From assembly GCA_000474255.1 (NCBI GenBank), contig BATO01000043.1, positions 1 to 51,108 on the forward strand: a stretch of 51,108 bases of DNA. Reading direction: 5' to 3'. Under the pieces are notes generated by a model. The model was not told the origin of the DNA and did not search any database. It saw only the letters and a list, made by a program, of their open reading frames with translations. A program made the position numbers and the translations under genes. This DNA is from Aquipseudomonas alcaligenes MRY13-0052. GTDB lineage: Bacteria > Pseudomonadota > Gammaproteobacteria > Pseudomonadales > Pseudomonadaceae. This document shows, in pieces, positions 1 through 51,108 of this stretch (positions are counted from its first letter, which is position 1; the number at the start of each line of letters is the position of its first letter).

Positions 1-127
1 GCCACTGGGTGAAAGCGCCGCCGATGCCGCCTTCGACCAGGTGATCGAAGGCCTCGGCCGGCACCAGCTGAGCCTGCTGGACGAAGCCGGCGCTACCGCT
101 CGTCTGGAGTTCCGCGTGATCGAATGA
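1..127 (+). CDS. C-terminal fragment of an unidentified protein
   Basis: The frame is open from the window edge (first full codon at 2) to a TGA at 125-127 and encodes 41 residues ending in LEFRVIE. Codon use matches the neighbouring genes, so this looks like a genuine gene tail. The visible part is hydrophilic, with no membrane segment or motif I can place in a family. The next gene starts 135 bp downstream behind its own promoter, so no operon link is implied. The product cannot be named from this fragment. Confidence 0.6.
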   Translation, partial: PLGESAADAAFDQVIEGLGRHQLSLLDEAGATARLEFRVIE

Positions 128-135
128 GTTTGGAC

Positions 136-163
136 TCAAGTAGGGATATCCCTTGGGCGATAA
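136..163 (+). promoter_or_regulatory. Candidate FliA (sigma-28) promoter of the chemoreceptor gene
   Basis: TCAAG at 136-140 resembles the pseudomonad FliA -35 element. GGCGATAA at 156-163 is one base from the flagellar -10 element GCCGATAA. Between TCAA and the -10 there are 16 bp, one more than the usual 15. A perfect 12-bp palindrome, AGGGATATCCCT at 142-153, lies in the spacer. The gene 100 bp downstream encodes a chemoreceptor, a typical FliA target, which supports the call. Confidence 0.5.
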
Positions 164-262
164 CAGCTTGTACATTTCAGCCGGATGAATTGTCCGATTC
201 TCTGTATACAATCTGCCGCCGTCCTCACCGAGCCCCTATAAAAATTCCAAGGAGACACCTCC

Positions 263-2194
263 ATGCGCCTCTGGCAACGCAGTATTCAGTGGCAGCTGAT
301 CCTCAGCATGGGCGCAGCCCTGCTGGCCAGCATCCTCATCGTGGTCGGAATCTATTCCGCCGTGGTCAACCGCCTCACCGACCGCTACCTGGTGGGTGAA
401 GCCTTGCCCAAAAGCACGCTGGCGATCCGCAACGACCTCGAGCGGGTACTGGCCGAGCCGCTCACCGCGGCCCAGGGCATCGCCCAGAACAGCCTGGTGC
501 ATGACTGGCTCAGCGCCGGCGAGGACGCCGCGCGGCAGCCGGACTTCGTCCGCTACCTGTCGGGCGTGCAGGGCCAGCAGAAGGCGCTGACCACCTTCCT
601 GGTGGGGCTGGATTCGGGCAACTACTACACCGACAAGGGCCTGAACCGCACGCTGACCCGCGGCCCCCAGGAGAACAACTGGTTCTACGGCTTCGTCGAT
701 GGCAGCAAGGACCGCTCGCTGGACATCGACGTCGACGCCAGCACCCACCAGCCGACCCTGTTCATCAACCAGCGCGTCTCCGCCGGCGGCAAGACCCTGG
801 GCGTCGCCGGCCTGGGCTACAGCCTCAGCGGCATGAGCGACCTGATCCGTAACTTCCGCTTCGGCCAGAACGGCCGCGTCTACATGGCCAGCGCCGACGG
901 CAAGGTGAAGATCCACCCGCAGTCCGAATTCAACGACACCCGCACCTTGCAGGAGCTGACCGGTGCCGATGCGGCCCGCCACTTGTTGCAAGGCGAGGGC
1001 AAGGCCGTGACCTTCGAGCGTGATGGCGAGGCCTTCCTGGCCCTGGCGCAGCCGCTGCAGTCCATCGACTGGGTGCTGGTGAGCGAGGTGCCCGAGGCGG
1101 AGATCTACGGCGAGGCGCGCCAGGCGCTGGTGATGACCAGCCTGGTGGGCATCGGCGTGGCGCTGCTGTTCCTGGTGCTGGTGGTGTTCCTCGCCCGTGG
1201 GCTGGTGCGGCCGATCCGCCAGGTGACCTCCGCGCTGGTGGAGATCGGCGGTGGCGGCGGCGACCTGACCCGACGCCTGAACGACAACCGCGCCGACGAA
1301 CTGGGCGACCTGGCCCGGGGCTTCAACCGCTTCCTCGAAGGCCAGCGCAGCCTCATCGCCGAAGTCCTGTCCACCAGCCAGAGCCTGCGTACCGCCGTGG
1401 GCCAGGTGGCCACCGTAGTCGACAACACCGCCGGCCGCGCCGTGCAGCAGCAGGAGATGACCGACATGGTCGCCACCGCCGTGCACGAGATGGGCCTGAC
1501 GGTGCAGGAGATCGCCCGCAACGCCGGCAACGCCGCCCTCAGCTCGCAGCAGGCCCGCGACGAGGCGCTGCAGGCGCGCAAGGTGGTGGGCGAATCCATC
1601 GGCCATGTCGAGCGCATGTCCGGCGAGATCAGCGGCGCCGCGGGCGCGGTGACCGAACTGGCCACCCAGGTGGCGTCCATCGACCAGGTGCTGGCGGTGA
1701 TCCGTGGCATCTCCGAGCAGACCAACCTGCTGGCGCTCAACGCCGCCATCGAAGCGGCCCGCGCCGGCGAGATGGGCCGTGGTTTCGCCGTGGTGGCCGA
1801 CGAGGTGCGCACCCTGGCCAGCCGTACGCAGTCGTCCACCGACGAAATCCAGCAGATGATCCAGCGCCTGAAGTCCGGCGCCGAGACGGCCGTGACCTCC
1901 ATGCATGCCGGCCAGTCGGCCACCGGCACCGGTGTCGAGGCCAGCCAGCGCACCGGCAGCTCCCTGTCGGCGATCACCGAGCAGATCGAGAAGATCAGCG
2001 ACATGAACCACCAGGTGGCGGCCGCCACCGAGGAGCAGTCGTCGGTCACCGAGGAGATCAACCGCAACGTCCAGGGCATCGCCGACCTGGCGGGTGCCAC
2101 CGCCGGTGAAGTGCGGGCCTGCCGCGAGGATTGCCAAGTGCTCAGCCGCCTGGCCGATGACCTGGCGCGGCAGATGGGCAGCTTCCGTCTCTGA
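263..2194 (+). CDS. Methyl-accepting chemotaxis protein
   Basis: A 643-residue inner-membrane chemoreceptor. It has a first membrane segment at about 12-33, a periplasmic sensing region at about 35-285 whose size suits a double-Cache domain, and a second membrane segment at about 288-311. A HAMP linker follows at about 312-365, then a long cytoplasmic signalling coiled coil. The conserved hairpin tip [18 protein letters not shown] begins near residue 485 and binds CheW and CheA in this family. The ATG follows an AAGGAG Shine-Dalgarno. The ligand cannot be read from the sequence. The gene converges with the diguanylate cyclase gene, leaving only 21 bp between stops. A FliA-like promoter upstream suggests expression with late flagellar genes. 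No C-terminal CheR-tethering pentapeptide is present; the protein ends in GSFRL. Confidence 0.93.
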
Positions 2195-2215
2195 CGGGCC
2201 GCCCGGAGGAAGGGC

Positions 2216-3337
2216 TCAGGCCGTTTCCAGGCGGTCGCGGCCCTTTTCCTTGGCCTGGTAGAGCGCGTCGTCGACGCGCTTGAAGAAGGCCTCGGCATCA
2301 CCGTCGCGCTGCGGGTCGTAGCAGCCGACGCCGAGGCTGGTGGTCAGCGGCAGGGTTTCGCCCTTCACCACGAAGCCCTTGGCCGCCAGGTCGCGGCGGA
2401 AGTCCTCGGCCAGCTTCGACGCCTGTTTCAGCCCGGTCTCGGGCATCAACACCCCGAACTCCTCGCCCCCCAGGCGCAGCAGCGCATCGCTGTCGCGGCG
2501 GAACACCTCGCGCATGCGTTCGGCGAACTGCTGCAGGCACAGGTCGCCCATGGCGTGGCCGTGCTCGTCGTTGATGCGCTTGAAGAAGTCGATGTCCAGC
2601 AGCACCAGGGACAGCGGCGAACCCTGGCGCGCGGCGCTGGCGACCATGGCGGGGAACAGGTTGTTGAACTGGTAGCGGTTGCCCAGCTGGGTGAGGCCAT
2701 CGGTGCGGCTCAGGGCGTCCAGGCGCTGGCGCTGCTCGAGCAGTTGCAGCTCCAGTTCCAGGGTGCCCTGGTACTCGCGGTGGCTGCGCGACAGGGCTAG
2801 CAGCAGGTAGCTGAGGTAGAAGGCCAGGGTCACCAGCTCCGCGCGCATCGACTCGGGGTGGATGCCCAGGGCCACCAGGCCCGGCAGGTAGAGCAGCAGG
2901 ATGGCGACCACGGCGCGGCCCCGGCGCATGGCGAAGTTGAAGGCCATGGCGGTGCTGAAGGCGATGGTGCTGAGGGTGGCGATGATCCGCGAGTCGCTGA
3001 AGTCCGGGTTCAGCAGCAGCCAGGCGTGGGCCAGGCCCCAGGCCAGGCAGGTGGCCAGGATCAGCGTCCAGTGGCGGTTGAGCCAGCCCAGCAGTTCCAG
3101 CTCCGAGCCGTTCTTCGGCGGTACGTGGGCGATGCGCCCGGCCATCATCAGGGCGAAGAACAGGGTGCCGGCCAGGCCGACTCCGAGGTACTGCAGGGGC
3201 GTTGCGCTGAACAGCCAGGAAAGCAGCCAGGCCAGCAGGTAGTAGAGGCCGCCGAGGCGCGTGCGGATGCGGGTGTCCTGGATCTCGCGCCAGAGGGCGA
3301 AACCCTCCGGTTGTTGCGGCAGCTCTGCGTCAGTCAT
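2216..3337 (-). CDS. Membrane diguanylate cyclase (GGDEF)
   Basis: A 373-residue protein with an N-terminal region of about five or six membrane helices (roughly residues 30-185), a short coiled linker and a C-terminal GGDEF domain. The active-site loop reads GGEEF near residue 290, a catalytically competent form. RDSD lies exactly five residues before it, matching the RxxD inhibitory site, so c-di-GMP product inhibition is likely. The protein should condense two GTP to c-di-GMP at the inner membrane. The membrane part fits no named sensor module I can recognise. No Shine-Dalgarno is visible before the ATG, which abuts the palindrome TGTGATCACA. It converges with the chemoreceptor gene, suggesting but not proving a motility-related role. 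Confidence 0.93.
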   Translation of the reverse strand: MTDAELPQQPEGFALWREIQDTRIRTRLGGLYYLLAWLLSWLFSATPLQYLGVGLAGTLFFALMMAGRIAHVPPKNGSELELLGWLNRHWTLILATCLAWGLAHAWLLLNPDFSDSRIIATLSTIAFSTAMAFNFAMRRGRAVVAILLLYLPGLVALGIHPESMRAELVTLAFYLSYLLLALSRSHREYQGTLELELQLLEQRQRLDALSRTDGLTQLGNRYQFNNLFPAMVASAARQGSPLSLVLLDIDFFKRINDEHGHAMGDLCLQQFAERMREVFRRDSDALLRLGGEEFGVLMPETGLKQASKLAEDFRRDLAAKGFVVKGETLPLTTSLGVGCYDPQRDGDAEAFFKRVDDALYQAKEKGRDRLETA

Positions 3338-3341
3338 GTGC

Positions 3342-3351
3342 TGTGATCACA
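3342..3351. promoter_or_regulatory. Palindrome TGTGATCACA at the cyclase start
   Basis: A perfect 10-bp palindrome ends 4 bp upstream of the diguanylate cyclase ATG, where a Shine-Dalgarno would be expected. It resembles fused CRP/Vfr half-sites but lacks the 6-bp spacer those proteins need, so no regulator is assigned. Binding here could block translation initiation or early transcription. Confidence 0.3.
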
Positions 3352-3389
3352 AATACGGCTGGATGCGCAGAGCTTATCGCGTTCCTCGG

Positions 3390-3413
3390 GCGATAGCAGC
3401 AAATGGCTATCGC
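3390..3413. terminator. Hairpin between transporter and cyclase genes
   Basis: GCGATAGC at 3390-3397 and GCTATCGC at 3406-3413 form a perfect 8-bp stem with an 8-base loop, 7 bp past the stop of the DMT transporter gene on the minus strand. No T-tract follows, so it is either a weak or factor-assisted terminator or an mRNA 3'-end stabiliser. Confidence 0.35.
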
Positions 3414-3419
3414 AGTTCG

Positions 3420-3866
3420 TCAGCCGCGACGGATCATCCACACGCCGCCGATGATCAGGGCCATGCCGGCGATCTTGCCAAGGCTGATGGGCGCTTCGCG
3501 GTAGCCGGCCCAGCCGTAGTGGTCGAGCACCAGGGCCATGCTCAACTGGCCGGCCAGGACCAGGGCCATGAACAGCATGGCACCGATGCGCGGCCCGGCG
3601 AAGGCGGCGGTGGCGATGAACACGGCGCCCAGCAGGCCACCGCTCCAGTGCCACCAGGTGAGCCCCTTCAGCGCCGTGAAGCTGGGCAGCTCGCGCTGCA
3701 CGGCGGCCACCGCGAAGAGCGCCACGGTGCCCACCAGGAAGGAGATCAGCGCGGCGCCCATGACGCTGGACACCTGCTTGGACAGCAGGCCGTTGATGCC
3801 GGCCTGCAAGGGCAGGAAGGCACCGGCGATGAAGGGCAGGGCGAGCAGCCACCAGGCGCTGGGCAT
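3420..3866 (-). CDS. Small DMT-superfamily transporter (DUF606/YdcZ type)
   Basis: A 148-residue, very hydrophobic protein with about five membrane helices. It has the family pattern PLQAGINGLLSK near the N-terminus and GPRIGAMLFMALVLAGQL near the middle. This matches the DUF606 (YdcZ) branch of the drug/metabolite transporters, whose members are about 140-150 residues and are thought to act as dimers equal to one ten-helix DMT protein. Substrate unknown. The gene is on the same strand as the downstream cyclase gene but 82 bp away with a hairpin between, so cotranscription is uncertain. Confidence 0.88.
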   Translation of the reverse strand: MPSAWWLLALPFIAGAFLPLQAGINGLLSKQVSSVMGAALISFLVGTVALFAVAAVQRELPSFTALKGLTWWHWSGGLLGAVFIATAAFAGPRIGAMLFMALVLAGQLSMALVLDHYGWAGYREAPISLGKIAGMALIIGGVWMIRRG

Positions 3867-3933
3867 GTGAGTCTCCGGTTTTCGGCGGGCGCACAGTATG
3901 CCGTCGACGCCGGTGGCTGTCGTCGTCAGTGGA

Positions 3934-4815
3934 TCAGGGCCACTGCATCTCGCCCTTGAGCACCTTGGCGCTCAGTTCGAGGTCGGCTTCGCCGGCCAGG
4001 CCCGGGTAGTGCTTCTTCATCGCGGCGGTGAGCTCGGCGGCGTTCTTCGCCTTGGGCAGTTCCTGCTCCAGGGCCTTGAGGTAGTCACGGGTGAAGTGCA
4101 GGTCGCCGAGGCCGGCGGCGCGCTCGCCCAGGTAGTGGCCGGGAATCACCTGCTCGGGCTTCAGCGCTTCGATGCGGTCCAGCGCGGCGATCCAGTTACG
4201 GCGCGATTCGACGCTCTGCGAGTCGGCGGTCCACACATGCATGTTGCCGCTCACCAGCACGCCGCCCAGCTGGGTGCGCAGGGAGGGAATCCACAGGCCG
4301 GTGTGGGCCGGGTCGGCGCCGTCCAGGCCGATCACTTCGATGCGCTGGCCTTCCAGTTCCAGGCTGTCACCCTTGAGCGGCTGCGGCACTACCAGGGCCT
4401 TGGGCGCGCCGTCCTTGAGGATCGGGCCCCAGTAGGCGAGCTTCAGGTCCTTGGTGGCCTTGATGTGCTCGATGGTCGGCGCGGTGGCCAGCACCTTGGC
4501 CTCGGGGAAGGCGCGCAGCAGGGTGTCCAGGCCGAAGTAGAAGTCCGGGTCGCCGTGGCTGATGAAAATGGTGGTCAGGCGCTTGCCGCTGGCCTGGATG
4601 CGTTTCACCAGTTCGTCGGCCTCGTGGCTGGAGAACTGCGCGTCCACCAGCAGGGCGTCGTGCTCGCCGAGGATCAGCGACGAGGTGACCGGGAACACGG
4701 CCTTGTCGCCGGGGTTGTAGACCTGCAGTTGCAGGGGCTGGGCCAGGGCGCTGCCGGTGGCGGCGATCAGGGTGGCGCCGGCCAGGAGGCGGCGCAGGAA
4801 AGCGATGGGGGCCAT
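3934..4815 (-). CDS. Secreted MBL-fold hydrolase with an atypical metal motif
   Basis: A 293-residue protein with a signal peptide (hydrophobic residues 10-25, likely cleavage after ALA at 23-25) and a metallo-beta-lactamase fold. The Asp before helix 1 (D58) is present. Where typical members have HxHxDH, this one reads HGDPDF at 87-92, keeping the first His and the Asp but lacking the second and third His. Later landmarks GNMH and VIPGHY are present. The protein may therefore bind one metal or use different ligands. The ATG follows GAGGA. It is divergent from the LysR gene, whose product is the natural candidate regulator. Substrate unknown. Confidence 0.8.
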   Translation of the reverse strand: MAPIAFLRRLLAGATLIAATGSALAQPLQLQVYNPGDKAVFPVTSSLILGEHDALLVDAQFSSHEADELVKRIQASGKRLTTIFISHGDPDFYFGLDTLLRAFPEAKVLATAPTIEHIKATKDLKLAYWGPILKDGAPKALVVPQPLKGDSLELEGQRIEVIGLDGADPAHTGLWIPSLRTQLGGVLVSGNMHVWTADSQSVESRRNWIAALDRIEALKPEQVIPGHYLGERAAGLGDLHFTRDYLKALEQELPKAKNAAELTAAMKKHYPGLAGEADLELSAKVLKGEMQWP

Positions 4816-4856
4816 GATGGGGTCCTCGATGGAAAGGCATCAGGATAGTTGCTCGT

Positions 4857-4899
4857 TGTGCAGCTAAAAACGCCATAATCCGCGCATCTTTGTTGCACA
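4857..4899. promoter_or_regulatory. Candidate LysR-type operator in the divergent intergenic region
   Basis: TGTGCA at 4857-4862 and TGCACA at 4894-4899 are perfect inverted half-sites 31 bp apart, in the 97-bp gap between the MBL gene and the LysR gene. The spacing is wide for a single LysR site, so this is only a candidate for a control region serving both genes. Confidence 0.25.
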
Positions 4900-4912
4900 T
4901 TCCGAGCGTGTC

Positions 4913-5812
4913 ATGGACCGGATAACCGCCATGCGGGTCTTCGTCGAGGTGGTGGAGCGGGGCAGCCAGACCGCCGCCGCCGACGCCCTGGAAATGTCCC
5001 GGGCGATGGTTTCGCGCCATCTCGCCGCGCTGGAGGACTGGGCCGGTGCGCGCCTGCTGCACCGCAGCACCCGGCGCCTGAGCCTGACCGGCACCGGCGA
5101 GCGGATGCTGCCGCAATGCCGCGAGGTCTGTGCCCTGGCCGAGGCCATGCAGGGGCTGGGGCGGGACAGCCGCGAGGCCCCGCAGGGGCGCCTGCGCATC
5201 ACCTGCAGCCAGTCCTTCGCCCAGGCCTGGCTGGTGCACGAGATCGGCCGCTTCCAGACGACCTATCCCGGCGTCAGCGTCGACCTGCTGGTGAGCAGCC
5301 AGGCGGTGAACCTGATCGAGGAACGCATCGACCTGGCGCTGCGCATCACCAACCAGCTGGACCCCAACCTGGTGGCACGCAAGCTCGCCACCTGCCGCTC
5401 GGTGGTCTGCGCCACCCCGGCCTACCTGGCCCGCCACGGCATGCCGCGCACCCCCGAGGACCTGGTCCGGCACAACTGCCTGACCTACTCCTTCTTCGGT
5501 CGCAGCCTCTGGGCCTTCTTCCGCGACGGCGAACCTTGCGCGGTGTCGGTGGACGGCAGCCTCAGTGCCAACGAATCCATGGTGCTGCTGGAAGCCACAC
5601 TCGCCGACCAGGGCATCAGCCTGCAGCCGCGCTACTCGGTGGCCGCGCAGCTGCGCTCCGGCGCCCTGGTGCACCTGCTGCCCGGCTACGAGCCCCAGGA
5701 GCTGGGCATCTACGCCCTCTACGGCACCCGCCGGCAGATGCCCACCGCCCTGCGCCTGCTGCTCGACCACCTGGCCGAACGCCTGCAGGACAACCCCGAC
5801 TGGGACCTGTGA
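4913..5812 (+). CDS. LysR-family transcriptional regulator
   Basis: A 299-residue protein with the LysR layout. The N-terminal winged helix-turn-helix (residues 1-60) contains SQTAAADALEMSRAMVSRHL and the wing RLLHRSTRRLSLT. The periplasmic-binding-protein-like effector domain spans about 90-295. It belongs to the CrgA/AaeR-like branch by its DRITAMRVFVEVVERGS start. It is transcribed away from the MBL-fold gene, the usual arrangement for a LysR regulator and its target. Effector unknown. A REP-rich stretch follows the stop. Confidence 0.93.
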   Translation: MDRITAMRVFVEVVERGSQTAAADALEMSRAMVSRHLAALEDWAGARLLHRSTRRLSLTGTGERMLPQCREVCALAEAMQGLGRDSREAPQGRLRITCSQSFAQAWLVHEIGRFQTTYPGVSVDLLVSSQAVNLIEERIDLALRITNQLDPNLVARKLATCRSVVCATPAYLARHGMPRTPEDLVRHNCLTYSFFGRSLWAFFRDGEPCAVSVDGSLSANESMVLLEATLADQGISLQPRYSVAAQLRSGALVHLLPGYEPQELGIYALYGTRRQMPTALRLLLDHLAERLQDNPDWDL

Positions 5813-5822
5813 GCCTGCGCGT

Positions 5823-5995
5823 CCCGGGCTGAAGCCCGGACTACATGGCTGTTGGCAGCGGGCTCTTGTGGGAGCGGATTCATCCGCGAATAAAACCGCC
5901 GGGTTGCACCCGACCTACGGTCCGGGTACGTGCGGTGGCGGCTTTCGTAGGATGGCGTAGAGCGCAGCGAAACCCATCGAGCGGAGTGGCAGGCT
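5823..5995. repeat. REP cluster between the LysR gene and fadH
   Basis: Three repeat types lie side by side. CCCGGGCTGAAGCCCGG is at 5823-5839. A GCGGAT/ATCCGC palindrome around central TC is at 5874-5887. A unit starting GTAGGATGG near 5948 ends in CGAGCGGAGTGGCAGGC. The first recurs at 9961 and 34595, and the last recurs at 21502 and, inverted, inside the 34-kb element. The genes on both sides end here, so the palindromes could protect 3' ends or limit read-through. Confidence 0.75.
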
Positions 5996-5999
5996 GCCC

Positions 6000-8322
<2,323 letters not shown>

Positions 8323-8865
8323 ATGACTCCCTATCTCTATGCCGGCGCCCGGGGCAACCTGATCCGCCAGCAGAAGAACGGCTGGCAGCAGGGCCTGACC
8401 GGCGCCGCCCGCTACTTCGTGCACGGCACCGCGCTGACCCCTTCCGAGGTTCACCGGGGCGGAATCTCCCCGGCTCACTCCACCGAATACCTGGTCGATG
8501 AAAACGACGCGGCCATCGCCGGCGGGCGGATGATCTTCACCTTCCCGGTCTGCGCTGGCGCCGGCCTGCCCGCCAATGCCTCCAAGTCCCCGGCGGTCGG
8601 CCAGCTGTGGGGCTTCAACGGTCATTGCTACGTATTCCTGGTACCGATCGGCACCACCTACTGGAGCCGCGGCGGCACCCTCGGCAACGCCCAGGAAGTG
8701 GCCTTCCCCTATGAATTCGCCAGCGGCGACATCTACCAGTACTGGGCGCCGAGCAACAACTTCGTCAACCATGGCGGAGGTGGCGGGAGCCCCAGGACCA
8801 ACTTCCAGAAGGTGCCCTGGAATGCCTACCTGGCATCGCGGGTCGCGGCACTGGCCGCGATCTAG
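8323..8865 (+). CDS. Unassigned 180-residue protein, possible ADP-ribosyltransferase-like fold
   Basis: A good AAGGAT Shine-Dalgarno precedes the ATG and codon use is normal, so the gene looks real. There is no signal peptide or membrane segment. I do not recognise the family. Three patches recall bacterial ADP-ribosyltransferases: YFVHGT at 31-36 followed by a turn ending GGISP (compare YHGT in diphtheria toxin and exotoxin A), ISPAHST at 48-54, and QEVAFP at 124-129 followed by ASGDIY, like the catalytic-Glu strand of enterotoxin A-type enzymes. A glycine run lies at about 150-155. These likenesses are weak and judged by eye. No toxin delivery domain and no obvious immunity gene adjoin it; the next genes are a ParDE pair on the other strand. 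Function unknown. Confidence 0.7.
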   Translation: MTPYLYAGARGNLIRQQKNGWQQGLTGAARYFVHGTALTPSEVHRGGISPAHSTEYLVDENDAAIAGGRMIFTFPVCAGAGLPANASKSPAVGQLWGFNGHCYVFLVPIGTTYWSRGGTLGNAQEVAFPYEFASGDIYQYWAPSNNFVNHGGGGGSPRTNFQKVPWNAYLASRVAALAAI

Positions 8866-8904
8866 TCGGGTGGCATGGCGCTGTAGCCCGTGCTTCGGCG
8901 CTGG

Positions 8905-9243
8905 TCAGTCGATGTCAGATGGCGTGCTGTCTTGCATCCACTGCGGGATATCCCGCGCTTCATGCAGCACTCGCCACACATCGATGCTGTCTTCGCGCTC
9001 GATGTAGAAGATCAGATAGGGGAAGCGCTTCAGCGCCCAGGTGCGTAGTCTGGGCAGGTCGAGCTCGTGTGCGTGGCGTGACGAGCCGGATTCGGGGTGA
9101 CGAGCGATGTGCCTGTAGGCGCGTTCGAGTGTGTCGATGAAGCCAAGTGCCGCCTGCTCGGCGTCTTCACCCAGGTAGTAGCGAATGATGTCGTCGACGT
9201 CCTGACTGGCTCGCGCCCGTGGAACGACCGTCCTGGCCTTCAT
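8905..9243 (-). CDS. RelE/ParE-family toxin
   Basis: A 112-residue ParE-like protein with the family pattern: an N-terminal strand ARASQDVDDIIRYY, the helical hairpin AALGFIDTLERAYRHIARHPESG, and strands around LRTWALKRFPYLIFYIERED and VWRVLHEARD. ParE toxins poison DNA gyrase, whereas RelE toxins cut ribosome-bound mRNA; the catalytic residues typical of RelE are not evident, so ParE-type is favoured. Its ATG overlaps the antitoxin stop (ATGA at 9240-9243), indicating translational coupling within an antitoxin-first operon. Confidence 0.9.
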   Translation of the reverse strand: MKARTVVPRARASQDVDDIIRYYLGEDAEQAALGFIDTLERAYRHIARHPESGSSRHAHELDLPRLRTWALKRFPYLIFYIEREDSIDVWRVLHEARDIPQWMQDSTPSDID

Positions 9244-9476
9244 GCCTGGCCGTTGCGCACCCGGTTGCGCAGCGCCTCGAAGTAATGCTCGTCAGCCGGG
9301 GCTTCAGGTGCGGAAGTGGCGCCTTCCAGTAGCAGACCACGCAGGCGCTGGCGGTCCTGGTCCTTGCGGATCAGCTCGCGCACATATTCGCTGCTGGTGC
9401 CGTAGCCGCGTTGGCTGACCTGCTCATCGACGAAGTTCTTGAGCGCCTCGGGCAGGGAGATATTCATGGTGCTCAT
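9240..9476 (-). CDS. ParD-family antitoxin
   Basis: A 78-residue protein starting MSTMNISLPEALKNFVDEQV, a ribbon-helix-helix DNA-binding domain. The acidic, flexible C-terminal tail (about 45-78) would wrap around the toxin. I chose the ATG at 9476 because AAGGAG lies 7 bp upstream; a longer frame from 9497 would run through the operator. The TSSEYVRELIRKD motif is typical of ParD. It precedes and overlaps the toxin gene. The palindrome at 9491-9507 is the likely site for autorepression by ParD and ParDE. Confidence 0.9.
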   Translation of the reverse strand: MSTMNISLPEALKNFVDEQVSQRGYGTSSEYVRELIRKDQDRQRLRGLLLEGATSAPEAPADEHYFEALRNRVRNGQA

Positions 9477-9490
9477 TCGAGCGCTCCTTG

Positions 9491-9507
9491 TTGGCAAATT
9501 TTGCCAA
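9491..9507. promoter_or_regulatory. Perfect palindromic operator of the parDE-like operon
   Basis: TTGGCAAATTTTGCCAA is a perfect 17-bp palindrome with a single central base, placed 15 bp upstream of the antitoxin ATG. Ribbon-helix-helix antitoxins bind such sites to repress their own operon, so this is probably the ParD site. It is notably AT-rich for this region. Confidence 0.7.
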
Positions 9508-9552
9508 TGAAGCTTAGCAGCGGGGCTTCCCGATGTATCTGCTAGCCAGGCA

Positions 9553-9867
9553 TCAGTTGCCGATGATCCGGACGAAGTTGCCCAGCCCGAACATTAGGAT
9601 GACGGTTATCCACAGGCCTTTGCAGAAGGGCGGCATGCGGCTGGGGCGCAGTTGCAGCAACTGCCCCCTGGCGATCATCGGGTCGGAGGCGAGGGCGCTG
9701 AACAGGGCGATGCAGCCCAGCAGCTCACAGAGGCTCTGCAGCATCGCCGCTACCTCGGTGAGGGCGAGGATGAAGGGCAGGGTGATTTGCACATAGACCA
9801 GCACGAAACCGAGAAGGCAGATGACCGAGGCCCGCTGCCTGAGGCTGAGGGTGTTCCATTCCAGCAT
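9553..9867 (-). CDS. Small membrane protein of unknown function
   Basis: A protein of about 104 residues with three likely membrane helices: about residues 14-35, 38-60 and 83-102. A basic stretch, LLQLRPSRMPP, separates helices two and three. No family recognised. The start is uncertain: ATG 9867 has AGG about 9 bp upstream, while an in-frame ATG at 9909 adds 14 arginine-rich residues with no better ribosome site. It sits alone between the toxin-antitoxin operon and a REP palindrome. Confidence 0.6.
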   Translation of the reverse strand: MLEWNTLSLRQRASVICLLGFVLVYVQITLPFILALTEVAAMLQSLCELLGCIALFSALASDPMIARGQLLQLRPSRMPPFCKGLWITVILMFGLGNFVRIIGN

Positions 9868-9960
9868 TGCGAAGAGCCTGCATGCGCGGTTTCCGGGGCG
9901 CCGGATCATACGTGAAGCAGGGCGGGGGGTGGCCGGGCGTGGTTCACCTTTGCGGAGCGT

Positions 9961-9978
9961 CCCGGGCTGAAGCCCGGG
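9961..9978. repeat. REP palindrome
   Basis: CCCGGGCTGAAGCCCGGG is an 18-bp palindrome around central GA, identical in core to the copy at 5823 and the reverse of the copy at 34595. It lies 9 bp after the stop of the lipoprotein gene at 9987-10586 on the minus strand, where a 3'-end hairpin would form. Confidence 0.75.
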
Positions 9979-9986
9979 CTACGGTG

Positions 9987-10586
9987 CTATGGCCGGGTCT
10001 CGCAGGGTTCCAGGTAGGTGTTCACGACCTTCACGTTGGATTTGCCGAAGTCGGAATCGGTTGTCCACGCAGGGCCCAAACTTTTGAAGTCGCCCGGGCT
10101 CGTCAGCTCGACGCTGGTGCCTGCATGGGGACCGCTGGTTATCAATGCGCGAACGATGGAGACGTGGCCGGTTTCACCCTTGGGATAGTCGTAGAGGCCT
10201 GAAATCTTCATCTGGGTGCCCGGGTCTATCGGAGCGATCAGCGTCCGCTGTTTTTCGAACAGCGGCTTTTCCAGAAGCCGCTGATCCCATTTCTCCCTAT
10301 CGCTCACGTAGTCGGCCCAGGACTTGGGAAACGCAAAGGGGGCTATGAAGCCGCTGGAGTAGATACGGGGTGGAGGATTGAACGCCTGGATGCCGGGGCA
10401 GAATTCACGCCCTCCAAGCCCGCCTGCCTTCAGGTCGGCGCAACGGGCCTCGAACAGAAACGAAGGCAGCTTCACCGCGTAACAGGTGCTGGTGAGCACA
10501 GGTTGTTCTGCGGTGCGGTCGTAGACCCCATAGGCGGGGCAGCCTGACAGCGGGAGCGCTGCCAGCACTATCCAATACGGTTTCAT
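9987..10586 (-). CDS. Putative lipoprotein of unknown function
   Basis: A 199-residue protein starting MKPYWIVLAALPLSGCPAYG. The LSGC lipobox puts the lipidated Cys at residue 16. The residue after Cys is Pro, not Asp, so outer-membrane sorting is plausible. Three further Cys lie in the N-terminal half and one near the C-terminus. No family recognised. An in-frame GTG at 10595 is too close to the AAGGA site, so the ATG at 10586, with 10 bp spacing, is preferred. It is followed by a REP palindrome. Confidence 0.75.
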   Translation of the reverse strand: MKPYWIVLAALPLSGCPAYGVYDRTAEQPVLTSTCYAVKLPSFLFEARCADLKAGGLGGREFCPGIQAFNPPPRIYSSGFIAPFAFPKSWADYVSDREKWDQRLLEKPLFEKQRTLIAPIDPGTQMKISGLYDYPKGETGHVSIVRALITSGPHAGTSVELTSPGDFKSLGPAWTTDSDFGKSNVKVVNTYLEPCETRP

Positions 10587-10614
10587 GTTCTTCACGTCCT
10601 TTGTGTTGTCGCAT

Positions 10615-11235
10615 TCAGCCCTTCACCGGCCCGCCTTCATCGCCACCCTGTATCCCGCCCGCTTCATGCATGGCCGCCGTGGCGCGGCCGAGGATGGCGC
10701 CGACCACCTCGTCCTTGCCGGCGGTGTAGGCGTCGCGGTCGGTGGGGTAGCGCTCGGCGAGCTGGCGTTTGACCCGGGCGTATTCGGCGGCGTCCTCGGG
10801 GTGGGCGCGCAGGTGGTCGCGGAACAGCAGGTGACGCACGGCGTTGGCCTGGGTCATCACGTGCACGTGGTGGGTGCGGCCTGTGCCCTTGGGTGGCATG
10901 CCCTTGACGAAGAACATGCGGTCGGTGGCCGGGTTGTCGCGCCAGAACTGGTAGCCGAGGGCTTCCAGCGGGGCGACCAGGCGTTGCCAGTCGTACTCGG
11001 GCGGGGGCAGCAGGAGAATATCGATGATGGGTTTGGCGGCGAGGCCGGGCACCGAGGTGCTGCCGTAGTGCTCCAGGCGCAGGCCGCGGATGCCCAGGGC
11101 GTCGCTGATGGCGGCGGCCTCCTCGCGGTAGCGCTGGGGCCAGTCGGGGTTCGGGTCGACCACCTCGATGCGGTCGCTGTCGGCGTTGCTCCAGCGGGTG
11201 CCGTCGAAGGTGGGTTCATCGGTTTGCGGGGTCAT
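10615..11235 (-). CDS. GrpB-family (UPF0157) protein
   Basis: A 206-residue protein matching the GrpB family, a nucleotidyltransferase-like fold. Landmarks are IEVVDPNPDWPQRYREEAAAI, the GSTSVPGLAAKPIIDI block at about 57-72, and HHVHV with a downstream RDHLRAHP segment. The GS and DxD-like residues resemble a nucleotidyltransferase active site, but no function is established for stand-alone members. The ATG at 11235 follows GAGGAA. It lies 20 bp after the GNAT gene on the same strand, so the two are probably cotranscribed. The C-terminal 15 residues are Gly-rich and poorly conserved in appearance. Confidence 0.85.
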   Translation of the reverse strand: MTPQTDEPTFDGTRWSNADSDRIEVVDPNPDWPQRYREEAAAISDALGIRGLRLEHYGSTSVPGLAAKPIIDILLLPPPEYDWQRLVAPLEALGYQFWRDNPATDRMFFVKGMPPKGTGRTHHVHVMTQANAVRHLLFRDHLRAHPEDAAEYARVKRQLAERYPTDRDAYTAGKDEVVGAILGRATAAMHEAGGIQGGDEGGPVKG

Positions 11236-11255
11236 CCCTGTTCCTCGTCTGGCGG

Positions 11256-11759
11256 TCAGTCGCCTGGGGTGAGTGCACGGTCCATCAGCACCAGGGCCAC
11301 GCGCTGGCCGTCCGGGGCCTGGCGTTCGGCGATGCCGTTGAGTTGGTAGCCGAGGCGGGTGTAGAGCAGCAGCCCGGCGGCGTTGGCGTTGAAGCAGGAG
11401 ATGCGCAGGCGGGTGGCGTGGTAGTGCTCGCGGGCGAGGTTTTCCATGACGCCCACCAGGTATTGGGCGACGCCATGGCCACGGGCCCAGGGGGCGACCA
11501 TCAGGTTGCCCAGGGCGCAGAAGTCGTTGTGCTGCCACTGGTAGAAGTTGGCGAAGCCGGCGACGCGGCCGTCCAGCAGCACCACGGTGTTGTCGCGGCG
11601 CTCGGCCATCACCGCGGCGAGCTGGCCGACGGTGAGCGGCCAGATGCCCTTGGGGTAGCAGAAGAACAGTTCGTCGCGGTCCTGGGGGAAGCCGACGACC
11701 TCGTCGAGGTCGGCGGCTTGGGCGGGACGGTGGCTGAGTACGGTGTCGAATGCGCTCAT
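11256..11759 (-). CDS. GNAT-family N-acetyltransferase
   Basis: A 167-residue acetyltransferase. The acetyl-CoA-binding motif A is APWARGHGVAQYLVGVMEN, fitting Q/RxxGxG/A. It is preceded by strand LGNLMV and followed by the motif-B-like AAGLLLYTRLGYQLNG. The FFCYPKGIWPLTVGQLAAVM stretch is typical of a RimI-like subgroup acting on small molecules or proteins; substrate unknown. The start lies 10 bp after the preceding DUF4136 gene and has only a weak ribosome site, so translational coupling is likely. Confidence 0.88.
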   Translation of the reverse strand: MSAFDTVLSHRPAQAADLDEVVGFPQDRDELFFCYPKGIWPLTVGQLAAVMAERRDNTVVLLDGRVAGFANFYQWQHNDFCALGNLMVAPWARGHGVAQYLVGVMENLAREHYHATRLRISCFNANAAGLLLYTRLGYQLNGIAERQAPDGQRVALVLMDRALTPGD

Positions 11760-11769
11760 CGATGCTCGG

Positions 11770-12330
11770 TCAGTGCGGTGGGTATTGGGCGAGGACCTTG
11801 GCGACGGTCTCGCGGATGGCGGCCTCGCGCTCGGCCGGGGTCGGCGGGTCGGTGCGCATGATCTGCCCGGCACTGCCGCGCCAGACGAGCTTGCCGTCCT
11901 TGCCGTCGTAGAGGTCGATCTGGATGGTGGCGACCTTGTAGTCGTAGGTGCGGGTCTCGGTCATGGCTGGGCCGCCCCAGTAGTTGCCCCAGTAACCGCC
12001 CCAGTAGCCGCCGTAGCCGGTGGTGACCTGCTGCTGGCGATCGTCGACGATCAGCCAGCTCTGCACCTTGAGGTCGCTGGCGGCGCCATTGGCGGCGGGG
12101 CGCAGGCCACGCTGGTCGAGCTGCTGGCCCACGGCCTCGCGGATGCGTTGTTCGGTGAGGTCGCTCTTGATGCGCGGGTCGTCGGGGCTGTACTGCAGCG
12201 CCGGCTCCTTCCAGCTCCAGCTGCGGTAGGCGGCGAAGTCGCGGTTGCGGTCGAAATCGCGGTTGATCTCGTAGCTCTGGCAGGCGGCCAGGAGCAGGAG
12301 GGTGGAAGCGATGAACAGACGGCGGAACAT
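11770..12330 (-). CDS. DUF4136 lipoprotein, copy 1
   Basis: A 186-residue lipoprotein: signal MFRRLFIASTLLLLAACQS with lipidated Cys at residue 18, then a DUF4136 domain. A FAAYRSWSWKEP strand, a helix IREAVGQQLDQRGLRPA, and a TYDYKVATIQIDLYDGKDGKLVWRGSA strand are typical. A Gly/Tyr/Trp-rich loop (YGGYWGGYWGNYWGG) breaks the domain near residue 105. The ATG at 12330 is favoured over 12336 because GAGGAG is 8 bp away. Function of DUF4136 is unknown; members are periplasm-facing. It is paralogous to the next gene upstream. Confidence 0.85.
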   Translation of the reverse strand: MFRRLFIASTLLLLAACQSYEINRDFDRNRDFAAYRSWSWKEPALQYSPDDPRIKSDLTEQRIREAVGQQLDQRGLRPAANGAASDLKVQSWLIVDDRQQQVTTGYGGYWGGYWGNYWGGPAMTETRTYDYKVATIQIDLYDGKDGKLVWRGSAGQIMRTDPPTPAEREAAIRETVAKVLAQYPPH

Positions 12331-12553
12331 GGTCATATCTCCTCTGCCGGAATCACTATCCAAGCGCAAGCCAGAGCGGCCGGCAAGAAGATTTCGTGCA
12401 AGCCCGCGACTGCTTCCATGTGGATCGTGACGGCGTGTTGCGGTTCCGTTCGTGGCGCGCCCGGGAGAGAGGCATGGTGCAGGAGAGGGGTGGCGCATCG
12501 CTCCGCCCACCCCCGGGTGAGGCGGGAGGGGCGGAGGCACCGGGCGGTTGGGC

Positions 12554-13165
12554 TCAGCGGGGCGGGTAGTTGTCCAGGGCTTCCTTGATGGCTTCGCGCA
12601 GTGCGGTGGTGCGGTCGCTGCGGCTGCCGCTGGCGTCGCTCTCGGCGCTGCCGCTCCACACAGGTTGGTTGTCGCGGGCGTCGTAGAACTCCAGGAAGAC
12701 CACCGCCACTTCCTGCTCGTAGGTGCGCACCAGGGGCACCGTGGCCCAGGCGCCGTACTGGTCGCGGTAGGGGCCGTTGCCGTAGTAGGCGCCGCTGGAA
12801 TCGTTGTACTGGCGCAGGCGCTTCTCGAACCGCAGGCTGGCGGCGACCTTGAGGTCGGCGCTGGCCGGCTCGCGGGATTGGCGCAGGCCGTGCTGGTCCA
12901 GCCCGGAGTTGACGATGTCGACCATCTGCTCCGGCGTCGCCCAGCTGTTGCCGGCGGGCAGGCGGCCGTTGAGCCAGGTCCAGTTGCGGTAGCGGCCGAA
13001 GTCGCGCGGGGCCGCCGGGTAGGCGGAGCGGTCGAAGGTGGTGGCCGCCTCCGGCGGGGCCGGCGGCATCGGCTTGGATTCGGCCTTGTAGGGGTTGGCG
13101 CTCTGGCAGCCGGCGAGCGCCAGCAGGACGAGGGCGGTGAATACAGGAAGGGCAGTGCGTTTCAT
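12554..13165 (-). CDS. DUF4136 lipoprotein, copy 2
   Basis: A 203-residue lipoprotein with signal [22 protein letters not shown] (Cys at 20) and a DUF4136 domain. Landmarks parallel copy 1: [52 protein letters not shown], and the same final ALDNYPPR-type helix. Copy 1 has the Tyr/Trp-rich insert; copy 2 has a shorter [12 protein letters not shown] loop at the same place. A GGAG ribosome site precedes the ATG. The two genes lie in tandem 223 bp apart and probably arose by duplication. Confidence 0.85.
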
Positions 13166-13200
13166 GGGGCCTCCGTCGAGGCGAGCCCGTGGGGGCTCTC

Positions 13201-13965
13201 TTATTGGGGTCTGCAGATCCAGTGCAGGTACCGTCCCAGCCCCATGAAGCTCGGGTGGCGACGGTGGGCCAGCTCCATTTCCAGGAGGTCGACCAGCTCG
13301 GCCTTGGCCTGGAATTCACTCGGCATGTAGTCATGGAAAACCCGCACGCCGCTCTGGGTTTCGACCTTCCACATCCCCTCGAGTTGCCCGGCCAGTTCCC
13401 GTGGGTCCAGCGGTTGCTGCGGGGTCAGGCTCTGGCCTTCGCCGGCGAAGCGGTTGCGTCGCAGCTTGCGGAAATGGCCCTTGAGCAGGTTGCGGTAGAT
13501 CAGTGCATCCCGATTGTAGAACGCCAGGGACAACCAGCCGCCCGGCGCCGTCAACTGGTGCAGCACCGGGAGGATGGCGTGGGGCTCGGCGAGCCATTCC
13601 AGCACGGCGTGGCAGAGCACCAGGTCGTAGGGCTCGGTGAACTGGCCGAGCAGGTCCTGCCAGGGCGCCTGGATGAAGGTGGCCTCGACGCTGGCTGCGG
13701 CGAAGCGCGCGCGGGCGCCTTCGAGCATGGGTTCGGCAGGTTCGGCGAGGGTGACCTGGTGGCCGCGCTGGGCCAGCCACAGGCTCACGTGGCCGAGCCC
13801 GGCGCCCACGTCCAGCACCCGCAGCGGGCGCTCGGGCAGGGCTTCGGCGAGGTCGGCCTGGAGCACTGCCAGGCGGATGGCGCCCTTGGCGCCGCCATAG
13901 ATCTTCTCGGCGAAGCGCGTGGCGAGTTCGTCGAAGTGACGGTCGTCGGTGGTCGTGGCGCTCAT
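13201..13965 (-). CDS. cmoM: tRNA 5-carboxymethoxyuridine methyltransferase CmoM
   Basis: A 254-residue class I SAM methyltransferase closely resembling E. coli CmoM (SmtA). Motif I is [19 protein letters not shown] near residue 51, followed by [11 protein letters not shown] and by [14 protein letters not shown]. The C-terminal signature VRVFHDYMP and a [10 protein letters not shown] ending are shared with CmoM. It should methylate cmo5U34 to mcmo5U in wobble-modified tRNAs. Its ATG overlaps the stop codon of the MazG-like gene (ATGA), so the two are translationally coupled. A link between nucleotide clean-up and tRNA modification is not established. Confidence 0.9.
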
Positions 13966-14267
13966 TGGACGAAGCGCCTCTCGCTGTCGGCCAGCTTGGC
14001 GCGTACCGCCTGCTCCATGTCGATGCCCAGTTCGCTGCACATCAGCAGCAGGTAGAGGACGATGTCGCCCACTTCCTGGCCAGCGTGCTCGAGCGTGGCG
14101 GCGGGCAACTGGCGGGACTGGTCCTCGCTGAGCCACTGGAAGATTTCCACCAGTTCGGCCATCTCGACGCTGGCGGCCATGGCCAGGTTCTTCGGGCTGT
14201 GGAATGGCCGCCAATCGTTGTGGTCACGGATGGCGTGCAGGCGTTGGGTCAGTTCTGCGAGGTTCAT
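13962..14267 (-). CDS. MazG-like nucleotide pyrophosphohydrolase
   Basis: A 101-residue all-alpha NTP pyrophosphatase of the dCTPase/RS21-C6 branch. The conserved HSPKNLAMAASVEMAELVEIFQW segment holds the ExxE pair (E37-E40 region), and EVGDIVLYLL the ExxD pair; together they bind Mg2+. Members hydrolyse non-canonical or excess dNTPs, and specificity cannot be read here. I chose ATG 14267, with AGGAG 7 bp upstream, over an in-frame ATG at 14288 that lacks a ribosome site. The ribosome site sits in a hairpin loop. The gene overlaps cmoM by 4 bp. Confidence 0.88.
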   Translation of the reverse strand: MNLAELTQRLHAIRDHNDWRPFHSPKNLAMAASVEMAELVEIFQWLSEDQSRQLPAATLEHAGQEVGDIVLYLLLMCSELGIDMEQAVRAKLADSERRFVQ

Positions 14268-14288
14268 GCGGCTCTCCTGGAGCCGCAT
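14266..14288 (-). promoter_or_regulatory. Hairpin presenting the Shine-Dalgarno in its loop
   Basis: ATGCGGCTC at 14266-14274 and GAGCCGCAT at 14280-14288 are perfect 9-bp inverted arms around a 5-base loop. In the mRNA the loop is CAGGA, the core of the ribosome site, and the 3' arm runs into the ATG of the MazG-like gene. The fold could limit or time initiation for this gene and the coupled cmoM. Confidence 0.45.
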
Positions 14289-14327
14289 AGCTTGGTGCGC
14301 CGGCTGGCGCCGCGCAAGCCTCGGCCG

Positions 14328-15185
14328 TCAGCCCTGCAGCGGGCCCCAGCTGCCGGCCATGTGCGGCAGGTCGTCCTTGCCGCGCAGGGCGAACTGGCCC
14401 TCGGCGGCGGGGGCGCTGGCCAGCAGGCGCACCTCGGCGGGCAGCAGCACCGGCTTCTGGAAACGCACCTCCACTTCGTAGCCGGCATCGGGCAGGCGCG
14501 AGGCGAGGGCGGCCAGGGTGCGCGCCTTGTTCCACAGGCCATGGGCGATGGCGCGGGGGAAGCCGAACAGCTTGGCGGTGGGCGCCGACAGGTGGATCGG
14601 GTTGTAGTCGCCGGCGACCTTGGCGTAACGCCGGCCGATGTCCGCCGGGGCGCGCCAGTGGTCGATCTCCTCCAACGGCAGGGCTTCGCTCTCTGCGCGC
14701 TCGGGGGCGTTGCCGTCCAGGCGCATGCCACGGAAGAGGATGCGGCTGTCACCTTCCCAGAGCAGGCCGAGCTGGTCTTCCAGGCGGGTGATCAGGCTGA
14801 AGGTCACGCCCTTGTCGTGGGGGCGCAGGCCTTCCACCGCGACGCTGACGCGGAAGGGGCCGAGGCCGCCGAGGGTGCGCAATACGCGGATACGATTTTC
14901 CAGATGCACCAGGCCCAGCAGCGGGAAGGGGAAGCGCTTGTCGGTGAGCAGCTGCATCTGCAGCGGGAAGGCGAGGATGTGCGGGTAGGTGGGCGGCAGC
15001 TGGCCGTTGTCCTTGAAGCCGCAGACCTGCCGGTAGCGCGCCAGGTGCCGGGCATCCACGTCCACCTGGCTGCGCAGGCCGAGGTCCGGCAGGGTGCGGC
15101 CGGTGGCGCCACGGCGCAGGGCCGCGCGGGCGAACAGGCCGGGCAGGGCGGGTGGGGCAGGCAGGTCGAGCCAGTCGGTGGCCAT
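14328..15185 (-). CDS. MaoC-type acyl-CoA hydratase/dehydratase
   Basis: A 285-residue double hot-dog protein. The C-terminal half carries the hydratase-2 signature YAKVAGDYNPIHLS followed by GFPRAIAHGLW, giving the Asp/His catalytic pair and the HG turn. The N-terminal half is a degenerate hot-dog with YPHILAFPLQMQLL. Such enzymes hydrate 2-enoyl-CoA to the (R)-3-hydroxy form or run in reverse. A GAGGAG site precedes the ATG. It is divergent from the AraC gene and close to FabG-type reductase and FadI-type thiolase genes. This suggests a CoA-linked chain-elongation or polyhydroxyalkanoate-precursor route; that pathway is inferred. Confidence 0.88.
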   Translation of the reverse strand: MATDWLDLPAPPALPGLFARAALRRGATGRTLPDLGLRSQVDVDARHLARYRQVCGFKDNGQLPPTYPHILAFPLQMQLLTDKRFPFPLLGLVHLENRIRVLRTLGGLGPFRVSVAVEGLRPHDKGVTFSLITRLEDQLGLLWEGDSRILFRGMRLDGNAPERAESEALPLEEIDHWRAPADIGRRYAKVAGDYNPIHLSAPTAKLFGFPRAIAHGLWNKARTLAALASRLPDAGYEVEVRFQKPVLLPAEVRLLASAPAAEGQFALRGKDDLPHMAGSWGPLQG

Positions 15186-15321
15186 GGGCAGTCTCCTCGT
15201 TGCGGAACGGTGCAGCTTAGCCGCCCGCAGGCGGGGTGCATTGGCCGTGGGGCAGGCTGTGCTGGCAGGCGAGTCAATCCGTCTGCAATCGCTATCCGCG
15301 CCTTGAGCGGGGGGCCTGAAG

Positions 15322-16371
15322 ATGCATAAGATGGCCCCCGCCCCGCATAACAAGAATATTCAGAAAATGATGCGTGATCTGACCGACGACGTGGCGCTGA
15401 TGCGCCCGGTGATCGACGCCCTGCGAGCCAGCGGTGCCGACCCTGACAAGGTGCTGGTGCGTGTCGGCCTGCCGCCGGGCGGGCTGCCCGCCGGCCGTTT
15501 CCCCCATACGGCGCAGACTCTGTTCTGGAAAGCCGCCGCCGAGGAATGCGCCGAGGAGCACGTCGGCCTGCACCTGGCCGGGCACCTGCCGGCCTTCCAC
15601 GGGCTGCTGCTCGAATACCTCTTCCTCTCCAGCGAGACCTTCGGCGAAGGCCTGCGCCACGCCCTGCGCTACGTGCGCCTGCTGTCCGACACCCTCAACG
15701 CGCGCCTGGAAGTCGAAGGCGAGCGCGCCGTGCTCTCCCTGGGGCAGGACGCCAGCATCAACCGCCATTTCCCGGAGATGCTCGCCGGCGCGGTGATCCG
15801 CCTGTTCGACGCCCTGACCGAAGGCGACTTCAAGGCCTGCGAAGTGCAACTGATGCACACCGAAGGCGCGGCTGCCGAGCGTTACCAGACGGTGTACGGC
15901 TGCCCCGCACGCCTGGGCGCCGAGCGCTATGCCCTGGTGTTCGACGCCGCGGTGCTGGACAAGCCCTCGCGCCACGCCGCTCCGGAACTGCTGCGCATGC
16001 ACGAATCCCTGGCCCGCCGCCAGCTGGCCGAAGTGGAGCGTCTGGACCTGGTGCGCAAGGTGCGTGAATTGATCGGCGAACTGCTGGTGGACGGCGGCGC
16101 GACCCTGGAACAGGTCGCCGCCCGCCTCAACATGCCCGCCCGCCGCCTGCGCGAACGCCTGGCCATGGCCGGCGTGCGCTTCAACGACCTGGTCACCGAC
16201 TACCGCTGCCGCCTGGCCAAGGAACTGCTGCTGAAAACCGACGAGCGCATCGAAGTGATAGTCGAGCGCACCGGCTTCTCCGAACCGAGCACCTTCTACC
16301 GTGCGTTCAAACGCTGGGTGGGGGAGACGCCGGTGGAATTCCGCAGGCGCGGGAAGCCAGCGGGGAACTAG
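15322..16371 (+). CDS. AraC-family regulator with Arabinose_bd-type N-terminal domain
   Basis: A 349-residue regulator. The N-terminal half (about 25-210) matches the OruR/ArgR-like AraC subgroup, including HVGLHLAGHLPAFHGLLLEYL and LLSDTLNARLEV. The C-terminal double helix-turn-helix (about 245-345) includes LEQVAARLNMPARRLRERL and the second helix ERTGFSEPSTFYRAFKRWVGETPVEFR. Start is uncertain: ATGs at 15322, 15331 and 15367 are in frame, with none backed by a strong ribosome site. It is divergent from the MaoC gene and probably controls it and perhaps the neighbouring FabG/thiolase genes. A terminator follows about 80 bp after the stop. Confidence 0.88.
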   Translation: MHKMAPAPHNKNIQKMMRDLTDDVALMRPVIDALRASGADPDKVLVRVGLPPGGLPAGRFPHTAQTLFWKAAAEECAEEHVGLHLAGHLPAFHGLLLEYLFLSSETFGEGLRHALRYVRLLSDTLNARLEVEGERAVLSLGQDASINRHFPEMLAGAVIRLFDALTEGDFKACEVQLMHTEGAAAERYQTVYGCPARLGAERYALVFDAAVLDKPSRHAAPELLRMHESLARRQLAEVERLDLVRKVRELIGELLVDGGATLEQVAARLNMPARRLRERLAMAGVRFNDLVTDYRCRLAKELLLKTDERIEVIVERTGFSEPSTFYRAFKRWVGETPVEFRRRGKPAGN

Positions 16372-16405
16372 CTGGAAGCTAGAAGCCTGAAGCTGGAAGC
16401 AGGGT

Positions 16406-16575
16406 TCTGCGCGTAGGGTGGGCTTCAGCCCACCGATCACACCGCAACGTCAAAGCCGGGCACACAGGTCCCGGCTTTTTTCTTGTCGCTTGTCGCCAGC
16501 TGGAAGCGGGGGTCTGCGCGTAGGGTGGGCTTCAGCCCACCGGTTACATCGCTGGTGGGCTGAAGCCCACCCTAC
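16406..16575. repeat. REPIN-like repeat cluster
   Basis: A 30-bp sequence beginning TCTGCGCGTAGGG occurs twice, identically, at 16406-16435 and 16513-16542. Each copy holds the palindrome GGTGGGCTTCAGCCCACC. A third copy of the palindrome lies inverted at 16554-16571. The second and third form 22-bp inverted arms (16520-16541, 16554-16575) around 12 bp, the layout of a REPIN/BIME. Simple repeats of GAAGCTGGAAGC type flank the cluster near 16372-16400 and, inverted, near 16612-16632. Confidence 0.8.
16454..16481 (+). terminator. Rho-independent terminator
   Basis: AGCCGGG at 16454-16460 pairs with CCCGGCT at 16470-16476 around a 9-base loop, followed by a run of six T. It ends the AraC transcript. 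An AAA run on the other side may allow weaker function on the minus strand for the FabG-type gene. Confidence 0.85.
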
Positions 16576-16637
16576 AAGTGACAACCAGCTCCCAGCCCCC
16601 AACGCTCTTTCTTCCAGCTTCCAGCTTCCAGCTGCTT

Positions 16638-17993
16638 TTACGCTCCAAGCAGACTTTGCCCACAAACGCGCATCACCTGCCCAGTCAACGACCCCGAGCT
16701 GGGCTGGGCGAACCAGGCCACGGCTTCGGCGACGTCCTGGGGCAGGCCACCCTGGCTCATGGAGTTCATGCGGCGGCCGGCTTCGCGGATGGTCAGGGGG
16801 ATGGCGGCGGTCATCTGGGTTTCGATGAAGCCCGGGGCCACGGCGTTGATGGTGATACCGCGCTTGCCCAGGGCCGGGGCCCAGGCCTGGGCCAGGCCGA
16901 TGACGCCGGCCTTGCTCACCGCGTAGTTGGTCTGGCCCATGTTGCCGGCGATGCCGCTGATGGAGGCGATCAGCACCACGCGACCGTTGTCGTGCAGCTT
17001 GCCGGCGTCGAGCAGGGCCTGGGTCAGCACCTGCGGGGCGTTGAGGTTGACGTTGATCACCGAGTCCCAGAAGGCATCGCTCATCTTCGCCAGGGTCTTG
17101 TCGCGGGTGATGCCGGCGTTGTGCACCACGATGTCGAGGCCATCCGGCAGCGCTTCCACCAGCTGCGCGGCGGCGTCGGCGGCGCAGATGTCCAGGGCGA
17201 TGCCACGCCCGCCCAGGCGCGCGGCCAGGGCGTCGAGGGAGTCCTTGGCCTGGGGCACGTCCAGCAGCACCACGTCGGCGCCGTCACGGGCCAGGGTTTC
17301 GGCGATGGCCGCCCCGATGCCGCGGGAGGCGCCGGTGACCAGTGCCTTCAGGCCATTGAGCGGGCGGCTCCAGTCCTTGACCTGGGCACTGCTGGCCGAG
17401 AGGCGCAGCACCTGGCCGGAAACATAGGCGCTCTTGGGCGAGAGGAAGAAGCGCAGGGCGCCTTCGAGCTGGTCCTCGGCACCCTTGCCGACGTACACCA
17501 ACTGCACGTTGCCGCCCCGGCGGATTTCCTTGCCCAGGGAGCGGGTGAAGCCTTCCAGGGAGCGCTGCACGCTGGCGGCCACGGTGTCCTTCAGCGACTC
17601 CGGCGGGCGGCCCAGCACCACCACGCGCGGGCACTTGCCCAGGCCCTTGAAGGCCGGCTGGAAGAAGTTGCGCAGCTCGATCAGCTGCTCGAAGCGGGTC
17701 AGGCCGCTGGCGTCGAACACCAGTGCCTTGAGTTTCGGGCCGTGCTCGGCGGTCCAGCGGGTCAGGCCGAAGCGGCCTTCCTCGGTGGCGAAGGATTGGT
17801 CGGTGAGCTTGTTCAGCACGCCGCTGGCGGCTTCGGCCAGGGCCCCCTCACCGCCCAGCAGCAGGGCGCCATCCACCGGCCGGGTGCGGCCCGCCATCCA
17901 GCGCTCCAGGCGCATCGGCGCGGGCAGCCCGAGGGCGCCGACCAGGCGTCGGCCGGCGTTGGAGTTGGCGAAGGCGAGATAACGGTCGGACAT
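16638..17993 (-). CDS. 3-oxoacyl reductase, long FabG (FabG4-like) type
   Basis: A 451-residue protein: a degenerate N-terminal Rossmann-like region (1-205) and a C-terminal SDR domain. The SDR part has the TGASRGIG cofactor motif near residue 218, NAG in DIVVHNAGITRDKTLA, and the catalytic Ser, Tyr and Lys in SISGIAGNMGQTNYAVSKAG. Length and two-part layout match high-molecular-weight FabG4 proteins, which prefer CoA esters and NADH in characterised cases. AGGAG precedes the ATG at 17993. It is divergent from the thiolase gene by 180 bp and likely acts on the 3-oxoacyl-CoA the thiolase makes or cleaves; direction is inferred. Confidence 0.9.
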   Translation of the reverse strand: MSDRYLAFANSNAGRRLVGALGLPAPMRLERWMAGRTRPVDGALLLGGEGALAEAASGVLNKLTDQSFATEEGRFGLTRWTAEHGPKLKALVFDASGLTRFEQLIELRNFFQPAFKGLGKCPRVVVLGRPPESLKDTVAASVQRSLEGFTRSLGKEIRRGGNVQLVYVGKGAEDQLEGALRFFLSPKSAYVSGQVLRLSASSAQVKDWSRPLNGLKALVTGASRGIGAAIAETLARDGADVVLLDVPQAKDSLDALAARLGGRGIALDICAADAAAQLVEALPDGLDIVVHNAGITRDKTLAKMSDAFWDSVINVNLNAPQVLTQALLDAGKLHDNGRVVLIASISGIAGNMGQTNYAVSKAGVIGLAQAWAPALGKRGITINAVAPGFIETQMTAAIPLTIREAGRRMNSMSQGGLPQDVAEAVAWFAQPSSGSLTGQVMRVCGQSLLGA

Positions 17994-18173
17994 GGGGGCA
18001 GGCTCCTGCACGCATAAATGAAGTGGGGCTCACTCTACGCAGACAACACAATCGCGCAATTGACCGTGTTGACCACTCTGTTGGCAAGGCGGCCAATGCG
18101 ACGGCCAGGCGGGCGGCTAGTCTTGTCGCCAACGTTGCGCACCGCAATCCATTCCCCAGGCAAGGAGTCACCC

Positions 18174-19451
18174 ATGACCCAGCTGCGCCGGGTCGCCATC
18201 GTCGGCGGCAATCGCATTCCGTTCGCCCGTTCCAACACGGTGTACGCCACCGCCACCAACCAGCAGATGCTCACCAGCGCGCTGGAAGGCCTGGTGGAGC
18301 GCTACAACCTGCACGGCGAGCGCATCGGCGAGTTCGTCGCCGGTGCCGTGCTCAAGCATTCCCGTGACTTCAACCTGGCCCGCGAATGCGTGCTGGGCTC
18401 GCGCCTGGCGCCGGAAACCAGCGCCTATGACATCCAGCAGGCCTGCGGCACCGGCCTGGAGGCGGCCATCCTGGTGGCCAACAAGATTGCCCTCGGGCAG
18501 ATCGACAGCGGCATCGCCGGCGGCGTCGACACCACCTCCGACGCGCCCATCGGCGTGCACGAGGAGCTGCGCAAGATCCTCCTGGAAGCCAACCGCGGCA
18601 AGACCACCGGCGACAAGATCAAAAGCCTGCTCAAGGTGCGCCCGCGCCACCTGGCGCCGCACATCCCGCGTAACGGCGAGCCGCGTACCGGGCTGTCCAT
18701 GGGCGAGTCCTGCGAGCTGATGGCGCAGACCTGGTCCATCCCCCGTGACGAGCAGGACGCCCTGGCCGTGGCCAGCCACCAGAAGCTCGCCGCGGCCTAT
18801 GCCGAAGGCTGGCAGAACGACCTGCTGACCCCCTTCCTCGGCCTGACCCGCGACCAGAACCTGCGCGCGGACATCAATCCGGAGAAGCTCGCCACCCTCA
18901 AGCCGGTGTTCGACAAGGGCCCGCGCGGCACCATGACCGCCGCCAACTCCACCCCGCTCACCGATGGCGCCTCCGTGGTGCTGCTGGCCAGCGAGGAGTG
19001 GGCCAAGGCGCGCGGGCTGCCGATCCTCGCCTACTTCAAGGACGGCGAAGCGGCTGCGGTGGATTTCGTCGGTGGCAAGGAAGGCCTGCTGATGGCGCCG
19101 GTCTATGCGGTGCCGCGTCTGCTGGCGCGCAACGGCCTGACCCTGCAGGACTTCGACTACTACGAAATCCACGAGGCCTTCGCTGCCCAGGTGCTCTGCA
19201 CCCTCAAGGCCTGGGAAGACGCCGACTACTGCAAGACCCGCCTCGGCCTCGACCAGCCGCTGGGCTCCATCGATCGCAGCAAGATGAACGTCAAGGGCAG
19301 CTCCCTGGCCGCCGGCCACCCCTTCGCAGCCACCGGCGGGCGCATCGTCGCCAACCTGGCCAAGCTGCTTTCGGTGGCGGAAAAGGGTCGCGGGCTGATC
19401 TCGATCTGCGCTGCAGGCGGACAAGGTGTGACCGCGATCATCGAAAAGTAA
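18174..19451 (+). CDS. Acetyl-CoA C-acyltransferase (FadI-like thiolase)
   Basis: A 425-residue thiolase. The nucleophile is C91 in QQACGTG, H333 lies in HEAFAAQ, and the second active-site Cys is C412 in CAAGGQG. The sequence LKHSRDFNLARECVLGS and the insert around 125-160 resemble FadI rather than FadA. It catalyses cleavage of 3-oxoacyl-CoA or the reverse Claisen condensation. An AAGGAG site precedes the ATG and a strong terminator follows. It is divergent from the long FabG gene and near a MaoC hydratase gene, a trio seen together in other bacteria; no fadJ homologue adjoins it. Confidence 0.92.
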   Translation: MTQLRRVAIVGGNRIPFARSNTVYATATNQQMLTSALEGLVERYNLHGERIGEFVAGAVLKHSRDFNLARECVLGSRLAPETSAYDIQQACGTGLEAAILVANKIALGQIDSGIAGGVDTTSDAPIGVHEELRKILLEANRGKTTGDKIKSLLKVRPRHLAPHIPRNGEPRTGLSMGESCELMAQTWSIPRDEQDALAVASHQKLAAAYAEGWQNDLLTPFLGLTRDQNLRADINPEKLATLKPVFDKGPRGTMTAANSTPLTDGASVVLLASEEWAKARGLPILAYFKDGEAAAVDFVGGKEGLLMAPVYAVPRLLARNGLTLQDFDYYEIHEAFAAQVLCTLKAWEDADYCKTRLGLDQPLGSIDRSKMNVKGSSLAAGHPFAATGGRIVANLAKLLSVAEKGRGLISICAAGGQGVTAIIEK

Positions 19452-19510
19452 TCCAATACCCGCGGCCGCAATTCATCGCTGGCCGCGTGATGTATGCAAC
19501 TCCGTGATTT

Positions 19511-19544
19511 AGGGCGGCCCACAGGTTGGGCCGCCCTTTTTTTT
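19511..19544 (+). terminator. Strong rho-independent terminator after the thiolase gene
   Basis: AGGGCGGCCC at 19511-19520 and GGGCCGCCCT at 19528-19537 form a perfect 10-bp stem with a 7-base loop, followed by eight T (19537-19544). It sits 60 bp after the thiolase stop. Confidence 0.93.
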
Positions 19545-19567
19545 CGCGTGCTTTTCGAGGGTGGGTG

Positions 19568-20581
19568 TCAGGCCGCGCTCGCCTGCGCCTGGCTCAGTTC
19601 GCGGCCACGGTTGGCATAGCGCTCGGCCATCACCGAGCAGACGATCAGCTGCATCTGGTGGTAGAGCATGATCGGCAGCAGGATCAGGCCCAGCGCCGGG
19701 TTGGCGCCGAAGATGATCGCCGCCATGGGCGCGCCGGCCGCCAGGGACTTCTTGGTGGCGCAGAACACCGCGGCGATCTCGTCCTCGTGGTTGAAACCCA
19801 GCGCCCGCGCCGAGCGGGTGGTGGCCCAGAGCATCAGCGCCAGCAGCAGGGCGCTGCCGACGAAGGCGATGACCAGGGTTTCCGGCCCTTGTTGTTGCCA
19901 GATGCCGCCGGCCACCGAATCGCTGAACGAGGCGAACACCAGCAGCAGGATCACCAGCTTGTCGAACACTGCCGTGTAGCGCTTGTAGCGGGCGAAGAAC
20001 GTGCCCCACAGCGGGCGCAGCGCCTGGCCCAGTACCAGCGGCAGAAGCAGCAGCAGGCTCAGGTCGATCAGCGTCTTGCCCAGGTCGATGCCGCCATTGG
20101 CGTCAGCCACCAGGCTGATCAGCCAGGGCGTCAGGAACACCCCCAGCAGGCTCGACAGGCTGGCATTGAGAATGGCCGCCGGCACATTGCCGCCGGCGCT
20201 GCCGGTCAGCGCCACCGACGAGGAGATGGTCGAGGGCAGGGCGCAGAGGTAGAAGAAGCCCAGCATCAGGGCCGGCGGCAGTTGCTTGCCGAACAGCCTG
20301 TCCACCGCCAGCCACACCAGCGGGAACAGGGCGAAGGTAAAGACCTGCACCATGATGTGCAGGCGCCAGTTGCTCAGGCCCTTGCGGATCTGCTCGGTGG
20401 ACAGGTTGATGCCGTGCAGGAAGAACACCAGGAACACCCCGGCGTTGATCAGGCTCTCGGCATGCAGCACGCCGCCGTGGCGGCCGATGTCCGGGAACAG
20501 CCAGGCCAGTGCCACGGCCACGAGCATGCCGCCGAGGAACCAGTCGGTGACCAGGCGCTTGAGGGGTTTGAGTGCCGACAT
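19568..20581 (-). CDS. Bile acid:sodium symporter-family (YfeH-like) transporter
   Basis: A 337-residue membrane protein with nine to ten helices. It fits the SBF-like/YfeH branch: LHGINLSTEQIRKGLSNWRLH near 55-75, the crossover motif YLCALPSTISSSVALTGSAGGN near 112-132, and EDEIAAVFCATKKSLAAGAP near 270. YfeH-like members have no proven substrate; the fold supports sodium-coupled import of organic anions. It is divergent from an AraC-type gene by 82 bp, so that regulator probably controls it. Confidence 0.9.
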   Translation of the reverse strand: MSALKPLKRLVTDWFLGGMLVAVALAWLFPDIGRHGGVLHAESLINAGVFLVFFLHGINLSTEQIRKGLSNWRLHIMVQVFTFALFPLVWLAVDRLFGKQLPPALMLGFFYLCALPSTISSSVALTGSAGGNVPAAILNASLSSLLGVFLTPWLISLVADANGGIDLGKTLIDLSLLLLLPLVLGQALRPLWGTFFARYKRYTAVFDKLVILLLVFASFSDSVAGGIWQQQGPETLVIAFVGSALLLALMLWATTRSARALGFNHEDEIAAVFCATKKSLAAGAPMAAIIFGANPALGLILLPIMLYHQMQLIVCSVMAERYANRGRELSQAQASAA

Positions 20582-20663
20582 GGGGCCTCCGTGCAGCGAA
20601 CGGGATTGAGGCCGCAGGTTAACGGGCGCAGAATCCGACCGTCTAACGACAGCGGATCAGAAG

Positions 20664-21452
20664 ATGTCGCCAAACGGACAGATCGACCTGCAACGCAGCA
20701 TTCCCAGCCTCGACGTGCTGCCCCGGCCGCTCTATGCGCGGGTGGAAAGCCTGCGCGCCGGCTCCTGGACGGCGCGCCACAGCCACGACTGGGTGCAGCT
20801 CTCCTACGCCATCAGTGGCGTGCTCGGCGTGCACACTGCCGCGGGCAGCTTCTTCGCCCCGCCGCACTGGGCGATCTGGGTGCCGGCCGGGCTGGAGCAC
20901 GAAGTGGTCACCTCGATGAATGCCGAGATGCGCAGCCTCTACGTGCGCGGCGACGCCTGCGCCTGGGCACCGGACCATTGCCGGGTGCTGGAGGTGACGC
21001 CGCTGGCCCGCGAGCTGATCAAGGGCTTCTGCGAGCTGCCGGTGGAATACCCAGAGGGCGACTGCGCCGAAGCGCGCCTGGTGGCGGTGCTGCTGGATCA
21101 GCTGCGCGCCTTGCCGGAGGCGGGCTTCTCCCTGCCCATGCCCGCCGAGCCGCGCCTGCTGCGCCTGTGCAACGAACTGGTGGCGCAGCCCGACCTGGCC
21201 CGCCCCCTGGGTGAATGGGCCAGCCTGCTGGCCACCTCGGAAAAGACCCTGATGCGCGCCTTCCAGCGCGAGACCGGCCTCAGCTTCCGCCAATGGCGCC
21301 AACGCCTGCGCCTGCTCGCCGCCCTGCAACCGCTGGAGCAGGGCCACAGCGTCACCCAGGTCGCCCTCGGCAGCGGCTACGACTCGCCCTCGGCCTTCAT
21401 CGCCGCCTTCAAGGGCCTGTTCGGCGTCACGCCGGGTGAGCTGTTTCGCTGA
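20664..21452 (+). CDS. AraC-family regulator with cupin sensor domain
   Basis: A 262-residue regulator. The N-terminal cupin domain (about 20-105) includes RHSHDWVQLSYAISGVLGVHT and APPHWAIWVPAGLEHEV, matching the AraC_binding/cupin_6 type. The C-terminal HTH pair (about 165-262) includes LGEWASLLATSEKTLMRAFQRETG and GYDSPSAFIAAFKGLFGVTP. Divergent from the symporter gene, for which it is the likely regulator. A repeat unit follows its stop. Confidence 0.9.
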   Translation: MSPNGQIDLQRSIPSLDVLPRPLYARVESLRAGSWTARHSHDWVQLSYAISGVLGVHTAAGSFFAPPHWAIWVPAGLEHEVVTSMNAEMRSLYVRGDACAWAPDHCRVLEVTPLARELIKGFCELPVEYPEGDCAEARLVAVLLDQLRALPEAGFSLPMPAEPRLLRLCNELVAQPDLARPLGEWASLLATSEKTLMRAFQRETGLSFRQWRQRLRLLAALQPLEQGHSVTQVALGSGYDSPSAFIAAFKGLFGVTPGELFR

Positions 21453-21501
21453 GGCTCAACGCCTCCCCCCTGTTCGGGGCTCTCCGGCTGGCTGGCGGCT
21501 T

Positions 21502-21547
21502 GTAGGGTGGACCCCGCTTCACCGGTCCACCGAGCGGAGTTGCAGGC
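21502..21547. repeat. Interspersed repeat, GTAGGGTGG...GAGCGGAG type
   Basis: GGTGGACC at 21506-21513 pairs with GGTCCACC at 21524-21531 around a 10-base loop, followed by CGAGCGGAGTTGCAGGC. The tail differs by one base from that at 5979-5995. The two copies share the ends but not the arm sequences, as expected for a conserved hairpin. Confidence 0.65.
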
Positions 21548-21646
21548 GCGCTCGGCGCTCGGCGCCACTGAACTCGGCACCTCACCTTTCCAACCACCGG
21601 CCGCTGGCTAAGCTGAACTGCGGTGGACGAGCACAAGGAAAGACCC

Positions 21647-25168
<3,522 letters not shown>

Positions 25169-25181
25169 CGAGGTGCGGCAG

Positions 25182-26366
25182 ATGGTCGGCATGCTGGACA
25201 GATCGGAGCGCGAGGTGATCCTGGTGGTGGACGACACCCCGGACAACCTCGAGCTGATGAGCGAGCTGCTGATGGACCGCTACCGGGTCAAGGTCGCCGG
25301 CAGCGGTGCCAAGGCATTGAAGATCGCCGCCGGGCACATGCGCCCGGACCTGATCCTGCTCGATGTGATGATGCCGGAGATGGACGGCTACGAAGTCTGC
25401 GCGCGGCTCAAGGCCGATGCCGTCACCCGCGATATCCCGGTGATCTTCCTCACCGCCCGCAGCGAAATGGCCGACGAGCAGAAGGGCTTCGACCTGGGGG
25501 CGGTGGACTACATCACCAAGCCCATCAGCCCGCCCATCGTCCTGGCGCGGGTGCAGGCGCAACTGCAGCTCAAGGCCACGGCCGACTTCCTGCGCGACAA
25601 GAGCGAATACCTGGAGCTGGAGGTGCGCCGCCGCACCCGCGAGATCCAGCACCTGCACGACGCCACCATCGAAGCCCTGGCGGGCCTCGCCGACATGCGC
25701 GACAACCCCGACGGCAACCACCTGGTGCGCATCGAGCTGTACATGCGCCTGCTGGGCACGGCCCTGGCGCGGCAGCAGCCGGGCATGGCCGAGAAGCTGA
25801 CCGAGGAACGCATCAACCTGATGGCGAAATCGGCCTTGCTGCACGACATCGGCAAGGTGGCGCTGCCCGATCGCGTGCTGCTCAACCCCGGGCAGCTGGA
25901 AGGCGACGACCTGCGCCTGATGCAGAGCCACACCCGCCTTGGCCGCGAAGCCCTGGAGCGCGCCGAAGCGCGGCTGGGCGGCAGCGAGCAGAGCTTTCTC
26001 GGCTACGCCAAGGAAATCCAGTACGGGCACCATGAGCGCTGGGACGGCTCGGGTTATCCACAGGGTCTGCGCGGTGACCAGATACCCCTCGCGGCGCGCC
26101 TGATGGCGGTGGTGGACCACTACGACGGGCTCACCAGCTACCACCCCTATCGCAGCAGCCTGAGCGGCGACGCGGCGGTGATGCGCATCAGCGCCGGCAG
26201 CGGCAGCGAGTTCGACCCGCTGGTGGTGATGGCCTTCCTCGAAGTGGCCGACGGCTTCGCCCTCATCGCCCAGCGCCACGCCGATAGCCGCGCCGCCATC
26301 GACGGCGAACTGCAGCGCCTGGAAGACTCCATCGCCGAGAGCATCGAGCTGACGTTGCCGGAGTGA
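25182..26366 (+). CDS. Response regulator with HD-GYP c-di-GMP phosphodiesterase domain
   Basis: A 394-residue RpfG-type protein: receiver domain (about 10-130, phospho-acceptor D61 in [11 protein letters not shown]), a helical linker, and an HD-GYP domain (about 170-380). The metal-site residues are visible: H221-D222 in LLHDIGK and the [11 protein letters not shown] motif with G291-Y292-P293. An intact GYP favours c-di-GMP hydrolysis to pGpG or GMP. There is no DNA-binding domain. GAGG precedes the ATG at 25182; an in-frame GTG at 25173 is possible. It is cotranscribed with the hybrid kinase, its likely phosphodonor. DUF2218 on the opposite strand converges 3 bp later. Confidence 0.93.
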
Positions 26367-26369
26367 GTC

Positions 26370-26651
26370 TCAGCGCCAGTCGAGCTGCAGCGCCTCCTGC
26401 CAGGCGAAGCGTTCGAAGTGGCTGGCGATCACGTCCTTCATCTTTTCCAGGTTCGCCGTGTCGGCGGCTTCGACCTTGAGGGTCAGGCCGCCGGCTTCGG
26501 CGTGCAGCAGGCCGATGCCGAAGTCGAACTCGATGCGCCCCTGGTGCTCGTCGAAGCTGACCGGGATGCGGTGGGCGAAGTGCTTGCACAGGCGGCTGAT
26601 GTAGCGCGCCGGGGTGTCGGTGACGACGTGCGCGGAGGCGGTGAGGCTCAT
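26370..26651 (-). CDS. DUF2218 protein
   Basis: A 93-residue protein starting MSLTASAHVVTDTPARYISRLCKHF, matching DUF2218, with HFAHRIPVSFDEHQGRIEF and GLLHAEAGGLTLKVEAADTANLEKMKDVIASHFERFA. AAGGAG precedes the ATG. Function unknown; some members lie near siderophore or metal-uptake genes, which is not the case here. It may share a transcript with the oxidoreductase gene 65 bp upstream. Confidence 0.9.
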   Translation of the reverse strand: MSLTASAHVVTDTPARYISRLCKHFAHRIPVSFDEHQGRIEFDFGIGLLHAEAGGLTLKVEAADTANLEKMKDVIASHFERFAWQEALQLDWR

Positions 26652-26716
26652 GGGCTGCTCCTTGTGGATAAGGGGGGGCGGTGGGCCGCCGGAAGCGGGC
26701 CCACCCTGCACCGGGA

Positions 26717-27358
26717 TCAGTAGCCGACGGTGAAGCGCTGGCGTATGTGCTGCGGGTTTTCCAGCTCGTCGACGATGGCCACGGCCAGGTCGGCCACCGA
26801 GATGCTGGCCGGGTGGTCGCCGTCCATCAGCAGCTCGTTGCCGCCGATGCGGAAGCGGCCGGTGCGCTCACCGGGCTGCAGCAGCGCCGGCGGCGAGATG
26901 AAGCTCCAGTCCAGGGCGGTTTCGGCCTGGATCAGGTTCAGCGCCTGGCGCGCGCCTTCGGCGCCTTCCTTGTATTCGGCGGGGAAGTGCGGGGTGTCGA
27001 TCAGCTGCACGCCGGGGGCGACGTAGAGGCTGCCGGCACCGCCGACCACCAGCAGGTGGCGGACGCCGGACTGGTTGGTGGCGGCGAAGATCGAGCGGGT
27101 GCCGGCGATGAACTGCTCGCGGATGTCCTCGCGGCCCCAGCCGGGGTTGAAGGCGTGGACGACGGCGTCATGCCCGGCCAGTTGCGACGCGGTGGCGGCG
27201 GCATCGTGGATGTCGGCCTGCAGCGCTTTCAGGTGTTCGTGGGCGGCGAGTTTTTCCGGGTGGCGCACCAGGGCGGTGACCTGGTGGCCGCGTTGCAGGG
27301 CTTCGGCGAGTACGGCGGAACCGACGAAACCGCTGGCACCGATAAGGGCGATCTTCAT
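26717..27358 (-). CDS. NAD(P)-binding oxidoreductase (YwnB-like atypical SDR)
   Basis: A 213-residue single-domain protein. The N-terminal MKIALIGASGFVGSAVLAEA holds the GxxGxxG dinucleotide motif of atypical SDRs. DAVVHAFNPGW and LLVVGGAGSLYV follow as in the NAD(P)H-binding (NmrA-like/YwnB) family. The classical SDR YxxxK is absent, as usual for this branch, so it may sense or use NAD(P)H on an unknown substrate. AGGAG precedes the ATG. Divergent from a LysR gene that probably regulates it. Confidence 0.88.
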   Translation of the reverse strand: MKIALIGASGFVGSAVLAEALQRGHQVTALVRHPEKLAAHEHLKALQADIHDAAATASQLAGHDAVVHAFNPGWGREDIREQFIAGTRSIFAATNQSGVRHLLVVGGAGSLYVAPGVQLIDTPHFPAEYKEGAEGARQALNLIQAETALDWSFISPPALLQPGERTGRFRIGGNELLMDGDHPASISVADLAVAIVDELENPQHIRQRFTVGY

Positions 27359-27434
27359 GCTGTTCTCCTGGAACTGGGTGAGTGATTCGAGGTGCTGCAT
27401 CATCGCTGCTGGATAATCGACGGAAAAAGTGGCA

Positions 27435-27446
27435 GAAAGCGCTTTC
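27435..27446. promoter_or_regulatory. Palindrome GAAAGCGCTTTC in a divergent control region
   Basis: A perfect 12-bp palindrome lies in the 109-bp gap between the oxidoreductase gene and the LysR gene, 21 bp before the LysR ATG. It is a plausible LysR or other regulator site; no named regulator matches by eye. Confidence 0.35.
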
Positions 27447-27467
27447 ACAATTAAGCGGTACTTCCGA

Positions 27468-28361
27468 ATGGAGCAGCTCAAGCGCATGGCGGTGTTCGCC
27501 ACGGTGGTGGAGAAAGGCTCGATGGTGGCGGCCGGGGAAGCCTTGGGCATGAGCGCCTCGGCGGTCAGCCAGCAGATCCGCAAGCTGGAGGAGTCGACCC
27601 GGGTCAGCCTGCTCCACCGCACCACCCGCAAGCTCACCCTGACCGAGGCCGGCAGCCTGTTCTACCGCAGTTGTGCGCAGGTGCTGGAGCTGGCGCAACA
27701 GGCCGAGCAGCGCCTGGCCGAGCTGCGCGATGCGCCGGTGGGGGAGTTGCGCATCGCCGCCCCGGTGGGCTTCTCCGGGCGCGTCATGACTGACGCCCTG
27801 GCACCGTTGCTGGAGGCGCACCCCGGGCTGAGCCTGCGCCTGTTCTTCCATGACGAGCAGATCGACCTGGTGGAGCAGCGCATCGACATGGCGGTGCGTG
27901 TCGGCAAGCTGGAGGATTCCAGCCTGGTGGCGCGGCATATCGGTGATTGGCCGATGCTGCTCTGCTGCGCGCCGGCCTACCTGGCCCGCCACCCCGGCGT
28001 CACCCGCCCCGAGCAACTGCTGGCGCTGGATTGGGTGAGCCTGGGCAGCGACCGCCCACAGGGCCCGGTGACCCTGCACGGGCCGGGCGGCGAGGTGCAG
28101 CGCCTGCGTATCGAGAGCCGGGTGGTGTGCAACAACATCCTCTCCACCCGCAGCTTCACCCTGGCCGGCTTCGGCCTGTCGCTGCAGCCGGAGCCGGAAA
28201 TCCGCGACGAACTGACCAGCGGTCGCCTGCTGCGGGTGCTGCCGGATTGGCGCACCGACCCCGTCGGCATCCACATCGTCACCCCGCGCCGCGATGCCCA
28301 GCCGGCCAAGGTGCGCTACGCCATGGATGCGCTGCGCCACAGTCTGCAGCGCGGCGGATAG
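27468..28361 (+). CDS. LysR-family transcriptional regulator
   Basis: A 297-residue LysR protein. The HTH (residues 1-60) has KGSMVAAGEALGMSASAVSQQIRKLE and the wing VSLLHRTTRKLTLTEAG. The effector domain (about 90-290) has APVGFSGRVMTDALAPLL and IDLVEQRIDMAVRVGKLEDSSLVARHI. I chose ATG 27468; upstream in-frame codons from 27429 would run into the palindrome. Divergent from the NAD(P)-binding gene, its probable target. Confidence 0.93.
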   Translation: MEQLKRMAVFATVVEKGSMVAAGEALGMSASAVSQQIRKLEESTRVSLLHRTTRKLTLTEAGSLFYRSCAQVLELAQQAEQRLAELRDAPVGELRIAAPVGFSGRVMTDALAPLLEAHPGLSLRLFFHDEQIDLVEQRIDMAVRVGKLEDSSLVARHIGDWPMLLCCAPAYLARHPGVTRPEQLLALDWVSLGSDRPQGPVTLHGPGGEVQRLRIESRVVCNNILSTRSFTLAGFGLSLQPEPEIRDELTSGRLLRVLPDWRTDPVGIHIVTPRRDAQPAKVRYAMDALRHSLQRGG

Positions 28362-28433
28362 TCGCGGGGGCGCGCATGCCGTATAAAGTCGGACGATGTC
28401 CGCCCGTAAACAGAGGATTGGCTACAAAGCAGC

Positions 28434-29327
28434 ATGAAGACTCCAAAACGCATTGAACCTTTGGTGGAAGACGGCCTGGTCGACGAAGTGGTCAGGCCCC
28501 TGATGAGTGGTAAGGAAGCGTCGGTCTACGTTGTGCGTTGTGGCAGCGAGTTGCGTTGCGCGAAGGTCTACAAGGAGGCCAACAAGCGCGGTTTCCGCCA
28601 GGCCGCCGAGTACCAGGAAGGGCGCAAGGTGCGTAACAGCCGCGACGCCCGGGCCATGGCCAAGGGCTCCAAGTACGGGCGCAAGGAACAGGAAGAGAAC
28701 TGGCAGAACGCCGAGGTCGCGGCGCTGTTCCGTCTGGCCGCCGCCGGCGTGCGCGTGCCCAAGCCCTATGACTTCCTCGATGGCGTGCTGTTGATGGAGC
28801 TGGTCACCGATGGCTACGGCGATGCCGCGCCGCGCCTCAATGACGTCGACCTGACGCCCGAGGACGCCCGCGAATTCCACGGCTTCATGATCGGCGAGAT
28901 CGTCAAGATGCTCTGCGCCGGCCTGGTCCATGGCGACCTGTCCGAGTTCAACGTCCTGCTCGACCCCTACGGCCCGGTGATCATCGACCTGCCGCAGGCG
29001 GTGGATGCCGCCGGCAACAACCACGCGTTCCGCATGCTGGAGCGTGATGTCGGCAACATGGCCGCGTATTTCGGGCAGTTCGCCCCGGAATTGCTCTACA
29101 CGCGCTATGCCAAGGAAATGTGGGCGCTCTACGAGGACGGCAAGCTGACCCCGGAAACACCGCTCACCGGCCAGTTCGACGAGCCGGAGGACGCCGCCGA
29201 TGTCGACTCGGTGATGCGCGAGATCAAGGCCGCCCTGGCCGAGGAAGCGCGGCGCCAGGCGTTGCTCAACGAGGACGAGGACAAGGCCCGCGACGAGCCG
29301 CCGCCCCCGCCCTGGATGCAGAATTGA
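28434..29327 (+). CDS. RIO-family serine protein kinase
   Basis: A 297-residue kinase of the RIO1-like bacterial group. The nucleotide-binding loop is SGKEASVYVV (25-34) with the ATP-anchoring Lys in AKVYKE. The catalytic loop is HGDLSEFNVL with Asp and Asn, and the metal-binding Asp lies in VIIDLPQAVD. The flexible loop KVRNSRDARAMAKGSKYGRKEQEENW matches the RIO1 signature. The C-terminal 40 residues are acidic and end in a Pro run. Bacterial substrates are unknown; archaeal and eukaryotic relatives act in ribosome maturation. It stands alone, 72 bp after the LysR gene. Confidence 0.92.
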   Translation: MKTPKRIEPLVEDGLVDEVVRPLMSGKEASVYVVRCGSELRCAKVYKEANKRGFRQAAEYQEGRKVRNSRDARAMAKGSKYGRKEQEENWQNAEVAALFRLAAAGVRVPKPYDFLDGVLLMELVTDGYGDAAPRLNDVDLTPEDAREFHGFMIGEIVKMLCAGLVHGDLSEFNVLLDPYGPVIIDLPQAVDAAGNNHAFRMLERDVGNMAAYFGQFAPELLYTRYAKEMWALYEDGKLTPETPLTGQFDEPEDAADVDSVMREIKAALAEEARRQALLNEDEDKARDEPPPPPWMQN

Positions 29328-29416
29328 GGCTGCGGCATCGGCTCGCTTGACCGGGGCCGATCCGCGCAGGACCATTACGCGCTCGAATCACCGCGTTTGC
29401 AGGGGAGAACACACAA

Positions 29417-29881
29417 ATGCAAGGGCAAGCCGAAGTAGTCGAATACCTCAAGGACCTGCTGCGGGGCGAACTGGCCGCTCGCGACCAGTACTTCCTGCAC
29501 TCGCGCATGTACGCCGACTGGGGCTTCACCAAGCTCTTCGACCGGATCAACCACGAGATGGAGGAAGAGACCGAGCACGCCGATGCCCTGCTCAAGCGCA
29601 TCCTCTTCCTCGAAAGCACCCCGGACATGTCGCCCAAGCCGATCCACCCGGGCGCCACTGTGCCGGAGATGCTGCGCGCCGACCTCCAGCTCGAGTACGA
29701 CGTGCGCGCCGCCCTGAGCAAGGGCATCACCCTGTGCGAGAAGCACAAGGACTACATCAGCCGCGACATCCTCGCCCTGCAGCTGCAGGACACCGAGGAA
29801 GACCACGCCTACTGGCTGGAACAGCAGCTGGGCCTGATCGACCGCGTGGGCCTGCAGAACTACCTGCAATCCCAGGGCTGA
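29417..29881 (+). CDS. ftnA: Bacterial ferritin, haem-less FtnA type
   Basis: A 154-residue four-helix ferritin that stores iron in a 24-subunit shell. Ferroxidase ligands are in place: E18 in [11 protein letters not shown]51 and H54 in [10 protein letters not shown], and the TEEDHAYW segment near 124-131. Position 52, Met in haem-binding bacterioferritins, is Thr, and the sequence closely resembles P. aeruginosa FtnA (formerly BfrA). Haem binding is therefore unlikely. A GGGGAG ribosome site precedes the ATG. No katA or bacterioferritin-associated ferredoxin gene adjoins it. A strong terminator follows 22 bp downstream. Confidence 0.92.
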
Positions 29882-29903
29882 TCGCGCCCGCACCGGTTCC
29901 CGG

Positions 29904-29955
29904 AAAGCCCCCGGCGGGGCGTCTACCCAGGTAGATGCTTCTCCGGGGGCTTTTT
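29904..29955 (+). terminator. Rho-independent terminator after ftnA
   Basis: AAAGCCCCCGG at 29904-29914 and CCGGGGGCTTT at 29943-29953 form an 11-bp perfect stem. The 28-base loop contains a second small hairpin (CTACCCAGGTAG). Five T follow the GC-rich part (29951-29955). Confidence 0.9.
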
Positions 29956-30071
29956 CATGGGCGCCCGAGCCGCGCCGGTGCGCCCTGTATCCCGCCATTA
30001 GCGGGCATCTGTATCCATACAAGCGGCCGATGACCTGCTAGCGTGGCCAGCCCGCTATACGAGTGCCCGCC

Positions 30072-30974
30072 ATGCCCTTGCCGCACATCCTTCTCGCCCT
30101 GTTGGTGACCCTGGTCTGGGGCGTCAACTTCGTGATCATCAAGCTTGGCCTGGCGGAGTTCCCGCCGCTGCTGTTCTGCGCCCTGCGCTTCGCCCTGGCG
30201 GCCACGCCGCTGCTGTTCCTGCGCGGGCCGATGCCGGCACCGCTGTGGCGCATCGTGCAGATTGGCCTGCTGCTGGGGGTGTTCAAGTTCGGTGTGCTGT
30301 TCATCGGCATGAAGATCGGCATGCCCGCGGGGCTCACCTCCCTGGTTCTGCAGAGCCAGGTGTTCTTCACCATCCTCATCGCCGCCCTGTTGCTGGGCGA
30401 GCGGCCCAGCCGGCGCGGGGTGCTGGGCCTGGCGCTGGCGGCGTCCGGCCTGGTGCTGATTGGCCTGGAGCGGCCCATGGGCGACAGCCTGCTGGCCTTC
30501 GCGCTGGTGCTGGTGGCGGCCCTGGCCTGGGCGTTCGCCAACATCGCCACCAAGCGCGCGGGCGCCACCGACATGCTGCGGCTGATCTGCTGGGTGAGCC
30601 TGGTGCCGCCGCTGCCGTTGCTGGCGCTGTCCTGGGTGTTCGAGGGGCCGCAGGCGATGGCCGCAGCCTTCGAGCACGCCACCCTGGTGGGCTACGGCTC
30701 GTTGCTGTTCGTGGCCTTCGGCGCCACCACCCTGGGCTTCGCCATCTGGAGCTTCCTGCTCAGCCGCCACCCGGCGAGCCTGGTCACCCCCTTCGCCCTG
30801 GCGGTGCCCATCTCCGGGCTGCTGTCCGGCTGGCTGCTGCTGGACGAGGCGCTGAGCCCGGCCGGTTGGCTGGCCTGCGTCATCGTCTTCGTCGGCCTGG
30901 CGATCACCGTGCTGCCCAAGGGGCTGCTGGGCCGCCTGGTCAGTGGCAGCAGCCGCCCGACTCCAGGTCCTTGA
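30072..30974 (+). CDS. EamA-family (DMT) transporter
   Basis: A 300-residue, ten-helix protein with two EamA repeats: VTLVWGVNFVIIKLGL at the first helix and VLVAALAWAFANIATKRAGA at the start of the second repeat. It resembles E. coli EamA, an exporter of O-acetylserine and cysteine; substrate here is not shown. ATG 30072 is chosen over an in-frame GTG at 30063, and neither has a good ribosome site. The last 35 bp overlap the 3' end of cueR on the other strand. Confidence 0.9.
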   Translation: MPLPHILLALLVTLVWGVNFVIIKLGLAEFPPLLFCALRFALAATPLLFLRGPMPAPLWRIVQIGLLLGVFKFGVLFIGMKIGMPAGLTSLVLQSQVFFTILIAALLLGERPSRRGVLGLALAASGLVLIGLERPMGDSLLAFALVLVAALAWAFANIATKRAGATDMLRLICWVSLVPPLPLLALSWVFEGPQAMAAAFEHATLVGYGSLLFVAFGATTLGFAIWSFLLSRHPASLVTPFALAVPISGLLSGWLLLDEALSPAGWLACVIVFVGLAITVLPKGLLGRLVSGSSRPTPGP

Positions 30975-31341
30975 GGATCGGGCAGTCGGGACGGTGATCG
31001 CCCTGGCAGTGATCCACCAGTTCCTGCAGGGTGTCGCGCAGCCCCGCCAGCTCGGCGATCTTGCGGTTCAGTTCTTCGATGTGGTCGCGGGCCAGTGCCT
31101 TGACGTCGGCGCTGGCGCGGCCACGGTCCTGCCATAGCTGCAGCAGCTTGCCGACCTCCTCCAGGGAGAAGCCCAGGTCCCGCGAGCGGCGGATGAAGGC
31201 CAGGCTGTGCAGGTCCTGCTGGCTGTACTGGCGGTAGCCGCTGTCGCTGCGCCCGGCCTCGGGCAGCAGGCCGATGGATTCGTAGTAGCGGATCATCTTC
31301 GCGGTGAGCCCGCTTTTCTTCGCGGCCTGGCCGATGTTCAT
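30940..31341 (-). CDS. cueR: Copper-responsive MerR regulator CueR
   Basis: A 133-residue MerR-family activator. The N-terminal winged HTH reads MNIGQAAKKSGLTAKMIRYYESIGLLPEAGR. A dimerisation helix spans about 75-110. The metal loop has two Cys separated by seven residues (CQGDHRPDC), as C112 and C120 of E. coli CueR, which bind Cu(I), Ag(I) or Au(I). The CC near the C-terminus is also shared. It activates promoters with overlong spacers, and two such sites lie before copA and copZ here. It follows copA on the same strand by 88 bp with a REP between. Confidence 0.95.
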   Translation of the reverse strand: MNIGQAAKKSGLTAKMIRYYESIGLLPEAGRSDSGYRQYSQQDLHSLAFIRRSRDLGFSLEEVGKLLQLWQDRGRASADVKALARDHIEELNRKIAELAGLRDTLQELVDHCQGDHRPDCPILKDLESGGCCH

Positions 31342-31371
31342 GCATCTGTCCTCTCGGGTTGAGGTGTCCGG

Positions 31372-31408
31372 GCGCCCCGTGGGGGCGCTTGGCGAATGAA
31401 TCCGCCCC
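31372..31408. repeat. REP element between copA and cueR
   Basis: GCGCCCC at 31372-31378 pairs with GGGGCGC at 31382-31388, beside the REP core GGCGAATGAATCCGCCCC at 31391-31408. It could attenuate read-through from copA into cueR or stabilise copA mRNA. Confidence 0.65.
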
Positions 31409-31429
31409 TGCCAGAACAACGTCCTGGCG

Positions 31430-33832
31430 TCAGTCTTCCTTGGGTTCGTCCCCGGCCGGCTTCCAGGTCTTCAGCAGCAGGGCGTTGCTCACCACGCTGA
31501 CGCTGGAGAGTGCCATCGCGGCGCCGGCTACCACCGGGTTGAGCATGCCGGCGGCGGCGAGGGGGATGCCCACCAGGTTGTAGATGAAGGCCCAGAACAG
31601 GTTCTGGCGGATCTTGCCATAGGTGCGTCGGGCGATCTCCAGGGCGGCGGGCACCAGGCGCGGGTCGCCGCGCATCAGGGTGATGCCGGCGGCGTGCATG
31701 GCCACGTCCGTGCCACCGCCCATGGCGATGCCGACGTCCGCCGCCGCGAGGGCCGGGGCGTCGTTGATGCCGTCGCCGACCATCGCCACCACTGCGCCAC
31801 CGGCCTTGAGCCGTGCCACTTCGGCGGCCTTGTCTGCCGGCAGCACCTCGGCGTGCACGTCGTCGATGCCCAATGCCTCGGCCACCACCCGGGCGCTGCC
31901 ACGGTTGTCGCCGGTGATCAGGTGGCTGGCCACGTGGCGCTCGCGCAGGGCCTGCACGGCCTCACGGGCGCCGTCCTTGAGGCTGTCGCCGAAGGCGAAG
32001 AGGCCGATCACCCGTGCCTGGGGCTGCAGCTCCAGCAGCCAGGACAGGGTGCGGCCCTGGGCCTCCCAGGCCTCGGCGGAGGCCAGCAGGGCACCGCCGT
32101 CGAGCGTGCTTTCGTCCAGCAGGCGACGGTTGCCCAGGGCTAGCAGGCGCCCGTCCACCACACCCTGGATACCGCGCCCGGTGAGGGATTGGCTGTCCGC
32201 GACCTGGGGCACCGTCAGGGCGCGCTCGCTGCAGGCGTCGAGCACGGCCTTGGCCAGTGGGTGCTCGCTGCCGCGCTGCAGGGCGCCGGCCAGCGCCAGC
32301 AGGCTGGCTTCGTCGCCATCCGCGGCGCTCAGGTTGGTGATGCGCGGGGTGCCGGAGGTGAGGGTGCCGGTCTTGTCGAAGGCGACGGCGGTGACCGCGT
32401 GGGCGACCTCCAGGGCCTCGGCGTCCTTGATCAGGATGCCGTGGCGGGCGGCGACGCCGGTGCCGGCCATGATCGCTGTCGGCGTGGCCAGGCCGAGGGC
32501 GCAGGGGCAGGCGATCACCAGCACGGCGACGGCGTTGATCAGCGCGGTTTCCACGGGCGCGCCGGCCAGCAGCCAGCCGCCGAGGGTGGCCAGGGCGATC
32601 AGCAGCACCGCCGGGACGAACACCTGGCTGACCCGGTCCACCAGTTTCTGGATCGGCGCCTTGGCCGCCTGGGCGTCTTCCACCAGGCGGATGATGCGTG
32701 CCAGCACGGTTTCGCCGCCGATGGCGCTGGTGCGCACCCGCAGGCGGCCTTCGCCGTTGATGGCGCCACCGGTGACGCTATCGCCGGGGCGCTTGGGCAC
32801 CGGCAGGCTTTCACCGCTGATCAGGGCCTCGTCGGCGTGGCTCTGGCCTTCCAGCACCTCGCCGTCCACCGGGAAGCGCTCGCCGGGCTTCACCAGTACC
32901 TCGTCGCCCAGGCGCAGTTCGGCGATGGCCACCTCTTCCTCGCGGCCGTCGCGCAGGCGGATGGCCCGTTCCGGGCGCAGCGCTTCGAGGGCGCGGATGG
33001 CGGCGCTGGTCTGGCGCTTGGCGCGGCTTTCCAGGTACTTGCCCAGCAGCACCAGGGCGATGACCACCGCCGAGGCTTCGAAGTACAGGTGCGGCGTGTG
33101 GCCGGGGTGGGCGGTGGCCCATTGGTAGAGGCTCAGGCCGTAGCCGGCGCTGGTGCCGATGGCCACCAGCAGGTCCATGTTGCCGGCGCCGGCGCGCACG
33201 GCCTTCCAGGCGGCGCGGTAGAAGCGCGCACCGAGGATGAACTGCACCGGGGTGGCCAGGGCGAACTGCGCCCAGGCCGGCAGCATCCAGTGCAGGCCGA
33301 AGGGTTCCAGCAGCATCGGCAGCACCAGGGGCAGCGCCAGGGCCAGGGCGATGCACAGCGCCCAGCGCTCGCGGCGCAGGCGGCTGGCGGTGTCGTCGCT
33401 GGGCGGTGTCGCGGCATCCAGGGCGCGGGCGTGGTAGCCGGCCCGCTCCACGGCCTGCAGCAGCGTGCTGCGCTCCACTTCGCCGAGCAACAGCAGGTGG
33501 GCGCGCTCGGTGGCCAGGTTCACCGTCACCTCGCCCACCCCCGGCACCTTGGCCAGGGCGCGTTCCACACGGCCCACGCAGCTGGCGCAGGTCATGCCGT
33601 CGATGGCCAGTTCCAGGCGCTGGCCGGGCACCGCGTAGCCGGCACCTTCCACCGCCGCGCGCAGGGCCGGCAGGCTGTCACCCGGTGCTTCTATGCGGGC
33701 GCGCTCGGTGGCCAGGTTGACGCTGGCGGCCTTCACCCCAGGCACCTTGGCCAGGGCACGCTCCACGCGCCCGGCGCAGCTGGCGCAGGTCATCCCGGCA
33801 ATCGGCAGGTCGAACGAAACGGATGGATTCAT
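31430..33832 (-). CDS. copA: Cu(I)-exporting P1B-type ATPase CopA
   Basis: An 800-residue copper pump. Two N-terminal HMA domains carry GMTCASC (C16/C19 and C82/C85). Eight membrane helices are expected. The membrane copper site CPC lies in [17 protein letters not shown] near residue 443. The phosphorylation motif DKTGTLTSG is near 485, the [11 protein letters not shown] motif follows, and the hinge reads [16 protein letters not shown]. The last helices carry YN and MxxSS residues ([19 protein letters not shown]) that complete the Cu(I) site. AGGAGG precedes the ATG at 33832. A CueR-type promoter lies just upstream. Confidence 0.97.
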
Positions 33833-33857
33833 GGGCAATTCCTCCTGGGTTGCCCAC

Positions 33858-33888
33858 AGGATCGACCTTGACACGAGGGCAAGGTCAA
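33858..33888 (-). promoter_or_regulatory. CueR-activated promoter of copA
   Basis: Reading the minus strand, -35 TTGACC (33888-33883) is followed by a 19-bp spacer and -10 GATCCT (33863-33858). The spacer carries a dyad with ACCTTG and CAAGGT half-sites at 33865-33885. An overlong spacer centred on such a dyad is diagnostic of MerR-family control; the neighbouring cueR supplies the activator. The -10 lies 25 bp from the copA ATG. Confidence 0.88.
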
Positions 33889-33924
33889 GCGGCGAGTTGT
33901 CGCAGCGCTCCCTCTGTAGGGGCG

Positions 33925-34511
33925 AATTCATTGGCTCTGTCTGCGTTAGCTGTTGTGGTTTTAATGCAGACGCTCAAGCACCGCCATTTTCGGGCGCCAA
34001 AGGGTTCGTGCCACCTCCGCCGCATGGGTTTCGCTTCGCTCTAAACCATCCTACGAAAGCCGCCAGCCGCGGCGTACACCCGCAGGTGATGCGCACATCA
34101 ATGTGGGGATTCGAGCGAAGAACGTTGGAGCAGCCGCCAAACGCCCCTTTCAGGAGGCCGAGCGAATCGTCGTGAAACGAAGCGAAGCGGAGTAACAGCC
34201 GAAGGCTGGCCCGGAGGGTGAGCGAAGCGAGTCAAGGGGTTGAGCGACATGGATGTCGCGAGAGCCGCGATGGGCCAGGGATGGCCCTTCGCGGCGTGCC
34301 CCTGGAACGATGATGGAGCGAGGGAAGTCTGGCGAAGCCAGACCCGTATGCAGGGGCAAGCGTTTTTGGTTCCTTTTTTGTGGTTCGGCATCCCGACGAC
34401 TGAAAAAAGGGACTCGCCCGGGTGGGCGAAACCAAGAGCATCAACAAAACTCGGCAATCAACTGGGCTCAACTTTTCTAGCAACACTTAACGCAGATAGA
34501 GCCAATTCATT
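33925..34511. mobile_element. MITE-like non-autonomous element inserted in a REP
   Basis: A 571-bp element (33933-34503) has 23-bp terminal inverted repeats matching at 20 positions, each starting GGCTCT and sharing TCTGCGTTA (33933-33955; 34481-34503). It is flanked by the 8-bp direct repeat AATTCATT (33925-33932; 34504-34511). Removing the element and one repeat restores the perfect REP palindrome GGGCGAATTCATTCGCCC. It holds no credible transposase; open frames inside lack ribosome sites and family likeness. An 8-bp duplication with GG-starting ends fits families such as ISL3, IS6, IS256 or IS1595, but the parent is not identified. The interior includes a reversed copy of the repeat seen at 5948 and a run of hairpins. 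Confidence 0.85.
34244..34343. repeat. Three consecutive hairpins inside the element
   Basis: GCGACAT/ATGTCGC (34244-34259) has a 2-base loop. A 13-bp stem with one T/T mismatch (GCCGCGA, GGGCCA and their complements, 34264-34295) closes on GGGA. GTCTGGC/GCCAGAC (34327-34343) has a GAA loop. A run of perfect stems in one direction suggests a folded RNA or single-stranded DNA structure; no named RNA family is recognised. Confidence 0.6.
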
Positions 34512-34549
34512 CGCCCGGCGATCTCCCCATGAGCACAGGCTTTTTGGTG

Positions 34550-34612
34550 GAAGCGGATTCACCCGCGATGGCCCGGTACCGCCGCACTCGGTAGCCCGGG
34601 CTTCAGCCCGGG
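34550..34612. repeat. REP pair upstream of the secreted-protein gene 3' end
   Basis: A slightly imperfect GCGGATTCACCCGC is at 34553-34566 and a perfect CCCGGGCTTCAGCCCGGG at 34595-34612. The second is the reverse complement of the copies at 5823 and 9961. Both lie just past the stop of the gene at 34626-34997. Confidence 0.7.
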
Positions 34613-34625
34613 ACCGGGGCCTGGC

Positions 34626-34997
34626 TCAGGGATTGGACAGCGCCGGCGTCAGGTACAGGCCGGAGGTGTTCATCGCCAGGCGGTATTTGCGCACCTCGCC
34701 GGCCTCCAGGCTGATGGACTGCTGGCGCTGCTGCTCGATGCCGGGCTTGCAGCGGCCGGGGCCGAGCAGGCCGAGGCGGATGGAAACCGGGCCCGGTTGC
34801 AGGTTGACGGCAATGCTCTCGCCCTGCACCAGGCGTGCGGCGAGCTGGTCCTGCAGGTACAGGCCAACGTCGCAGCTGGTGGGCAGCTCGACCCGTTCGC
34901 GGGTGACGATCAGCACGCTGTAGTCGATGGGGGATTGCGCGCTGGCGGGGCCGGCGAGGGTGAGCAGGGCGAGCAGGCAGAAACGGCTGGGGGACAT
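34626..34997 (-). CDS. Secreted protein of unknown function
   Basis: A 123-residue protein with signal peptide MSPSRFCLLALLTLAGPASA, cleavage likely after residue 20. The mature part is beta-rich with two Cys, in PTSCDVGLY and GPGRCKPG, which could form a disulphide. No family recognised. GGAG lies 9 bp before ATG 34997; the frame extends upstream but without a ribosome site. Its 5' region faces copZ, and the CueR promoter of copZ lies 50 bp away in the other direction. A copper role is possible but has no support in the protein itself. Confidence 0.7.
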   Translation of the reverse strand: MSPSRFCLLALLTLAGPASAQSPIDYSVLIVTRERVELPTSCDVGLYLQDQLAARLVQGESIAVNLQPGPVSIRLGLLGPGRCKPGIEQQRQQSISLEAGEVRKYRLAMNTSGLYLTPALSNP

Positions 34998-35047
34998 GGC
35001 GGCGACTCCGGAACGGCATGGCTTGAGTGTAGGGGATCGCGGCGCGC

Positions 35048-35078
35048 TTGACCTTGCCACCGTGGCAAGCCCGAGACT
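35048..35078 (+). promoter_or_regulatory. CueR-activated promoter of copZ
   Basis: TTGACC at 35048-35053, a 19-bp spacer, and GAGACT at 35073-35078. The spacer region carries the perfect 17-bp palindrome CTTGCCACCGTGGCAAG (35053-35069), the best CueR-type dyad in the window. It matches the copA promoter in -35 and spacer length. Confidence 0.88.
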
Positions 35079-35110
35079 GATTCCAGACCCATCAACTCAG
35101 GAGTTGAACC

Positions 35111-35308
35111 ATGCAGATTCTCAAGGTAAGCGGCATGTCCTGCGGCCACTGCGTCCGCGCCATCACCCAGTCACTGCAGGCCCGCGACCCGGCGGCGGAG
35201 GTCCAGGTGGACCTGGGGGCCGGCGAGGTGCGGGTGGCCAGCCGGCTGTCCCTGGACGAGGTCCTGGCGGCGATCCGCGAGGAGGGCTACCAGGCCGCCG
35301 CGGCCTGA
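35111..35308 (+). CDS. copZ: Copper chaperone CopZ (HMA domain)
   Basis: A 65-residue single HMA domain with MSCGHC at 9-14, whose two Cys bind Cu(I). It has the beta-alpha-beta-beta-alpha-beta pattern and ends in AIREEGYQAAAA. It should bind cytosolic Cu(I) and pass it to CopA HMA domains or to CueR. AGGAG lies 8 bp before the ATG. A CueR-type promoter drives it. It converges with the TetR gene 7 bp later. Confidence 0.93.
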   Translation: MQILKVSGMSCGHCVRAITQSLQARDPAAEVQVDLGAGEVRVASRLSLDEVLAAIREEGYQAAAA

Positions 35309-35315
35309 CCCGTCC

Positions 35316-35945
35316 TCAGGCGCCCTGGTCCCAGTCGCGGAACATGCCGCGGAACAGGGTGCCGACCAGGATGCCGGCCTCGCGCTGTGGATCGAACAGC
35401 TCGGGGTCGCGCGTCCAGTCGGTGAACAGCCCGATCACCTGCGCGTGCAACGCGCGCGAGGCCAGGCGTGGGGTGAGGCCGTCCATCAGCCGCTCGACGC
35501 AGCCGGGGCGGGCGAAGAGCTCCTCGCACAGGTCGATGAACTGATTGACGAAGGCGTTGTGGCGATCCTCCGCCTCGCGCAGTTCCTCGGTGAATTCGCA
35601 GCGGTGCAGGAGGATGTTGAAGATGCGATGGCGCTGCTCGTCCAGGGCCAGGCTGGTGATGGCCTCCACGCACAACTCCAGCAGCGACTGCAGCAGGTCG
35701 CGGCCTTCGGCGCCGTGCAGGCGCTGGGCCATCTGCTCCGGGGGCAGGCGCACCTGGTTGAGCATCTCGTGGAACAGGTGGGCCTTGTTCTGGAAGTGCC
35801 AGTAAACGGCGCCACGGGTGACGCCCGCCGCCCGGGCGATCTGCTCGAGGGACGTGTGGGCGACACCGTTCTCGAGGAAGAGCACCTCGGCGGCAGCCAG
35901 GATATCGCTGCGGGTTTTCTCCGCTTCTTCTTTGGTTCTGCGCAT
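35316..35945 (-). CDS. TetR-family repressor of the RND pump (TtgR/AcrR-like)
   Basis: A 209-residue TetR protein starting MRRTKEEAEKTRSDILAAAE, with helix-turn-helix TSLEQIARAAGVTRGAVYWHFQNKAHLFHEML as in TtgR, AcrR and NalD. The C-terminal ligand domain (about 60-209) includes the TetR_C_2-type LLHRCEFTEELREA. It is divergent from the RND adaptor gene, the standard position for a local repressor. A TtgR-like operator lies between. Ligands are likely hydrophobic drugs or aromatics, by family. Confidence 0.92.
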   Translation of the reverse strand: MRRTKEEAEKTRSDILAAAEVLFLENGVAHTSLEQIARAAGVTRGAVYWHFQNKAHLFHEMLNQVRLPPEQMAQRLHGAEGRDLLQSLLELCVEAITSLALDEQRHRIFNILLHRCEFTEELREAEDRHNAFVNQFIDLCEELFARPGCVERLMDGLTPRLASRALHAQVIGLFTDWTRDPELFDPQREAGILVGTLFRGMFRDWDQGA

Positions 35946-36017
35946 AGCAGTTGGACGAATACTGTCTAGGCTTCTGTTCGGGGGCCAGAGTTTACCGATT
36001 TTGCAGTCGGATACTGC

Positions 36018-36041
36018 TTTTACAAGCGTGAACGTATGTAT
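36018..36041. promoter_or_regulatory. TtgR-like operator between the repressor and pump genes
   Basis: TTTTACAAGC followed by GTGAACGTATGTAT resembles the TtgR operator pattern TTTACAA...TGAATGTAAGTA. It lies in the 157-bp divergent region, 62 bp before the adaptor ATG. A separate GCAGT/ACTGC inverted repeat is at 36003-36017. Confidence 0.55.
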
Positions 36042-36102
36042 CCAGCCTTGACCTGTTTCCTGTTTTTGCCAATCGGGCGCTGTCATGGAATGGAGACGCA
36101 CT

Positions 36103-37281
36103 ATGCCGCTTTCACCCTCTTTCACCCTTTCGCTGCGCGTCTTCGCTATCGGCCTGATGTCCCTGGGCACGGTCGCCGAAGCGGCGGATGCCCCGGCCAA
36201 GGCGGCGCCACCGCCACCCGAGGTGCTGGTTGAAACGGTGAAGACCGCGCCCCTGCCGATGACCCTGGAATACGCCGGGCGCACTGCCGGCTACCGCGAG
36301 GTGGAAGTGCGCGCCCAGGTCAGCGGCATCCTCCAGGAGCGCACCTACCAGGAGGGCAGCAAGGTGCAGCGCGGCCAGGTGCTGTTCCGCATCGACCCGC
36401 GCACCTACCAGGCCGCCCTCGGCAGCGCCAAGGGCGCCCTGGCCCAGGAGCAGGCGCGCTACCGCCAGACCGAGCGCGACCTCAAGCGCATCCGCGAACT
36501 GCAGAAGAAGGGCTTCGCCAGCGAGAGCGAGCTGGACAATGCCGTCTCCAACTACGAACAGAGCAAGGCCAACGTGCAGGCCGCCGAAGCCAACGTGCAG
36601 GCCAAGCAGATCGACCTCGACTACACCACGGTGAAGGCGCCCATCACCGGCATGACCAGCAAGGAGACCCGCTCCGAGGGCAGCCTGGTGGTGGCCGGTG
36701 ATCCCAATTCCAGCCTGCTTACCCAGCTCACCCAGCTCGACCCCATCTACGTCAACTTCGGTTACCCGGACACCGAAGCCGAGCGCATCCGCGAGGACGT
36801 GCAGACCGGCAAGCTGACCCTGCCCGAGGGCGGCAAGATGGCCGCGGTGCTCAAGTTCGGCGATGGCTCCACCTACCCGCTGGAAGGCCGCGTCGACTTC
36901 ACCGACAGCTTCGTCAACACCGGCACCGGTACCGTCAGTGCCCGCGCCGTGGTGCCCAACCCCGAGCAGAAGCTGCTGCCCGGGCAGTTCGTGCGGGTGC
37001 TGGTCAAGGGGCTGAGCCGGCCCAAGGCGATCACCGTGCCCGAGCGCGCCCTGGCCCAGGGGCCGCGCGGCACCTTCGTCTACGTGGTGGACAAGGACGG
37101 CGTGGCGCGCATGCGCGAGGTCAAGACCGGCGACACCTCCGAGGGGCGCTGGGTCATCGAGTCCGGCATCGCCGAAGGCGACCGGGTGATAGTCGAGGGC
37201 CTGCCCAAGGTCAGGCCCGATTCGCCGGTCAAGGCCGTCGAAGCGAAGGACAAGCCCGCCGACCAGCCGCAACAATCCTGA
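36103..37281 (+). CDS. RND efflux periplasmic adaptor subunit
   Basis: A 392-residue membrane fusion protein: a signal sequence with cleavage likely near AEAADAP (about residue 27), a lipoyl/barrel-sandwich half VRAQVSGILQERTYQEGSKVQRGQVLFRIDP, an alpha-hairpin (about 100-165), the second lipoyl half, a beta-barrel and a membrane-proximal domain. No lipobox Cys is present, unlike MexA or AcrA, so it is not lipid-anchored. ATG 36103 with GGAG 9 bp upstream is favoured over an in-frame ATG at 36085. It joins the permease to an outer-membrane channel. The permease gene follows 12 bp later. Confidence 0.93.
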   Translation: MPLSPSFTLSLRVFAIGLMSLGTVAEAADAPAKAAPPPPEVLVETVKTAPLPMTLEYAGRTAGYREVEVRAQVSGILQERTYQEGSKVQRGQVLFRIDPRTYQAALGSAKGALAQEQARYRQTERDLKRIRELQKKGFASESELDNAVSNYEQSKANVQAAEANVQAKQIDLDYTTVKAPITGMTSKETRSEGSLVVAGDPNSSLLTQLTQLDPIYVNFGYPDTEAERIREDVQTGKLTLPEGGKMAAVLKFGDGSTYPLEGRVDFTDSFVNTGTGTVSARAVVPNPEQKLLPGQFVRVLVKGLSRPKAITVPERALAQGPRGTFVYVVDKDGVARMREVKTGDTSEGRWVIESGIAEGDRVIVEGLPKVRPDSPVKAVEAKDKPADQPQQS

Positions 37282-37293
37282 GGAGCGTCCGCC

Positions 37294-40200
37294 GTGATCT
37301 CACGCTTCTTCATCGACCGCCCGGTGTTCGCCGCGGTCATCTCCATCGTCATCATCCTCGGCGGCCTCGCGGCCATGCGCGCGCTGCCCATCGCCCAGTA
37401 CCCGGAGATCCTGCCGCCGCAGGTCTCGGTCACCGCCAGCTACCCGGGCGCCAGCTCCCAGGTCATCGCCGAAACCGTGGCGGCGCCGCTGGAGCAGGAG
37501 ATCAACGGCGTGCAGGGCATGATCTACCAGCTGTCCAACTCCGACAGCAACGGCGCCATGAGCCTGACCGTGTACTTCCAGGTGGGCACCGACCCGGACC
37601 AGGCCACCATCGACGTCAACAACAAGGTCCAGGCCGCCCTGGCCAAACTGCCCGAGGAGGTGCGCCGGCAAGGGGTGAAGGTGGAGAAGAAATCCTCCGA
37701 CATCCTCCAGGTGGTCACGCTGTTCTCCCCGGATGACTCCCGCGACCCGATCTACATCAGCAACTACGCGCTGATCAACGTGATCGACGAGCTCAAGCGC
37801 ATCCCCGGCGTCGGTGACGCCAGCCAGTTCGGCTCCAAGGACTATTCCATGCGCATCTGGCTGCGGCCGGACAAGCTGGCGCAGTACGACCTGACCCCCA
37901 GCGACGTAGTCAAGGCCATCCAGGAACAGAACTCCCAGTTCGCCGCCGGCAGCTTCGGCAAGCAGCCCCTGAACCAGCCCCAGGACTTCACCTACACCGT
38001 CACCACCAAGGGCCGTTTCACCGAACCCAAGGAGTTCGAGAGCGTCATCCTGCGCACCGACTCCACCGGCGCCAGCCTGCTGCTCAAGGACGTGGCGCGG
38101 GTCGAGCTGGGCGCCCAGGACTATTCGCTGATGACCTCGCTGAATGGCCAGCAGAACGCCGCCTTCGGCATCTACCTGCAACCCGGTGCCAACGCCCTGG
38201 ACACCGCCGAGGCGGTGGAGAACACCATGAAGCGCCTGGAGAAGCGCTTCCCCGACGGCATCGCCTACAAGATCCCCTACGACACCACCAAGTTCGTCAA
38301 GGTCTCCATCGAGGAGGTTATCCACACCTTCGTCGAGGCCCTGGTGCTGGTGATGCTGGTGGTCTTCATCTTCCTGCAGAACTGGCGCGCCACGCTGATC
38401 CCGGTGCTGGCCATCCCGGTGTCGCTGATCGGCACCTTCGCCGGCATGTACATGCTCGGGTTCTCGATCAACCTGCTGACCCTGTTCGGCATGGTGCTGG
38501 CCATCGGCATCGTGGTGGACGATGCCATCGTGGTGCTGGAGAACGTCGAGCGGGTGATGCGCACCGAGAAGCTCGGCCCGCGCGAGGCCTCGATCAAGGC
38601 CATGGAGGAAGTCACCGGTCCCATCGTCGCCATCGTCCTGGTGCTCTGCGCGGTGTTCATCCCGGTGGGTTTCCTCGGCGGCCTGGCGGGGCAGATGTAC
38701 AAGCAGTTCGCGATCACCATCGCGGTGTCGGTGGTGATCTCCGGCATCGTCGCGCTGACCCTGTCGCCGGCGCTCTGCGCCCTGCTGCTCAAGCCCACCC
38801 ACGAGGAGCCGGCGGCGCCGTTCCGCTGGTTCAACCGCTTCTTCGATCGCGCCACCGACGGCTACACCGCCGGCGTGCGCTTCTTCCTCAAGCGCAGCGT
38901 CATCGGCCTGCTGCTGTTCGGCGGGATGATCGCGCTGATGGTCATGCTGTTCGGCCGGGTGCCCGGCTCGCTGGTGCCGGATGAAGACCAGGGTTACGTG
39001 ATCAACGCCTACTTCCTGCCGCCGGCCGCCTCCCTGACCCGCACCGAGGAGGTCACCAGCGCGGTGACCCAGCAGTTGATGAAGCACCCGGCGGTGCAGG
39101 ACGTGGTCACCTTCGCCGGCTTCGACGTGCTCACCTTCGGCACCCGCAGCAACGCCGGGGTGTCCTTCGTGCCATTGAAGGACTGGAAGGAGCGCACCAC
39201 CGACGAGCTGGATGCGCGCAACCTGCCACCGGCCTTCATGGCCATGGGCGCCGGGCAGAAAGACGGCGTGGTGATGACCTTCAACCCGCCGCCGATCACC
39301 GGCATGAGCACCACCGGCGGCTTCGAGGCGTACATCCAGGACCGCTCCGGCGGCAGCGTCGCGCAGCTGGAGGAGACGGTCACCAAGTTCATCGGCGCCA
39401 TCTCCAAGCGCCCGGAACTGGTGGGGGTCAACACCACCTTCAACGCCAACGTGCCGCAGTACTACGTCGACCTCGACCGCACCAAGGCCCGCGCCCTGGG
39501 GGTGGCGGTGAACGATGTGTTCACCGCCATGCAATCCACCTTCGGCAGCTACTACGTCAACGACTTCACCCTCTATGGGCGCACCTGGCAGGTCAGCCTG
39601 CAGGCGGAGTCCGAGTTCCGCCGCAAGCCCGAGGACCTCAGCCAGGTCTACGTGCGCTCGGCTTCCGGCGACCTGGTGCCGCTGTCGTCCCTGGTGCGGG
39701 TGCAGCGCATCCTCGGGCCGGACTCCTACGCGCGCTTCAACGTCTACCCGGCGGCGAAGATCCTCGGCGGCCCGGCGCCGGGCTACAGCTCCGGCCAGGC
39801 CCTGGCGGCCATGCAGGAGGTGGCGGACGAGGTGCTGGGCGAGGACTACAGCATCGGCTGGATCGGCTCGGCCTACCAGGAACTGGCCACCCAGGGCTCG
39901 GGCAGCAAGGCCTTCATCTTCGGCCTGGTGCTGGTGTTCCTCATCCTCGCCGCCCAGTACGAGCGCTGGACCCTGCCCATCGCCGTGGTCACCGCCGTAC
40001 CCTTCGCGGTGTTCGGCGCCATCCTCGCGGTGTGGCTGCGCGGGCTGTCCAACGACGTGTACTTCCAGGTGGGGCTGGTCACGCTGATCGGCCTGGCGGC
40101 GAAGAACGCCATCCTCATCATCGAGTTCGCCGTGCTCTGCCGCGAGGAGGGCAAGGGCATCTTCGAGTCCTCGCTGGAGGCGGCCAAGCTGCGCTTCCGC

Positions 40201-40422
40201 CCCATCGTCATGACCTCGCTGGCCTTCATCCTTGGCTGCGTGCCCCTGGCCATCAGCACCGGCGCGGGCTCGGCGAGCCGACATTCGATCGGTACCGGGG
40301 TGATTGGCGGTATGCTTGCCGCCACGTTGCTGGCAACCTTCCTCATCCCGATGTTCTATCTGCTGGTGGAATCCGCCGCCGACAAGCTGGGTCGCAAGAA
40401 GAAGGCACCGGCGGCCGAGTGA
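37294..40422 (+). CDS. RND efflux permease (HAE1 family)
   Basis: A 1042-residue twelve-helix transporter of AcrB/MexB type. The start [20 protein letters not shown] is on a GTG codon behind GAGGAG. The proton-relay aspartates lie in [16 protein letters not shown]. Two large periplasmic loops (about 30-335 and 560-870) and the C-terminal [20 protein letters not shown] are typical. It exports drugs or other amphiphiles using the proton gradient. It does not match MexB or MexF closely enough for a gene name. No outer-membrane factor gene follows, so a channel encoded elsewhere must be shared. Confidence 0.95.
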
Positions 40423-40481
40423 CGCGCCCGCCTCGCTGAACATCGAACCACGCGATCGCTCCACGGTCTTTTGCAGTCCAC

Positions 40482-40511
40482 GGCGCCGCCCTCGGGGCGG
40501 CGCCCTGTTTT
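40482..40511 (+). terminator. Terminator after the RND operon
   Basis: GGCGCCGCCC at 40482-40491 and GGGCGGCGCC at 40495-40504 form a 10-bp perfect stem with a TCG loop, followed by CTGTTTTC. The T-tract is short, so partial read-through into the Bcr/CflA gene 18 bp downstream is possible. Confidence 0.8.
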
Positions 40512-40521
40512 CAGGTGAACC

Positions 40522-41712
40522 ATGAATTTCCGCATCCTGCTGATCCTCGGGTCGCTCAGTGCCTTCGGCCCGATGGCCATCGACTTCTACCTGCCGAGCT
40601 TCCCGGCGCTGGCCCAGGCCTTCTCCACCGACGTGGAGCACGTGCAGCTGAGCCTGGCGTCCTATTTCATCGGCCTGGCCATCGGGCAGTTGCTCTACGG
40701 CCCCATCGCCGACCGCTTCGGCCGGCGTATCCCGCTGCTGGTGGGGGTGAGCCTGTTCACCCTGGCCTCGGTGGCCTGCGCCCTGGCACCGAGCCTGGAA
40801 TGGCTGATCGGCGCGCGCTTCGTCCAGGCCCTGGGTGGTTGCGCGGGGATGGTGGTGTCACGGGCGGTGGTGCGCGATCTCTGCGACCCCATCACCTCGG
40901 CCAAGGTGTTCTCGCAACTGATGCTGGTGATGGGCCTGGCGCCGATCCTCGCGCCCCTGGGCGGCGGCCTGCTGCTGGACCTGTTCGGCTGGCCGTCGAT
41001 CTTCTTCGGGCTGACCCTGTTCAGCGCCCTGGTGCTGACCGGCGTCTACCTCTGGCTGCCGGAAACCCTCACCAGCGGCGACGAGCGCCCGCCGTTGCGC
41101 GGCGCCCTGGGCCAGTACAAGCGCCTGCTGGGGGATGGGGTGTTCATCGGCTACGCCATGACCGGCGGCCTGTCCATGGCCGGCATGTTCGCCTACATCG
41201 CCGGCTCGCCCTTCGTCTTCATCGAGCTCTACGGCGTGCCGGCGGAGCACTACGGCTGGCTGTTCGGCGGCAACGCCCTGGGCTTCATCCTGGTGGCCCA
41301 GGTCAACGCCTGGCTGATGCGCTTCGGCGGGCCGGCCTACTGGATGCGGCGGGTGGTGTGGTTCTACCTGGCGTGCGCGCTGGTGCTGCTGGCGGTGGCC
41401 AGTGCCCACACCGAGCAGTTGTGGCCGCTGCTGGTGCCGCTGTTCGGCTGCATCGCCAGCCTCGGCATCATCATCCCCAACGCCTCGGCCAGCGCCATGG
41501 CCGACCAGGGCCGCCATGCCGGCAGCGCCTCGGCGCTGATGGGCAGCCTGCAATTCAGCGTGGCGGCGGGTGCCGCCGCGCTGGTGGGGGTGTTGCACGA
41601 TGGATCGGCGATGCCGATGGCGATGGTGATCTGCCTGTGCGGCGTCGGTGCCGTGTGTGCGTCGCTGGCCACCTGGCGGCTGACCCGGGGCCAGCCGTCG
41701 GTGCTCGGCTAG
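40522..41712 (+). CDS. Bcr/CflA-family MFS drug exporter
   Basis: A 396-residue, twelve-helix MFS protein. The DHA1 motif GPIADRFGRRIPLL follows helix 2, and motif C-like residues lie in LMLVMGLAPILAPLGGGLLLD. The start LGSLSAFGPMAIDFYLPSFPAL is diagnostic of Bcr/CflA. Relatives export bicyclomycin, chloramphenicol or dipeptides. AGGTGAA precedes the ATG. It follows the RND operon and its terminator, so it may be partly coexpressed. Its TAG stop overlaps the stop of a small gene on the other strand. Confidence 0.93.
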   Translation: MNFRILLILGSLSAFGPMAIDFYLPSFPALAQAFSTDVEHVQLSLASYFIGLAIGQLLYGPIADRFGRRIPLLVGVSLFTLASVACALAPSLEWLIGARFVQALGGCAGMVVSRAVVRDLCDPITSAKVFSQLMLVMGLAPILAPLGGGLLLDLFGWPSIFFGLTLFSALVLTGVYLWLPETLTSGDERPPLRGALGQYKRLLGDGVFIGYAMTGGLSMAGMFAYIAGSPFVFIELYGVPAEHYGWLFGGNALGFILVAQVNAWLMRFGGPAYWMRRVVWFYLACALVLLAVASAHTEQLWPLLVPLFGCIASLGIIIPNASASAMADQGRHAGSASALMGSLQFSVAAGAAALVGVLHDGSAMPMAMVICLCGVGAVCASLATWRLTRGQPSVLG

Positions 41713-41888
41713 CCCGCAGCCCGCTGTTTCAGCTCGGGCAGCACGTGCGGCGCCTTGAGCCGCGCCTCCAGCGTGGCGACGAAGCGTTGCGCCTCGGCCT
41801 CGCTGCGGAAGCTCACCGCGTGCTGGTCCATGCAGACCTGCCAACTGTTGCCCTGGGTGGTACGGAGTGGTCGGACTATGACGTTCAT
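41709..41888 (-). CDS. Small 59-residue protein of unknown function
   Basis: A 59-residue frame starting MNVIVRPLRTTQGNSWQVCMD, then FRSEAEAQRFVATLEARLKAPHVLPEL. GGGAGAGG precedes the ATG at a good distance, and the composition is coding-like. The pattern of a short strand pair and one helix, with SEAEAQRF, recalls small DUF2188/DUF1508-like proteins, but the family is not certain. Its TAG at 41709-41711 interlocks with the Bcr/CflA TAG at 41710-41712 (CTAG), so the two genes converge with no gap. Confidence 0.7.
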   Translation of the reverse strand: MNVIVRPLRTTQGNSWQVCMDQHAVSFRSEAEAQRFVATLEARLKAPHVLPELKQRAAG

Positions 41889-42287
41889 GGTGCCCTCTCC
41901 CTGAGAAAGTGAGCCCCCAGTGTAGACCCGGGTAGATGACAGAAAATGACCCGGATCAAATTGCCGACTGGTGGTGGACGACCGTTCGGCGGAGGGCGCT
42001 GGGCCGCTTCCTGTGGCTCAGCTGTCGCCAGGCTTGTCGCTCGTCATCGTCGTTCTGCAGGTGGCGTTTGCTGCCCCGCCTTCATTGCTCGATGGTCATG
42101 GCGAGGTGCGCATCGGCTTGCTCGGTGCGCGCGGCACACCCTACGGGCGGACACTGGCGTTTGCAGGGTGGCTCGGCGCTTCTGTAGGGGCGACTTCAGT
42201 CGCCAAGCGGCGCGCAGCGCCGCCGGTGGGAGCGAATTCATTCGCGATGGGGCGCCCAGGTGGACACCCCATCGGCAGGCGAGGCTC
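41889..42287. other. Intergenic region with two REPs
   Basis: I find no convincing gene in these 399 bp. GGCGACTTCAGTCGCC at 42189-42204 and GCGAATTCATTCGC at 42232-42245 are perfect REP palindromes sharing central TTCA. They lie just past the stop of the alcohol-dehydrogenase-like gene. The rest should hold the promoter of the small gene at 41709-41888. Confidence 0.65.
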
Positions 42288-43301
42288 TCAGAACCCCTCG
42301 AGCACGATCTTGCCCTTGGCCTTGCCGCTTTCCAGCAGCGCGTGGGCGCGCTTGAGGTTGGCGGCGTCGATGCGGCCGAAGTGTTCGCCGAAGGTGGTCT
42401 TCAGCACGCCGGCGTCGATCAGCTCGCTGACGCGGTTGAGCAGCCTGTGCTGTTCGATCATGTCGGCGGTTTCGAACATCGAGCGGGTGTACATGAACTC
42501 CCAGTGCAGCGAGATGCTCTTGCGCTTGAGCTTGAGCACGTCGAGGCCGGCCGGGTCGTCGATCAGCGCCAGCTTGCCCTGGGGCGCCAGGGCTTCCACC
42601 AATTGCTCCAGGTGCTGGTCGGTCTGGGTCAGGCTGGCGACGTGGGTGACGCTGTCGATGCCGATGCGCTTGAGCTCGGACGCCAGGGGCTGGCTGTGGT
42701 CGATCACGTGGTGGGCGCCCAGCTCGCGGACCCAGGCTTGGGTTTCCGGGCGCGAGGCGGTGCCGATCACGGTCAGGCCGGTGAGCTGGCGGGCCAGCTG
42801 CACGAGGATGGAGCCGACGCCGCCGGCGGCGCCGACGATGAGCAGGCTCTGGCCCTGGTCGGCGTTGCCTTCGGCGATGCCCAGGCGGTCGAACAGCAGC
42901 TCCCAGGCGGTGATGGCGGTCAGCGGCAGGGCGGCGGACTTGGCGAAGTCCAGGCTCCGGGGGCGCTTGCCGACGATGCGCTCGTCAACGAGGTGCAGCT
43001 CGGCGTTGCCGCCCGGGCGGGTCAGGGCGCCGGCGTAGAACACCTCGTCACCCGGCTGGAACAGGGTCACGTCGCTGCCCACGGCCTTGACCACGCCCGC
43101 CACGTCCCAGCCCAGCACCTTGGCCTGGCCGTTCTCCGGCTGCACGTTGCGGCGGATCTTGGTGTCCACCGGGTTCACCGAAATGGCGCGGACCTCCACC
43201 AGCAGGTCACGGGTGCCCGGGGTGGGGGCGGGCAGTTCGACGTCCTGCAGCGCATCGGCGTGGTCGATGGGCAGGGACTGGTAATAGGCAACGGCTTTCA
43301 T
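42288..43301 (-). CDS. Zinc-type alcohol dehydrogenase-like quinone/enone reductase
   Basis: A 337-residue MDR protein. A GroES-like N-terminal domain (1-125) has AISVNPVDTKIRRN and VLGWDVAGVVKAVGS. The Rossmann domain has LLIVGAAGGVGSILVQLARQL near 150. Zinc ligands of true alcohol dehydrogenases are lacking, so it fits the zinc-independent ZADH/quinone oxidoreductase group that reduces quinones or enones with NADPH. The ABM-domain gene lies 15 bp upstream on the same strand, indicating an operon. A LysR gene is divergent. Confidence 0.9.
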   Translation of the reverse strand: MKAVAYYQSLPIDHADALQDVELPAPTPGTRDLLVEVRAISVNPVDTKIRRNVQPENGQAKVLGWDVAGVVKAVGSDVTLFQPGDEVFYAGALTRPGGNAELHLVDERIVGKRPRSLDFAKSAALPLTAITAWELLFDRLGIAEGNADQGQSLLIVGAAGGVGSILVQLARQLTGLTVIGTASRPETQAWVRELGAHHVIDHSQPLASELKRIGIDSVTHVASLTQTDQHLEQLVEALAPQGKLALIDDPAGLDVLKLKRKSISLHWEFMYTRSMFETADMIEQHRLLNRVSELIDAGVLKTTFGEHFGRIDAANLKRAHALLESGKAKGKIVLEGF

Positions 43302-43316
43302 CGTGGGCTCCTGGGT

Positions 43317-43610
43317 TCAGGCGGGGCGATCGAGAAGGGTGAGGGTGACGCCCTTGAGGCGGCTGCCGTGGGCATCGCCGAAATGGCGGTAATGGGCGGT
43401 GGCCTTGTGGGCCTCCAGGGCGGCGTCGTCGCGCCAGGTTTCCAGCATCACGAAGCGCAGCGCGTCGGCGCGGTCGCGGTGCAGGTCGTACTGCAGGCAG
43501 CCGGGTTCGCTGCGGCTGGCGGCCACCAGCTCGCGCAGGGCGGTTTCCACCGCCTCGGCCTGGCCGGGGAGGGCATCGATATGAGCGATCAGGTGGAGCG
43601 AGGGGGTCAT
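43317..43610 (-). CDS. ABM-domain putative quinol monooxygenase (YgiN-like)
   Basis: A 97-residue ferredoxin-like antibiotic biosynthesis monooxygenase domain. LHLIAHIDALPGQAEAVETALRELVAASRSEPGCLQYDLHRD and FVMLETWRDDAALEAHKATAHYRHF are typical. Cofactor-free members such as YgiN oxidise quinols; a quinone cycle with the downstream reductase is plausible but inferred. It is first in the operon, with the start 96 bp from the divergent LysR gene. Confidence 0.9.
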   Translation of the reverse strand: MTPSLHLIAHIDALPGQAEAVETALRELVAASRSEPGCLQYDLHRDRADALRFVMLETWRDDAALEAHKATAHYRHFGDAHGSRLKGVTLTLLDRPA

Positions 43611-43706
43611 GGCGGCGTCTCCGGGGTCGATGGCGCATAGGTTGAGCCATTTCGCGGCGAAGAAAAATCAGCTAGAAGACGACAGTCTTTCAAAGGATTT
43701 TTGAAA

Positions 43707-44630
43707 ATGCTGCGCCTCGACGACCTCACCGTCTTCGTCCGTACCGCCGACCGTGGCAGCCTTTCCGCCGCCGCCCGCGAGCTGGAGATCTCCCCGGCCG
43801 TGGCCAGTGCCGCCCTCAAGCGCCTGGAGCAGCGCCTCGACGCCCGCCTGTTCGCCCGCTCCACCCGCAGCCTGCGCCTGACCGCCGAGGGCGAGCAGTA
43901 CCTGGTGCACGCCCGCGCCGCATTGCAGAGCCTGGACGAGGGCCGCCAGCAACTGGCCGGCGGCAAGAGCGACATCGGCGGGCTGCTGCAGCTCTCGGCG
44001 CCCTCGGATTTCGGCCGCAACGTGCTGCTGCCCTGGCTGGACGAATTCCAGGCCGAGCACCCGCGCCTCAGCGTGCGCCTGTTCCTCAGCGACCAGGTGG
44101 CCGACCTGTTCCGCCAGCCGGTGGACATCGCCATCCGCTCCGGCGAGCCGGAGGATTCCAGCCTGGTGGCGCTGCCCCTGGCACCGGGCAATCGCCGCGT
44201 GCTCTGTGGTGCGCCGGATTACTTCGCCCGCCATGGCCGGCCGCGCACGCCGGAGGAACTGCACCGGCACAACTGCCTGCTGTACCTGCTCGGTGGCCGC
44301 GTGCATGACCAGTGGACCTTCCACGAGGGGCGCCGCAGCCAAGTGGTTACGGTGGCCGGCGACCGGGTCTGCGATGACGCCGACGTGGTGCGGCGCTGGG
44401 CGGTGGCAGGGCAGGGGCTGGTGTACAAATCCTGGCTGGACGTGGCCGCCGACGTGCGTGCCGGGCGACTGCAGCTGGCCCTGGAGGATTACCTCGGCGA
44501 GCCCACGCCGCTGAACCTGATCTGCCCGCACCGCGCCCAGTTGAGCAAGCCGGTGAACCTGCTGCGCGAGTTCCTCCGCCAGCGCTGCGGCGAGCTGCTC
44601 CTCGGCGCACCCTGGCAGGGGGTGGCCTAG
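43707..44630 (+). CDS. LysR-family transcriptional regulator
   Basis: A 307-residue LysR protein. HTH (1-60): RLDDLTVFVRTADRGSLSAAARELEISPAVASAALKRLE, with wing ARLFARSTRSLRLTAEG. The effector domain starts near 90 with LLQLSAPSDFGRNVLLPWLDEF. ATG 43707 has AAAGGA 9 bp upstream; an in-frame TTG at 43701 is not needed. Divergent from the ABM/quinone-reductase operon, whose expression it probably controls in response to a quinone or electrophile; that effector is inferred. Confidence 0.93.
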   Translation: MLRLDDLTVFVRTADRGSLSAAARELEISPAVASAALKRLEQRLDARLFARSTRSLRLTAEGEQYLVHARAALQSLDEGRQQLAGGKSDIGGLLQLSAPSDFGRNVLLPWLDEFQAEHPRLSVRLFLSDQVADLFRQPVDIAIRSGEPEDSSLVALPLAPGNRRVLCGAPDYFARHGRPRTPEELHRHNCLLYLLGGRVHDQWTFHEGRRSQVVTVAGDRVCDDADVVRRWAVAGQGLVYKSWLDVAADVRAGRLQLALEDYLGEPTPLNLICPHRAQLSKPVNLLREFLRQRCGELLLGAPWQGVA

Positions 44631-44723
44631 GCGCCGCGCTGAGCGTCACAGCCCGCTGTTGTGCGGGGCGCGCCATTCGCTATTGTGATGGAGCGTCCCC
44701 GACGAATCGCAGACTGCCCGGAG

Positions 44724-47339
44724 ATGAGCCGTGGTCACCAGCTGTCCAGCCCCATCCGCCTTCCGATGCGCCCGGCCGTGAGTACTGCCCCGGTCGTTCC
44801 CGGGCGCTTCGGCGCGACCCTGCTGCTGGTGTTCCTCGGCTACCTGCTGCTGGCCCTGGGCGCCGTGTGGCTGGCGCGCCAGCCGGGCACCATCGCCACC
44901 CTCTGGTACGCCAACGCCTTCGGCATCACCTTCCTCTGGGCCCAGCCACTGCGGCGCTGGCCGGCGCTGCTGGGGGCGATGCTGGTGGCCAACATGATCG
45001 CCGGGCGGTTGATGGGCGACACCCTGGCCATGTCCGCCAGCTTCCTGCCGGCCAACATGCTGGAGATGATCCTCGCCGCCGCCCTGCTGCGCCGCACCGG
45101 CGTGGCGCTGAACATGAGCCGCAGCCCTTCGGCCTTCCTGCGCTTCATTCTCCTGGGGGCGCTGCTGCCGCCGCTGGTCAGTTCCACCTTCGGGGCGCTG
45201 ATCGTGCAGAGCATCGGCTATGCCGGCTTTGGCCGGGTTTGGCTGTCCTGGTACGAGGGCGCGGTGCTGGGCACCTTGTCGATCCTGCCGCTGACGGTGC
45301 AGTTGCAGCAGCACGGCCTGCAGTCCCTGCGCTCGCCGAAGCGCCCTAACGAACTGTTCTTCTACGTGCCGCTGGTGCTGCTGGTGACCCTGGTGGCCCT
45401 GCGCCTGCTGCCTTCGCCCTTCGTCTACCTGTCGTTGCCGCTGCTGCTGGCGGCGGTGCGGCTGCCCTTCGCCGGCACGGCGCTGCTGGTGACCCTGACC
45501 TCCTTCAGCGGCGGCCTGATGGTCGCCATGGGCGGGCTGGAGCTGCCGCCGGTAACGCCACTGTGGCAGGAGATCACCCTTTACCTGCCCTTGCTGCTGT
45601 CACTGCTGCCGCCCCTGTTGCTGGCCGCCGCCGTGGAGCAGGGCCGGCGACGCCAGCGCGAACTGGCGGCCAGCGAGGCGCGCTTCCGCGATGCCATGGA
45701 GCACTCGGCCATCGGCATGGCCCTGGTGGGGCTGGATGGCCGCTTGCAGCGGGTCAACCGCGCCCTGTGCGAGATGCTCGGCTACTTGCCGGACGAGCTG
45801 AGCGCGCAGAGCTTCCAGGGCATCACGCATGCCGATGACCTCTCCGGCGACCTGGAACTGGTGCAGGACACACTCGCCGGCCGTCGCGACAACTATCGGC
45901 TGGAGAAGCGCTACCTGCGCCGCGACGGCTCCGCAGTCTGGGCACTGCTGGCGGTGTCGCTGGTGCGCGATGCGGAAGGGCGGCCGCTGTACTTCATCGC
46001 GCAGATCGAAGACATCGACCGGCGCAAGCGCGCCGAGGCCGAACTGGCCGAGCTGGCCCAGCGCTATTCCCTGGCCACCGGCGCCAGCGGCGTGGGTGTC
46101 TGGGACTGGGACCTGATCAGCGACGACATGATCTGGGACGACAGCCTGTTCCGCCTCTACGGCATGCGTCCGCTGGGGCGGCCGGTGAGTTACGAGGAGT
46201 GGGCGCGCTTCGTCCACCCCGGCGATATCGACGCCATGCAACGTGAGCTGCAGCGGGTGCGCGAAGGCCTGGCGCAGCTGGACGTGGAGTTCCGCGTCAC
46301 CCTGCCCAATGGCGATGTCCGCGCCTTGCGTGGCCACGGCAGCCTGGCCCTGGACGCCGAGGGCAAGCCCACCCGGATGATCGGCACCAACTGGGACGTG
46401 ACCCAGTTGCGCGAACTCACCGAACGCCTGAACGACGAGCGCGAGCGCCTGCAGGTGACGCTCAACTCCATCGGCGACGGGGTGATCACCACCGACCTGG
46501 ACGGCCGTGTGCGCTTTCTCAACCCGGTGGCCGAACGCCTCAGCGGCTGGAGCACCGCCGCGGCCCGTGGCCAGGCCATCGAGCGCGTGCTGCCCCTGGA
46601 AAGCGAAGAGGGGCGGCCGGTGGCCAGCCCGGTGCGGCCCTGCCTGGAACTGGGCACGGTGGAAAGCATTCCCGGGCACTCGTCCCTGCGCCATGGCGCC
46701 GGTGGCCTCATCGCCCTGCGTGGCCAGGCGGCCCCGGTGCGCAGTGCCGAAGGCGAGCTGCTCGGCAGCGTGCTGGTGTTCACCGATGTCAGCGAGGCGC
46801 GGGCCATGCAGAAGCACCTGCGCTACGCCGCCACCCACGATGCCTTGACCGGGCTGCTCAACCGCCCGGCCTTCGAGGACGCCCTGGCGGAGAGCTGCCG
46901 CGAGGTGGAGCAGAACGCCGGGCACAGCGTGCTGTTCTTCATCGACCTGGACCACTTCAAGCAGGTCAACGACAACGCTGGTCACGCCGCCGGAGACGAA
47001 CTGCTGCGGCGCATCTCGCGATTGATGCAGGACCTGGTGCGCAGCGGCGACCTGCTGGCGCGCCTGGGCGGCGACGAGTTCTCGATGATCCTGCGCAGCT
47101 GCCCCCTGGTCCAGGCGGAGATGCTCGCCGCGCGGCTGATCGAGCACATCCAGGCGCTGCGCTTCGAGTGGGAGGGGCAGGTCTTCCAGGTCGGCGCCAG
47201 CGTTGGCCTGGCCACCCTGCGGGCCGGCAACAGCGAGCCGGCCGAGCTGCTGCGCCAGGCCGATATCGCCTGCTACCAGGCCAAGAACGGCGGGCGCGGC
47301 CGCCTGGCGGTGTACGCTGAGGCGCTGGCGCACGGTTAA
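44724..47339 (+). CDS. MASE1-PAS-GGDEF diguanylate cyclase
   Basis: About 871 residues. An N-terminal MASE1 sensor with eight helices (about 25-310) shows YLLLALGAVWLARQPGTIATLWYANAFGI. Three PAS domains follow (about 320-450, 455-580, 590-700), the first two with PAC-type ends (FIAQIEDIDRRKRAE; MIGTNWDVTQLREL). The GGDEF domain has an intact GGDEF motif, and RSGD lies five residues before it as an inhibitory I-site. There is no EAL domain. It should make c-di-GMP under control of membrane and PAS signals. The start is uncertain: in-frame ATGs lie at 44661, 44688, 44724 and 44766, and none has a well-spaced ribosome site. A hairpin with T-tract follows. Confidence 0.93.
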   Translation: MSRGHQLSSPIRLPMRPAVSTAPVVPGRFGATLLLVFLGYLLLALGAVWLARQPGTIATLWYANAFGITFLWAQPLRRWPALLGAMLVANMIAGRLMGDTLAMSASFLPANMLEMILAAALLRRTGVALNMSRSPSAFLRFILLGALLPPLVSSTFGALIVQSIGYAGFGRVWLSWYEGAVLGTLSILPLTVQLQQHGLQSLRSPKRPNELFFYVPLVLLVTLVALRLLPSPFVYLSLPLLLAAVRLPFAGTALLVTLTSFSGGLMVAMGGLELPPVTPLWQEITLYLPLLLSLLPPLLLAAAVEQGRRRQRELAASEARFRDAMEHSAIGMALVGLDGRLQRVNRALCEMLGYLPDELSAQSFQGITHADDLSGDLELVQDTLAGRRDNYRLEKRYLRRDGSAVWALLAVSLVRDAEGRPLYFIAQIEDIDRRKRAEAELAELAQRYSLATGASGVGVWDWDLISDDMIWDDSLFRLYGMRPLGRPVSYEEWARFVHPGDIDAMQRELQRVREGLAQLDVEFRVTLPNGDVRALRGHGSLALDAEGKPTRMIGTNWDVTQLRELTERLNDERERLQVTLNSIGDGVITTDLDGRVRFLNPVAERLSGWSTAAARGQAIERVLPLESEEGRPVASPVRPCLELGTVESIPGHSSLRHGAGGLIALRGQAAPVRSAEGELLGSVLVFTDVSEARAMQKHLRYAATHDALTGLLNRPAFEDALAESCREVEQNAGHSVLFFIDLDHFKQVNDNAGHAAGDELLRRISRLMQDLVRSGDLLARLGGDEFSMILRSCPLVQAEMLAARLIEHIQALRFEWEGQVFQVGASVGLATLRAGNSEPAELLRQADIACYQAKNGGRGRLAVYAEALAHG

Positions 47340-47342
47340 GGC

Positions 47343-47381
47343 CGGGCCGCCGACGAAAGCACCGGCCCGACGTCTTTTTTT
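47343..47381 (+). terminator. Candidate terminator after the cyclase gene
   Basis: CGGGCCG at 47343-47349 and CGGCCCG at 47363-47369 form a 7-bp stem. Seven T follow at 47375-47381, five bases after the stem. The offset T-tract makes it a moderate call. TAGAAT at 47398-47403 is a possible -10 for yhhQ. Confidence 0.6.
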
Positions 47382-47432
47382 GACGCGCGGGTCAAGTTAG
47401 AATGCGCGCCGTCGTGGCCATGGGGCTGCGAC

Positions 47433-47463
47433 ATGGGTTCCCTAACCCCATCGGCAAAAAGGA
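47433..47463 (+). promoter_or_regulatory. preQ1-I-type riboswitch controlling yhhQ
   Basis: ATGGG (47433-47437) pairs with CCCAT (47447-47451) to form P1. The loop TTCCCTAA is followed by C47446, the position that pairs with preQ1 in this class. An A-rich tail, CAAAAAGGA, follows. UCC in the loop (47439-47441) can pair with GGA (47461-47463) to form the H-type pseudoknot. GGA is the Shine-Dalgarno of yhhQ, 11 bp from its ATG, so ligand binding should block translation. The gene encodes a queuosine-precursor transporter, which fits preQ1 sensing. Confidence 0.8.
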
Positions 47464-47474
47464 TGTGAATCACC

Positions 47475-48128
47475 ATGCCCGCAGCTCTTCCCACGGTCTG
47501 GCGCCCCGCGCTGACCGGCCTCATCGCCTTCCATATCCTGATCATCATCGCCAGCAACTACCTGGTGCAGCTGCCCATGACCCTGTTCGGTTGGCAGACC
47601 ACCTGGGGCGCGTTCAGCTTCCCGTTCATCTTCCTCGCCACCGACCTGACCGTGCGCCTGCTCGGCAAACAGGCCGCGCGCCAGGTGATCGCCCGCGTGA
47701 TGCTGCCGGCGCTGGCGGCCTCCTACGTGGTCTCCGTGCTGTTCCAGGACGCGGCCTTCCAGGGCTTTGCCGCCCTGGGCGAGTTCAACCTGTTCGTCGC
47801 CCGCATCTCCCTGGCCAGCTTCCTCGCCTACGTGCTGGGGCAGATCCTCGACATCCAGGTATTCGATCGCCTGCGCACGATGCGCCAGTGGTGGATCGCC
47901 CCGGTGGTCTCCACCATCGCCGGCAACCTGCTGGACACCTTCACCTTCTTCTCGGTGGCCTTCTGGCACAGTGACAACCCCTTCATGGCCGAGCACTGGG
48001 TGGAGATCGCCACGGTGGACTACGGCGTCAAGCTCAGCGTCAGCCTGGTGCTGTTCGTGCCGCTCTACGGCGTGCTGCTCAACGGCATCCTGCGGGCCAT
48101 TACCCCGCGTAGCGAACGCCCGGCCTAA
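47475..48128 (+). CDS. yhhQ: Queuosine precursor transporter YhhQ
   Basis: A 217-residue, six-helix inner-membrane protein of the QPTR (ECF-like, COG1738) family. Landmarks are ASNYLVQLPMTLFGWQTTWGAFSFPFIFLATDLTVRLLG near the N-terminus, and WIAPVVSTIAGNLLDTFTFFSVAFW near 135-160. YhhQ imports preQ0 and preQ1 for queuosine synthesis in tRNA. The ATG lies 11 bp after an AAGGA site that is part of a preQ1-I pseudoknot, giving feedback control of import. No other queuosine gene adjoins it. Confidence 0.93.
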   Translation: MPAALPTVWRPALTGLIAFHILIIIASNYLVQLPMTLFGWQTTWGAFSFPFIFLATDLTVRLLGKQAARQVIARVMLPALAASYVVSVLFQDAAFQGFAALGEFNLFVARISLASFLAYVLGQILDIQVFDRLRTMRQWWIAPVVSTIAGNLLDTFTFFSVAFWHSDNPFMAEHWVEIATVDYGVKLSVSLVLFVPLYGVLLNGILRAITPRSERPA

Positions 48129-48313
48129 ACCCTCGCAGACACTGCGAAAACGTTCGGGTCGAGTCGAGTAGGTGATGGCTTTCGCTGTGCTCTGCTCCAT
48201 CCCGCGGTGTGGTTCTGAATCTTCTGAACGCATTTTTCTTTGCTTCGGATAGAGGCACTACCGGCCATGCTTTCAGTGTTGTTGTGCGGGTGAGCGGGCC
48301 GGGCAGCTCTGGT

Positions 48314-48814
48314 TCATAGGGCTTCGTTGGCGCGCCTGAAGGGCCCCCGGCTCTTCTGCGGGCAGAAGATGTGCCGTGTTTCCACGGCCCAGAAGCAATC
48401 ACCCAGGGGCTCCATGCGGATTCGTGAGCCGCGTTGGTTGCTGTAGAGCAGGTTGAGCATCACCTCGTCATCGTTGCCGCTGGTCTGCAGGGCATCGGTC
48501 GGGCCGCCACTCTCGACCAGCAGGCTGAGGTGGCCGATGAGGTCGCGCTCCACCCGCCCGGATGTTTCCAGCAGGCTGCGTCCGTAGCGGGTCATCGTAT
48601 AAAAGCGGCCGTCGCGGAAGAGGGTCCAGTGGACGATGTCCAGCACCTGGCCACTTTCGAGCACCACCTGGCCGTTGGCGGCGTACTGGCCGTCGATCAT
48701 CTGGGTCGAGCGCGTGCCATACCACAGCGAAGCTGGCGCCAGGCCCGAGGCCAGCACCGAGAGCAGCACCAGCAAATGGCGGCGGGGCCGCTGGCGAAGA
48801 CGCTGAAGCGTCAT
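48314..48814 (-). CDS. ToxS-like membrane-anchored periplasmic protein
   Basis: A 166-residue protein with a basic N-terminus, one membrane helix at about 12-32 and a periplasmic domain rich in beta strands. Two Cys lie near the C-terminus (GDCFWAVETRHIFCPQ). Its ATG overlaps the stop of the upstream ToxR-like gene (ATGA at 48811-48814), so the two are translationally coupled. Size, single N-terminal anchor and position mirror ToxS, which stabilises ToxR in Vibrio. Sequence likeness to ToxS is not obvious by eye, so the role is inferred from architecture and context. Confidence 0.8.
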   Translation of the reverse strand: MTLQRLRQRPRRHLLVLLSVLASGLAPASLWYGTRSTQMIDGQYAANGQVVLESGQVLDIVHWTLFRDGRFYTMTRYGRSLLETSGRVERDLIGHLSLLVESGGPTDALQTSGNDDEVMLNLLYSNQRGSRIRMEPLGDCFWAVETRHIFCPQKSRGPFRRANEAL

Positions 48815-49614
48815 TGCAGGCACCTCGCCAATTGGGCCTCGGGGACCGAGTCCACGATGTTGCGTTGCACCATCAACCAACTGGCGCTGCGCCCGTCGTG
48901 CAGACAGACGATCTCGTAGAAGTCGGCGCTGCGAAACACCAGCAAGTGAGTGGAAGCGCTGACCAACGATTGCAGGCGCGGGTTGAGCACGGCCGTGTCG
49001 CGGACCAGTTCGCGGAGCGCCTCTTCGCGCTCATCGAGGTAGGTGATGGTCAGCGTTCCCAGTTGCATGTTCTGGGTATGAAGCCGCTGCTCGGAGAGCT
49101 GGAAGTACAGCAGCCCGGTGATACAGAGCCCTATGGCGATGGGGGAGCACAGGGCTATCAGCCAGGGTCGGGTCCAGTATGGCGTCGGCTTGCCCCCGGT
49201 GGCACAGGATGGCGTGGCAGCTATTGGCAGGAGTCGTTCTTCCTGCGTGTCACCGGTCGCAATGCCGCTCGCGGTGCTGATCAGGAATAGTGGATTGAAC
49301 CTGTAACCGCGCCGTGGCAGCGTCTGGATGATTTCGTGCTGCGTCTCGTCCGCGAGCACCTGGCGCAGTGTGTCGATCTGTTGGGTGAGGTTGCCCTGGC
49401 TGGCGATGCGATCTGACCAGGCATGGTTGAGCAGCGCTTCGCGCGGCACCACCTTGCCGGGCGCGTTGAGCAGCAGTTCGAGCACGCGGCTGCCGGAAAC
49501 CCCGAGGTCGATGCGCTCCTCCGCGCCATTCCCGTACAGGTCCAACTGGAATCGCGAGGGGTAGAACCGGGCGTAGCGATTCGTTCGACCGGTTCTGATG
49601 GTCATGTACGGCAT
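48811..49614 (-). CDS. ToxR/CadC-like membrane-bound transcription regulator
   Basis: A 267-residue protein. A cytoplasmic OmpR-type winged helix (about 15-108) has SGSRVLELLLNAPGKVV, then GNLTQQIDTLRQVLAD and the wing IIQTLPRRGYRFNP. A linker leads to one membrane helix at about 151-172, then a 95-residue periplasmic domain with two Cys (C237, C265). No receiver domain is present. This is the ToxR/CadC one-component layout, and the paired periplasmic Cys recall the ToxR disulphide. AGGAG precedes ATG 49614. It overlaps the ToxS-like gene downstream. Targets are unknown; the divergent 295-bp region holds an inverted repeat. Confidence 0.88.
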   Translation of the reverse strand: MPYMTIRTGRTNRYARFYPSRFQLDLYGNGAEERIDLGVSGSRVLELLLNAPGKVVPREALLNHAWSDRIASQGNLTQQIDTLRQVLADETQHEIIQTLPRRGYRFNPLFLISTASGIATGDTQEERLLPIAATPSCATGGKPTPYWTRPWLIALCSPIAIGLCITGLLYFQLSEQRLHTQNMQLGTLTITYLDEREEALRELVRDTAVLNPRLQSLVSASTHLLVFRSADFYEIVCLHDGRSASWLMVQRNIVDSVPEAQLARCLQ

Positions 49615-49738
49615 AGGGGGGCTCCTGTCGCCTGGTGGCGGGGCGGGCTCGCGCTCTATACGTGCAGGCTGACCCCGGGGAGAAAAGCAGGGAGAGGATA
49701 GGGGTAGCCAAGCGGGGCGGATCTGCCTGGACTGCTGT

Positions 49739-49765
49739 TTTGGCGTAGGAGGAATTTGCGCCAAA
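49739..49765. promoter_or_regulatory. Inverted repeat upstream of the ToxR-like operon
   Basis: TTTGGCG at 49739-49745 and CGCCAAA at 49759-49765 are perfect 7-bp inverted arms 13 bp apart, in the gap between the ToxR-like gene and the divergent quinone oxidoreductase gene. It is a candidate operator, perhaps for the ToxR-like protein itself. Confidence 0.35.
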
Positions 49766-49909
49766 CCTGTTGAAAGTTCTTGGCCCGGTAGGTTGCACAC
49801 GAGGCCTTTCTCAGGGGCACCGCTGCTTATATTCGGCGTACGACCTGCGTGCCACCGATGGCGGGTGAGGGGTAGCATTCCGGTTTTCCAACCCGCTCCG
49901 GAGCCCGCC

Positions 49910-50869
49910 ATGAAGGCCGCCGTCGTCCATGACTTCAACCAAGCACCGCGCTACGCCGATTTCGCCACCCCCGAGGCGGGCGAGGGGGAAGTTCGGGTGC
50001 GGGTCCGTGCAGCAGCGTTGAGCCAACTGGTGAAGGCGCAGGCCTCCGGCCGGCACTACAGCAGCGGCAAGGTGCTGCCGCTGGTGCCGGGCGTGGACGG
50101 GGTCGGGGAGCTGGAGGATGGGCGGCGGGTGTACTTCGCCTTCCCGCGCCCGCTTTACGGCGCCATGGGCGAGTACAGCGTGGTGCCTGCAACGAACCTG
50201 GTTGAGGTGCCCGATGGGGTGGATGACGTCACTGCCGCCGCCATCGCCAACCCCGGCATGTCGTCCTGGGCGGCGCTGATGGACCGGGCGCATTTCCAGC
50301 CCGGCGAGAGCGTGCTGATCAACGGCGCCACCGGTGCCTCCGGGCGCCTGGCGATCCAGGTGGCCCGTCACCTCGGTGCTGGTCGCATCACCGTTACCGG
50401 GCGCAACGCCGACAGCCTGCGCACCCTGGGCGGCCTCGGCGCCGATGCGGCCATCCCGCTGGACCTGCCGGCGGACGAGCTGAAGGCGCGCTTCCGCGAG
50501 GTCATCCAGGGCGATGGCGCCAACGTGGTACTCGACTACCTCTGGGGCGCCTCGGCCGCTACCTTCCTCGCCGCTGCATCCGGTCACGGCAGCCGCGAGG
50601 CCGAGCCGCGCGTGCGCTTCGTGCAGATCGGCTCGATCTCCGGCAACAGCATCGACTTCCCCGGCGCGGTATTGCGCAGCTCGGGCCTGGAACTGATGGG
50701 CAGCGGCCTGGGCAGCCTCTCCAACGCCGGGCTGGTGCGGGTGGTCGGCCAATTGCTCGCCGCAGTACCTGCTGCGGGCCTGACCATCGACACCGAGGCG
50801 GTGCCGCTGGCCGAGGTGGAATCCGCCTGGAACCGGGCCACGGCGTCGCGGTTGGTGTTCACCCTCTGA
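49910..50869 (+). CDS. Quinone oxidoreductase-like MDR protein
   Basis: A 319-residue zinc-independent MDR protein. The GroES-like domain (1-120) has EVRVRVRAAALSQLVKAQASG and LVPGVDGVGEL; the Rossmann domain has VLINGATGASGRLAIQVARHLGAG near 138. This matches the quinone oxidoreductase/YhdH-distant group that uses NADPH. A GGAG site precedes the ATG. It is divergent from the ToxR-like gene and ends in a clear terminator. Substrate unknown. Confidence 0.9.
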   Translation: MKAAVVHDFNQAPRYADFATPEAGEGEVRVRVRAAALSQLVKAQASGRHYSSGKVLPLVPGVDGVGELEDGRRVYFAFPRPLYGAMGEYSVVPATNLVEVPDGVDDVTAAAIANPGMSSWAALMDRAHFQPGESVLINGATGASGRLAIQVARHLGAGRITVTGRNADSLRTLGGLGADAAIPLDLPADELKARFREVIQGDGANVVLDYLWGASAATFLAAASGHGSREAEPRVRFVQIGSISGNSIDFPGAVLRSSGLELMGSGLGSLSNAGLVRVVGQLLAAVPAAGLTIDTEAVPLAEVESAWNRATASRLVFTL

Positions 50870-50889
50870 CCAGGGCGTAGAGCCCTTCC

Positions 50890-50922
50890 GGGCCAGCAGC
50901 CACTGCTGGCCCGTTCTCTCTC
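50890..50922 (+). terminator. Terminator after the quinone oxidoreductase gene
   Basis: GGGCCAGCAG at 50890-50899 and CTGCTGGCCC at 50903-50912 form a 10-bp perfect stem with a CCA loop, followed by the pyrimidine run GTTCTCTCTC. It lies 20 bp after the stop. Confidence 0.8.
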
Positions 50923-51092
50923 ATGCTTGTGTCGTTGTCGTTCCTGAAATAGAACGCTAGAGCTGATTTTTGCAGTCTGGCGGTGAAAGGGTGCCGAATT
51001 TAATCTTTCCCACATGCAGTCAGCCACTGCAACGAAGCGAAAGAAACCAACGCCGAACCGGCACCCAAACATCGAAAAGCGAGGAACGCACC

Positions 51093-51108
51093 ATGACCAA
51101 CTTCACCT
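51093..51108 (+). CDS. First codons of a gene cut by the window edge
   Basis: ATG at 51093 follows GAGGAA at a good distance and reads MTNFT before the window ends. The 180-bp leader upstream is relatively AT-rich and likely contains its promoter. The product cannot be identified. Confidence 0.6.

Follow-up and report, generated by a model that had tools for sequence, protein, structure and literature searches.

A REP-targeted MITE with IS1595-type ends and a TwoAYGGAY-like RNA module upstream of copA in Aquipseudomonas alcaligenes

Several ISs are known to be REP-specific, namely ISPsy8, ISPa11, ISPpu9, ISPpu10, ISRm22 and ISRm19 (Tobes and Pareja 2006, PMC1525189; here and below, articles given by PMC number are cited from excerpts). 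They enter the REP at a fixed point, which for ISRm22 and ISPsy8 is the axis of the palindrome, and the REP is restored when they are removed; the element described here has these properties in common with them, but it is a MITE, whereas the REP-specific ISs carry their own transposase genes (PMC1525189). Their target duplications are none (ISPa11), 2 bp (ISPpu9 and ISPpu10), 3 bp (ISPsy8) or 6 bp (ISRm22), compared to 8 bp here (PMC1525189). In the IS1595 family, which has a zinc finger, duplications are usually of 8 bp (PMC8101967). MITEPsy1 is multicopy like the present element, but has a 4-bp duplication and is tentatively related to IS5 (PMC3189936), and the multicopy R0-R200 intergenic repeats of P. 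fluorescens, of which R200 is 320 bp long, show the same bias towards genes lying tail to tail as is found here (PMC2718517). In REPIN/RAYT elements, which are IS200/IS605-like, the REPs are the element's own ends and there is no larger duplication (PMC2817692). TwoAYGGAY (RF01731), with two AYGGAY-type hairpins inside an outer stem (PMC2864571, PMC4333381) as in the element studied here, was listed in 2010 as an orphan RNA family without function (PMC2864571), and has already been proposed to bind CsrA (PMC4333381), so this idea is not new here. The excerpts of the TwoAYGGAY literature (PMC2864571, PMC11701678, PMC4333381) contain no mention of a mobile carrier or a transposon, and no description of the present element was found in searches of open-access literature on REPs, MITEs, IS1595, Csr/Rsm or intergenic repeats. 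REP-specific transposition and this orphan RNA family, which are unconnected in the open-access literature examined, meet in this element.

The window, i.e. the whole stretch of DNA analysed, is a single contig of 51,108 bp from the draft genome of A. alcaligenes MRY13-0052 (G000; 6.88 Mb in 237 contigs). Read directly, the element and its surroundings follow each other as ...GTAGGGGCG, AATTCATT, the 571 bp of the element (33933-34503), AATTCATT, CGCCCGG..., with the following features:

33920..33932, plus strand: left half of the REP, GGGCG and AATTCATT, the left target-site duplication being 33925-33932, with GTAG just upstream; the site is empty in the congener G004.
33933..33955, plus strand: left terminal inverted repeat GGCTCTGTCTGCGTTAGCTGTTG, identical at 21/23 positions with the left end of an IS1595-family IS found in the congener G015 (locus L120).
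33933..34503, plus strand: MITE of 571 bp with IS1595-type ends and without a transposase frame, from copies, ends and the listing of open reading frames.
34237..34301, plus strand: TwoAYGGAY RNA core, matching RF01731 with 40.3 bits, under the gathering score of 43.
34244..34259, plus strand: hairpin 1, GCGAC-ATGGAT-GTCGC, with the CsrA-type hexaloop AUGGAU (alignment, covariation and folding).
34264..34295, plus strand: hairpin 2, with the hexaloop AGGGAU closed by GGGCC/GGCCC (34272-34287) and a longer lower stem (alignment, covariation and folding).
34327..34343, plus strand: hairpin 3, GTCTGGC-GAA-GCCAGAC (folding).
34368..34418, no strand: inverted repeat GGTTCCTTTTTT...AAAAAAGGGACTCGCC; the loop of the same repeat holds an IS481-family IS in the same-species genome G038 (5/5 full copies).
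34413..34430, minus strand: terminator-like hairpin with a T-run (1 found, against 1.0 expected by chance).
34481..34503, minus strand: right terminal inverted repeat; the right end of L120 is identical to that of the window copy at 25/27 positions and to the usual right end of the family at 26/27.
34504..34516, plus strand: right target-site duplication AATTCATT (34504-34511) and right half of the REP, CGCCC, read directly.

Direct reading agrees with the initial annotation on the 23-bp terminal inverted repeats (GGCTCTGTCTGCGTTAGCTGTTG on the left and, as reverse complement, GGCTCTATCTGCGTTAAGTGTTG on the right, 20/23 identical) and on the flanking 8-bp repeat, which is AATTCATT on both sides. 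The same annotation had a REP restored by removal of the element. When the element and one 8-mer are taken out, the flanks do become GGGCGAATTCATTCGCCC, in which the 18-bp palindrome GGGCG-AATTCATT-CGCCC reappears with GTAG just 5', but its two central bases are unpaired, and since AATTCATT is itself the REP centre, the restored REP and the target duplication are one fact and not two. GTAG-tagged REPs are reportedly the subject of a published study. The interior was described as having no transposase, and the open reading frame listing gives short frames only within the element, none of them transposase-like; the structured RNA inside it had however been missed. The interpretation as a MITE is supported by the number of copies, the defined ends, the 8-bp duplications, the lack of a transposase and the empty sites found both in a congener and within the species, and it is near certain that the element is an IS1595-derived, REP-targeted MITE.

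The whole account, which we consider highly probable, is that of a MITE with IS1595-type ends, moved in trans, inserted through an 8-bp cut mostly at the REP centre, and carrying a TwoAYGGAY module with a likely CsrA/RsmA partner. An IS1595-type transposase acting in trans would bind the ends of 23-27 bp and move the element, which would be inserted by an 8-bp staggered cut, mostly on the AT-rich REP centre (AATTCATT) and in either orientation. The enzyme presumably recognises the REP directly, and not by way of a factor bound to it. The TwoAYGGAY module would ride between the ends, as two hairpins with their loops offered to a CsrA/RsmA-family protein. Such an element would be a natural target-selective system, in which a palindrome is cut at its centre with an 8-bp stagger; it would also place TwoAYGGAY in a genomic setting, supply many natural copies of it and allow the CsrA idea to be tested directly.

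A search for a full IS with the same ends led to L120 in G015, a 1,025-bp IS with the duplication TTTTCTTT and an uninterrupted transposase frame (NF033547, 194.8 bits for a cut-off of 75; PF12762; zinc-binding domain NF050000). In addition to the end identities listed above, L120 and the MITE have the asymmetry between left and right ends in common. Two plasmid ISs, from Azotobacter chroococcum (annotated as IS1595 family) and P. aeruginosa (annotated as ISAchd1 family), have similar ends, starting with GGCT[AC]TGTCTGAGTT, and AT-rich 8-bp duplications; they were traced with a 31-base query at E values up to 10, amid many chance rows. The duplications of L120 and the two plasmid ISs (TTTTCTTT, TTTTCCAA and TTTCTTTT) are AT-rich and are not the REP of the MITE, and so give no support to a REP habit of the parent. 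The element therefore resembles IS1595-family ISs and MITEs in its AT-rich 8-bp duplications (family traits according to PMC8101967) and in the matching asymmetric ends of the congener IS, and differs from the ISs of the family in having no transposase, an interior unrelated to the IS, an RNA family inside and REP targeting. Two other candidates for the parent, a plasmid record of Pseudomonas sp. MPC6 and the PF12762 match of G007 (L121), were rejected because each has one end only. As for an autonomous parent within the species, four 1.74-kb end pairs in G038, including the one at the copA site, turned out to be MITE copies into which an IS481-family IS had inserted. The initial annotation had placed the parent transposase elsewhere, which holds insofar as G015 has an IS of the IS1595 family that shares the asymmetric ends of the MITE, but the profile search with PF12762 gave matches in only 2/18 genomes of the genus and in neither the own draft G000 nor the complete G038. 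The element is for this reason claimed as an IS1595 derivative and not as a working pair, and the scarcity of PF12762 counts against the account where present-day movement is concerned. We infer that an IS lineage of the L120 type would have moved these copies in trans.

Searches of the own genome and its relatives with the 571 bp and with the ends gave many further copies. BLAST with the 571 bp found 51 matches in G000, several of which are pieces of one copy, and the 16-bp end with at most 2 mismatches has 79 sites there (41 forward and 38 reverse), compared to 5 (4 and 1) for the reversed control; taken together, these numbers mean that the ends are not due to chance. For the 23-bp end with at most 3 mismatches, 84 sites were found in G038, with 0 for the control. 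The counted copies, without IS insert, are 469-571 bp long. Among the relatives, the 571 bp matches 23 of 38 genomes, including all 17 of the own genus (own genome included), although in many cases the match is confined to the inner module. No match to the 571 bp was found on plasmids, and no exact match of the end pattern in viral contigs. Several contigs of G000 start or stop inside copies of the element (L031, L036, L039, L045, L048 and others), so the element probably causes breaks in the draft assembly. The gene context, called from open-frame composition for 55 copies, with both sides called in 45 of them, is convergent for 25 copies, co-directional for 10, opposite for 9 and divergent for 1, and there is no bias towards co-directional genes (10 vs 9 copies).

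An empty REP was found at the orthologous position of the window locus in the congener G004, which reads CCGTAGGGGCGAATTCATTCGCCCAGCGAT, with one 8-mer, an intact REP and no element, while in G038 the element is present with the same duplication and with the nested IS. G005, G014 and G008 have neither element nor REP in the stretch shown after the CueR-type dyad described below, and G001 has another copy of the inner module nearby. When the flanks of 41 G000 loci were compared with the fetched stretches of G038, 23 had a partner (some of them being two contig ends of one copy, and L010 matching on one side only) and 18 had none. Twelve of these 18 were queried (all except L002, L025, L033, L036, L039 and L046), and 10 of the 12 could be located in G038 at 97-100% identity. 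Three of the 10 are empty sites exact to the base (L006/L201, L011/L204 and L017/L207), L004/L200, L013/L208 and L022/L205 are element-free with an intact REP, and L021/L199 and L020/L203 are element-free with substitutions in the REP. The stretches of L018 and L028 are rearranged or deleted in G038, and L003 and L024 have no G038 match above 89% identity; none of these four was counted as empty. With 8 of the 10 located sites element-free in the other genome, the element moved, or was precisely lost, after G000 and G038 parted. This presence or absence within one species, as a mark of recent movement (or precise loss), could be used for strain markers. The flank of the G000 copy L024 matches a series of eight direct repeats about 204 bp apart in G038 (C1:2210988-2212556, L209-L216).

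RF01731 has 40 matches in G000, only two of which are over the gathering score (46.2 and 44.4); this and the sub-threshold score of the window copy count against the account. Six loci were scored against it, with L070 and L062 over 43, and L146, L072, L145 and the IS locus L120 under. Thirty-one of the 40 matches overlap a BLAST match of the MITE, 5 adjoin matches or ends, and 4 do neither; unlike TwoAYGGAY as described, the family is thus found here between transposon ends, 36/40 matches in the own genome overlapping or adjoining MITE matches or ends. In the class sample, for which at most 11 candidates were scored per genome, 14/229 genomes have RF01731, 12 of them over the gathering score, and six besides the own one have at least 5 matches; it was not found in 14 well-known control genomes. 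Its distribution in the class is patchy and multicopy. Other Pseudomonadaceae (L062, L070, L082, L138, L142, L063, L083 and others) have the module, corresponding to about positions 210-500 of the element, from about GCCCCTTCAGGAGGCC to GGCGAAAC, with no IS1595 ends seen on inspection of 220-260 bases of flank on each side. Decayed ends are present at L072, from another genus, and at L145. The module is larger than the Rfam core and, given its presence in other Pseudomonadaceae where no IS1595 ends were seen, probably predates the MITE. Multicopy TwoAYGGAY repeats also occur in distant Gammaproteobacteria (L223-L250), some of them beside an inverted repeat of the ACTTTTTG/CAAAAAGT type. A scan of 28 class loci for 18-mer inverted repeats gave pairs in 8, several of which are internal palindromes, and neither common ends nor matching duplications were seen.

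The structure of the module was studied by scanning 57 loci for segments with two ANGGAN loops 23-35 nt apart, each with at least 4 closing pairs, which gave 35 distinct segments. Of these, 29 came from 27/29 loci of the own genome and relatives (L075 failed, and L085 is identical to another) and 6 from 5/28 class loci. The covariation alignment holds 30 segments, the five from outside the family (L231, L233, two of L235, and L241) being left out. ANGGA and the inner four pairs are partly constant by construction of the scan; the C before and the TG after the loop, which the scan does not demand, are constant in 30/30. Over 25 pairs, 88.5% of the cells pair and both sides change at 15 pairs, with a covariation of 0.232 compared to 0.102 +/- 0.009 for shuffles (0/500 as high) and at most 0.091 for slid alignments. 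Without the eight pairs demanded by the scan, 83.1% of the cells of the remaining 17 pairs are paired, 12 pairs change on both sides, and the covariation is 0.270, compared to 0.123 +/- 0.013 (0/500 as high) and at most 0.107 when slid. In the number of further pair types, the alignment does not stand out from the shuffles, 53 and 60 of 500 being as high, and at pairs 6-77 and 42-62 most segments do not pair. The folded module has a z of -2.78; CANGGAUG stands at both of its loops, which are separated by 28 nt. In the window copy, loop 2 is AGGGAT, so that only loop 1 is a strict AYGGAY. In the MITE copies of both genomes (n=51), a sample free of scan bias, loop 1 is CATGGATG and loop 2 is CATGGATG or CAGGGATG in 50 (CA[TG]GGATG), the exception being L013, with CATAGATG. 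That the element carries a conserved structured RNA is well supported, and the pattern of change in stems and loops indicates that the hairpins are kept as RNA (or single-strand) structures.

CsrA/RsmA-binding sRNAs include RsmX/Y/Z and CsrB/C. The present hairpins resemble them in their ANGGAU hexaloops closed by C-G, with hairpin 1 closed by AC/GU as in SELEX (PMC7652899), and differ in that the binding is predicted, and in belonging to a multicopy mobile element and not to a single regulated gene. The CsrA SELEX consensus is RUACARGGAUGU, with the GGA mostly in six-base loops and with AC/GU pairing (PMC7652899), and here GGA is found in hairpin hexaloops with SELEX-like flanks, GACAUGGAUGUC (hairpin 1) and GCCAGGGAUGGC. 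As a point against the account, the stems are longer than the at most 4 pairs of most CsrA SELEX winners (PMC7652899). A CsrA/RsmA-family protein would be the most likely partner of the two loops, and the own genome has five matches to this family (PF02599).

It is plausible, though less likely than not, that the element goes further and acts as a mobile Rsm decoy, i.e. that the RNA is transcribed at many loci, the number of copies buffering or titrating RsmA/CsrA to the gain of the host or the element, with the core under selection. The constancy of the loops in 50/51 copies while the stems covary, the five CsrA-family matches, and the recurrence of the loop pattern with unrelated stems and loops 25-28 nt apart in the five segments from distant lineages (L231, L233, L235 and L241) would all fit such a role. 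Rare variants are also fewer in the two hairpins (7 in 48 sites) than in the whole element (189/483) or the left end (11/23), or, per site, 0.188 and 0.125 for the hairpins, 0.58 for the left arm, 0.27 for the rest of the right part, and 0.48 and 0.39 for the ends, although this difference is only indicative, since the copies are related, orthologues are counted twice and the left arm has more indels. On the other hand, no sigma-70-like promoter was found in 33800-34650, which together with the lack of orientation bias (10 vs 9) makes a function as an expressed RNA less likely. Only 5/28 class loci moreover had two such loops at a distance of 23-35 nt, so that Rfam matches outside the family do not generally show the strict loop pattern. 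An extension of the decoy, which we regard as unlikely, is that a transposon captured a CsrA/RsmA-binding RNA and would seed it by REP-specific insertion at harmless 3'-side intergenic sites, with copy number setting the amount of decoy. If true, TwoAYGGAY in general would be a mobile Rsm decoy family.

The hairpins could instead have their role at the DNA level, e.g. in transposition, replication or recombination, their RNA-like look being incidental. This too seems improbable, even if the module is multicopy both with and without IS1595 ends and has the patchy distribution in the class that mobile DNA would have (14/229 genomes, six besides the own one with at least 5 matches). The long inverted repeat of the module serves in turn as a target for IS481: an IS481-family IS is present in G038 in 5 full copies (NF033577; C1:1408906-1410167, 4012584-4013845, 4951038-4952299, 6005972-6007233 and 6344291-6345552), and 5/5 lie in the loop of the GGTTCC/GGTTAC..GGGACTC-type inverted repeat of the MITE, including the copy at the copA site. 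This IS thus seems to use the MITE as its target, and the nesting in G038 is that of the IS in the MITE and of the MITE mostly in the REP; in G000 there are only distant matches to the IS, at 64-73% identity. The count of loop types is strand-blind (73 A.GGA. loops and 66 A.CCA. loops), since the A.CCA. loops are for the most part A.GGA. hairpins seen from the opposite strand; it cannot separate the strands and is not counted as evidence. Against a DNA role, the loop and its closing pairs agree on one strand with the CsrA consensus, and a need of the RNA core for transposition is so far without support.

The initial annotation had suggested that REP targeting might be a preference rather than chance. 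The insertion sites were read in 50 G038 stretches, selected for an end site or a BLAST match, and at 31 G000 loci, and left-type and right-type ends could be paired in 34 and 22 cases, respectively; L179 was dropped as spurious (6 end mismatches, 2/8 bases duplicated), leaving 33 and 22. L040 and L178, which are one site in both genomes, were not counted because both ends scored as left-type, though L040 has a perfect AATTCATT duplication, and sites common to G038 and G000 were counted in each. A perfect 8-bp duplication is present in 45/55 counted copies (26/33 in G038 and 19/22 in G000). The left 8-mer is AATTCATT or AATGAATT in 39/55 (24/33 and 15/22), with both orientations represented (12/12 in G038 and 8/7 in G000), GCG..CGC surrounds the duplication in 28/33 and 19/22, and the tag GT[AG]GG[AG]GC is found on at least one side in 21/33 and 16/22. 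Other REP centres are also hit (ACTGAAGT and ATTGAAAT). The duplication of L022 is imperfect, with AATTCATT on the left and ATTTCAAT on the right, and imperfect duplications may come from recombination between copies or from drift. The preference for REPs is confirmed by the control, consisting of twenty evenly spaced 20-kb stretches of G038 (400 kb, genes included, and so not intergenic DNA alone), where only 9 of the 1,645 8-mers with at least 7 A/T are AATTCATT or AATGAATT. The same stretches contain 4 palindromes of the type GG[AG]GCGA-N6-TCGC.

It is quite unlikely that the REP targeting is a by-product of AT-richness, with an AT-preferring enzyme finding few other non-genic sites in a genome of 66% GC. 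Such a preference would agree with the AT-rich 8-bp duplications of ISApl4, an IS of the IS1595 family (PMC12561309), with the AT-rich 8-mers at which the related ISs examined here sit, and with the few copies of the element at other AT-rich 8-mers (ATTTCTTT, AAAGAAAA and AATGCTTT). It does not account for the difference between 9/1,645 AT-rich 8-mers and 39/55 insertion sites for AATTCATT/AATGAATT, nor for that between 10/1,645 and 49/55 for CG..CG flanks (the control including genes in both cases), and the REPs centred on ACTGAAGT and ATTGAAAT are hit as well. An element mobilised in the REPIN/RAYT manner is ruled out by the REP being a target outside the element, by the 8-bp duplication and by the IS1595-like ends. 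An integron cassette, such as the one that bears sRNA-Xcc1 (PMC12444791), is an unneeded explanation, as the ends and duplications account for the element.

The element was placed by the initial annotation upstream of copA, between two CueR-controlled units, and it does lie between two dyads which we take to be of the CueR type, at 33865-33889 before copA and at 35050-35069 before copZ. Both copA and the next gene are on the minus strand, and the window copy has its RNA on the other (plus) strand. Since the dyad at 33865-33889 is intact, about 43 bp away, and the RNA points away, no effect of the element on copA would be expected at this site. A frame of 144 aa with a signal-like start, on the minus strand at 34626-35060, also lies between the two dyads and has no Pfam or NCBIfam match. 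Frames related to it were found near copA-like DNA at three named loci, of Pseudomonas indica, P. boanensis (NCBI: Metapseudomonas boanensis) and Pseudomonas sp. PIC25, in a search with a neighbouring protein from which records very near the window may be absent.
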